Translations under genes and position numbers: made by a program
Part shown: positions 1 to 39,242 of the stretch, piece after piece
Layout: each line of letters opens with the position of its first letter
How positions within the stretch are numbered: position 1 is the first letter of the stretch
Virus record (IMG/VR): IMGVR_UViG_3300017613_000901
Location: 1-39,242 of that record
Length of the DNA: 39,242 nt
Reading direction: 5' to 3' (one strand)
From: a virus
The notes under the pieces: model-generated
Database searches by the model: none
Seen by the model: the letters and a program-made list of their open reading frames with translations, nothing else
What the model was told of the DNA's origin: nothing

Positions 1-1589
1 ATCTATATATCCGAGACCCTTATATTGCGGTTAATCCTGAGACCCGTGAGGCGGTTATCCCCGCACTTATACAGGAGCAGGCGATTAATAGTGACTGGAA
101 ACGGTTAAAACTTAAACGTGAGACGCAGAAGTCTCTTGAGGATGCTATTGTGGTTGGGCGTGGCTGGATAAAGATCGGGTATGAGGCGAAAGGTGATGAG
201 ATCGGATATATAGAGGAGGAGGATTTATGGGGTATCTATGTCCCGTGGCGAAATGTGTTATATGACCCGCAATGTATTGACCCGCCAAACGATGCACGCT
301 GGGTTTGTCATTATTATAAACGCAGTATTGAATGGCTCGAACAGAAATATGAAGGGAAATCTTTCAGGTCAACACTCGCTATAGATGATAATAATAAGGA
401 AATTAAACATGATATGACCTCATCAGATACCGAATATGCGTACGTGTATGAGGTATATGATAAGGATACGGGGTATAAACTTGTCTGGAGTGATGGGTAT
501 GATGATGATTTTTTAGAGAAAATCCCGCCTGTTGAGAAGGGATGTATAGGGAAATATAAAATCAAAGGGTTCCCGCTGTACATGTTGAAATTCACTAATA
601 AATGCGGTAAGAAAGATAACTTCCCGCTCTCGTACGTAGAGGTACAGGAACCGCAGATACTCGAGAAGATTAAGGTGCGTAGTATGCAGCTCAATCATAT
701 TAAGAGACATTCACGGCAGGTCTTTTATAAAGAAGGTACCATGAAACCAGAAGAGATGGAGAAGTATGAACTTGGGGTTGATGGGGCGCTGATTGCGTAT
801 ACCGGTGATGTTCCTCCGCATCCTGCCAGCTATCCGCAGATGCAGACCGAGATATATGCTATCGAGGACCGGAACGAGATGGATAAGGATAAGATTACAG
901 GGTTCCCGGCAGTAGATTTCGGCGGATCAACACAGACGAAATCCCGTACTCTGGGTGAGCTGCGTGGTATTCAGGCAGGGGCAGGGAACCGTAAGGTGCG
1001 TAAGACCGATCAGGTTGAGGATTTCTGTGAAGATATTGCAAAGGGTCTGATAGGGTTGCAGCGGCAGACGTACGATACTGATCGATATACCAAAATCATG
1101 GGTGCAGTACCGGAATCGTTCCTTAAACATTTAGCTGATAAGGGTAAGTATGATGGCGTATCTATTAAGTTTAATAAGGAAGATATTCAGTGTGATTATG
1201 AACTCGATATCAAAATCGGGTCAAGTATCCCGTTAAATAAGGAAAACCGATTATCAATGGTTATGCAACTATTGAAATTTAATCAGGCGTTAGGGTTAAT
1301 ACCCGGTAGTAACGCTGTTAATACGCTTGGCAGGGTAGTGTTCAGGGATATAGATATCGAGGAGCTGGAAGCTGCATATGAGGCTGACCTGGTTGCACAG
1401 GAGCAGGCTAAGAACGCACCGCCCGACCCCATGACACAGTTAAAGATCGCTAAAGAGAAGCAGGGACTTGCATTAGGGGCAAGCGATAAACAACTCAAAG
1501 ATGTGCGTGTACAGAGTAAGAAACTCGATATGGTAGAGAAATCGTTAGAGATGGCTGCACCACAGGAGCAGAAGGGGAGTGAGAAATGA
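1..1589 (+). CDS. Portal protein, 5' end outside window
   Basis: The reading frame is open from the left edge (first whole codon at 3) to the TGA at 1587-1589, so about 529 C-terminal residues are present and the true start lies upstream. The GTG at 150 is internal, because coding continues unbroken before it. The text around nt 220-310 (VPWRNVLYDP followed by ARWVCHYYKR) resembles the wing/stem region of podovirus-type portal proteins, and the C-terminus is a charged, Gln/Lys-rich helical tail. The portal is the dodecameric ring at the unique capsid vertex through which DNA is packaged and ejected. The identification rests on these motifs and on position immediately before a zinc ribbon, scaffold and coat gene. 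The next gene overlaps by 4 nt (ATGA). Confidence 0.8.
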   Translation, partial: LYIRDPYIAVNPETREAVIPALIQEQAINSDWKRLKLKRETQKSLEDAIVVGRGWIKIGYEAKGDEIGYIEEEDLWGIYVPWRNVLYDPQCIDPPNDARWVCHYYKRSIEWLEQKYEGKSFRSTLAIDDNNKEIKHDMTSSDTEYAYVYEVYDKDTGYKLVWSDGYDDDFLEKIPPVEKGCIGKYKIKGFPLYMLKFTNKCGKKDNFPLSYVEVQEPQILEKIKVRSMQLNHIKRHSRQVFYKEGTMKPEEMEKYELGVDGALIAYTGDVPPHPASYPQMQTEIYAIEDRNEMDKDKITGFPAVDFGGSTQTKSRTLGELRGIQAGAGNRKVRKTDQVEDFCEDIAKGLIGLQRQTYDTDRYTKIMGAVPESFLKHLADKGKYDGVSIKFNKEDIQCDYELDIKIGSSIPLNKENRLSMVMQLLKFNQALGLIPGSNAVNTLGRVVFRDIDIEELEAAYEADLVAQEQAKNAPPDPMTQLKIAKEKQGLALGASDKQLKDVRVQSKKLDMVEKSLEMAAPQEQKGSEK

Positions 1590-1891
1590 TCTGTAGCACC
1601 TGTAATAAGGTATGTAGTAGAATTAAAATTGAATATTATAATAATAAGAAATATGAATATTGCAATAAATGTGCCAACATTGCACCCGTGAGCGTACCGG
1701 ACGTGTATTTCAAGGGTGCATACCGTGACGAGCATCTTGCTAATGATAAACATCCTGACGGTGTGTTTATTGAAAGTAAAGCTCATAAGAAGCGTATTAT
1801 GCAGGAGATGGGACTGTGTGAGGCGGGTGATAGGGTACATGGTGCACGTACACGGTATGAGAAAGGATTCGGTGAACGGGGGAGAAAATAG
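1586..1891 (+). CDS. Small zinc-ribbon protein between portal and scaffold
   Basis: A 101-residue protein whose N-terminus carries two CxxC pairs (Cys3/Cys6 and Cys25/Cys28), which should bind one zinc ion. The rest is basic and hydrophilic, ending in Arg/Lys-rich sequence. Its start overlaps the portal stop as ATGA, so it is probably translationally coupled. Small FmdB-like zinc-ribbon proteins in this position are common in tailed phages, but their role in head assembly is unknown. Identification of the fold is fairly safe; the function is not. Confidence 0.75.
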   Translation: MICSTCNKVCSRIKIEYYNNKKYEYCNKCANIAPVSVPDVYFKGAYRDEHLANDKHPDGVFIESKAHKKRIMQEMGLCEAGDRVHGARTRYEKGFGERGRK

Positions 1892-1908
1892 ATGAAAGGG
1901 AGACTAAT

Positions 1909-2085
1909 ATGATAGAGTTTAACCCTGCTAATACAGAAACTGACGATGATGACGATACGATTACTATTGCCCTGACAATATCACGTAAAGGTAAACCTAA
2001 AAGTGATAAACCATCTGACAGGGCTGTGGAGCTTGCTAATACGATTTCTAAAGATAATATTTTAATACCATCCCCTTCGGGTTAA
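1909..2085 (+). CDS. Small acidic hypothetical protein
   Basis: A 58-codon ORF preceded by AAAGGGAG and lying neatly between the zinc-ribbon gene and the scaffold gene. The product starts MIEFNPAN, has a run of five Asp residues, then a short beta-prone stretch and a Lys-rich linker. I recognise no family. It is supported by its ribosome site, direction and gap-filling position, and could be a small head-assembly accessory protein. Confidence 0.6.
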   Translation: MIEFNPANTETDDDDDTITIALTISRKGKPKSDKPSDRAVELANTISKDNILIPSPSG

Positions 2086-2113
2086 AAATTTTAAATTTAC
2101 GAGGTGACACACA

Positions 2114-2956
2114 ATGACAGATCAAGATAACATGACCAATGAAGTGGTTGATAACCAGACCGACCTTACAATCGAGGAGACGCCTGTATCAGGGGAGGAA
2201 CAAACACCGTCCCAAGATACTCAAGAATCCACGACTGAGGAGACAATCGAACAGCCTGACCAACCCGCACAACCGGAGTTTAGTGACCCTAATATGCAGG
2301 CTCGGTTTACCGAGAGGATGACTGAGCTAAAACGACAGGAAGATGAGTTTAACGCTAATAAATCAGGATTTGAAACTAAGTCACAGGCGTTTGACCGGCT
2401 TGCTCAAATTCCCGAGTTCCGGAAATGGTATAAGGAATATTCAGGGAATGGTAAGACGGAGGAGCCTGAACCGGTACTGAGCGATGAGGCGTTCTATGAG
2501 ATTACTCAGGATAAGGATAAACTTATACAGTTTATCGGACAGCAGGCAGAGAAAAAGGTACAGAAACTTATTCAGCCAAGGCTTGAGAGTATGGAGAAGA
2601 AATATGATACTGATCGGTTTGCGGGTGAGATTGATGCGTTCGCATCCAGCCCGGGGCATGAAGATTTCTGGGACCTTGATCAGGCTGGGAAGATTAAACC
2701 TATTCTGAAAATGTTCGGTGGATTGAAGGTATCCGCACTTGAGAAACTCGATATGGCGTACAAGTTGTCTAAGTATCCTGATATACAGAAGGAAGCTATT
2801 GTGAAAGCTCATCAGAGGGCAGAGGAGAAGAAACAGTTATCAGGTGATAAGGGCGTATCTAATGAGGCTGCTATTAAGAAGTCGACGAAAGGTATGTCCA
2901 TGGAGGAATTTGTTGAGCATGAAATGAAAACTAAGGGTCTTAGTTTTCAATATTAA
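2114..2956 (+). CDS. Capsid scaffolding protein (putative)
   Basis: A 280-residue, highly charged, Gln/Glu-rich protein. Residues 1-65 are acidic and disordered, residues 65-180 are helical and probably coiled coil, and the C-terminus is a basic/acidic amphipathic helix, the part that usually binds coat protein in scaffolds. It sits directly upstream of the coat gene with a GAGGTGAC ribosome site, the canonical scaffold position. Scaffolds are poorly conserved, so the call rests on composition, size and synteny rather than a sequence motif. No protease motif was seen. Confidence 0.7.
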   Translation: MTDQDNMTNEVVDNQTDLTIEETPVSGEEQTPSQDTQESTTEETIEQPDQPAQPEFSDPNMQARFTERMTELKRQEDEFNANKSGFETKSQAFDRLAQIPEFRKWYKEYSGNGKTEEPEPVLSDEAFYEITQDKDKLIQFIGQQAEKKVQKLIQPRLESMEKKYDTDRFAGEIDAFASSPGHEDFWDLDQAGKIKPILKMFGGLKVSALEKLDMAYKLSKYPDIQKEAIVKAHQRAEEKKQLSGDKGVSNEAAIKKSTKGMSMEEFVEHEMKTKGLSFQY

Positions 2957-2978
2957 ATCTTAGGAGGATACAAGTATA

Positions 2979-3932
2979 ATGAATACACTATTAACATGGG
3001 GACATCCTGCAACGGATACTCTGTTGGCAACCACGACACATCACTGGTTGGAGACGGAAGCAACCGAGCAGGTGTTTAACCAGACACCGCTTTTGAAGAA
3101 GCTCAAAAGTAAAGCAAGAATGATTAATGGCGGAGCGAGTGGGCTTGTGCCATTGATGATTGAGGAGAACTCTACTGCTACGTGGTATTCCGGGTATGAT
3201 ACCATTGATATTACACCACAGGAAGGGTTCACCAATTCCCAGCCCGTCTGGAAGAATCTTGCTGATTCTATTTCTATATCAGGGGATGAGTTCAGACGTA
3301 ATAACGGGAAGGATAAAGTTATTGATATCCTGCGAGGGAAGACTGTACAGGCTAAGTTGTCTTTGAACGCACAGTTGACAACTGCTCTGTTTGCGGCAGC
3401 ACAGGGTTCAAAGGCTATTATGCCATTGGCGCTGATGGTAGATGCAACATCAAGTATACAGGATATTAACTCCACAACTTACAGTTTCTGGCAGGCGGAT
3501 GTTAATGCTTCTGGTAGTTTCGCTGGGCAGGGTCTTGATGATATGAGAACTCTGTACACGGATATTGGGATGAGAAGTCCTGCTACCAATGTCGATACCA
3601 TTGTTTCAACCTCAACAGTGTATAACTACTATGAGAAGTCTCTCCAGCCGCAAGCACGGTACTCTTCAATGTCGTCTGCGGATGCTTCGTTTGAGAGTCT
3701 TAGGTTCAAGGCATCAGATGTGTTCTATGACAGTCAGTGTACGAGTGGTGTGATGTATATGTTCCCATCACAGCATCTCTACTTTGTCATTAATACAAAT
3801 GCTGACATGACACCTACTGAGTATGTTAAACCTGCTAACCAGGATGCACGAGTTGCTCAGGTGGTTATAATGTTGATGTTTGTTACCAATGCAAGAAGGA
3901 AACTTGGGAAGTTGACAGGTATTTCTGCGTAA
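2979..3932 (+). CDS. Major capsid protein
   Basis: A 317-residue protein preceded by a strong TAGGAGGA ribosome site. It begins with an N-arm containing HHWLETEATEQVFNQTPLL and continues with alternating beta and helical text such as VKPANQDARVAQVVIMLMFV near the C-terminus, typical of HK97-fold coat proteins of podovirus/siphovirus type. Order (portal, scaffold, coat, small decoration-like proteins) strongly supports the call. It should form the icosahedral shell around the scaffold. No N-terminal delta domain or protease gene is seen, which fits a separate-scaffold assembly route. Confidence 0.88.
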   Translation: MNTLLTWGHPATDTLLATTTHHWLETEATEQVFNQTPLLKKLKSKARMINGGASGLVPLMIEENSTATWYSGYDTIDITPQEGFTNSQPVWKNLADSISISGDEFRRNNGKDKVIDILRGKTVQAKLSLNAQLTTALFAAAQGSKAIMPLALMVDATSSIQDINSTTYSFWQADVNASGSFAGQGLDDMRTLYTDIGMRSPATNVDTIVSTSTVYNYYEKSLQPQARYSSMSSADASFESLRFKASDVFYDSQCTSGVMYMFPSQHLYFVINTNADMTPTEYVKPANQDARVAQVVIMLMFVTNARRKLGKLTGISA

Positions 3933-3953
3933 ACTATAACGGAGGTATGAATC

Positions 3954-4199
3954 ATGGCTGTAATTACTGCTGCTTCAACACACTCGGCTCAAGGGATTTT
4001 ACAGGCGTTCAAATTCGCTGCAATTGGCGATGGAGATACGTTTGAGGGTCCTGAAGCACCGAAGGCGTATTGGGCTGTATCAACTGCCGATCCAACAACT
4101 AATACTTCTGCCGGAATTAACGTAAGTGAATCTGGTGGGACGTATACGTTTTTTCCGGGGGTTGCTACACTAACCGGTACGCTTATTATTTTTTCGTAA
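3954..4199 (+). CDS. Small virion protein, possibly capsid-associated
   Basis: An 81-residue protein with a good ribosome site (GGAGGTATGAATC before ATG). It is rich in Ala, Thr and Gly with alternating short hydrophobic stretches, a composition typical of small beta-rich virion proteins. The position straight after the coat gene suggests a capsid-surface or stabilising protein. I see no recognisable motif. Confidence 0.6.
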   Translation: MAVITAASTHSAQGILQAFKFAAIGDGDTFEGPEAPKAYWAVSTADPTTNTSAGINVSESGGTYTFFPGVATLTGTLIIFS

Positions 4200-4227
4200 A
4201 ACTAATCAATCTAGGAGGATTGTATCA

Positions 4228-4635
4228 ATGCAAATAGCACAGTTAATTAGAGAAGATCCTGAAAAGGTTCTTATTAATGTTAAGAATAACGAAGGAAGTA
4301 CAATCGCCGTAGGTAATATTATGGAGATTGACCTTGATAGTGGTGATGGTATCCTTGTTGAGGAGTGTGATGCTGCACTGACACCGCTTGTTGCGGGTGT
4401 GGCAACTGAGGCTGCTACTGATGGGTCGTATTTCCTTATGCAGACTTACGGTTATTGTGCGACAGTGTTGACAGCTTCCACTATTACCGCTGGTTTGGCA
4501 ATCGCTGCCGATACGAGTGGTAAGGTGACAACTGCTACGGCAACATCAGCGGCAACGAACCATCTGTCAATCTGCGGAGCAGTTATTGCAGTGACCGATA
4601 CCAATAGTGCTGCATGTTTTCTTCGTTTAATGTAG
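4228..4635 (+). CDS. Capsid decoration/stabilisation protein (DUF2190-like)
   Basis: A 135-residue protein with a CTAGGAGGATTG ribosome site. The body is almost entirely short beta strands with Gly/Ala turns (LTPLVAGVATEAATDGSYFL, then SICGAVIAVTD), the pattern of trimeric decoration proteins and DUF2190-type proteins that stabilise capsids. Location after the coat gene agrees. It ends at a TAG directly abutting an inverted-repeat region (4636-4714), which may punctuate the head operon. Confidence 0.65.
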   Translation: MQIAQLIREDPEKVLINVKNNEGSTIAVGNIMEIDLDSGDGILVEECDAALTPLVAGVATEAATDGSYFLMQTYGYCATVLTASTITAGLAIAADTSGKVTTATATSAATNHLSICGAVIAVTDTNSAACFLRLM

Positions 4636-4714
4636 TCTCCCCCACAGGTAGTGTGTGATGTGGGATGTGAAAAATGGGGGAGAGATTAGTTTGGTCGGTG
4701 ATAATCTCTCCCCC
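4636..4714 (+). promoter_or_regulatory. Three-arm inverted repeat with mutually exclusive hairpins
   Basis: Arm A (TCTCCCCCA, 4636-4644) can pair perfectly with TGGGGGAGA (4675-4683). The same G-rich arm, extended to GGGGGAGAGATTA (4676-4688), is also a perfect 13-bp complement of TAATCTCTCCCCC (4702-4714), with a 13-nt loop. The two stems cannot coexist, an architecture typical of attenuators or RNA switches. No U-tract follows the second stem, so it is not a standard intrinsic terminator. It separates the head genes from the modification block. Confidence 0.7.
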
Positions 4715-4733
4715 TGTAACGAAAAGGTTAATA

Positions 4734-5303
4734 ATGCACAGATTTCATAAACAGGCAAAGTGGTTAAAGGAGAAATCTATCAGTACGACAGAAAACTGGA
4801 CTTCTGAGAAGGAGATGGGTGATTTCCTGTACGGATTGGTGCTTGCAGTAAAACCACGTACTGTCCTGGAGACGGGGACATATACAGGATTTACTACTCA
4901 TGCCATTGCACAGGGATTGAAATATAACGGGTTTGGGAATATTGATACGGTTGATATTAAGGATTGGGGTATACTCGACGATAGGTTAATCCGTGGTGGT
5001 GTGCAGGATTATGTTACACAGTATCTCGATAGCAGTATTACATGGCTGTGTAATAATCGACATAGGCGATATGATATTATTTTCTGTGACGATTATCATT
5101 CTGATGAGTATTTGAGTAGAGAGATTAATTTATTGGATGATGTCTTGAATGGGTATGGATACATAGTGTTCCATGATACTTTCAAGACAAAGACTTTTGA
5201 TCTTGGTAAGGTTGTTAAGGATTGGTGTAAGGAGAAGGAATATAATTATATTGAGCTTCTGACATATCATGGAGCTATAATTGTTCAGAAAGGATTACTG
5301 TAA
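4734..5303 (+). CDS. Class I SAM-dependent methyltransferase
   Basis: The product carries a class I SAM-binding signature VLETGTYTGFT (residues 44-54 from this start), a following acidic stretch DTVDIKDWG and a motif-IV-like IIFCDDYH, then FHDT. This resembles small-molecule or sugar O-methyltransferases (TylF/Methyltransf_24-like), not DNA methyltransferases. The frame is open back to an ATG at 4674, but that codon lies inside the 4676-4714 hairpin and lacks a ribosome site, so I prefer the ATG at 4734, preceded by AAAAGG. Its stop overlaps the next start (TAATG). It likely acts on a sugar or protein substrate together with the neighbouring glycosyltransferases. Confidence 0.75.
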   Translation: MHRFHKQAKWLKEKSISTTENWTSEKEMGDFLYGLVLAVKPRTVLETGTYTGFTTHAIAQGLKYNGFGNIDTVDIKDWGILDDRLIRGGVQDYVTQYLDSSITWLCNNRHRRYDIIFCDDYHSDEYLSREINLLDDVLNGYGYIVFHDTFKTKTFDLGKVVKDWCKEKEYNYIELLTYHGAIIVQKGLL

Positions 5304-6004
5304 TGTATTCTAAAAAAGCGAAGGTGTTAATTGGTACCCCGAGCTATACGGCTCAGTGTAGTATCGAATTTGCAATATCTATGGGGATGTACCTGTCACG
5401 GTTTACGAAGAATCATCCTGATATCGAATTTGCTTGGATTGGCGTGCCACGGACGTTTGTACATACGGCACGTAATATTATAGCTGATATCGGGTTCAAT
5501 CAGGGGTTTACGCACGTGTGGTGGGTGGATGATGATTGTATACTGCCGGAGGATAAGGATAATAAAATTGATATATTGTATAGGCTGCTGTCACATGATG
5601 TTGATATTGTTATTACTCCATACTTCTTGAGAGCACCTAAACAGGGTCATGCGTGTGGGGTACTGAGAAGTCCTGATCTTGATGATCCGAAACAGTATTA
5701 TAATTTAAAGACGACAGATTTACATAAGGGATTGGTTGAGGTTGACGGTGGTGGGACGCATTGTATGTTATGTAAAATCGATACGTTCGTGAGGGTTGAT
5801 GCACCGCCGTTTGCATTACCTGTACAGGGTGGAACTGAGGATATGTATTTCTGTGTACATGCTAAGAAGGCAGGAATTAAAATATATTGTGATACGGATA
5901 TTGAAGTGGGGCATATCGGGTATTCTCCCATTATAACGCATAAGGATGCTGATAAATATGAGCGGGAACAAGAAGAACAATGTAAAATCGATAAAGTTAT
6001 ATAG
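5303..6004 (+). CDS. GT-A type glycosyltransferase
   Basis: A 233-residue protein with an N-terminal nucleotide-sugar-binding start (VLIGTPSYTA), then ARNIIAD at residue 57 and the acidic metal-binding motif WWVDDDCILPED (DDD at 76-78). A late GGTEDMYFC matches the ED catalytic-base region of GT-A enzymes. This is a single compact domain in the GT2/Anp1 style. It probably transfers a sugar from a nucleotide-sugar donor; the acceptor is unknown. It is translationally coupled to the methyltransferase before it. The last 47 nt overlap a small zinc-ribbon ORF. Confidence 0.75.
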   Translation: MYSKKAKVLIGTPSYTAQCSIEFAISMGMYLSRFTKNHPDIEFAWIGVPRTFVHTARNIIADIGFNQGFTHVWWVDDDCILPEDKDNKIDILYRLLSHDVDIVITPYFLRAPKQGHACGVLRSPDLDDPKQYYNLKTTDLHKGLVEVDGGGTHCMLCKIDTFVRVDAPPFALPVQGGTEDMYFCVHAKKAGIKIYCDTDIEVGHIGYSPIITHKDADKYEREQEEQCKIDKVI

Positions 6005-6182
6005 ATGCAGGAAATGTAGACGGTTGTTTATACATGAAGACCCCTGCTGCACGAAATGTTGGAGTAGAGAATTTACCGGGTCAGGTAGAGTTGGGAAGTT
6101 TGAAGAGATTCATTATAGACTACGATTATTAATAAGGGAGGTTCATAAATGGCTATTGGTGCTGGCAAGACGAAGAAAATAG
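5958..6182 (+). CDS. Small zinc-ribbon protein overlapping both neighbours
   Basis: A 74-residue basic protein with CRKC and CCTKC knuckles in its first 40 residues, a plausible zinc ribbon, followed by an amphipathic basic helix. The ATG at 5958 has AAGGA about 11 nt upstream; an in-frame ATG at 5946 directly abuts that site and is less likely. It overlaps the glycosyltransferase by 47 nt and the next gene by 34 nt. The knuckles and the otherwise empty 145-nt gap favour a real gene; the double overlap argues for caution. Confidence 0.5.
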   Translation: MSGNKKNNVKSIKLYRCRKCRRLFIHEDPCCTKCWSREFTGSGRVGKFEEIHYRLRLLIREVHKWLLVLARRRK

Positions 6183-6460
6183 CGGCGAGCGGTGTTATAT
6201 CTACTGCTGGGAAGTCAGCTATTGTAAGGGCTATTACATTATTGAGCGGGACGGCAGATTGCTCAATTATTATTGAGGATGGGGGTTCAGGTGGGACAGA
6301 GAAATGGAAATTGTCTCTTGACGGGACAACTGCTGCTGGGGAGACTGCTACATCTGTTGCTTTTGGTGATACCGGGATTCTCTGTGAGACAGACGCTTAT
6401 GGTACTCTTACCGGAGCTGCTGCTATTGCTTACATACTATACGATGAGATAGAGGCATAG
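6149..6460 (+). CDS. Small beta-rich virion-type protein
   Basis: A 103-residue protein with a clear AAGGGAGGTTC ribosome site. The sequence is Gly/Ala/Thr-rich with short strands (SAIVRAITLLSGTADCSIII, then KWKLSLDGTTAAG), a composition typical of small jelly-roll or immunoglobulin-like virion decoration domains. I recognise no family. Its location among sugar enzymes rather than in the head block is unusual. It could be a capsid or tail accessory protein, or a modification target. Confidence 0.6.
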   Translation: MAIGAGKTKKIAASGVISTAGKSAIVRAITLLSGTADCSIIIEDGGSGGTEKWKLSLDGTTAAGETATSVAFGDTGILCETDAYGTLTGAAAIAYILYDEIEA

Positions 6461-6589
6461 ATGGAATATGATATTAAGAGTTTTGCACGACGGAGTAATG
6501 TCAATACGACAGGGGCTTATTATTTGATTTATGATAGATATATCAACACTACAGGTATTATGATTAAACGCATAAAAAACCATACCTAG
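6461..6589 (+). CDS. Tiny hypothetical protein with repeated NTTG
   Basis: A 42-codon ORF starting one base after the preceding stop (TAG ATG). The product contains the tetrapeptide NTTG twice, 16 residues apart, and ends in a basic tail. There is no clear ribosome site, so translation would depend on coupling to the gene before it. It fills an otherwise empty 145-nt gap. I see no family. Confidence 0.35.
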   Translation: MEYDIKSFARRSNVNTTGAYYLIYDRYINTTGIMIKRIKNHT

Positions 6590-6605
6590 ATAAGGATACA
6601 TAAAA

Positions 6606-7604
6606 GTGATAGTTTCATGCATTACGCATGGGTTGTACCATGAGTTACATACGCTTAAACAGGGGAAGTTATGTAAACCACGCATGGCAGTCATTGAATC
6701 ATCAAGCGGGTGTAATCAGAGTTGTAATTATTGTTTTTTTAGAGATAGGCATGATGATGGTGGATTGAGTGTTCAGAGTATGATAGATATTCTCGACCAG
6801 TTATATGATTATGGTGTGAGAGCAGTTGAATGGGGTGGTAGTGGTGAACCACTTGTTAATAGCGGAATTATGAAGGCGATTGAGCATGGTGCTAAGATAG
6901 GGATGAGACAGGGGATGTTGACTAATGGGATACTATTTCGTGATAGTATGCTAGAACAGTTCCTGAGAGCCGGTACATATGTACGATTTAATCTCGATAC
7001 GGTTGATAGGGAACTATATACCAAGATACATGGTAAGGATGACCTTGAGATGGTTCTGGGAAATTTCGAGGAGGCGATTAGGTATAAGAAGAAATATCGT
7101 TATAATTGTCAGATATCTATTAAGATAGGATTGTTTGATGGTGTTACATATGACCTGATTGAAGATGTGGTGAAGTATCTTGCAGGGAAACCGTTTTATA
7201 GTTTGCAGGTTAAGAATCTATGGAATGAAACAGGCAGATATTATAACGAGACTATTACAAAACAGGAACTGTCTAAACGGATACATTTCAACGGGACGAA
7301 ACTCTTTAAGAAAATACGGTACAGGACACCCATGCGAGAACAATGCTGGGTCACTCCTGTACAGACATATATACGGGCTAATGGTGATGTGATGCTCTGC
7401 CCATACTGGATGTATAGGGATAAAAACCACCGTATTGGTAATATATTCGAGAAACCGTTCCGGCATATATGGGGTGGTGCAGAGCATAGGGATAAGATTG
7501 CAAAGATTAAAACGTATGAGTGTATGAAACATGATTGCCGATACATGGCAATTATGCGGTCAGCACGATATTATTTTAAAATGGGTGAATGGTGCTTTTC
7601 ATAG
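6606..7604 (+). CDS. Radical SAM enzyme with C-terminal cysteines
   Basis: A 332-residue protein with the radical SAM cluster motif CxxxCxxC (Cys36, Cys40, Cys43 in SGCNQSCNYCFF), the SAM-binding GGSGEP near residue 77 and an (beta/alpha)-barrel pattern. The C-terminal part carries Cys247, Cys265, Cys306 and Cys311, like the SPASM/twitch extensions that bind extra iron-sulfur clusters, followed by the NIFEKPFRHIWGG-type text seen in such enzymes. I use the GTG at 6606, preceded by AAGGA with correct spacing; an ATG at 6684 lies just before the cluster motif. Substrate unknown: peptide modification, methylation or sugar chemistry are all possible. A radical SAM gene inside a virion block is unusual. 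Confidence 0.8.
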   Translation: MIVSCITHGLYHELHTLKQGKLCKPRMAVIESSSGCNQSCNYCFFRDRHDDGGLSVQSMIDILDQLYDYGVRAVEWGGSGEPLVNSGIMKAIEHGAKIGMRQGMLTNGILFRDSMLEQFLRAGTYVRFNLDTVDRELYTKIHGKDDLEMVLGNFEEAIRYKKKYRYNCQISIKIGLFDGVTYDLIEDVVKYLAGKPFYSLQVKNLWNETGRYYNETITKQELSKRIHFNGTKLFKKIRYRTPMREQCWVTPVQTYIRANGDVMLCPYWMYRDKNHRIGNIFEKPFRHIWGGAEHRDKIAKIKTYECMKHDCRYMAIMRSARYYFKMGEWCFS

Positions 7605-7631
7605 CATCAAAAAACACAAAAGGAGGATGTA

Positions 7632-8342
7632 ATGTATTTGATTTTGGCAGGTGGATTTTGGAACGCTTACAGGAAAGCATTTGGCAGGATTCCGTTTACG
7701 GATGATTCGGAAGGTGCACGGTTGGCAGATTGTATTATTAAAATTGAAGGGTTGCCTGAATCTATGTTAGCACCGATTGATAAGGAGTATCGTGATAAGT
7801 ACTGGTGCGGTACGTGTGAGAAACCTATTCCTAGCTGGGAGATGGAACAGAAATACGGTTGTTATAATCATAAAGTTGTAACTCATAGTACAGAAGTTCC
7901 CGTATATCCTGCTCAGGCATATGAACCATATACTATCCCACGGTTTAAATGGCTTAGTCCCATGATGAGGATATGGGTTAATAACGTGCAGGGGCTTGAT
8001 AAGTTTAAACAAATATGGAGATATGTAGAGTCTAAGTATCCTGCGACGAAACTTCCTCCATTACCGAAACCTGTGGGGAATAAGAAGGAATGGACAATAT
8101 TTGCACCTGAAGATATTGATGTTATATATCTTAATGGACTTGATAAGGATGAATTACCACAACCACAAAGTATTGCTGAAGTTCATAGTGAATCTGAGTT
8201 GGTGAAACCTAGAACTAAGAAAAATAAACGGAACTTTCCTATAGTGAAGTGTGATATTTGTGGCAAGGAATGTAAGGGGAATGGTATTCTTTCACTGCAT
8301 AAGAAACAATATCATAAAGTAGAAAAGGAGCCAGTAGCATGA
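7632..8342 (+). CDS. Hypothetical protein with C-terminal C2H2 zinc finger
   Basis: A 236-residue protein with an AAAGGAGGATG ribosome site. Its C-terminus has KCDICGKECKGNGILSLH followed by a second His (YH), a recognisable C2H2 finger; an additional CGTC pair near residue 59 may bind another metal. The middle (YEPYTIPRFKWLSPMMRIWV) is aromatic and Pro-rich. I know no family for the N-terminal 200 residues. The stop overlaps the next start (ATGA). Zinc-finger proteins of this kind may bind nucleic acid or assemble with enzyme partners. Confidence 0.6.
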   Translation: MYLILAGGFWNAYRKAFGRIPFTDDSEGARLADCIIKIEGLPESMLAPIDKEYRDKYWCGTCEKPIPSWEMEQKYGCYNHKVVTHSTEVPVYPAQAYEPYTIPRFKWLSPMMRIWVNNVQGLDKFKQIWRYVESKYPATKLPPLPKPVGNKKEWTIFAPEDIDVIYLNGLDKDELPQPQSIAEVHSESELVKPRTKKNKRNFPIVKCDICGKECKGNGILSLHKKQYHKVEKEPVA

Positions 8343-8575
8343 CTTTTATCCAGCCGGTTGAAGGATTAACACTTGCGTATGGTCTTATATTAACTGAGTA
8401 TGACGCATCAGATGACCTTTTATATTTTGGGTATTATAAGAGTCCTGATGCTGCAACGAGTGATGATGGATGTATTATAGTTAAATATAAATGGAACGCA
8501 GTTGGGGATTTTGAAAAGTCACAAAAGTTTATTGGTGCGTGGGATGATAGAGCAGGGTTCTCATGGAACTTTTAA
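8339..8575 (+). CDS. Small beta-rich protein, probably virion-associated
   Basis: A 78-residue protein rich in Asp, Tyr and Gly with short strands (GLILTEYDASDDLLYFGYY). It is coupled to both neighbours: ATGA overlap upstream and a 13-nt overlap with the glycosyltransferase downstream. Composition is like other small phage structural proteins. No family recognised. Confidence 0.55.
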   Translation: MTFIQPVEGLTLAYGLILTEYDASDDLLYFGYYKSPDAATSDDGCIIVKYKWNAVGDFEKSQKFIGAWDDRAGFSWNF

Positions 8576-9429
8576 GTGTTATTATCCCGACGAGAAATGA
8601 ACAGTTCTTAAAAAAGACCGTGGCGGATGTGTTCGATAAGGCTGAAGGTAAGATTGAGGTCATTGTTAGCCTTGACGGGTATTGGACAGATACAGATTCA
8701 CGTTGCCATGTTGTCCATTGTGGTGAACCGTATGGGATGAGATGGGCTATTAATTCAGCAGTGAGGATTGCACGAGGCGAGTATATCTTAAAAACGGATG
8801 CTCACTGTATGTTTGATAAAGGGTTTGATGTAAAACTCATTAAGGATTGTCGGGATAAGTGTGTTTGTGTTCCCACAAGAAAACGATTAGATGCAGAGAG
8901 TTGGAGTGTGCAGGCGGGTAAGCCAGATATTGATTATATGTATCTATCTTATCCTGACGATTCTAATGATTTCGGTGGTGCGGGGTTGCATGGTAGAGAA
9001 TGGAGACAAAAGAATACTGAGCAGAGTTTAAAGAATGATAAGATTGTTGATTTGATGAGTTTTCAAGGGTCATGCTGGATGATGAAGAAGGCTTATTTCC
9101 ATGAACTTGAACTGATGGATGATGATAATTATGGTAGTTTCTGGAAAGAGGCACAGGAGATAGGTCTGAAAGCATGGCTTAGTGGTGGAAGAGTAATACG
9201 TAATAAGAATACATGGTATGCACATTTGCATAAAGGGAAGAAATATGGGAGAGGTTATTTCCTTGATAAGAGAACAACGAAAAGAGCCAATGATTATACT
9301 AATAAATGGCTCACAGGAGATGCGTGGGATAAACAGACACTCCCGTTTAGTTGGTTGATTAAGAAGTTCAGTCCAGTACCAGAGTGGGATAATGAGAGAA
9401 TATCTAAACAATCTTTACAAGAAAAGTAA
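8563..9429 (+). CDS. Family 2 glycosyltransferase
   Basis: A 288-residue GT2-type protein. It opens with the classical LLSVIIPTRNE start, has VIVSLDGYW near residue 33 (donor binding), ILKTDAHCMFDKGF with the metal-binding DAH at 79-81, and SFQGSCWMMKKAYF followed by an acidic EAQEIGLKAWLSGG segment that matches the acceptor/catalytic region. It is a soluble single-domain enzyme without membrane helices. It is paralogous to the N-terminal half of the 9976-11535 protein (same ISVI/TRNE start, TDAH/LDAH motif and WLSGG block). Overlaps the next methyltransferase by 38 nt. Confidence 0.82.
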   Translation: MELLSVIIPTRNEQFLKKTVADVFDKAEGKIEVIVSLDGYWTDTDSRCHVVHCGEPYGMRWAINSAVRIARGEYILKTDAHCMFDKGFDVKLIKDCRDKCVCVPTRKRLDAESWSVQAGKPDIDYMYLSYPDDSNDFGGAGLHGREWRQKNTEQSLKNDKIVDLMSFQGSCWMMKKAYFHELELMDDDNYGSFWKEAQEIGLKAWLSGGRVIRNKNTWYAHLHKGKKYGRGYFLDKRTTKRANDYTNKWLTGDAWDKQTLPFSWLIKKFSPVPEWDNERISKQSLQEK

Positions 9430-9979
9430 TCAGGTTTCACCAGTGAGACTTGCAGGGTTTAAAAGGGCTAACCTGATTAAATTGTTAGCGAAATATAATT
9501 ACAATATAGGTGCTGAGATAGGTGTTGCAGAAGGGAAGTTCTCGGAGTATATGTGTAAAACTATACCCGATATAAGTTTATTAGCAATAGATACATGGAA
9601 GGTTGGAGACGATGCGAGAAGTAAACAGGTGGGGCAGAAACTTGCTAACCAAAGATATCAAGAAGCACAAAAACGATTGGAACCGCATAATTGCAGACTT
9701 GTTAAAGAGACGTCAGTTGAAGCCTCACGATGCGTGGTTAGAGAATCGTTAGATTTCGTTTATATAGACGGATGCCATGAGTTTGACTATGTAATGGAGG
9801 ATTTGATTACTTGGAGTCGGAGAGTTAAACATGATGGTATAGTGGCAGGACATGATTTCTATTCGTTCCGTAACGCAGGAATCGTACAGGCGGTTTATAC
9901 ATATACATATATGCACGGTATACATGAATGGTTCATTACAGATGAACGCACACCATCTTTCTTCTGGATAAAACAATGA
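9392..9979 (+). CDS. Class I SAM-dependent methyltransferase
   Basis: A 195-residue protein with SAM-binding GAEIGVAEG (residues 40-48), an acidic strand-2 end LLAIDTW, and motif DFVYIDGCHEFDYV, typical of Methyltransf_24/TylF-like O-methyltransferases that act on sugars or small molecules. It lies between two glycosyltransferases and overlaps both (38 nt upstream, 4 nt downstream), so the three are almost certainly co-translated. It is only distantly similar to the 4734 methyltransferase, so two different methylation steps may occur in the pathway. Confidence 0.78.
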   Translation: MREYLNNLYKKSNQVSPVRLAGFKRANLIKLLAKYNYNIGAEIGVAEGKFSEYMCKTIPDISLLAIDTWKVGDDARSKQVGQKLANQRYQEAQKRLEPHNCRLVKETSVEASRCVVRESLDFVYIDGCHEFDYVMEDLITWSRRVKHDGIVAGHDFYSFRNAGIVQAVYTYTYMHGIHEWFITDERTPSFFWIKQ

Positions 9980-11535
9980 AATCACTGAGTGTACTTATCG
10001 CATCACGAAATGAAATGTTTCTACAAAATACTGTAGAAGATGTATTAAGGAATATAAGGGGTAATACGGAAATTATAGTAGTGCTTGATGGTTCATGGGC
10101 TGACCCGCCATTGAAACAGGATAAGAGATTAATAGTCATATATCACCCTAAATCTATTGGACAGAGGGCTTGTATCAATGATGCTGCAAGAGTATCAAGA
10201 GCTAAGTACATTATGAAACTCGATGCACATTGCTCGGTTGATGAAGGGTTTGATGTTAAGATGATTAATGATATGCAGGACGATTGGACTATGGTTCCTA
10301 AGATGTATAATCTTCATGTATTTGATTGGATATGCGGATGTGGATATAGAGAATATCAGGGGAGGTCACGTCCATGCCCTAAATGTAATGGAAAGATGAT
10401 AAGAGATATTAAATGGTATGCGAAACCTAGTCCTGAAACTACTGCCATGCGATTTGATAAGGATTTAAAGTTTGCATATTGGGGGAAATATAAGGATAGA
10501 CAGTCGGGAAATTTAGTTGAAACTATGAGTATCTTAGGTGCATGTTTCATGCTCACAAGAAAGAAATTCTTTGAACTAAATATCTGTGATGAATCTCATG
10601 GAGGGTGGGGACAGATGGGTACTGAGGTTGCATGTGCAACATGGCTCAGTGGCGGTAAATTGATTGTGAATAAAAACACATGGTTTGCTCACTGTTTTAG
10701 AACTCAAGGGGGAGATTTTGGGTTTCCTTATTTTCTGTCTCAGAAAGATGTTAATAAGGCAAGAAAATATAGCAAGGATTTATGGTTCAATAATAAACAT
10801 CCTCGACAAATACATAAGCTATCATGGCTTATTAATAAGTTTGCACCCGTACCAGGTTGGGAAGTTACAAAAGGTGCGGTATATTACACAGATAACAGGC
10901 TAGACCCTAAGATAATGGAACAATGCCAGGCTACCATTAAGCTCAAAACGGTCAGTGTTTCGCTCAAAAAGCTCGATTTTGGAACGAATATAGTCTTACC
11001 CTTGTCCAGGGGCTACTTGACCATGTTTATGCAGATTTTGAGGGGTTTAGAGGCTATGGACAGCGACGTTGTGTACCTGTGTGAGCATGACATAATGTAT
11101 CATCCCAGCCATTTTGACTTCATACCAGTTAAAAAGGACGTATTTTATTACAACACCAATGTCTGGAAGCTAGATTACAGGACTGGCAAGACCTTACATT
11201 ATGACTGCCAACAGACGTCCGGCTTATGCGCTTACAGAGGCCTCTTGATCGAACATTATCGTAAAAGGGTAGATATGGTCAAGAAGCATGGATTTAACCG
11301 TAGAATGGGCTTTGAGCCGGGCACACACAGCCGTAGCGAGCGTGTAGACGACTATAAGGCTGAGAGCTGGCAGTCTAAAAGCCCAAACATAGATATTAGG
11401 CATGAATATAACCTTACACCAAGCCGGTGGAACAAGGATGAGTTCAGGAACCAGAAATATACGCAAGGCTGGATTGAGTCTGAATATATCCCGAATTGGG
11501 GTAAAGGTTCAGAACTGATATATAAATTTAACTAG
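9976..11535 (+). CDS. Two-domain glycosyltransferase with zinc-knuckle insertion
   Basis: A 519-residue protein. Residues 1-295 form a GT2 domain (LSVLIASRNE, IMKLDAHCSVDEGF with DAH at 83-85, ATWLSGGKLIV), interrupted by a small cysteine-rich insert with Cys120, Cys122, Cys134 and Cys137. Residues 310-519 are a separate domain with VVYLCEHDIMYHPSHF (EHD at 370-372, a DxD-like position), suggesting a second GT-A-like catalytic unit. Codon choice shifts from about nt 10900: the 3' part uses many more C-ending and G/C-rich codons than its neighbours. This points to fusion with a recently acquired domain. It would probably build a disaccharide or act on a bulky acceptor; substrates unknown. Confidence 0.75.
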   Translation: MKSLSVLIASRNEMFLQNTVEDVLRNIRGNTEIIVVLDGSWADPPLKQDKRLIVIYHPKSIGQRACINDAARVSRAKYIMKLDAHCSVDEGFDVKMINDMQDDWTMVPKMYNLHVFDWICGCGYREYQGRSRPCPKCNGKMIRDIKWYAKPSPETTAMRFDKDLKFAYWGKYKDRQSGNLVETMSILGACFMLTRKKFFELNICDESHGGWGQMGTEVACATWLSGGKLIVNKNTWFAHCFRTQGGDFGFPYFLSQKDVNKARKYSKDLWFNNKHPRQIHKLSWLINKFAPVPGWEVTKGAVYYTDNRLDPKIMEQCQATIKLKTVSVSLKKLDFGTNIVLPLSRGYLTMFMQILRGLEAMDSDVVYLCEHDIMYHPSHFDFIPVKKDVFYYNTNVWKLDYRTGKTLHYDCQQTSGLCAYRGLLIEHYRKRVDMVKKHGFNRRMGFEPGTHSRSERVDDYKAESWQSKSPNIDIRHEYNLTPSRWNKDEFRNQKYTQGWIESEYIPNWGKGSELIYKFN

Positions 11536-11545
11536 GGAGGGAATT

Positions 11546-11848
11546 ATGGCGACTTACACAGAATTGGTAGGGTTTTACGGGACAAGTGATTTTGATGCTT
11601 TGAGGAACAAGATTAAGGTAGCAATCACGATTAAATGTAAGGCTATTGCAGATGTGGGCAGTCCTACAGCAGCACAGAAGGAGTACATACAAAGTGCGAT
11701 TGCAAATCCGCAGAGTAGCGCAAACACAGTAGTTAATTATGTACTGGCAGCAAATAACGGTCAATCTATTGCAAATATCAATGCGGCTTCAGATGCGTCT
11801 ATACAGACCAATGTTGACAGTGCGATAGATGAATTGTTAACAATATAA
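11546..11848 (+). CDS. Small virion protein
   Basis: A 100-residue, Ala/Asn-rich helical protein with an AGGGAGGG ribosome site. The text AAQKEYIQSAIANPQSS, then VVNYVLAANNG and DASIQTNVDSAIDELLTI, is the pattern of a widespread small tailed-phage protein found among head/tail connector genes. I infer a minor structural or head-completion role. Start unambiguous. Confidence 0.65.
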   Translation: MATYTELVGFYGTSDFDALRNKIKVAITIKCKAIADVGSPTAAQKEYIQSAIANPQSSANTVVNYVLAANNGQSIANINAASDASIQTNVDSAIDELLTI

Positions 11849-11859
11849 GGAGGACTTAA

Positions 11860-12312
11860 ATGGCAAACGAACAAAAGATGGCTTTTGCGAGTGCGACCAC
11901 TGTAATCTCGCTCACAGCCTCGGTAACAGACGACAATATTGGCGGTGGGACAACGGAATTAGATAACTCAACTGATCTATATCCGTTGGCGATTGCAGTA
12001 TTTAACAATCCTGATACTTTTGGTGCAGCTCCCGATGACAGGTCAACAGTAGACTTGTACATGGTAAGAAATGACACTGATGGTACGGATGATGACACAT
12101 CTGCTCCTACAGGTACAGATGTTGAGGGTGCAGAGCTTGTAGGTAGCTTTGTGATTTATGATGCTGATGAGGAGCAACGTAATTCGTTTACGTTTTCTCT
12201 GCTTGGTGTGAAGAAAGCAGATTTCTATATCAAGAACAATACAGGTCAATCAATAGTTTATTCAAGTGGTGCAATAACTGTGAAGGTAACTCCGTTCACT
12301 ATAGGTACATAA
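11860..12312 (+). CDS. Beta-sandwich virion protein
   Basis: A 150-residue protein preceded by AAGGAGG. It is rich in Thr, Asp and Gly with regular short strands ([27 protein letters not shown]), typical of tail-associated beta-sandwich proteins. It sits immediately before the LamG/stalk protein, 1 nt apart, and may be its base or a partner. Function inferred from position and composition only. Confidence 0.6.
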
Positions 12313-12313
12313 T

Positions 12314-13969
12314 ATGTTGGATAAGTATTTCCTCAAAAACAAACTCCATAAACCCATCACACCATTCTATATTGATAGAAGCCACAATCTATCGAAGGGT
12401 CTTGTCGGCTGGTGGCTATTTAATGAGGGTGCGTATGATGTTGTACACGATATTACAGGCAATGGGAATCATGGCGACACAGTAGGTATAACTTGGGCAC
12501 AAGGGTGGATAGGTTCTGAATTTGGACATGCTTTACGAGCTGAGTCTGGTGATTATGTAGAAACCCCATCGGCAGTTGAGCATAATATCGGTGCTGGTGA
12601 TTTCTCGTTTGTTATAAAGATGAAACGAATATCTGATACTGGTGTTAGTTATCAGGGTATGTTTGATAATGGCACATATGCACCTTGTATGTACACAGAA
12701 GTAAACAGTACGAACCATTGGGGTCTTTATTGGACTGCTACTATGTGTGAGGCTGCAATAGGTATTCCTCTAGACAAATGGGTTACCTTGTTTATGGTTA
12801 GGCGTGGTACAACAGTTTACTTGTATCAGGATGCTGTTCAGGATGCAAATACATTTACAATCAGTACCGGCATGTCGAACGATGTTGTGCGTTTCAATAC
12901 ATCCACAACAGCGGGTTTCACCTCTGATTCAATATTATCAGATGCAAGATTGTATAACAGAGCTTTATCGGTAGCTGAAATCCAGCAGATTGTTACAGAA
13001 CCTTATGTAAACCTTGTACCCATACTACCGTTACAGATTATTGCAGCGGCAGAAAGCCCAAGTGCGTCCGTTTCGCCGAGTGCGAGTGTCAGCCCGTCAG
13101 CTAGTGTTTCTCCGTCGGCTAGTGAAAGTGCATCAGTAAGCCCATCAAGCTCAGAGTCACCAAGTCCTAGTGCGAGTGCGTCTGCGAGTGTAAGCCCTTC
13201 TTCATCGGAGAGTCCTAGTCCATCGTCTAGCCCTAGTGCATCGATAAGTCCATCATCCAGTATTAGTCCCAGTGCGTCAGAGTCACCTAGTGTTAGCCCT
13301 AGTGCAAGTGAGTCACCAAGCGTATCACCATCGGCGTCAGTAAGTCCATCATCTAGTGAGAGTCCATCACCATCAGTAGGGGAGAGTCCTTCGGCTAGTA
13401 TAAGTCCATCATCAAGCGAATCACCGAGTCCCTCAGCATCGGAATCTCCCAGTGTTTCACCATCGGCTAGCGAATCAGCTTCGGTGAGTCCCAGTGCTTC
13501 AGTATCACCGTCTGCATCAGAATCGCCAAGTATATCACCGTCAGCAAGTGTATCACCATCAAGTTCAGCTTCACCATCAGTGAGCCCTTCAGCTTCGGTG
13601 TCACCGTCAGCTTCAGCATCTGCGTCGTTATCACCAAGTGCGAGTTTATCACCTTCAGCATCAGCATCGTTGAGTTTATCACCATCAGCATCACTAAGTC
13701 CGAGTGCAAGTATTAGTCCGTCAGCGTCAATATCACCAAGTGCATCGGCAAGCCCGAGTACAGCACCACCAGAGTATTATAAAAATAATCCAGTCATCTT
13801 TGACGGGTTACATCATATATGTCTTATAAAGGGAACATCAAGAGTTAATACATGGAATACAAACGGTAGACCATCGGGTGCTAAAAGAGGAGCTATAGGA
13901 TATAACACAGATACAACTTCTTTTGAATTATACGATGGATCTGCATGGAAATCTGTAGCATTATCATAA
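12314..13969 (+). CDS. LamG-domain protein with long Ser/Pro stalk
   Basis: A 551-residue protein in three parts. Residues 28-230 form a concanavalin/LamG-like sugar-binding domain, recognised by [27 protein letters not shown] and [12 protein letters not shown]. Residues about 248-484 are a low-complexity stalk built of SPSAS, SVSPSAS and SESPS units. The final 60 residues ([20 protein letters not shown]) are a short domain common at the ends of phage tail and fibre proteins. Likely a host-binding or virion-surface adhesin. Ser-rich stalks of this kind are plausible O-glycosylation sites, and glycosyltransferases lie just upstream. No ribosome site of note, so it is probably coupled to the preceding gene. 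Confidence 0.75.
13055..13765 (+). repeat. Degenerate Ser/Pro/Ala codon repeat (stalk coding)
   Basis: About 710 nt encode tandem units of roughly six to eight residues based on SPSAS with the variable residues V, E, I, L or A. At the DNA level the units are not identical: all six serine codons are used in mixed order (AGT, TCA, AGC, TCG, TCT, TCC). The repeat is therefore conserved as protein rather than as a fresh DNA expansion. Confidence 0.9.
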
Positions 13970-13981
13970 TGGAGGTATGGG

Positions 13982-14878
13982 ATGCAATTTATAACCGCAC
14001 AACAGGAATTAGCTGCACAGTTGGGGGAGGACTATACTAATAGTGATACGGCTACCATGTTAAAAAGATGGTTGAACTTGTCATATAAAGACATTGCAGG
14101 GTTCTGGCGATGGAGCTGGTTGAAAGATAGAGAATCTGTATCAACAGAAGTCGATTATACGACAGGGACAGTATCTGTTACAGCGTCATCAACCTTATTA
14201 ACATTTTCAGGTTCTATTACTGCATCACAGGAGAACCGATATATTCAGTTCTCGTCTGCTAATGATTGGTATAAGATAACTACTCATACAGCAGGCGATA
14301 ATAATGCCTTAATTACTCCTGCTTATATTCAGACATCTAATCTAACATCAGGTACATTTACAATTCGTACATTTTACTATTCAACATCTTCGAGTGTAGA
14401 TTATATTGTATCTGCAAAAGAGGCAATTAACCCGAGACCTATTGCTATCATGTCACCTGATATCCTTGATAATTACCATCCATTTACTGATTCACAGGGG
14501 ACCCCACAGGCTATTATTATTTGGGGACAGGATTCGAGTGGTAATTGGCAGTTTACTCCTCATCCTATGCCTGATGCGAAGATATTGATTGAACTCAGAA
14601 CTGTGAAGAAGATTACTGAGTTGTCAGATTCTACTGATGAGCCATTATTCCCAACACGTTTCGATAGTATCTGGCTTGATGGGGCTAAGGCATACGGGCA
14701 TGAGTTTTTAGATGATGACCGTTCATCTTCCGTATTTAAGAGATTTTATCTTAAACTTGACAATATGAAAAGTCAGGATGAGGTAGGATTGTCAAAGTTC
14801 AGAGTCTTGAAACCAGTTGATAGACCTAGCGGGCGGCGTAGTACCATACCGTATCCCGCAGAATTTGGAGATGTCTAA
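13982..14878 (+). CDS. Head-tail adaptor protein (gp4/gp11-like)
   Basis: A 298-residue protein. The N-terminus MQFITAQQELAAQLGEDY followed by MLKRWLNLSYKDIAGFWRWSWL is characteristic of podovirus head-to-tail adaptors (P22 gp4, T7 gp11 type). A beta-rich middle and a helical C-terminus (GAKAYGHEFLDDDR, FKRFYLKLDNM) follow. It would form the dodecameric ring joining portal and nozzle. Strong GGAGG ribosome site upstream; the stop overlaps the next gene start (TAATGA). Confidence 0.78.
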   Translation: MQFITAQQELAAQLGEDYTNSDTATMLKRWLNLSYKDIAGFWRWSWLKDRESVSTEVDYTTGTVSVTASSTLLTFSGSITASQENRYIQFSSANDWYKITTHTAGDNNALITPAYIQTSNLTSGTFTIRTFYYSTSSSVDYIVSAKEAINPRPIAIMSPDILDNYHPFTDSQGTPQAIIIWGQDSSGNWQFTPHPMPDAKILIELRTVKKITELSDSTDEPLFPTRFDSIWLDGAKAYGHEFLDDDRSSSVFKRFYLKLDNMKSQDEVGLSKFRVLKPVDRPSGRRSTIPYPAEFGDV

Positions 14879-16413
14879 TGACTTCACGACTAGACGTGTT
14901 ACACTTATCAGATTTTACAGGTGGATTGGTAACAAAACACCCGGCAGGTGAGATTGAGTTGAATCAGTCTCCTGATCTGGATAATATTACTATCCTGAAA
15001 AAAGGATTCAAAAAGAGGCAGGGTGATGCAGATTTTAATTCTACTGCTATGAATAGCGGGAAAAATATGCAGATGTGTGCATATTATAAAGAGAAAGGCG
15101 GTAATGAGTTCTTGGTGGGTATTGCAGGGGCTAAGATATATAAGAGTGATAGTCTTGATGGAACAATGGATGAGATCAGTGGGGCAGGTGGTAGCACAGC
15201 ACCGACTGACGGACAGGATAATATCTATACACCTGTTATATTAAAGAATCTATTAATATGGTTCGGGGTAACAGCACCACAGAGTTGGGATGGGTCAACC
15301 GCAGCTAATGATTATCAGGATTTAGCAGGGTCTCCGCCGACTGCTCAGTTTGCGTTCTCTATGAGAGATAGGATATTTGCGGGGAATACAACTGCGAATC
15401 CTAATACTATATATCATCCTATTTTAAGTAACCCTGAAGACTGGACAGGGACAGGGAGTGGCAATACGACAGTTATCACTAATGACGGTGATGAGTTAAT
15501 CGGTGGTGCACAGCTTAACAATGATATTGCAATAGTATTCAAGAAATATTCGTCATATTACTATATAGTAAACCAGTTATATTCTGGAGCAGTACCATAT
15601 AAACCTTTCCTGAGTAATGTGGGTCTTGCAGGCAAGAACGCTACTGTTAATGTTAATGGTATATTATACTGGATTACTCAGGAACCGAGAATGAAAGCCA
15701 CAAAAGGCTATGATATTATAGATTTTCCTGATAGTGTTGATGATTTATGGGATACTATACCCAGGGCACGGATACCATATATATTTGGTATATATTACCC
15801 TCCACTCAATCAGATACATTGGCATATCTCAGGGACAGGTTCATCTACAAAGAATGATTATGTTATTGGTTGGGACTTGAATCATAAATGCTGGTTCAGA
15901 TATAAAACAGGATATAATGTTAATGTTGCCTGTATTGCACAGGGATATAGATACATGGCAGGTGAGTATGATGGCAAGATATGGGAGAAGGATTATAGTG
16001 ACAGGTTCTATGATGAATCTAATTCATCAGCTGCGATAGACGCCTATTGGTATTCTAAATGGATGAATGTAGGTAATAGCATGGAGATTATCAGACCACG
16101 ATTTATGGATATATCAGTCACAGCACGATCAGTTGAATCAGCTCTTATCTATGGATATGGATTCAACTATATTAAAAATAAAAAAACAGCGACTCTTCTG
16201 CAAAGATCACGTGGTGGTATATGGGATACGGATACATGGGATGATACATTTGTATGGGGTGGTGAGAGTAATGTACAGTCACGGGTATTTGTCTATGGAC
16301 ATGGGAACAATTTCATTGTTATGGCAGGGAATAATACATATGACCAATCTGTACAGGTTGATAATATTGATATTGCATTAAAGAAAGGAACCATTAAGGA
16401 GATTACAACATAA
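14878..16413 (+). CDS. Tail nozzle/tail tube protein (gp10/gp12-like)
   Basis: A 511-residue protein beginning DFTGGLVTKHPAGEIELNQS and ILKKGFKKRQGD, the signature opening of podovirus nozzle/stabilisation proteins (P22 gp10, T7 gp12-like), which form a hexameric beta-propeller tube below the adaptor. The body is rich in Trp/Tyr/Gly blades (YYPPLNQIHWHISG, VIGWDLNHKCWFRY). Overlap with the adaptor gene and order agree. Length fits the shorter members of the family. Confidence 0.78.
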   Translation: MTSRLDVLHLSDFTGGLVTKHPAGEIELNQSPDLDNITILKKGFKKRQGDADFNSTAMNSGKNMQMCAYYKEKGGNEFLVGIAGAKIYKSDSLDGTMDEISGAGGSTAPTDGQDNIYTPVILKNLLIWFGVTAPQSWDGSTAANDYQDLAGSPPTAQFAFSMRDRIFAGNTTANPNTIYHPILSNPEDWTGTGSGNTTVITNDGDELIGGAQLNNDIAIVFKKYSSYYYIVNQLYSGAVPYKPFLSNVGLAGKNATVNVNGILYWITQEPRMKATKGYDIIDFPDSVDDLWDTIPRARIPYIFGIYYPPLNQIHWHISGTGSSTKNDYVIGWDLNHKCWFRYKTGYNVNVACIAQGYRYMAGEYDGKIWEKDYSDRFYDESNSSAAIDAYWYSKWMNVGNSMEIIRPRFMDISVTARSVESALIYGYGFNYIKNKKTATLLQRSRGGIWDTDTWDDTFVWGGESNVQSRVFVYGHGNNFIVMAGNNTYDQSVQVDNIDIALKKGTIKEITT

Positions 16414-16986
16414 ATGGCACTCAATCTTATCAATATATATACGGCAGAAGTAACGACTGATATTCTTAACCAGAAGATATCAGAACTATTTGCAACATTT
16501 ACAGGACTTGAAGAACAGAATATCAGTCTTGGTGGATTGACTATTACCCCATTGACCAATGCAAGCGATACGTTCAATATTACAAACTCAGCTGATGTTA
16601 GTATTTTAAAAATAGGAACGGATACAAATAATGACAGGATTACGATTTCTAATAGTGGTAGTGGCGATGATATTGTGGCTCCTAATTTTACTCTGGCTAA
16701 TGGATATATTGCTCCCGGTGGTAATGAAGCTCTTAGGTGGGATGTTGTCGCTATTGATGTAGATGGGACAAGTCCTGACTCGGTAGGGTATTCAATAGAT
16801 GAAATGAAAGTTGTATTAATAGAATCATCAGGGCATAGAAATGGTGCATCAGTTTCTTCATCCGATGATACAGCATCAGGGCATGGGACTAATGTATTGT
16901 TGGAAAGTAATAATATAGCACTGAATTATGGCGGAGATTATTCTAATGGGGAAACGGTACATGTATTTTTAATGTACACGGCATAA
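16414..16986 (+). CDS. Fibre-base-like virion protein sharing a domain with a downstream fibre
   Basis: A 190-residue protein. Residues 38-60 (SLGGLTITPLTNASDTFNIT) closely match residues 45-65 of the 17436 product, showing a shared N-terminal attachment module. The C-terminal half is beta-rich (FTLANGYIAPGG, VHVFLMYTA) and could be a small tip or spike domain. It begins immediately after the nozzle stop, a position used for fibre adaptors. Exact role inferred. Confidence 0.6.
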   Translation: MALNLINIYTAEVTTDILNQKISELFATFTGLEEQNISLGGLTITPLTNASDTFNITNSADVSILKIGTDTNNDRITISNSGSGDDIVAPNFTLANGYIAPGGNEALRWDVVAIDVDGTSPDSVGYSIDEMKVVLIESSGHRNGASVSSSDDTASGHGTNVLLESNNIALNYGGDYSNGETVHVFLMYTA

Positions 16987-16990
16987 ATAT

Positions 16991-17434
16991 ATGATTACAT
17001 ATAAAAAGTTTATCAGATTTGTTATCAATACAGAAAATCATAAACATGGTGAGAAGATTAAAGCATTGAATGTTATTATGAAGATATATGATGATGGTGT
17101 TTATTCTCATACTCAGATACCTTATATCTTCGCAGGAGAGAATCAGATTGAGCTTGATATACCAGGTGAGAATTATCAAGCATATATTCCACTCAGACAT
17201 TTCCAGTATGATTCGGTCACAGATACTATAATCAAGAAAAATGTTGAGGATATAGTAATACTTGAAGAGGAACGAGATACTGATAAATTGGCTCGTAAAA
17301 CTGTTAAGGAGTTAATGAAATTAGAGATTAAAGATGCTAAGGAAGTATTAAGAGATGTTCTTGCTAAAGATAAGGATAAAATTATTGCAATAGAAGATAT
17401 TCTTCTAAGAATCTCAATATTGGAGGAGGATTAA
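16991..17434 (+). CDS. Hypothetical protein between two fibre-like genes
   Basis: A 147-residue protein. The N-terminal 90 residues are beta-rich and the C-terminal part (ARKTVKELMKLEIKDAKEVL) is a charged helix, possibly coiled coil. There is no strong ribosome site before the ATG, so coupling to the preceding gene is likely. It lies between two proteins that share a domain, suggesting a fibre-assembly or attachment role. I recognise no family. Confidence 0.55.
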   Translation: MITYKKFIRFVINTENHKHGEKIKALNVIMKIYDDGVYSHTQIPYIFAGENQIELDIPGENYQAYIPLRHFQYDSVTDTIIKKNVEDIVILEEERDTDKLARKTVKELMKLEIKDAKEVLRDVLAKDKDKIIAIEDILLRISILEED

Positions 17435-17435
17435 T

Positions 17436-18689
17436 ATGGCTCTTAGTGCCGATTATAAAACCAAAGGGTACACCCCATCATCGGGACAGACAGCAAACTC
17501 AGCGTTATATAATACGGATATAGGCAATCTATTTAATGCTAATAGTGATCTTGATGATCAAACAGCATCACTGGGTGGATTGACTATCACTCCAACTTCT
17601 GATGGAGCTGAACAGTTTAAAATAACTAATGCTGCTGATTCTTGGGATGTATTAATAATAGGGACAGAGACGACAGGGAACATATTTACACTCGATAATA
17701 ATGGCACGCAACATGGGTTTTATCTGCTACAGGATGGTGTTCTTGCTAGTGGTAAACATGCTTTTTATCTCTATAGTAATGCTGCTCAGATTAATGATAG
17801 ACTTCTCAATATACATCAGGATAATGCTTCTTCAACCGCTGATATAGCACACATGACAAATGATGGAACAGGGATAGGATTATATATTAATCAGGTTGGG
17901 GAACTTGCATTAGGGAAAAGAGCACTTGATGTCTATTCCAATACAGCACAGACAACTGCTCCATTTATCAGGTTTGAACTAGATAATGCTTCAAGTACAC
18001 AGGATGTACTCTATGTGCAGAATGATGGAACGGGACCAGGAATTAAAGCTGTTCAATCAGGCAATGGTACGGGGTTTGAAATTGATAATGATGGGACTAG
18101 TCACGGGATATATCTACATTTAGATAATAATTTAGCAGCCGATCAGTTTGGTATATACGTATTATCTGGAACAGCTCAGACGAATAGTAATCTAGTGAGA
18201 ATATATGCTAATGATGCTGCAACAACAGGTGAACCATTATATATTCGTCAGGATGGGACAGGTGGAACTATAAATATACAGCAGAGAGGTGTGCAGGCTG
18301 CAACTAAATATGGATTTCTTCTATATTCTGATGTAGCACAGGTTAATGAACCATTGGCATTAATCCAGCAGGACCATGCGTCATCAGACCAGAATTGTCT
18401 AGTAGTAGACGATGATGGGACTGGTGGTTGTTTACTGCTCGATCAGGATGGTAATGGGATTGCACTAGATATTGATTCTGAATGTGCAAATGATACTATG
18501 ATGTTTCGAGCTACACCTGCGGGGACAAGCCCTGATACATTCGCTATATATCGTAATGATGATGTTACGGGAAATGTGGTAGTAAAGATAGGCTCTGGGT
18601 ATTTATGGGTTGATGCGAGTAATGATCTTAGATATGGTACTGCTTATCCATCAGCAGATGGTGGTGGAAGCGTTGTTGCGATGGTATAA
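17436..18689 (+). CDS. Repeat-built tail fibre/spike protein
   Basis: A 417-residue protein with a GGAGGA ribosome site. After an N-terminal module shared with the 16414 product (residues 45-75) it has four repeats anchored by YSNAAQ (about 113), YSNTAQ (167), LSGTAQ (243) and YSDVAQ (298), each followed by an NDGTG-type turn (about 142, 196, 272, 327). Unit length is 54-55 residues, except that the second-to-third spacing carries an extra 22-residue rung (FEIDNDGTSHGIYLHLD) that also occurs near residue 86. This regular text suggests a stacked-beta/trimeric fibre. The last segment (SADGGGSVVAMV) resembles fibre tips. Receptor unknown. Confidence 0.68.
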   Translation: MALSADYKTKGYTPSSGQTANSALYNTDIGNLFNANSDLDDQTASLGGLTITPTSDGAEQFKITNAADSWDVLIIGTETTGNIFTLDNNGTQHGFYLLQDGVLASGKHAFYLYSNAAQINDRLLNIHQDNASSTADIAHMTNDGTGIGLYINQVGELALGKRALDVYSNTAQTTAPFIRFELDNASSTQDVLYVQNDGTGPGIKAVQSGNGTGFEIDNDGTSHGIYLHLDNNLAADQFGIYVLSGTAQTNSNLVRIYANDAATTGEPLYIRQDGTGGTINIQQRGVQAATKYGFLLYSDVAQVNEPLALIQQDHASSDQNCLVVDDDGTGGCLLLDQDGNGIALDIDSECANDTMMFRATPAGTSPDTFAIYRNDDVTGNVVVKIGSGYLWVDASNDLRYGTAYPSADGGGSVVAMV

Positions 18690-18707
18690 TTAAATAGGAG
18701 GAGTAGT

Positions 18708-18869
18708 ATGATTGAGAAACTGAACGCACAAATAGCAGGATATGAGAAACAAAGACGTGATTTGATTGCACAGGTTAATGCTTTTAATGGTGCTATTGAA
18801 GCACTTAATAAGTTGAAACAGGAGGTGGAAAAAGATGTCCCTATTCCAGAGAATACAAGCGAGTCGTGA
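18708..18869 (+). CDS. Small coiled-coil protein
   Basis: A 53-residue ORF with an excellent AGGAGGAG ribosome site. The product is almost one continuous amphipathic helix with heptad spacing (LNAQIAGYEKQRRDLIAQV). Its end overlaps the start of the next gene by 35 nt. It may be a trimerisation or assembly partner for the adjacent virion proteins, though that is an inference from fold and position. Confidence 0.68.
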   Translation: MIEKLNAQIAGYEKQRRDLIAQVNAFNGAIEALNKLKQEVEKDVPIPENTSES

Positions 18870-19551
18870 GTTAGCTGATAGGATGAGATCTAAAACAACA
18901 CCAGATACTGACACAGATACAAGTAGTGGGGTTATAGAGGATATACTTGGTAAACGAAGAAGTAGATTATTTGGAGAAGAACAAGATATACTAGGTGATT
19001 TATTAAGTGATTTCCAAACACGACAGGGCGAGTTTATGGGTGATATACGATCACGGAGAGAATCCAGGTTAAGTGAACTGAGTGATATTTTAGGTGAACG
19101 TGAAGAACAAGCATTTGGTGAAGAGTCTCCATTTATATTAGAGGATTTAGAGAAAAGAGGATTACTGCATTCAAGCGCAGTCGGTAGTGAATTTGCGAAA
19201 GAACGTGGTAAATTAGCTGAAGGTAGTCAGAATATATTACGTCAGGAAGCTCTTGGTGGACTTGATTTTGAACAGGGTCTCATGGCTGATTTATTGGGTC
19301 AGGAATTCGGCATGAAACAAAGACCACTTGAAAGATTCGCTGAATTAGGTGAAGAGAATATTGATGAGAAACTATCAAGAGAATTGGCTGATGAAATAGC
19401 AAGAGCAAATAAACGACGTGCAAGAAAAAGAGGATTAGGTAGTGGTATTGGTGCTACATTAGGTGGACTCACAGGTTTAATCCCCGGAGTAGGACCAATA
19501 GCTGCAATCTTAGCATCACAAACAGGCTCACAGTTAGGAGGTAACTTCTAA
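18835..19551 (+). CDS. Putative internal/ejection virion protein
   Basis: A 238-residue, charged, helical protein (RRSRLFGEEQDILGDLLSDF repeated in style over residues 35-180), ending in a Gly-rich hydrophobic segment (GIGATLGGLTGLIPGVGPIA) that could insert into or pore membranes. Such a combination is typical of podovirus ejection proteins that leave the capsid ahead of DNA. An AGGAGGTGG ribosome site precedes it, and it lies directly ahead of two other ejection-type genes. An alternative is a tail-associated protein. Confidence 0.6.
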   Translation: MSLFQRIQASRELADRMRSKTTPDTDTDTSSGVIEDILGKRRSRLFGEEQDILGDLLSDFQTRQGEFMGDIRSRRESRLSELSDILGEREEQAFGEESPFILEDLEKRGLLHSSAVGSEFAKERGKLAEGSQNILRQEALGGLDFEQGLMADLLGQEFGMKQRPLERFAELGEENIDEKLSRELADEIARANKRRARKRGLGSGIGATLGGLTGLIPGVGPIAAILASQTGSQLGGNF

Positions 19552-20255
19552 TGGCATCACGATTTCCAATACAATTTGTTACACAGGCACTTGCGCAGGC
19601 TAAATCACAGGCTGATGATGTTGATATATTACAGGGGATTACTGGTGGTTTTGAAAAAGGTATGAATGTATCAGAAGCGCTACAAGGTATTATGCAGAGA
19701 CGTAAGAGGTCAAGGGAGTTAGCGGATTATATGCAGACACCTGAAGCTCAAGAATTATCAAAAGAATTAGGTGGTGGTGATTTACTCCTAGAAAGGTCGG
19801 CTGAAGCAAATCCTCTCGGTGTATTGCAATTATTACAGCAAAGAAAAGCAATCAAAGCAAAAGGAAAAGATGGAGGAGTAGGATCTAAAAAACCTGCAAC
19901 TCCGTTTGAGATTTATAAATTTGCACAAGATGAAGCAAGGAAAAGACTTGTGCCTAAATATGGGGGGCAATTTACTATTCATGGTATTGCATTTGACGAT
20001 GATACATTAAAAGAAAATTATTATAAACAATTACCATATGTAGTGGATAATCTTTATAGAAACGCATATAAAAAAGTCTATAATATTGACCCAGGTCCTA
20101 ATGCTTTTGATCCCACTCCTACAGCAGAACAAACATTGAATCAACCTGTACGAAGAATAGGTGAAAAAGCACCTGAAGAATTTCCTCTGCAATCTTTGAC
20201 TGATAAAGAATTATTTTTTAAGATAGCAAATCCTTCTAAAAAGAGAAAAAGATGA
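19551..20255 (+). CDS. Putative internal/ejection virion protein
   Basis: A 234-residue helical protein with charged and Gln/Ala-rich segments (FVTQALAQAKSQADDVDILQ, EALQGIMQRRKRSRELADYM). The motif RELADYM parallels RELADRM in the preceding protein, hinting at a shared element. Start overlaps the upstream stop (TAATG) and the end overlaps the next start, so the three genes are coupled. Ejection role inferred from neighbours. Confidence 0.55.
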   Translation: MASRFPIQFVTQALAQAKSQADDVDILQGITGGFEKGMNVSEALQGIMQRRKRSRELADYMQTPEAQELSKELGGGDLLLERSAEANPLGVLQLLQQRKAIKAKGKDGGVGSKKPATPFEIYKFAQDEARKRLVPKYGGQFTIHGIAFDDDTLKENYYKQLPYVVDNLYRNAYKKVYNIDPGPNAFDPTPTAEQTLNQPVRRIGEKAPEEFPLQSLTDKELFFKIANPSKKRKR

Positions 20256-23200
20256 GTAATGGAAACGATTTTACAAGAAAAGAGTTATTGGATGAATCTA
20301 TGCGACGTGGTCTTGTAACTAAAAAAGATCTCATCAATGAAGCTAAAAGAAGAGGGATATATCCTTCTTTTAGAAAACGTCATCCTAAACTAATCGAACA
20401 GGTAGAACGTGAGGTTGGGTTTGTTGAAGAAAGACTTAAACAGGGTAAACAGATGGGGCAGATGTTAAGCCCTACAAATGTAGCTCGGCAATTAACTCAT
20501 AAACCAGATTTCTTTCCTCGTATTAGAGATATTCTCCCCGATAAAGCTAAACAACTTATTCCGCCACCACCATTAGAAGCTACTACACAATTAGGAAATG
20601 TTGCATTAGGATATGCTTATGAACGTCCTGGTAATATTGTACGAAGTGCGATTGAAGAAGCACAGGTTGGTGATCCTAAAAATATATTTAATGCTGCTCT
20701 ACAGGGAATGACACGTGAAAAGATAGTTAATGGTCAAGATATTGCTCGTAATATGGGGATTACAAATCCTGTTCTTAATTTATTAACTGGTATATATTAT
20801 GATATAACAACTGAACCAGTAATTATGGCAGGTTTAACAACTGCTGCTATTAGGAGTAGATTGATATATCGGATGAGAGAGACAACTGCAAAAGAATTGT
20901 TGAGAATGAAACCTGTTCAATATGCAAATATAAAACAGGCTCGCACAGCAGTGGATAAGATTTTTAAACAACCATACATGAAAACCCTGCTTGGTAAAGA
21001 ATCTATTAAAACTCTCAAACAACAATCTGATGCTATTGTAAAAGGGACAAGACTTAAAACAGCCCCAAAGGTATCTCCTAAACCTATTGTCCCTAAAAAA
21101 GCCATTGGTAGAGGTATTTCTCCGCAGGATGTAGCACGTAAAGAAGTAGAAATACTTAAAAAGACCGGAATGAACAATCAACAGATAACTAACTATGTTC
21201 AGGATACGTTCAAAAATGGTGCAAAGTTAAGAGAATATACCATAGCCGCAATGAAAGGTGCCATGTCAGTTAATGATGCTAAGAACAAGGTTGTAGAAGA
21301 TGCTCTTGTTAAGAAACAAGAGAAAAAAGTTCCTCCTGTAAGTAGATATAAAAATGATTTATCTAGAATGAAAAGTGAAATATTAGAAGGAGAAGCTCCT
21401 CAGAGAATAAGAACAGATAAAGGAGAGTGGTTGGGAATTCCTTCAACTTATCCTGAATTTATGAAGGGTATGGCTAAAAAAGATGTCCTTAATATTATTG
21501 ATAAAGCTCAAACAGGTAAGAAACTTACTGAACGACAGGATACTGTTTTACGAGGAATGTTATCAACAGTGAGAGACGCAGACGCATATAAATTAAAAGA
21601 AATCAGGGTAAAAGATAAGATTAAATCTGACGGAGATTTTGGGGTAACTGATATTGAAAATATTATACCAGATAATGTTATCAACGATATTAAGGTTTCA
21701 GAAAGTGCTTTCCATGATGTTCTTGCTAGTAAAAAAGGAGTCATAGATGTCCCAGCGTTGAGTTGGATTTCTAAAGTTGGAAAATTCTTTCATCAATGGA
21801 TATTTGCTTTTTCTGAGTTAAGACGTAATGACCCTGAATCGTTTAATAAGTTTATGGGCACATTTGCTCGACAAAATGCTGCTCTTGATTCTGCCATATC
21901 TGATGTAACTAAAAGTATGGCAGGAAGAACAATATCGATGAAAGATAATGTTGGAATGTCATTAGTATCAGAAGATAAAAGACTAAAACCTCCCCCACAT
22001 TTAAAAGATATTTATGATAATTTTAAGGGAATATTAGAAATTGTAGAGGCTGAATCTATTGAAGCAGGACTTTTTAAGAAACCTTTTTCAGAAAGAATGA
22101 TTGAAGAAAGATTAAAATTAATTGATAAAATACATGGTAGAGATAAAATAACTAAAGCTGATCACAAGAAAGTTGTAGAATTACATGATGAAATTGATAA
22201 ATTAAATAATATGAGTTGGTTATCACATAAACCTGTGATTGCTCGTGTATTTGAATCTAAAATGGCAGGCATGGATGATGGACAACGTAAAATATTTATT
22301 GATAAGGCAAGTAGGTTATCAAGTAGGTATAGAAAAAGGAAAGGGGTTAAGTTCCTTAAAGAATATCTTGAAGAAGGATTAATTAAGCCTGAAGATATTC
22401 AATTTACTAAACTCGTAACGGAGGCATTACAAGATCATTATATTAAACTAGCATATAATGATCTTTACAATTTCGGGAAAGCCAGAGGATTAATAAAGAA
22501 ATCTAATAAGAGTTTGAGGAAGAGAGGGTGGTATACTGCAAGAGAAATAGGTATTGTAGCACCTGAATTAAAACATCAATTAATACATCCGATGTTTGCA
22601 AGTGGGTTGAAAGAATTGAAAGATATTAAGAGAGGTAGTCGTGGGAGTTTACTCAGACAGTTCCTCGGAGCTGTGAAAGTATCGCAGTTCATTAAACCGC
22701 AAATTATTTTAGTATACGATCTTGTTCAATCAGCTATGAAAGGAATGTACTCATTAAATCCCATAAAAGAAATTAGATATATCGCTCAAGCATATAATGA
22801 CGTGCTGACTCAGAATGAAAGATATCATGAATTGAACGAAAAGAATCTGTATCAGTTTCCTTATGAAACACCAAAAGCTGCGAGAGATGAACAGATTAAT
22901 ATGATGGTTCGTAGGATAACAACAGAAATTCCTGATTGGGTGAAGAAGTTAGAAAAGATAACTAATATGAGTTGGGCTAAAGGGGACATTTCTGCTCTTG
23001 ATATTTTAATGGCTCCAATTAGAACTCTCAGTAATATTACATGGTTTGGTGATAAGATATTAAGAACAGCAAGTGTATATGCTATGGAGGCTGACGGAAC
23101 TCCAAGAGATGAGGCAATACAAGCATCTGCAAAAGGTCATGCTGCATATTCAGAAATAGCACAGAAATTTAAAAAAGATGTTGGGTTCTTTTTATTTGTA

Positions 23201-24049
23201 TATTCTTTTAGGGTACTTATGCCAATGGAAATGGCAAAGATTATCACAGAACCTGTTAGGGGAGTTCTTGATGCTAAAACTAAAGGTGAAAAAATACCTG
23301 ATTATAAGAAAAAAAGATGGGCGAAAAGTATTATTGCTACATTATTAATGCCTATTTTAATAGATCAATATATGAAAGCACGAGGGTTTGAAAAAGACAA
23401 AGCATTTTGGAAATGGAAGAAAGAAGTAGTATTGCCTAATGGTAGGAGAGCCGAGATTGTAGTCGGATTGAATTTCATTCTCAACATGCCTATTAAATGG
23501 TGGCATAGATTAACAGCACGGAATCCTATAACACCCCATAATCAGATTTTAACCAATGTGACTAATTTCCTACAATGGGAAGTAAACCCTCTTTGGAGAG
23601 TATTGTTTTGGGATATTGCAAAGAACAAAAGATCTTTTGGTAATAAAGATTTTGCTTATAATCCTAATGATCCTCCACTCGAACAACTAAGACAGATTTC
23701 AACATATAGTTTTGGAAGTCTATTCAGGTTTTGGGGTAGTATGTCAGAGAAGATTACTGATGGGAAATTGCCCATGAAAGAGCAGGAGATGGCACAAGAA
23801 ATATTAGATGAAGGTTTATCAGGTTTTGATAAAGTATTATTTAGTATTTTCGGATATTATTATGTGAGACAAAATCTACGGGAAAGACAATCAATAATGA
23901 TTGGTGTGTTAGAAAATGAATATAATAAAAGATTATATTCAGGATTAAGAAAATATAAACCAAAAAGTGATAAATCTAAAAAGTATAGGAAATCATTAGA
24001 GAAATGGTATTTGAAAGCAAGAAAGTGGATTCAGACTGAAATGAGATGA
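20252..24049 (+). CDS. Very large ejection/polyvalent protein
   Basis: A 1265-residue, Lys-rich, mostly helical protein and by far the longest gene here. It has a hydrophobic stretch around residues 180-205, a long charged helical middle, and a C-terminal part with membrane-like segments near 977-995 (FFLFVYSFRVLMPMEMAKII) and 1026-1040 (IIATLLMPILIDQYM). The text around 920-970 (GDKILRTASVYAMEADGTPRD, then HAAYSEIAQKF) resembles the LPD38-type domain seen at the ends of large phage internal virion proteins. Likely ejected with DNA to form a conduit across the envelope. No clear lytic transglycosylase motif was seen. Family assignment is from memory of the motif only. Confidence 0.65.
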   Translation: MSNGNDFTRKELLDESMRRGLVTKKDLINEAKRRGIYPSFRKRHPKLIEQVEREVGFVEERLKQGKQMGQMLSPTNVARQLTHKPDFFPRIRDILPDKAKQLIPPPPLEATTQLGNVALGYAYERPGNIVRSAIEEAQVGDPKNIFNAALQGMTREKIVNGQDIARNMGITNPVLNLLTGIYYDITTEPVIMAGLTTAAIRSRLIYRMRETTAKELLRMKPVQYANIKQARTAVDKIFKQPYMKTLLGKESIKTLKQQSDAIVKGTRLKTAPKVSPKPIVPKKAIGRGISPQDVARKEVEILKKTGMNNQQITNYVQDTFKNGAKLREYTIAAMKGAMSVNDAKNKVVEDALVKKQEKKVPPVSRYKNDLSRMKSEILEGEAPQRIRTDKGEWLGIPSTYPEFMKGMAKKDVLNIIDKAQTGKKLTERQDTVLRGMLSTVRDADAYKLKEIRVKDKIKSDGDFGVTDIENIIPDNVINDIKVSESAFHDVLASKKGVIDVPALSWISKVGKFFHQWIFAFSELRRNDPESFNKFMGTFARQNAALDSAISDVTKSMAGRTISMKDNVGMSLVSEDKRLKPPPHLKDIYDNFKGILEIVEAESIEAGLFKKPFSERMIEERLKLIDKIHGRDKITKADHKKVVELHDEIDKLNNMSWLSHKPVIARVFESKMAGMDDGQRKIFIDKASRLSSRYRKRKGVKFLKEYLEEGLIKPEDIQFTKLVTEALQDHYIKLAYNDLYNFGKARGLIKKSNKSLRKRGWYTAREIGIVAPELKHQLIHPMFASGLKELKDIKRGSRGSLLRQFLGAVKVSQFIKPQIILVYDLVQSAMKGMYSLNPIKEIRYIAQAYNDVLTQNERYHELNEKNLYQFPYETPKAARDEQINMMVRRITTEIPDWVKKLEKITNMSWAKGDISALDILMAPIRTLSNITWFGDKILRTASVYAMEADGTPRDEAIQASAKGHAAYSEIAQKFKKDVGFFLFVYSFRVLMPMEMAKIITEPVRGVLDAKTKGEKIPDYKKKRWAKSIIATLLMPILIDQYMKARGFEKDKAFWKWKKEVVLPNGRRAEIVVGLNFILNMPIKWWHRLTARNPITPHNQILTNVTNFLQWEVNPLWRVLFWDIAKNKRSFGNKDFAYNPNDPPLEQLRQISTYSFGSLFRFWGSMSEKITDGKLPMKEQEMAQEILDEGLSGFDKVLFSIFGYYYVRQNLRERQSIMIGVLENEYNKRLYSGLRKYKPKSDKSKKYRKSLEKWYLKARKWIQTEMR

Positions 24050-24642
24050 TGACAAAGATAAAATACATCACTAATGAAGTTGAGAGTATGCTGACTTTAA
24101 TGACGAGTACCGTCGAGGAACAGAGTGTTTTGATTAAACAGCATCTACATGAAATTGATTATATTGAGAAGAATAGTAGAAAGAGTGAGTATCGTTCTCT
24201 TGATGATATTAAAATGGTATTTGGTAGTTTTGATTATACTGAGATGAGTGGTGGTAAGATTAAGATAAATGGTAATTGGACGAATGAGAACATTAAACTA
24301 TTACAGGTAGGGTACCATAAGTTATGGTTACATAAATTAATACATCCGCAAACAGCAGGTGCATTAGCGGAAATAATATCAATAGGGTTAGATGATAAAT
24401 TAAACTTTCATAATGGTGGAGGTTGGGTAGCCAGACATATTAATTGGAATCCTGATAAACCCCTATCAAAACATGCGTATGGAGTAGCTTTTGATTTTTC
24501 TCCGCAAATATATCCATATGGTGAGAATATAAAACTACATCCTGAAGTAAGCCGTATACTAGAAAAATGGGGATTTTATCTAGGACAGAATTTTACAACT
24601 CCTGATACTATGCACGTCGAGTTCAGTACGTTCCCCATATAA
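24046..24642 (+). CDS. M15-family peptidase endolysin
   Basis: A 198-residue protein with the zinc-peptidase signature SKHAYGVAFDFSP (His143, Asp150) and a late MHVEF (His190, Glu192), the metal ligands and catalytic residues of M15 D-Ala-D-Ala carboxypeptidase/endopeptidase lysins. The N-terminal 60 residues are helical. There is no signal peptide, so it would need a holin. It overlaps the ejection gene (ATGATGAC) and is followed by membrane-protein candidates, giving a conventional lysis cassette. A virion-associated lysin role is also possible. Confidence 0.82.
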   Translation: MMTKIKYITNEVESMLTLMTSTVEEQSVLIKQHLHEIDYIEKNSRKSEYRSLDDIKMVFGSFDYTEMSGGKIKINGNWTNENIKLLQVGYHKLWLHKLIHPQTAGALAEIISIGLDDKLNFHNGGGWVARHINWNPDKPLSKHAYGVAFDFSPQIYPYGENIKLHPEVSRILEKWGFYLGQNFTTPDTMHVEFSTFPI

Positions 24643-24653
24643 ACTTAATCAAC

Positions 24654-24812
24654 ATGAAAAAATCAATTAGAATAAAATGCAATAAGAGTAAGTTCTGTAT
24701 ACCCTATTTCTCAGACGATAAAGGTGTATATTTTAATTTTAAGAAGTTTGTACGAGAACACTACAAATTGAATCATGGAGATAAGTTATGGGTAATAATA
24801 GTGAAAGAATAG
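24654..24812 (+). CDS. Small basic hypothetical protein
   Basis: A 52-codon ORF between the endolysin and the holin-like gene. The product is basic (MKKSIRIKCNKSKFC) and ends HGDKLWVIIVKE, reminiscent of the end of small swapped-hairpin beta domains. It overlaps the next gene by 25 nt. There is no obvious ribosome site, so support is mainly from the otherwise empty gap. Confidence 0.45.
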   Translation: MKKSIRIKCNKSKFCIPYFSDDKGVYFNFKKFVREHYKLNHGDKLWVIIVKE

Positions 24813-25144
24813 CAGATCTTAAAAATGATAGAAGAAAGAATGATGTCCAATATGGCAGATTGATTGAGAAGGTTGATAATTTAGAGAAATCTATTGAAGA
24901 GTTTAAAATATTTGTAACAAGTGAACTGAGGAGTATTTCTAGTTGTGCAGCAACGAGATGGGATACGTTAAATAAACATTTCGGACATATAGGTAACAAG
25001 CTCAATAAGGAAGAGTTTATTGAAGATTTTATTCCCGTGAAAAGTAAGGTTAATCAACATGCTATATATTGGAAGGTATTAATAGGTGTTATTATTACAG
25101 GACTATCAATAATAAAGATTTTAGACTGGTTTTTATCACGATAA
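24788..25144 (+). CDS. Holin-like membrane protein (XhlA type)
   Basis: A 118-residue protein with a charged coiled-coil N-terminus (RLIEKVDNLEKSIEEFKIFV) and one C-terminal membrane helix (VLIGVIITGLSIIKILDWFL). This layout is that of XhlA/hemolysin-type lysis proteins that assist holins. GGAGATAAGTT is a reasonable ribosome site. Position right after the endolysin supports a lysis role; a spanin or anchoring role cannot be excluded. Confidence 0.65.
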   Translation: MGNNSERIADLKNDRRKNDVQYGRLIEKVDNLEKSIEEFKIFVTSELRSISSCAATRWDTLNKHFGHIGNKLNKEEFIEDFIPVKSKVNQHAIYWKVLIGVIITGLSIIKILDWFLSR

Positions 25145-25156
25145 AAGGAGGGTATT

Positions 25157-25444
25157 ATGTATCAAGATGCTCAGTGTAGAAGTATGTATGAGACAGGTTC
25201 AATCGAAAGTAGAACAGGTGATTTTGCAGTTTGTAATACAGGAACTGAGGGTAGTTTTAGTCATAATCTTAATGATTTCTATTATCATCAATGGTATCCA
25301 TATCAATATCATACAACAATAGTTGAAGATAAAACAAAAAAAGCATTTAATATCGCAAAATCTTTGATGGATAAAAAATTAGTTGAATGTAAAACAGTCA
25401 AACAATTTATAGATTTGATTGATGTTATTATAAATATTTTATAG
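25157..25444 (+). CDS. Tyr/His-rich hypothetical protein
   Basis: A 95-residue protein with an AAAGGAGGG ribosome site. The middle is very rich in Tyr, His and Trp (FYYHQWYPYQYHTTIV), then a helical Lys-rich C-terminus. It lies inside the lysis region but has no membrane segment. I recognise no family. Confidence 0.5.
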   Translation: MYQDAQCRSMYETGSIESRTGDFAVCNTGTEGSFSHNLNDFYYHQWYPYQYHTTIVEDKTKKAFNIAKSLMDKKLVECKTVKQFIDLIDVIINIL

Positions 25445-25484
25445 TTGTTTATATTCAGGAATCTATATAAAAAGGAGGGTGTTT

Positions 25485-25910
25485 ATGTTAAATGCCAAGA
25501 TCGACAAGAACAGAATTTTAGAAGAACTGAAGAAAACTAATTACGAGGATTTAAAGGAATCATTAAAGGATTTAAAAGAAGGATTTGACTGGAATCCTTT
25601 CGATGCCGACGAGGATGAGTATAAAACAGCATGGGAAGAATTTCAGAATAATATTAATCTCATCATTGATGTGTTTCAAAAAGTCATCTTTACAGTTGAA
25701 AAGATAGGGATTACTACGCTTGGGGTGTTAGAGGGTGGTGGTAAGTTAGAGGCTGCCGCTGAGTTTATAGATTCGGTTGTTAAATTCCCGTTCTGGATCG
25801 ATGCTTTTGACCGTCCCATTATCCGTATGTTAATCTCTATGCTTGTCAATCAGATTAATGCCAAATACGGACATTCATGGGATGATGCAGGACTCTTGAA
25901 AGATATTTAA
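25485..25910 (+). CDS. Hypothetical helical protein at the end of the lysis region
   Basis: A 141-residue protein. The ATG at 25485 is chosen because AAAGGAGGG lies six bases upstream; a GTG at 25479 in the same frame is too close to it. The N-terminus is charged and helical, with a WNPFDADEDE linker, then weakly hydrophobic helices (GITTLGVLEGGGKLEAAAEF, IIRMLISMLVNQI) that might associate with membranes. It is the last gene before the 25.9 kb promoter. Function unknown. Confidence 0.6.
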   Translation: MLNAKIDKNRILEELKKTNYEDLKESLKDLKEGFDWNPFDADEDEYKTAWEEFQNNINLIIDVFQKVIFTVEKIGITTLGVLEGGGKLEAAAEFIDSVVKFPFWIDAFDRPIIRMLISMLVNQINAKYGHSWDDAGLLKDI

Positions 25911-25918
25911 GAAATCGC

Positions 25919-25947
25919 TTGACAGATGATGTGTTCATGAGTATACT
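25919..25947 (+). promoter_or_regulatory. Near-consensus sigma70 promoter
   Basis: TTGACA at 25919-25924, an exact 17-nt spacer, then TATACT at 25942-25947. Transcription should start near 25954 and run into the early-type array. It begins 8 nt after the last late gene stops, at the switch from structural/lysis to small early genes, which fits a strong early promoter read by the host polymerase. Confidence 0.82.
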
Positions 25948-25979
25948 ATAAGTAACAGTACGAAGCGGAGAACACATCA
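25927..25979. repeat. Inverted repeat bracketing the promoter -10 and start site
   Basis: TGATGTGTTC (25927-25936) and its perfect complement GAACACATCA (25970-25979), separated by 33 nt. The left arm lies in the -35/-10 spacer and the right arm about 20 nt past the expected start. Possible repressor half-sites; alternatively a hairpin in read-through RNA from upstream. Confidence 0.6.
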
Positions 25980-25982
25980 AAT

Positions 25983-26080
25983 GGCGACTCGGATGCGTTT
26001 TTTTTATTGCATATTTTTAAAAGAGCCGGAAACTTACACCTGAGAAATCGGGGATGAGTCGCCCCGGCTCTATTTATTTT
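25983..26080 (+). promoter_or_regulatory. Structured leader RNA with pseudoknot-like pairing and terminator-like end
   Basis: In the leader of the 25919 promoter, GGCGACTC (25983-25990) is the exact complement of GAGTCGCC (26056-26063), and AGAGCCGG (26022-26029) the exact complement of CCGGCTCT (26064-26071). The order a-b-a'-b' with a' and b' directly abutting is a pseudoknot or a pair of alternative stems. A third option, CGGGG (26049-26053) with CCCCG (26062-26066), competes with both. The b-b' stem is followed by ATTTATTTT, so it could terminate. The first gene (26093) follows at once. This looks like a transcription attenuator or riboswitch-like switch. Confidence 0.65.
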
Positions 26081-26092
26081 AGGGGGTTAAAT

Positions 26093-26224
26093 ATGGGCGA
26101 AAGAATTGATGAAATACTTGACAGGATTAGAGAGGATTCTAAGACAGAAAGATTAACAATTAAATGGATTCTTATTTTGGTATTTGTATTTTTAATGGTT
26201 CATTTATTATTGTTTTTGTTATGA
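26093..26224 (+). CDS. Small single-pass membrane protein
   Basis: A 43-residue ORF with AGGGGG upstream. The N-terminus is charged and helical (IDEILDRIREDSK) and the C-terminus one long hydrophobic helix (WILILVFVFLMVHLLLFLL) ending at the stop. It is the first gene after the structured leader. It could act at the host membrane early in infection, e.g. in superinfection exclusion; this is only a guess from position and topology. Confidence 0.62.
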   Translation: MGERIDEILDRIREDSKTERLTIKWILILVFVFLMVHLLLFLL

Positions 26225-26250
26225 CGTATAAAGAGGGAGGTGAGCTATGT

Positions 26251-26490
26251 ATGGCTATGAATTATAATCTCGTATGGGAGAATGATGAGTATGCAAGGCG
26301 TGGCTATAACGGCAAGTGCCCATTTTGTAATGGCAAGGTAACAGTATTAAAATCATCATCATTACCGACAACACCTGGAACAACCTGTAGGATTGTAGTT
26401 ATGTGTTCTAAATGTAAGATTAAATTGCGGATTGGTGATGCTACAGAGAATGTATTATCAAGAAATGACGAATTAGATAGGGGGGAATAA
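26251..26490 (+). CDS. Small zinc-ribbon protein
   Basis: A 79-residue product. The frame is open further upstream, but the GGGAGGTGAG at 26235-26244 fits the ATG at 26251. It has CPFC and CSKC knuckles about 30 residues apart, a standard four-cysteine zinc ribbon, and ends in an acidic tail (RGE). Stop overlaps the next start. Role unknown; such proteins often bind nucleic acid or host RNA polymerase. Confidence 0.68.
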   Translation: MAMNYNLVWENDEYARRGYNGKCPFCNGKVTVLKSSSLPTTPGTTCRIVVMCSKCKIKLRIGDATENVLSRNDELDRGE

Positions 26491-26747
26491 TGAATAAGGT
26501 ATCAGTGCCAGAAATAATGGTAGTAAGACCTGGCAGTATAGCGTATGTGAAGATTAAGGATGTATATATTAATCTTAATGAAGTTAAGTATTTTGATTTG
26601 AAAGAGACTGTAAGAGCAGTATACGTAATAATGCGAGATAATATTGAGAAGATTATTAATCTTGAAAGTCAGGAAGAAATTAATGATGTAAAAGAACTAC
26701 TCAATGTTATGGCAATACAAATAATAGAACCATACAGAGGAGAGTAA
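26490..26747 (+). CDS. Hypothetical early protein
   Basis: An 85-residue protein preceded by GGGGGAATA. It has a beta-rich N-terminus (GSIAYVKIKDVYINLNEVKY) and a charged helical C-terminus ending RGE, the recurrent C-terminus in this array. It sits directly before the recombinase gene, so a recombination accessory role is possible but unsupported by motif. Confidence 0.58.
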   Translation: MNKVSVPEIMVVRPGSIAYVKIKDVYINLNEVKYFDLKETVRAVYVIMRDNIEKIINLESQEEINDVKELLNVMAIQIIEPYRGE

Positions 26748-26749
26748 AC

Positions 26750-27700
26750 ATGACTGAGACTAAAGATTTGACTGCTGTTGAGAAATTAGATTTTCCTAAA
26801 ATTACCAAAGAGGATGTAAAGAGATTTATCTGTAAAGATGCAACGGATAATGAGATAGCATTATTTATTAAGATCGCTAATCTTAATAAACTCAATCCCT
26901 TCAAACGTGAGCTATACCTCGTAAAATATGGGGACAACCCTGCTCAGATCGTGACTGGATATGAGGTTTATCTGAAACGTGCTGAAAGAACAAAGTTGTA
27001 TAATGGATTCAAGGTTTGGATTGAGGGCAGAGTCCCTGATATGAAGGCATGTGTAGAGATATATCGTAAGGATTGGGATAAGCCATTGTACCATGAAGTT
27101 GACTATTCTGAGTATGTAGGAAGGACAAAGAGCGGGAATATAACGAGATTCTGGTTAACCAAGCCTAAAACAATGCTGAAAAAGGTTGTTTTGGGGCAGG
27201 CTTTCAGATTTGCTTTTCCTGATGACTTAGCAGGATTACCCTATACAACCGATGAGATTGATTCTATTGATTCATCTCGTATATCTAAAGAACATATATA
27301 TATTGATTCTACTCCTGCTCCTAGATTAGAGATAAATACAGGGAATAATGAGACAGATATACAGTTATCAGACTCAAAACCTGAAGTATTAAAGGACCTA
27401 TTTCCTCCAACAGAAGGAAAAGGAAAGGTAGTAGATGGTGAACAGAATCATATCTCAGAGAAACAGTCCCAGAGATTATATGCCATAATTAAGACTAATC
27501 AGGATAAATCAGGTATAAGTGTTGATGATGTTCTTGATTTTGTTCATTATTTTTATGGTGTTGATTATAAGGGTAAGAAGAGTTTTGAGGCTATACCCTG
27601 GCAGGAGTATAAAGAAGTATGTGATGCGGTACTGAGTAAGGACGCATTTGAAATGCTCTGCCGGAACAAAGAGAGTTCTCTTGATCCACAACCTGAATAA
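26750..27700 (+). CDS. bet: Bet-type single-strand annealing recombinase
   Basis: A 316-residue protein. Residues 1-190 match the lambda Bet family: VKRFICKDATDNEIALFI, LNPFKRELYLVKYGDNPAQI, VTGYEVYLKRAERT, then the conserved WLTKPKTMLKKVVLGQAFR and FPDDLAGLPYT. It would anneal single strands during replication-linked recombination. The C-terminal 95 residues (NHISEKQSQRLYAII, then YKEVCDAVL) form an extra module often fused to phage recombinases. A GGAGAGTAAAC ribosome site is present. No partner exonuclease is visible nearby. Confidence 0.85.
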   Translation: MTETKDLTAVEKLDFPKITKEDVKRFICKDATDNEIALFIKIANLNKLNPFKRELYLVKYGDNPAQIVTGYEVYLKRAERTKLYNGFKVWIEGRVPDMKACVEIYRKDWDKPLYHEVDYSEYVGRTKSGNITRFWLTKPKTMLKKVVLGQAFRFAFPDDLAGLPYTTDEIDSIDSSRISKEHIYIDSTPAPRLEINTGNNETDIQLSDSKPEVLKDLFPPTEGKGKVVDGEQNHISEKQSQRLYAIIKTNQDKSGISVDDVLDFVHYFYGVDYKGKKSFEAIPWQEYKEVCDAVLSKDAFEMLCRNKESSLDPQPE

Positions 27701-27711
27701 GGAGATATAGT

Positions 27712-27864
27712 ATGATAATAATTATTTTTATAGTGATAGGATTATGGATAGGGATGCTTTCTTGGATAGTACACGATTTACAATGTGAAATATCAGATAT
27801 ATATGTATTGATAAAAGATATTAATAAGAGAATTCTCGATCTTTACAAGGAGATAAAAAGTTGA
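27712..27864 (+). CDS. Small membrane-anchored coiled-coil protein
   Basis: A 50-residue ORF with AAGGAG upstream. An N-terminal membrane helix (IIIIFIVIGLWIGMLSWIV) is followed by an amphipathic helix (DIYVLIKDINKRILDLYKEI). The stop TGA overlaps the TTG start of the next gene. No family recognised. Confidence 0.6.
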   Translation: MIIIIFIVIGLWIGMLSWIVHDLQCEISDIYVLIKDINKRILDLYKEIKS

Positions 27865-28061
27865 GTGGATATACAAAACCTATGTGTTTACAGTGTAAAT
27901 CATATTCTAATGAGTATTGTAATCATCACAAAAAGGCAGTAAAGGCATGGGATTCATGGTGTGATTACCAGAAAAGAAGAGATTATGACGCATGGGCAAG
28001 CAGACAAAAAGGCAAGGTATTTCAGGCTTGGCTTGCTAAGAATAAGAAAAAAGGGGGGTGA
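27861..28061 (+). CDS. Cys-rich small protein, TTG start
   Basis: A 66-residue basic protein with CLQC, then CNHH and a further Cys, consistent with a zinc-binding fold, and a Trp/Lys-rich helical C-terminus. The TTG start is chosen because AAGGAG lies at the right distance and the codon overlaps the preceding TGA; the nearest ATG (27881) would cut into the module. Function unknown. Confidence 0.55.
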   Translation: MSGYTKPMCLQCKSYSNEYCNHHKKAVKAWDSWCDYQKRRDYDAWASRQKGKVFQAWLAKNKKKGG

Positions 28062-28111
28062 TAAATAAGGCTCATCGGGAGTATAATACACGAAACGGGA
28101 GGTAAGATAAG

Positions 28112-28414
28112 ATGAGGAAAATTATGTTGTCAGTTATGGTAGTTATGATGTTGGTTAATGTAGCAGGTGCGTATGAGATTGAGTTTGAACCTATGGGTAA
28201 GCAGGAGAAGAAACAGGCTCTGACTATTATGAGCGGGTCATTACTACTTGGTCTTGGAGTCAGTGGGTTACAGTATTCTGAACAGATTGACAATGATAAT
28301 ATGAAGGTGCTGAGTTCAGGTGTTATTATGGCAGGATCAATAGCTGTTTTGGGTGGATTTTTCATCCAACCAGATAGTAATGGACTGAAACTGTCTAAAA
28401 CCTTTGTATTCTAA
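28112..28414 (+). CDS. Putative exported membrane protein
   Basis: A 100-residue protein with an ACGGGAGGTAA ribosome site. The N-terminus is a textbook signal sequence (MRKIMLSVMVVMMLVNVAGA, possible cleavage after AGA), followed by a charged stretch and two hydrophobic Gly-rich segments (SGSLLLGLGVSGLQ, SGVIMAGSIAVLGGFFI). An envelope location is very likely. It may alter the host envelope, e.g. block superinfection, but there is no motif to prove this. Confidence 0.62.
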   Translation: MRKIMLSVMVVMMLVNVAGAYEIEFEPMGKQEKKQALTIMSGSLLLGLGVSGLQYSEQIDNDNMKVLSSGVIMAGSIAVLGGFFIQPDSNGLKLSKTFVF

Positions 28415-28471
28415 GGGGAAAACATGACAAATGCCCCTTATATACTACTCTTTCAGTTAAATCTAAGGGGC
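28412..28471 (+). promoter_or_regulatory. Three-arm alternative hairpin between early genes
   Basis: TAAGGGG (28412-28418) pairs with CCCCTTA (28434-28440), and the same C-arm as GCCCCTTA (28433-28440) pairs perfectly with TAAGGGGC (28464-28471). The two stems (15-nt and 23-nt loops) are mutually exclusive. The first arm includes the end of the previous gene's stop. There is no U-tract, so a translation- or processing-level switch ahead of the 28493 gene is more likely than termination. Confidence 0.55.
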
Positions 28472-28492
28472 AAATGGAGGGAAAAGTAAGAA

Positions 28493-28810
28493 ATGAGTAC
28501 ATTATATGAGCAGGAAACGATTATTAGGTTTGATGAATCGAATGATAATGTAGATATATATACCGCATGTCCACGTAGAATGAATAAATTTAAGCGGATG
28601 GGGTTTAAAGTTGACTATAAAACTAAGGATAAAGATGGTGTAATTACCGGAATGGACTTCAAAATACCTAAAAGTTGGGTACGAGTAGGTAAATATATTA
28701 AGATTGGTAAACCCGCAAAAGTATCAGAATCTCAGCGATTAGCAGGAAAACGGCTCATGGCTAACCTCAAGAAACGTAAAATGATACGTAGAAAGCAAGG
28801 ATTAGCCTAG
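28493..28810 (+). CDS. Hypothetical basic phage protein
   Basis: A 105-residue protein. The first half is beta-rich and resembles a small conserved phage protein (ETIIRFDESNDNVDIYTACP, then KFKRMGFKVDY); the last 30 residues are strongly basic (RLMANLKKRKMIRRKQ), suggesting nucleic-acid binding. A GGAGGGAAAAG ribosome site precedes it. Function not known to me. Confidence 0.6.
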   Translation: MSTLYEQETIIRFDESNDNVDIYTACPRRMNKFKRMGFKVDYKTKDKDGVITGMDFKIPKSWVRVGKYIKIGKPAKVSESQRLAGKRLMANLKKRKMIRRKQGLA

Positions 28811-28910
28811 GTTTCAAGCAGATAAAATGATTTTAGCGTGGTTATATGTAAAATGTACGAAATCTACAGTATCTTTATATATAGCAAGAAACATGCCAAG
28901 TGAGGATAAT

Positions 28911-29141
28911 ATGAATAAGAAGATGAAGGAAGTAATTGAAGAAATGGCAGAAGTGGGATTTAATACAATGTATGACGATGAATGGAAAGATATAGATAAA
29001 TCAAGCATAGAAGTCTTTTTGTGGAAAGAGGTTGCTTTTAATATGCTGAGGTCAATAAAGTTCCCATCAGGACTATATCAGATATGTTATAAAATGAGCC
29101 TTATGAATAAAACTCAAATTAAGGAGTTTTTAAATGAATAA
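28911..29141 (+). CDS. Hypothetical helical protein
   Basis: A 76-residue protein. The frame is open upstream to 28827, but GTGAGGATAAT directly before the ATG at 28911 marks the likely start (MNKKMKEVIEEM). Product is helical and charged. The end overlaps the next small ORF by 8 nt. No family recognised. Confidence 0.55.
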   Translation: MNKKMKEVIEEMAEVGFNTMYDDEWKDIDKSSIEVFLWKEVAFNMLRSIKFPSGLYQICYKMSLMNKTQIKEFLNE

Positions 29142-29220
29142 CATAAGCCTATGCCCGCATTGTCATTGTATGACTCATACTATTGATGGTAGATGTGGGA
29201 AATGTGGAGGAAAGAAATGA
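29134..29220 (+). CDS. 28-residue mini zinc-ribbon protein
   Basis: A complete ORF of only 28 residues: MNNISLCPHCHCMT, then CGKCGGKK. It carries CxxC at both ends plus extra Cys/His between them, enough for one zinc ion. AAGGAG at 29121-29126 is at a suitable distance, and the TGA overlaps the next ATG. Its small size makes it easily missed by gene callers. It could be a free-standing zinc knuckle. Confidence 0.6.
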   Translation: MNNISLCPHCHCMTHTIDGRCGKCGGKK

Positions 29221-29552
29221 GCATATCAAACTATTACAGTAGCATAGAGAAGTGGCAAGAATTATGGGAAGAGGTTTGTCAGGAGCAACAATCAGTCACT
29301 TATGGGGATAATTGGAAAAAATGGTATTATGATTATGTTTATCGGTGTTGCGGATATTGTTGCGAATTTAATATATGCAAAAGTTGTCCTTTAGAATGGA
29401 TTGTTTGTGGATACTATGCCAAGGAGTCACTAATAAAAAAACTAAACATTGCTTGTAAAAATAATGACTATGACAATATGGTAGTCTACACATGGTTGAT
29501 TTTACAGGAAGTGAGTAAGAAGAAATATATGAAGTATTTTAAGGGGGAGTGA
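29217..29552 (+). CDS. Cysteine-rich hypothetical protein
   Basis: A 111-residue protein. The ATG at 29217 is preceded by TGGAGGAAAG and overlaps the mini-ribbon stop; in-frame codons upstream belong to that gene. A cluster of seven Cys (YRCCGYCCEFNICKSCPLEW, then VCGYY) suggests one or two metal sites. The rest is aromatic-rich and helical. Ends FKGE, the array's recurrent C-terminus. Confidence 0.58.
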   Translation: MSISNYYSSIEKWQELWEEVCQEQQSVTYGDNWKKWYYDYVYRCCGYCCEFNICKSCPLEWIVCGYYAKESLIKKLNIACKNNDYDNMVVYTWLILQEVSKKKYMKYFKGE

Positions 29553-29749
29553 TGGCTAAATTTGAAAGAGCAATAGCATATAAATATCGTGGTAAATGGA
29601 GGATAGAACTCGAAGAAGGAGAAACATTATATGTGTATGGTGCAGGTCGCCTAATATCCAATGGATTAGCGAGTAATACAATGAGAATAAAATCTTTAAA
29701 AAGAACAGAAGAAGAATTATTAAAGGATTCATCTGAACAGGGAGAATAA
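29552..29749 (+). CDS. Small hypothetical protein
   Basis: A 65-residue protein starting at the ATG that follows AAGGGGGAGTG and overlaps the previous TGA. The N-terminal half is beta-rich (AIAYKYRGKWRIELEEGETL), the rest helical and charged, ending QGE. No family recognised. Confidence 0.55.
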   Translation: MAKFERAIAYKYRGKWRIELEEGETLYVYGAGRLISNGLASNTMRIKSLKRTEEELLKDSSEQGE

Positions 29750-29868
29750 TGGACAATCTAAAGATTAAAATAGCAGATAAAATAAATATGCTTTTTTTTC
29801 ATATACTAAAAAAAGTTGATGGTCTTAATACATATAGATGTATTTTAAGGGGGAGTAATGGACAATAA
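29749..29868 (+). CDS. Tiny ORF sharing its start with a downstream gene
   Basis: A 39-codon ORF with GGAGA upstream. The first 20 bases are identical to those of the 30124 gene (product start MDNLKIK), after which the sequences diverge. The TAA overlaps the beginning of the 29858 gene. It may be a truncated copy left by recombination rather than a working gene. Confidence 0.4.
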   Translation: MDNLKIKIADKINMLFFHILKKVDGLNTYRCILRGSNGQ

Positions 29869-30136
29869 TATTTTTATTCTTGTTATGGAAAATATGAGAG
29901 ATTATTTTATACATGGTATATTTGATTCAAGGTCAAGAGCAGAGAGTCATATAGAATCTTTGACATTGGATGATAGTTATAGAAGTGAAGGTTTAAAAAT
30001 ATATATATATGAAATACCATTAAATGAATTTTGCTTAGACTCATTTAATAGTGATGTTTTCAGAGGTAAAAATATAATAAGAGAGATCGTATATCAAGAG
30101 TTGAAAGGAGATAATGCAAAACAATGGACAATCTAA
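29858..30136 (+). CDS. Hypothetical protein
   Basis: A 92-residue protein preceded by AAGGGGGAGTA. The text FILVMENMRDYFIHGIFDSRSRAESHI with LKIYIYEIPLNEF looks like a small alpha/beta domain seen in other phage ORFans (an input strand, a helix after the SRSRAE, then a strand). Function unknown. Confidence 0.58.
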   Translation: MDNNIFILVMENMRDYFIHGIFDSRSRAESHIESLTLDDSYRSEGLKIYIYEIPLNEFCLDSFNSDVFRGKNIIREIVYQELKGDNAKQWTI

Positions 30137-30300
30137 AGATTAAGGTATGCTATCCTGATGAGAGTAAACTCAAGAATGGCAAGGAAATGCCGGATATTGA
30201 TTGGATAAAAGAAATGTCAATCACCGAGTTTGTGCATTTCTATTATGGTTTGATCAAGAAGAAGAAAGACCCGGTTGTTTATATACAGGAGACGATATAA
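30124..30300 (+). CDS. Small hypothetical protein
   Basis: A 58-residue ORF starting with the same 20 bases as the 29749 ORF. The product (KVCYPDESKLKNGKEMPDID, then FVHFYYGLIKKKKD) is charged and mixed alpha/beta. Its TAA overlaps the next ATG, and AAAGGAG lies upstream. No family recognised. Confidence 0.55.
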   Translation: MDNLKIKVCYPDESKLKNGKEMPDIDWIKEMSITEFVHFYYGLIKKKKDPVVYIQETI

Positions 30301-30542
30301 TGGAAATAATTAGAGATGAGGAATGTAGCGGTATAATGATGATCCCGTTATTACATCAATGGGGAATCAAAAGATGCAATTTTAGAGGATGCAAAAATAA
30401 TCCAAATACAATTATTGTTAATGCCACTGATGAACATATTACATTTGGATTATGTGAAGAACATTATCAACTCGGCAATAAACCAGAAGGTGCTAAAATG
30501 GATTTGGTTTTTGATAATTCGGATAGACAGGAGACTTTATGA
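30300..30542 (+). CDS. Zinc-binding protein (paralogue of 32876 gene)
   Basis: An 80-residue protein. The ATG at 30300 follows CAGGAGACG and overlaps the previous TAA; the frame is open further left only as overlap. The core CNFRGCKNNPNTIIV, ending in CEEHY, is clearly related to CTFKGCKNIPSIII with CEKHF in the 32876 product, so this is a duplicated CxxxxC/CxxH metal-binding module. It may bind nucleic acid. Confidence 0.6.
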   Translation: MEIIRDEECSGIMMIPLLHQWGIKRCNFRGCKNNPNTIIVNATDEHITFGLCEEHYQLGNKPEGAKMDLVFDNSDRQETL

Positions 30543-30697
30543 ATAATTTAGAAGATTATGAATTGAAAAGTGTAAAGATTGCGAGAGGATGTCTCAGAGC
30601 ATTGATAGTAAGAACACGCCATAGCAATAGAATTACAATGAAGATAGAAGATATTATTGAGGAGTTAGACAATATTATTACAGAGGAAAAAAGATGA
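30539..30697 (+). CDS. Small helical hypothetical protein
   Basis: A 52-residue ORF overlapping the preceding stop (ATGA) with AGGAGAC upstream. The product is a charged two-helix protein (ITMKIEDIIEELDNIITEEK). No family recognised. Confidence 0.52.
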   Translation: MNNLEDYELKSVKIARGCLRALIVRTRHSNRITMKIEDIIEELDNIITEEKR

Positions 30698-30843
30698 GAT
30701 TATATTATTGTAATTTAACTATTTGTAAGCACAATCAAAACGGTCAATGTAATAGTAAAAATTTTGTGGCTTGCCCTAAGAATAATGAGCAAAGTATTTT
30801 CGAGATTCTCGAAAATCCTGATTTATTGAAGGAAACGATATGA
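30694..30843 (+). CDS. Small Cys/His protein (DUF1540-like spacing)
   Basis: A 49-residue ORF coupled to the previous one (ATGA). Cys6, Cys11, His13, Cys19 and Cys27 (YYCNLTICKHNQNGQC, then FVACP) match the spacing of small zinc-binding DUF1540-type domains. The rest is an acidic tail. GAGGAAAAA serves as ribosome site. Confidence 0.55.
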   Translation: MRLYYCNLTICKHNQNGQCNSKNFVACPKNNEQSIFEILENPDLLKETI

Positions 30844-31010
30844 ATATAAAAATAGAGTTGGATAATCCCAAGTATTGTAATGGATGTCTTTTAATGAATA
30901 TTGATGCTATTTATCATATACGTTATTATATGTTAGGGTTTTTTAAACCTTACAAATATAAGATTCCAACTCCAAGACCACAGAAATGTATCGAGGAGAA
31001 TGGAGAGTGA
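30840..31010 (+). CDS. Small Cys-containing hypothetical protein
   Basis: A 56-residue ORF, again joined by ATGA to its neighbour. It has KYCNGCLLMN near the N-terminus and a late Cys50, with a Pro/Tyr-rich C-terminus ending NGE. The stop overlaps the GTG start of the next gene. No family recognised, though CNGC-type openings of this sort recur in phage small proteins. Confidence 0.52.
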   Translation: MNIKIELDNPKYCNGCLLMNIDAIYHIRYYMLGFFKPYKYKIPTPRPQKCIEENGE

Positions 31011-31609
31011 AGAATATACCGGATAAGATTTATTTGCAGATTGAAGAAGATGAAATGATAGAAGATTTTCATAAATTACTTCATTCTGATCGTGGGATTG
31101 AAATCACATGGAGTGAAACAAGAATAAATAAAAGCGATATCGTCTATTATAGACGACGGTCTAAGAAAGGAGCTTTTATGAATCAAAAAATTAGAAGTGT
31201 GTATGATAATTGTGAAAAAGTGGCTTGGACAAAGGTCTTTAAAGCAGGATATATTCTTCAAAAAGAATTTATTAAACTGTGCCCAGATGGTAAGGGTATT
31301 TGGATGACAGTAGCCTATAATCATAATGGAGATTATATAGGTAATAGTAAGAAAGCATATATACTCTGTAAAAAAAGAGGTATTATACCTGAACTAATAT
31401 CAAAAAGACATAAAACTTGTTCTATCGGTTATTGTGAAAAAGAAAGAAAATGGTATGGATGGAGTCATAGAGCAATTTATGGGTTTGGTATTGGACATAG
31501 AGTTAAAAAAGGAGATTGCTCCAGTGAAAGGATAGCTGTTGGATTTAAAATAAAGAATTTACGAGATGCAAAAAAGGTTGCTATAGCTATGGCTGAATCA
31601 GTTTCTTAA
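31007..31609 (+). CDS. Two-part hypothetical protein with an internal start
   Basis: A 200-residue product from the GTG at 31007, preceded by GAGGAG and overlapping the previous TGA. Residues 1-50 (IPDKIYLQIEEDE, EITWSETRINKSDIVYYR) are a very common small phage domain that normally stands alone. Residues 60-200 include SIGYCEKERKWYGWSHRAI, another widespread phage ORFan. Between them lies a perfect internal site, AAAGGAG at 31166-31172 with ATG at 31178. The gene could be a fusion of two proteins or make two products from one frame. Last gene before the structured non-coding segment. Confidence 0.6.
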   Translation: MKNIPDKIYLQIEEDEMIEDFHKLLHSDRGIEITWSETRINKSDIVYYRRRSKKGAFMNQKIRSVYDNCEKVAWTKVFKAGYILQKEFIKLCPDGKGIWMTVAYNHNGDYIGNSKKAYILCKKRGIIPELISKRHKTCSIGYCEKERKWYGWSHRAIYGFGIGHRVKKGDCSSERIAVGFKIKNLRDAKKVAIAMAESVS

Positions 31610-31717
31610 TTAAATCTAAAATAGATTTATTACATAATGTCAAATAAAAAAAGTTATATAAAATATAGGTGATATGGGATTTTAATTAAAGATAAACTAA
31701 ATTTAATCAAATAAAAC

Positions 31718-31820
31718 GGGCAGAGTGGCGTTCTGACGAAAACGCAACAAATAGTGGAATTCCGAAATCCGTAAGTATAAGGCTTTAAAGCGGAATCAGG
31801 TACAAACCCTGTCTCTGCCC
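31718..31820 (+). ncRNA. Candidate multibranched structured RNA
   Basis: A closed 103-nt unit. P1 is GGGCAGAG (31718-31725) with CTCTGCCC (31813-31820), 8 perfect bp. Inside it P2 is GCGTT/AACGC (31728-31732, 31741-31745, loop CTGACGAA), P3 is ATTCCG/CGGAAT (31759-31764, 31791-31796) and P4 is CAGG/CCTG (31797-31800, 31808-31811, 7-nt loop), abutting P3. The result is a four-way junction in a gene-free gap, more GC-rich than its surroundings. It is tRNA-like in outline but lacks a tRNA D-arm, T-loop and U8. No known class recognised. Confidence 0.6.
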
Positions 31821-31856
31821 ATTGTGTCCCATGAAATAAGAAATGTCGGACACAAT
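31821..31856 (+). repeat. Perfect 9-bp hairpin directly after the structured RNA
   Basis: ATTGTGTCC (31821-31829) and GGACACAAT (31848-31856), loop of 18 nt, immediately adjacent to the 3' end of the preceding folded element. No U-run follows, so it is more likely part of the same RNA or a protein-binding dyad than a terminator. Confidence 0.6.
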
Positions 31857-31957
31857 AGATGACAAAAATAATGATAAAATAACGTCAAGATCGACGATAA
31901 AATAGGTGACAATATTGATGACAATATTAATGACAAAAAGGGGGAGTGATGACAAAG
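31857..31957 (+). repeat. Degenerate TGACAA-type tandem repeats
   Basis: About six copies of a GATGACAAAAT-like unit (variants TGATAAAAT, CGATAAAAT, TGACAATAT) spaced 10-20 nt apart in an AT-rich stretch and running into the start of the 31949 gene. The pattern suggests iteron-like binding sites or a repeated leader. Confidence 0.5.
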
Positions 31958-32113
31958 TTTTTAAAAGCCAGAAAGATAGGGGATGAATGGCTTGTGAATA
32001 TCACTATTACACATATTGTGAAGAGTCAGAGTGATGTCATGAAAATGATAAAATATGAAGGATTAAAATATCGTGAAGGATGTAGCGACAGTGAAATTAT
32101 TATAGGGGATTAG
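31949..32113 (+). CDS. Small hypothetical protein
   Basis: A 54-residue ORF with the typical AAGGGGGAGTG ribosome site. The product (FLKARKIGDEWLVNITITHI) is a small beta-rich fold with a charged C-terminus. It is the first gene after the structured non-coding element. No family recognised. Confidence 0.55.
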   Translation: MTKFLKARKIGDEWLVNITITHIVKSQSDVMKMIKYEGLKYREGCSDSEIIIGD

Positions 32114-32121
32114 GGGGTGTG

Positions 32122-32505
32122 ATGAGAGAGAACAGGTTCAGAGTTTGGAATAAAAACACAAAACAAATGGAATACCCTACTGATAATGCGTTGAGGGATT
32201 ATTTCCTCAGAAGCACAGGAGAAGTATTTGAAAATAATGACATTGAATTGGTAGAATCAAAACATTTAATTGCCCTCTTATCAACTAATTTGAAGGATAA
32301 GAACGGTAAGGAGGTATATGAGGGTGACATGGTTAGGTTCTCTGAATATTATATTGGTGATTCCTTGCTTCCTGAAAGCGTAGAAGAAATAATATATGAG
32401 ATTAATGGATTTAACGATAATTTAATGATTGGGTATATGGATTGCCCGCAATGGTGTGAAGTGATAGGAAATATATATGAAAATCCTGAATTAATTATAT
32501 TGTAA
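32122..32505 (+). CDS. YopX-family phage protein
   Basis: A 127-residue protein. Start FRVWNKNTKQMEYP, middle LLSTNLKDKNGKEVYEGDMV and end CEVIGNIYENPELI match the YopX family, widespread in phages of Gram-positive and other hosts and of unknown molecular function. GGGGGTGTG before the ATG at 32122 sets the start; an in-frame GTG at 32119 is within the ribosome site. Confidence 0.8.
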   Translation: MRENRFRVWNKNTKQMEYPTDNALRDYFLRSTGEVFENNDIELVESKHLIALLSTNLKDKNGKEVYEGDMVRFSEYYIGDSLLPESVEEIIYEINGFNDNLMIGYMDCPQWCEVIGNIYENPELIIL

Positions 32506-32514
32506 GGGGGGATG

Positions 32515-32739
32515 ATGAAGAAACCTGAGAAAAAGATTTTACCTGAGATGATAGCAATAGGAGAAATAACAGATGCTGTCTATGATAGAGGATTTAACGA
32601 AGGATTAGCGGAAGGTCTTGCATACCATGATTATGTGCATGGTCGGTTGCCAGATGAGAAGGAAATAGAGAATATTATTAGTTCAACTTGTGGCAGTCAA
32701 TTAGCAAAAGCAATCCATGATAGATTGAGGGGGAGATGA
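32515..32739 (+). CDS. Small protein, paralogue of the 33061 gene
   Basis: A 74-residue helical protein preceded by AAGGGGGG. The C-terminus LPDEKEIENII, then AKAIHDRLRG, is repeated in the 33061 product, and both have a DRGFNEGLAEG/DSGYNQAYDEW-like central segment, so they are diverged duplicates. ATG at 32512 and 32515 are both possible. Function unknown. Confidence 0.58.
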   Translation: MKKPEKKILPEMIAIGEITDAVYDRGFNEGLAEGLAYHDYVHGRLPDEKEIENIISSTCGSQLAKAIHDRLRGR

Positions 32740-32876
32740 TGAGAGAACAACCAACAGAACAAACAAAAAAATTATGGGCTTTATTATTAGCATATAAACC
32801 TAACGCCCATGTAAAAGAGATAAATAAATATTTTGCAAAAATAAAGAAACTATTCAAGGAGAATAAGGGGATGTGA
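32739..32876 (+). CDS. Small basic hypothetical protein
   Basis: A 45-residue ORF overlapping the preceding stop with GGGGGAG upstream. Product is helical and basic (HVKEINKYFAKIKKLFKEN). No family recognised. Confidence 0.5.
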   Translation: MREQPTEQTKKLWALLLAYKPNAHVKEINKYFAKIKKLFKENKGM

Positions 32877-33037
32877 TGGACGATATAAAGCATAAGAAGT
32901 TAATGAGTAAGCGTTCATTCAAATGCACTTTTAAAGGATGTAAAAATATTCCCAGCATAATTATTGACCATAATGGTATTATATGTGAATTATGCGAAAA
33001 ACATTTTACTTGGGGAATTGAAGAATGTATTAAATGA
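32876..33037 (+). CDS. Zinc-binding protein (paralogue of 30300 gene)
   Basis: A 53-residue ORF coupled to the previous gene (TGATGG) after AAGGGGATG. CTFKGCKNIPSIII, with a later CELCEKHF, matches the metal-binding core of the 30300 product. An N-terminal basic stretch is added. Likely the same biochemical role as its paralogue, still unknown. Confidence 0.58.
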   Translation: MDDIKHKKLMSKRSFKCTFKGCKNIPSIIIDHNGIICELCEKHFTWGIEECIK

Positions 33038-33060
33038 GCATAAAATCTATGATAGGGGGG

Positions 33061-33312
33061 ATGATGAAGAGACCAAAACGTAGGGATGAATGGGAAGAAA
33101 CTACTTCTGCAAAGATTCAATTTGATAGTGGATATAATCAAGCATATGACGAATGGGAGGCGTACTATTACTATATTTTAGGTCAGTTGCCTGATGAAAA
33201 AGAAATGATAGAAATAATTATTCAATATACTCAAGATGCTATTGATCCTAATTATATATCAGGAATAGCAAAAGCGATCCACGATAGATTAAGGGGGAGT
33301 GATGAAATTTAG
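33061..33312 (+). CDS. Small protein, paralogue of the 32515 gene
   Basis: An 83-residue protein. The frame is open back to an ATG at 33034, but that belongs to the repeated ATGAGCATAAAATCT leader; ATAGGGGGG before 33061 fits the start. It shares LPDEKE and IAKAIHDRLRG with the 32515 product and differs by an acidic/aromatic middle (DEWEAYYYYI). Function unknown. Confidence 0.58.
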   Translation: MMKRPKRRDEWEETTSAKIQFDSGYNQAYDEWEAYYYYILGQLPDEKEMIEIIIQYTQDAIDPNYISGIAKAIHDRLRGSDEI

Positions 33313-33610
33313 AAAAAAACCTGTAATTGTTGAAGCCCATAAGTGGTATCAAAATGGAGATCATCCAGAAGACAAATATGAATTAGGAAAAGAGGGGAAA
33401 CTTGTTAGATATTATAGAACCCCAGATAATGATGGAAGAGAAGAATGTAAATATTGTGGTTATTATATTCATTCTCATGGTTGGATAGATACACTTGAAG
33501 GTGGTCATATTGTTTGTCCGGGTGATTGGATTATTAAGGGAATACAGGGAGAGTATTATCCCTGTAAACCAGATATATTTGAACAGACTTATGAAAAGGT
33601 GGAAGAATGA
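33302..33610 (+). CDS. Conserved phage protein of the PGDW/GEYYPCKPDIFE type
   Basis: A 102-residue protein. The start MKFRKKPVIVEAHKWY, the middle TLEGGHIVCPGDWIIKGIQG and the end EYYPCKPDIFEQTYE identify a very widespread small phage protein of unknown function. A central CKYCGYYIHSHG may bind metal. GGGGGAGTG precedes the ATG and overlaps the previous stop. Confidence 0.78.
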   Translation: MKFRKKPVIVEAHKWYQNGDHPEDKYELGKEGKLVRYYRTPDNDGREECKYCGYYIHSHGWIDTLEGGHIVCPGDWIIKGIQGEYYPCKPDIFEQTYEKVEE

Positions 33611-33634
33611 GCATAAAATCTAAAGGAGGGTGTG

Positions 33635-33808
33635 ATGCAACAATATTATTGTGATTTTTGTAATGATAAAACATATGGTGGTGAATATATAAGAATTACA
33701 AACTTTGATGGTGATGTTCGTAAATATGATTTGTGTGAAATTTGTCATAAAAAAATGATTAACTATATCAGAAATAAATATAATCCAATATTAGAAATTA
33801 GAGGTTGA
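33635..33808 (+). CDS. Small zinc-finger protein
   Basis: A 57-residue ORF with AAAGGAGGGTGTG upstream, following a copy of the ATGAGCATAAAATCT leader. CDFC near the N-terminus and CEICHKK later make a standard zinc ribbon; the rest is Tyr/Asn-rich. No further family. Confidence 0.58.
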   Translation: MQQYYCDFCNDKTYGGEYIRITNFDGDVRKYDLCEICHKKMINYIRNKYNPILEIRG

Positions 33809-33812
33809 ATAA

Positions 33813-34022
33813 ATGAGCATAAAATCTATGATCTTGGTTATCTGGATTATTATCTTGTCTATTGTAGTAGTGCAAAATAATGCGAAATTGCGGGAAATGA
33901 ATCAGGAATTGACTGAAATAAGGCAATGTGTCATTGGAATTACCAATGTGTCCCTTATCATGAAAGATATATTATTGTTACAGCATGATGATGATATGTA
34001 TTATATGGTCAAGGGGGAGTGA
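33813..34022 (+). CDS. Small single-pass membrane protein
   Basis: A 69-residue protein starting with the repeated MSIKSM leader. A membrane helix (ILVIWIIILSIVVVQ) is followed by a coiled-coil-like segment (NAKLREMNQELTEIRQ) and an acidic tail ending KGE. Layout resembles phage Rz-like or small membrane accessory proteins, but the context is early genes, so function stays open. The stop overlaps the nucleotidyltransferase start. Confidence 0.58.
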   Translation: MSIKSMILVIWIIILSIVVVQNNAKLREMNQELTEIRQCVIGITNVSLIMKDILLLQHDDDMYYMVKGE

Positions 34023-34801
34023 TGATTCCAAAAGATATTTTACATAGAGATAAGGGATTAAGTGAATGGAATATAGTTTCGGCTTATAGAGGCTCTATTT
34101 CTCACGGAATGTATATGCCTAATAAAAATGATAATTCTATTGATGATAAAGATATAATGTCTATCTGTATACCACCAATCGATTATTATTTTGGTCTTAA
34201 ACATTACCATAATAGGGGAACAATAGAGATTAAGCAAAACGAATGGGATATTGTTATTTATGAGTTTAAAAAAGCTATACAGTTATTGAAAAAAGGTAAT
34301 CCAAATATATTGAGCATATTATGGCTCAATGAAGAAGATTATATTCATCAAACTGAATCATTTATAACTTTGATTGATAATAAATCATTGTTTATAGGCA
34401 AACATATATATCATAGTTTTATCGGATATGCTAAAGGACAGTTATATAAAATGACTCATTTTAAAAAATATGATGGATACATGGGTAATAAACGTAAACG
34501 ATTAGTCGATAAATATGGATACGACACAAAAAATGCTTCTCATTTAATAAGACTTTTAAGAATGGGGATAGAGTTTTTAAACGAAGGAAAATTATATATA
34601 AAAAGATATGATGCTTGTGAATTATTAGAGATTAAAAAGGGAGAATGGGAATTGAAAAAGGTTGAAGAAGAAGCTCAACGATTGTTTAAAATAGCAGAAT
34701 TAAGTTATGTCCATTCTAAGCTACCAGATAATTGCGATGAAAATGGAATCAATAAGATTTGTATAAAAATATTGAAAGACAGATTTATAAAGGGGGAGTG
34801 A
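34022..34801 (+). CDS. YcgL-like predicted nucleotidyltransferase
   Basis: A 259-residue protein. RGSISHGMYMP (Gly24-Ser25) followed by SIDDKDIMSI (Asp42, Asp44) matches the GS...D-x-D nucleotide/metal motif of the polymerase-beta-type nucleotidyltransferase superfamily, YcgL/COG3541 branch. The C-terminal helical part (HLIRLLRMGIEFLNEGKLYI, then ELLEIKKGEW) is typical of that branch. It probably transfers a nucleoside monophosphate to an unknown protein or nucleic-acid substrate. AAGGGGGAGTG sets the start. Confidence 0.72.
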   Translation: MIPKDILHRDKGLSEWNIVSAYRGSISHGMYMPNKNDNSIDDKDIMSICIPPIDYYFGLKHYHNRGTIEIKQNEWDIVIYEFKKAIQLLKKGNPNILSILWLNEEDYIHQTESFITLIDNKSLFIGKHIYHSFIGYAKGQLYKMTHFKKYDGYMGNKRKRLVDKYGYDTKNASHLIRLLRMGIEFLNEGKLYIKRYDACELLEIKKGEWELKKVEEEAQRLFKIAELSYVHSKLPDNCDENGINKICIKILKDRFIKGE

Positions 34802-34941
34802 TGAGTAATCCTATAAACATAGGAACAAAAACTAAATATGGTAAGGTTGTTGGTATTTTATGGCTTGGAGAAAGATACTATATGATTATTAAAAATAAGG
34901 TTGTTTCACTAATGCCAGCATGTGTAATAGAGGGGGAGTGA
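34801..34941 (+). CDS. Small beta-rich hypothetical protein
   Basis: A 46-residue ORF after AAGGGGGAGTG, overlapping the preceding stop. The product (KYGKVVGILWLGERYYMII, then VIEGE) is a small beta-barrel-like sequence reminiscent of SH3-like or KOW-like fragments, but too short to assign. Confidence 0.52.
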   Translation: MSNPINIGTKTKYGKVVGILWLGERYYMIIKNKVVSLMPACVIEGE

Positions 34942-35150
34942 TGGATAAAAATAAACAAAAGAAATTTGAGTATGAGGTAGTGAAATCATGTTCAGGTAAT
35001 TGGAAATGTTGTCAATATAGTGCAGTAACAAGTGAACCATATATATATTGTAAATATGAGGGATATTGTATATATCAATTACCAAATGATGGAAGCCTTG
35101 TAGATAAGACTATTGATATTATCAATAGAGATAGGGAGTATGATAAATGA
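34941..35150 (+). CDS. Small Cys-rich protein
   Basis: A 69-residue protein after GAGGGGGAGTG. Five cysteines (SCSGNWKCCQY, YCKYEGYC) suggest a metal site. Acidic C-terminus. Coupled to both neighbours by 1-4 nt overlaps. No family recognised. Confidence 0.55.
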   Translation: MDKNKQKKFEYEVVKSCSGNWKCCQYSAVTSEPYIYCKYEGYCIYQLPNDGSLVDKTIDIINRDREYDK

Positions 35151-35386
35151 AGAAATGTCTGGCAGGAAAGAAGAGATGTGAATTATATGGGTCCATTAAT
35201 AAGGCTATATTAAAAGACTTATGCGGATTGTGTGGGCTTGTAGAGACTCATAAGAATGTATTACCACAATATACTAATAGAACAATAGTGAATTATAGAC
35301 GTGTTAGGGGCGGGATTAAGGCTATTAAAAAGAGGAAGAGGAGATATGAACATGCTGGCGGGTCGGTGGTTGATATCGGGTTATAA
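35147..35386 (+). CDS. Small basic Cys-containing protein
   Basis: A 79-residue protein overlapping the previous gene by ATGA. N-terminal CLAGKKRC and later CGLCG form a possible zinc site; the C-terminus is strongly basic (IKAIKKRKRRYEH). Overlaps the next gene by 41 nt. Likely nucleic-acid-binding by composition. Confidence 0.52.
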   Translation: MKKCLAGKKRCELYGSINKAILKDLCGLCGLVETHKNVLPQYTNRTIVNYRRVRGGIKAIKKRKRRYEHAGGSVVDIGL

Positions 35387-35549
35387 TAAAATATTATGTC
35401 TATTGGGTAAACATGAATATTATAAGATATTCAGAGGTAAGGTGGTATATCAGAAAGGTTGTAGGGAGAGAATAGAGGTATTTGGAAATGTATTACGATG
35501 TAACAAGTGCGGATATGAAAAATGTAATATTACAGGGGAATGCTCTTGA
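35346..35549 (+). CDS. Zinc-ribbon protein overlapping the methyltransferase
   Basis: A 67-residue protein. The ATG at 35346 follows AGAGGAGAT. It has KHEYYKIFRG, then VFGNVLRCNKCGYEKC, the layout of a small His/Cys zinc ribbon seen in many phage genomes (LGKHEY...LRCNKCG). The 3' part overlaps the methyltransferase start by about 35 nt. Confidence 0.58.
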   Translation: MNMLAGRWLISGYNKILCLLGKHEYYKIFRGKVVYQKGCRERIEVFGNVLRCNKCGYEKCNITGECS

Positions 35550-36480
35550 CGTATTAAAAGAGTTGCCTGATGAATATATTAATTGTGTTGTTACATCTCC
35601 GCCTTACTGGGGACTCAGGGATTATGATGTTGAAGATCAGTTAGGTCTTGAACCAACATTTGAATTATATATAAAGCATCTATGTGACATATTTGATGAG
35701 ATTAAGAGAGTCTTGAAGAAAGAAGGCACTTGCTGGGTGAATTTAGGAGATAGTTATAGTAATAGTGGTAAGGGTGGAGATTCAAATAAAATGTATGCCA
35801 AAAAACACACTCAATTTGGAAAGATATGTGATATTAGACGACATGGAAAACCAACAAGAGTAAAAAACCTCCTGTCAAAATGCCTTTGTTTAATACCCCA
35901 GCGTTTTGCAATAGAGATGTGTAATAGGGGTTGGATATTGAGGAATACAATTATCTGGCATAAACCGAATTGTATGCCCTCCTCCGTAACTGATAGATTT
36001 ACTGTGGACTTTGAATATCTATATTTCTTTGTAAAGAATAAGAAATATTGGTTTGAACAGCAATACCAACCATACGCTAAGTCAAGTTTTAATAGATATA
36101 TCTATCCTGTTGCAGATCATAATGTTTCATTAAATCAAAGAAAAGAAGGATGGGTAACAACAAAAAATAGAGATAAAAGAAAAATATTGAATATGAATCC
36201 TAAAGGAGTAAATAAACGAACTGTATGGACAATCCCCACGCAGAGTTTCAGTGAGGCTCATTTTGCGGTATATCCTGAGGAGTTAATTACCACACCAATC
36301 AGGGCAGGATGCCCCGAAGGTGGGATTGTTCTGGATCCCTTTGGGGGAGCAGGAACCTCGGGAGTCGTTGCAAAGAAACTTAATAGAAACTATATATTGA
36401 TTGAGTTAAATCCTGAATATATTAAAATAGCAGAAAATAGAATAAAATATACTCATGTTCAGGAGGAGTTTAAATTATGA
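35515..36480 (+). CDS. Orphan beta-class DNA methyltransferase
   Basis: A 321-residue protein with TSPPYW (residues 27-32, the catalytic motif IV) at the N-terminus and VLDPFGGAGTSG (about residue 278-289, SAM-binding motif I) at the C-terminus, i.e. the permuted beta order of adenine-N6/cytosine-N4 methyltransferases. A variable target-recognition region lies between. No restriction endonuclease is adjacent, so it may protect phage DNA from host restriction. MKNVILQGNAL is a natural N-terminus but lacks a ribosome site; ATG at 35488, behind AGAGG, is the alternative. Confidence 0.85.
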   Translation: MKNVILQGNALDVLKELPDEYINCVVTSPPYWGLRDYDVEDQLGLEPTFELYIKHLCDIFDEIKRVLKKEGTCWVNLGDSYSNSGKGGDSNKMYAKKHTQFGKICDIRRHGKPTRVKNLLSKCLCLIPQRFAIEMCNRGWILRNTIIWHKPNCMPSSVTDRFTVDFEYLYFFVKNKKYWFEQQYQPYAKSSFNRYIYPVADHNVSLNQRKEGWVTTKNRDKRKILNMNPKGVNKRTVWTIPTQSFSEAHFAVYPEELITTPIRAGCPEGGIVLDPFGGAGTSGVVAKKLNRNYILIELNPEYIKIAENRIKYTHVQEEFKL

Positions 36481-36734
36481 GTAATAAATATTATGCTCAG
36501 TTAGAAATAGTTATTACATCTAATAATATTTTAAAAACAACAATTATTGAATTATATGAATTATATCCGAAATTAAAAATACCTATATTATTAGATTATC
36601 CTAAATATAAACTTAATGAAGATGGATCTGTGGGGGGAATGTCTTCTTTGACTATATTAGAATTTAAATTATGGAAACAAATATCTGAAGATACTGGTAT
36701 ATATAGATTAGTGGATGTAATTAAAAATGAGTAA
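36477..36734 (+). CDS. Hypothetical protein
   Basis: An 85-residue protein overlapping the methyltransferase stop (ATGA) with AGGAGGAG upstream. Product is rich in Ile/Leu/Tyr, alpha/beta (YYAQLEIVITSNNILKTTII, YPKLKIPILLDYPK). Its first 13 bases equal those of the 36727 gene. No family recognised. Confidence 0.55.
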   Translation: MSNKYYAQLEIVITSNNILKTTIIELYELYPKLKIPILLDYPKYKLNEDGSVGGMSSLTILEFKLWKQISEDTGIYRLVDVIKNE

Positions 36735-37119
36735 TAAATGCCTGCCTCTTCATTTAAAGAATAAACGTCACAATGATTGGATTTATCCGTTTTCTTGGAT
36801 CCCGAGATCATGGAACGCTTTCTGCTTATTTCAACCACCTAAATTGATATTTGGATATAAGGTTTATGACTGGACAAATAAATATGGTCAATATCGAATT
36901 GAAGATAATGAAACACACTGGTTTTTAGATAAACCTGGTCCTAATCCTTGTCAGAGAACACCAAATGCTTGGTATATTGGGTTTCCCTGGTACTTTACAT
37001 GGACAATATTTGATACTGGATATTATATAAGAATAGGATTTAGGTGGGACGATAACGATATGTACTATAATCTTGGCTGTGCCTTTAAACGAATTGACGG
37101 AGGATTAAAACGAGAATGA
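36727..37119 (+). CDS. Aromatic-rich hypothetical phage protein
   Basis: A 130-residue protein dense in Trp, Tyr, Phe and Pro (WIYPFSWIPRSWNAFCLFQP, WYIGFPWYFTWTIF). It resembles a small conserved phage protein of unknown function seen beside resolvases. Start overlaps the preceding gene by 8 nt; stop overlaps RusA start (ATGA). Confidence 0.6.
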   Translation: MSNKCLPLHLKNKRHNDWIYPFSWIPRSWNAFCLFQPPKLIFGYKVYDWTNKYGQYRIEDNETHWFLDKPGPNPCQRTPNAWYIGFPWYFTWTIFDTGYYIRIGFRWDDNDMYYNLGCAFKRIDGGLKRE

Positions 37120-37556
37120 AACTTGACAAGATAACCTTTAGAATTGATGGGAATCCGATTCCTAAACCACGCATGACGAAGTCGGATACCTGGCGCAAAC
37201 GCCCCTGTGTACTAAAATATAGAGCGTTCGCAACACGTGTACTGAGATCATATCTAAACGAATGTATGAGACAATCTTCTAACGGTCGCTACATCTTCGA
37301 TTTCCCGGTAAGCCTCTCTATATCGTTTAATATTGTTGGTTCACTAAACCGCATGGATTTATCTAACTGTGTAAAGAGTATTGAGGATGCCCTGAACCGC
37401 TACGCCTGGGAAGATGACACCATGCAATATATAAGAGAATATGATAATATATCAGCATATTCAGTCTGTGAAATTATGAACTGTCATAAGAAACGCTGCA
37501 AAATCTCCGATTGTACGCATGCCTTTACATATGTGACCATATCAAGATATACATAA
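37116..37556 (+). CDS. rusA: RusA-type Holliday junction resolvase
   Basis: A 146-residue protein with the RusA pattern: KPRMTKSDTW near residue 17, then RMDLSNCVKSIEDALNRYAW and EDDTMQ, giving the catalytic acids Asp81, Asp91, Asp100/101 and Asn84. It should cut four-way DNA junctions during packaging or recombination, complementing Bet. An unusual C-terminal tail has Cys118, Cys123, His124, Cys128, Cys133 and His135, a likely extra zinc site. Codons are richer in C/G-ending triplets (CGC, CTC, CCC) than the array upstream, suggesting separate origin. Confidence 0.83.
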   Translation: MKLDKITFRIDGNPIPKPRMTKSDTWRKRPCVLKYRAFATRVLRSYLNECMRQSSNGRYIFDFPVSLSISFNIVGSLNRMDLSNCVKSIEDALNRYAWEDDTMQYIREYDNISAYSVCEIMNCHKKRCKISDCTHAFTYVTISRYT

Positions 37557-37851
37557 TGATTATATATATTCTTATGAATAGGAGATATAAAAATGAAGAA
37601 TAAAGAGCAATTAACAGATAGTGATATTATTGAATTTATAATAAAATATAAATGCAATGGTCATGAATATGGTTTACGCTCAAATATTAAACTCCCCATT
37701 AAAGCGGTAAGTCTTGACGCATATACCGAAACTTTGGCGCTCCGGATGGTCTCCGCTCTCATAAAAGAATTTAAAACAAAGTACAAACTTCCCCTAAATA
37801 AAGACCTCTCCACTATATATAAGAAATCTAAAAACAAGTAATGATTATATA
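37554..37851 (+). repeat. 13-nt direct repeats flanking the 37593 gene
   Basis: TAATGATTATATA occurs at 37554-37566 and 37839-37851, each time starting in a stop codon. The two copies bracket one gene as a 285-nt unit, which could reflect cassette insertion. Confidence 0.55.
37593..37841 (+). CDS. Hypothetical protein after the resolvase
   Basis: An 82-residue protein with TAGGAGATA upstream. Product is helical and basic (LALRMVSALIKEFKTKYKLP). Codon use (CTC, CCC, CGC, CTT) is like RusA and unlike the rest of the array. Last rightward gene in the window. No family recognised. Confidence 0.58.
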   Translation: MKNKEQLTDSDIIEFIIKYKCNGHEYGLRSNIKLPIKAVSLDAYTETLALRMVSALIKEFKTKYKLPLNKDLSTIYKKSKNK

Positions 37852-37887
37852 GAATCTCCGATTATTCTAACTAATCTAACTATCAAA

Positions 37888-37907
37888 TGGGGAAAAGATT
37901 CCCCATG
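37888..37907 (+). terminator. Stem-loop after the last rightward gene
   Basis: ATGGGGAA (37888-37895) and TTCCCCAT (37900-37907), 8 perfect bp around the tetraloop AAGA, followed by an imperfect T-rich run (ATTTCACTTATTTTC). Position 47 nt after the operon end suggests termination of the early transcript. Confidence 0.6.
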
Positions 37908-38004
37908 TATTTCACTTATTTTCATATTGCTGAAAAACGCAGTAAAGCAGAGCAAAACGATGGAAAATGCTTGATAGTAGCTCTCTATATATATATTCTC
38001 CGGT

Positions 38005-38034
38005 TTGACGGAGTTTTGGAGTGTTTTGTATAAT
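38005..38034 (+). promoter_or_regulatory. Consensus-like sigma70 promoter in the control region
   Basis: TTGACG (38005-38010), an 18-nt spacer, then a perfect TATAAT (38029-38034). A small dyad CTCCG/CGGAG (37998-38002, 38009-38013) covers the -35 box and could be an operator. No ORF follows on this strand, so it should make a non-coding transcript starting near 38041. Confidence 0.75.
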
Positions 38035-38040
38035 AGTGTT

Positions 38041-38160
38041 TGTAGGGTGGTCAAGTCATTAAAAAGAGACCTTAGCAGGGTAATATGCTGTATGCTAAGG
38101 GCGAAAGAAAGATAGGAAAAAATTTAACTGTGGTTATTTTTTCCTTCCTTTCTTTCTTGA
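38041..38160 (+). ncRNA. Candidate non-coding transcript with two hairpins
   Basis: Downstream of the promoter lie CCTTAGCA/TGCTAAGG (38070-38077 with 38093-38100) and a long purine/pyrimidine hairpin whose 21-nt arms (38103-38123 and 38136-38156) pair with two mismatches and a 12-nt loop. The pair could form a short regulatory or primer RNA ending at the second hairpin, with its T-rich 3' arm. Inferred only from promoter and folding. Confidence 0.5.
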
Positions 38161-38216
38161 GCTTATAGGTTGACCTTAATTAAAAAGTAAGATTCCTATG
38201 TTACTTACTCACAACC

Positions 38217-38236
38217 TGTGGATAACCTGTGGATAA
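38217..38236 (+). other. Two tandem DnaA boxes (candidate replication origin)
   Basis: TGTGGATAA occurs at 38217-38225 and 38228-38236 as perfect complements of the consensus DnaA box TTATCCACA, at 11-bp spacing (one helical turn). AT-rich DNA follows. With the promoter and hairpin RNA upstream this is a strong candidate for host-DnaA-dependent initiation or DnaA-based regulation. Confidence 0.7.
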
Positions 38237-38281
38237 CTTTATATACTTCTATATTGCATAGATAATATATAGTTAAAATAG

Positions 38282-38317
38282 AAGCTCATTATCCGTAAAT
38301 AATTCGGGCGTGAGCTT
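38282..38317. terminator. Bidirectional terminator-like hairpin
   Basis: AAGCTCA (38282-38288) with TGAGCTT (38311-38317), plus an inner CCG/CGG. Rightward it is followed by ATTTTCTTTTCTTT; leftward by a shorter T-run. It overlaps the stop codon of the leftward zinc-ribbon gene and separates it from the DnaA boxes. Confidence 0.55.
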
Positions 38318-38495
38318 ATTTTCTTTTCTTTAATTTAAGATTAGTATATCTCATTTTAGTAAAAAAACTTCTATCACTTCTTAATTTACATTGTAGACAG
38401 ACAGAATATCCAAAGAAACAACTCTGATTATTAGGACGTCTAATATTAAATATAGAAGCATTTTTTTTACCACAACAAGCGCATCTGTTAGTCAT
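38316..38495 (-). CDS. Zinc-ribbon protein on the leftward strand
   Basis: A 59-residue protein on the minus strand with an AAAGGAGG ribosome site just upstream of the ATG at 38495. Cys5, Cys7, Cys8 and Cys26 with CLQC (33-36) form one or two zinc knuckles; the C-terminus is basic (KMRYTNLKLKKRK). It is 3 nt downstream of the Imm5-like gene, so they form an operon. A DNA-binding regulatory role is possible. Confidence 0.62.
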   Translation of the reverse strand: MTNRCACCGKKNASIFNIRRPNNQSCFFGYSVCLQCKLRSDRSFFTKMRYTNLKLKKRK

Positions 38496-38498
38496 TTT

Positions 38499-38999
38499 TC
38501 AAGCCTCCTTTTTCAATAGTTCAATACCATAATTTAGTATTTTTAATCTCATTTTTTTACGTACAGAAACAGCACAAGCCATAGCAGCAGCAGCAGCAGT
38601 AAAAGCAGCATAAGCAGAAGCCGCCGCCGCCACATTATCATCATCATTATATGTGAAAACGTCATCAGCTGCGGAAACAGCCGCCTTTTTGTTTTCTACT
38701 GACGGATCGGTAATACACTTTTTAGCAGCTTCTATAGCTTTTCTCGGTCTATCATCATTAGGATATCGTTTTTCATAAATATCAATAACTTGTTCAGCTG
38801 CGAACACCGCATAGCTAACACATTGCTTATAATTCATACAACGAACTATCAACCAGTTTGCCCATTCTAACTTATCCTTTTTAATTAAGATATCTAATGC
38901 TTCTAATGGAGATAATTTCTGTTTTATCTCTTTTTCAAATTCTTTAAGTGCTTCTTTACAAATACATTTTTCTTTCAACCATTCTAATGTTATTTTCAT
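38499..38999 (-). CDS. Alanine-rich Imm5-like protein
   Basis: A 166-residue minus-strand protein with AAGGAGCG upstream. LEWANWLIVRCM, YAVFAAEQVIDIYEKRYPND and DRPRKAIEAAKKCI match a family annotated as putative immunity protein (Imm5-like), widespread in phages and bacterial polymorphic-toxin loci. The C-terminal third is a poly-Ala helical array encoded by GCA/GCC triplet runs (nt 38590-38640). In phages of this sort the function is not proven. Paired with the zinc-ribbon gene and a cut gene upstream. Confidence 0.68.
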   Translation of the reverse strand: MKITLEWLKEKCICKEALKEFEKEIKQKLSPLEALDILIKKDKLEWANWLIVRCMNYKQCVSYAVFAAEQVIDIYEKRYPNDDRPRKAIEAAKKCITDPSVENKKAAVSAADDVFTYNDDDNVAAAASAYAAFTAAAAAMACAVSVRKKMRLKILNYGIELLKKEA

Positions 39000-39085
39000 T
39001 TCCTTACGCTCCTTTTATTATCATATACATATGCAGATAAATAGAATTACTATATAATATATATACGATATTAGATTTTATTTGT

Positions 39086-39242
39086 TTAATAGTCTTCCGG
39101 TCTCATAATCGTAAAACCTTCATGTTCATTGAATACAAGCCAGAAAGTGTATTTCTTGGGACGTAACAAGACAGTGAACGGTATTAAATAGCAGTCGCCT
39201 TTACTCTTTAAGATACGACGAAATTCGAGAGTTGCCAGGTAG
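39086..39242 (-). CDS. C-terminal fragment of a leftward gene
   Basis: An open frame enters from the right edge and stops at 39086-39088. The last 52 residues read ...LEFRRILKSKGDCYLIPFTV, then YTFWLVFNEHEGFTIMRPEDY. It is beta-rich and typical of a small protein end. The start is outside the window. No family recognised. It appears to be upstream in the same leftward operon, 86 nt before the Imm5-like gene. Confidence 0.5.
   Translation of the reverse strand, partial: YLATLEFRRILKSKGDCYLIPFTVLLRPKKYTFWLVFNEHEGFTIMRPEDY

Follow-up and report, generated by a model that had tools for sequence, protein, structure and literature searches.

The tRNA-like domain of tmRNA keeps an acceptor stem and a T arm, with a different helix in the place of the anticodon arm. 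The tRNA-like structures of plant viruses occupy the 3' terminus of RNA genomes, and many of them end in CCA. These plant-virus structures have been reviewed (PMC5723415). Irregular tRNA-like sequences of the 8/4 type occur in bacteria, and some of them could not function in E. coli translation (PMC7609411); for the allo-tRNA-like 8/4 sequences this review cites Mukai et al. 2017. Phage tRNAs act as counter-defence factors (PMC11555353, PMC10264068). These tRNAs decode, and altering the anticodon abolished the rescue by a phage tRNA (PMC11555353).

We analysed the 39,242 bases of the IMG/VR virus record IMGVR_UViG_3300017613_000901 (the window). A candidate irregular tRNA-like RNA was found on the plus strand at positions 31718-31821. 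Of the readings considered, the most likely is that of an irregular tRNA-like RNA (a processed mimic or else a tRNA relic), at modest overall confidence; that the element is a processed mimic and not a decoding tRNA is proposed tentatively. Like the allo-tRNA-like 8/4 sequences, it has an 8-bp acceptor helix, a 4-bp T stem and irregular extra features at the junction. However, allo-tRNAs carry an anticodon, whereas the element lacks both the anticodon arm and CCA, has a 1-nt spacer before the acceptor and an A at T-loop position 55, and lies in a phage operon. With the counter-defence tRNAs it shares a phage-encoded tRNA shape, here beside an anti-defence gene, but those tRNAs decode and the element has no usable anticodon. 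As in tmRNA, an acceptor and a T arm are combined with another helix in place of the anticodon arm; however, the element is about 104 nt long, contains no tag reading frame or pseudoknots, has no Rfam match and misses the canonical T loop. Finally, it resembles the plant-virus structures as a viral RNA that would mimic part of a tRNA, but it is internal to an operon of a DNA phage.

The window contains genes of a tailed phage, encoding a P22-type portal protein (Pfam PF16510), RecT, RusA, a DNA methylase and a YopX-like protein. Relatives of the phage, sought with the portal and RecT proteins, were absent or distant in the collections searched; the portal query gave no match in viral contigs, and its one match in phages is 23% identical. 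The element is surrounded by a run of short plus-strand genes. As the initial annotation had it, the interval is gene-free: no gap of the early gene array exceeds that at 31610-31945 (336 nt); the remaining gaps range from -25 to 108 nt, and a listed gap of 238 nt holds an ORF. The gene directly upstream encodes a homologue of the Thoeris inhibitor Tad6 (E 8e-42 in Pfam, ORF 30986-31606). Its frame opens at 30986, but this listed start is probably too early, since the coverage of the Pfam match and the ribosome-binding-like sequence AAGAAAGGAGC suggest a start at 31178. The protein read from 31178 has an aligned identity of 58% to the protein of L121, the locus of the closest viral Tad6 relative, and of 50% to a protein of phage NCTB. 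The element is absent from L121. Two further genes of the window were observed in passing: a nucleotidyltransferase of the RlaP family, which is of the RNA-repair type (34019-34801, 2.2 kb downstream of the element; PF10127, 8e-16; phrog_388), and a homologue of Imm5-like immunity proteins on the minus strand (38499-38999; PF21805, 3e-7).

Coordinates of the features of the element, its surroundings and the tRNA-like sequences of other phage loci
Feature	Locus	Positions	Strand	Basis
Tad6 (type I Thoeris inhibitor) homologue, directly upstream of the element	window	31178-31609	+	PF25188
AT-rich leader of the noncoding gap	window	31610-31717	+	15% GC
P1, 5' strand, acceptor-like GGGCAGAG; pairs with 31813-31820	window	31718-31725	+	pair probability 0.86-1.0
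UG linker, corresponding to tRNA positions 8-9	window	31726-31727	+	sequence
P2, D-arm-like hairpin GCGTT-CTGACGAA-AACGC (31728-31732/31741-31745), loop without GG	window	31728-31745	+	pair probability 0.77-0.95
22-nt linker with the sole anticodon-loop-like heptamer, TTCCGAA (31760-31766)	window	31746-31767	+	
P3 hairpin TCCGTAAGT-ATAAG-GCTT-TAAA-GCGGA	window	31768-31794	+	RNA MFE
P4, T-arm-like CAGG-TACAAAC-CCTG (31797-31800/31808-31811)	window	31797-31811	+	ensemble and tRNA descriptor
Single U between T arm and acceptor (8/4 with linker, or 8/5 with U-U mismatch)	window	31812	+	sequence
P1, 3' strand CTCTGCCC; next base A (31821) at the discriminator position, no CCA after it	window	31813-31820	+	
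Perfect 9-bp hairpin ATTGTGTCC-N18-GGACACAAT, 18-nt loop, starting at the next base after P1, no U tract	window	31821-31856	+	
Five degenerate 12-bp repeats starting TGACAA/TGATAA	window	31860, 31872, 31907, 31919, 31931 (31860-31942)	+	repeat family and periodicity read from sequence
Clean 8/4 cloverleaf, canonical T loop TTCAATT, long stem at the anticodon position	L163	1347-1428	-	
8-bp acceptor and 5-bp T arm TTCGATT, non-tRNA middle	L169	11054-11153		
Irregular tRNA-like, CCA at end	L196	5703-5796		
Resembles tRNA-Leu, hairpin inserted in the D loop	L235	479-588		
Irregular tRNA-like, CCA at end	L249	3316-3414		

Folding predictions support a structure dominated by P1-P4 (Table). P1 consists of eight uninterrupted Watson-Crick pairs, closes 31718-31820 and encloses three hairpins; the closed helix, its three internal stems and the 9-bp hairpin that follows without a gap all agree with the initial annotation. 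Two of the stems had also been described as abutting. This holds for an alternative P3, ATTCCG/CGGAAT (31759-31764/31791-31796), which abuts P4 and lies 1.7 kcal/mol above the RNA MFE, and a pairing similar to it is found in the MFE with DNA parameters; in the RNA MFE itself, P3 and P4 are separated by 2 nt. The 139-nt stretch including the hairpin folds at -43.6 kcal/mol (z -4.8), and none of 200 shuffles folds as well. For the 104-nt element alone the values are -32.1 kcal/mol and z -3.3, with one of 200 shuffles; a stable fold is predicted for the minus strand too (z -3.5). The element had been reported to be both more structured and more GC-rich than the region around it. The GC content is indeed 47%, against 15% upstream and 29% downstream. 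However, a fold scan of the whole window gave comparable or lower z-scores at other, untuned places, including coding DNA, so that folding energy alone does not distinguish the element. The case for it is made by the gene-free position, the GC island and the layout.

The competition within P3 could mean that the element is a structured RNA unrelated to tRNA. It would then act either as a small RNA or in cis, as an element in the leader of the downstream genes encoding a 55-aa and a YopX-like protein, with the exclusive pairings TCCGT/GCGGA and ATTCCG/CGGAAT forming a switch and the following hairpin an expression platform. The stable fold of the stretch with its hairpin, the small energy difference between the two pairings, the position upstream of an operon segment and the lack of any matching Rfam family are consistent with this possibility. 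However, the hairpin has no U tract and stops short of the ribosome-binding site of the gene at 31946, and no homologue was observed upstream of other genes in the loci searched. We regard it as possible, though less probable than the tRNA-like reading.

Another explanation is a site acting at the DNA level, a cruciform and palindrome that, together with 12-bp repeats beside an AT-rich tract, would belong to a replication or protein-binding region. The noncoding gap contains both the element and the TGACAA/TGATAA direct repeats, the tract has 15% GC, the 9-bp palindrome arms are perfect and both strands fold. Still, this explanation is rather unlikely: no neighbouring initiator gene was recognised among the proteins scanned, the GC skew does not switch at the element, and another region is more origin-like. 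The latter, at approximately 38240-38262, contains two tandem DnaA-box-like sequences TGTGGATAA in a convergent intergenic region and, judging from these boxes, is a possible replication origin. No promoter above chance was found in the AT-rich leader, and no own-strand promoter or terminator above chance for the element. As neither is recognisable, the element is most simply assumed to be co-transcribed with the operon. Elsewhere in the window, at 25911-26163, the sequence TTGACA-N17-TATACT resembles a sigma-70 promoter, and behind it lies a short stretch of structured noncoding sequence that includes a T8 run, the long-range complementarity GGCGACTC/GAGTCGCC and a terminator-like hairpin AGAGCCGG/CCGGCTCT; this region is possibly a second small RNA or an attenuated leader of this phage.

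Read as a tRNA, the plus strand has the acceptor GGGCAGAG/CTCTGCCC, U8 and G9, a G10-like position, the D stem GCGU(U) and the T stem CAGG/CCUG with the loop UACAAAC. The acceptor of 7-8 bp, U8 and the D stem at +2 of canonical tRNAs are all present. In place of a TTCRA loop in an arm abutting the acceptor there is a TACAA loop on 4 bp with the 1-nt spacer. Compared with the canonical T arm CAGG-TTCAAAT-CCTG, two loop positions differ and nothing else; U54, C56, A57, A58 and the pair G53-C61 are retained, and A stands in place of U55. We wrote a descriptor of this outer half: an 8-bp acceptor, T at position 8, a D stem at +2, a 4-bp T stem with the loop T.C[AG]A, and 0-1 nt from the T arm to the acceptor, with no demand on the middle. 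Within the window it matches at one place, the element, and it has no match on the minus strand of the element. The descriptor is post hoc, being written with the element already seen; with this limitation, it matched in none of 600 dinucleotide shuffles of the window (two of 600 with a 7-bp acceptor). When the T-loop sequence is left out, the number of matching shuffles rises to 51-158 of 600. Applied to both strands of about 2.7 Mb from other loci, the descriptor found three places, all of them ARAGORN-annotated tRNAs. Thus the tRNA-like layout is supported statistically. The initial annotation had concluded that the element does not fit a tRNA; this stands for the anticodon arm and the covariance models, but not for the acceptor, U8, the D stem and the nearly abutting T arm, which are tRNA-like and rare in dinucleotide shuffles.

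Several features of a decoding tRNA are missing. The element is below threshold with default ARAGORN and with the Rfam covariance models of tRNA and tRNA-Sec. No anticodon arm (5 bp, 7-nt loop, U33) was found; the best candidate, with the loop TTCCGAA on the stem TGGAA/ATCCG, has four of five pairs, conflicts with P3 and is displaced by the extra linker. The D loop CTGACGAA lacks G18G19, the T loop lacks U55, and no CCA is encoded, the acceptor being followed by A and then TTG. CCA need not be encoded where a host enzyme adds it. Relaxed ARAGORN proposed a tRNA-Arg(CCG) with an intron, which we discarded: 2393 of 3000 shuffles (80%) also yield a "tRNA", and thus this call gives no support. There is no sign of a special codon demand for such a tRNA, CGG occurring 26 times in 6840 codons. 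A tmRNA was rejected, having no Rfam or ARAGORN match; the "tmRNA" called at relaxed thresholds is artefactual, produced when a 250-nt slice was treated as circular. As for allo-tRNAs, the missing anticodon arm leaves no cloverleaf with a readable anticodon, the third acceptor pair is G-C and not the G-U of AlaRS identity, and instead of a 12-bp acceptor/T branch there are 8 + 4 bp with the 1-nt spacer. The element contains CUGACGA and a GAAA, but no stem II joining them and no Rfam hammerhead match, and here we agree with the initial annotation, which had excluded this ribozyme.

An outer half resembling tRNA, combined with a middle and a T loop that are degenerate, would also fit a functionless relic, that is, a phage tRNA gene that has lost its anticodon arm and CCA, and irregular tRNA genes do occur in phage genomes. 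However, a decaying gene is not expected to retain eight uninterrupted Watson-Crick pairs in P1, five in P2 and four in P4, and here the stems are intact although the consensus of the D loop and the T loop is lost. We regard a functionless relic as unlikely.

No relatives of the element were found. Rfam searches at gathering and permissive thresholds gave chance matches alone, and no family, ribozymes and riboswitches included, scored above gathering. BLAST searches of phages and plasmids gave no homologue, and none was seen among the matches listed in five exact-pattern scans of viral and genome contigs (T arm, D hairpin, acceptor variants); the matches checked among them lack the surrounding helices and look like chance. 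A covariance model built on the element (R1) gives 136 bits on the element itself. Over 88 loci (80 Tad6 loci and RecT-related ones) it found the window and nothing else, and nothing over 904 genomes and records, mostly of three phyla, which were a guess at the host. The pattern scans need exact matches, the genomes were not chosen by host, and very near records may be missing from the collections, so this absence is not proof. The element is an orphan in the collections searched, and the membership tests did not show it to belong to any family. The initial annotation had suggested an undescribed class, to be given up if no homologues with covarying stems were found by a covariance search or if a known RNA family matched. 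The search found none in these collections, and without homologues there is no covariation to speak for a class. No Rfam family matched, and the description as a structured-RNA candidate is supported, as one outside all Rfam families; an undescribed class is not supported.

The lack of homologues, the similar or lower z-scores in other windows of the contig and the frequency in shuffles of cloverleaf layouts without the T-loop motif speak for chance folding, in a piece of intergenic DNA that happens to be richer in GC. However, the fold of the 139-nt stretch is not equalled in its shuffles, and a GC island closed by 8/8 Watson-Crick pairs in the largest gap of a densely packed array would be unexpected. 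Of the explanations considered, chance folding is the least probable.

A second descriptor, with the outer half and a canonical T loop and no demand on the D stem, revealed tRNA-like sequences missed by ARAGORN in six other phage loci (L163, L169, L192, L196, L235, L249). A further match in L202 is perhaps due to chance; 0-3 matches are expected per shuffle of all loci. Rfam recognised none of the four sequences run (L163, L169, L196, L235). The one in L169 follows a Tad6 homologue of the same strand at a distance of about 700 nt. Since the sequences in these six loci escape ARAGORN, the blind spot of the finder appears to be real.

Returning to the tRNA-like reading, we infer the transcription of the element, its processing and its role as a mimic or decoy. 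The element would be transcribed as a segment of the early mRNA of the operon, flanked by the Tad6 anti-defence gene and the following cistron. The acceptor-like helix, the D arm and the T arm would surround a non-decoding middle hairpin, and the coaxial stack of the acceptor and T arm could be recognised by the host tRNA-processing enzymes RNase P and RNase Z. Cleavage would free the element or punctuate the operon, and the freed RNA may act as a tRNA mimic or as a decoy for tRNA-directed proteins. The more specific scenario, in which an anticodon-less mimic excised from the operon by host tRNA-processing enzymes serves as a decoy against a host defence that targets tRNAs, while a protein encoded beside it inhibits Thoeris, is quite unlikely on present grounds. 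Phage counter-defence tRNAs known so far are decoding tRNAs; if true, an anticodon-less tRNA mimic would add an RNA decoy strategy and a group of tRNA-like genes missed by standard finders. Even if the element proves to be a relic, the blind spot for tRNA-like genes would be cheap to survey.
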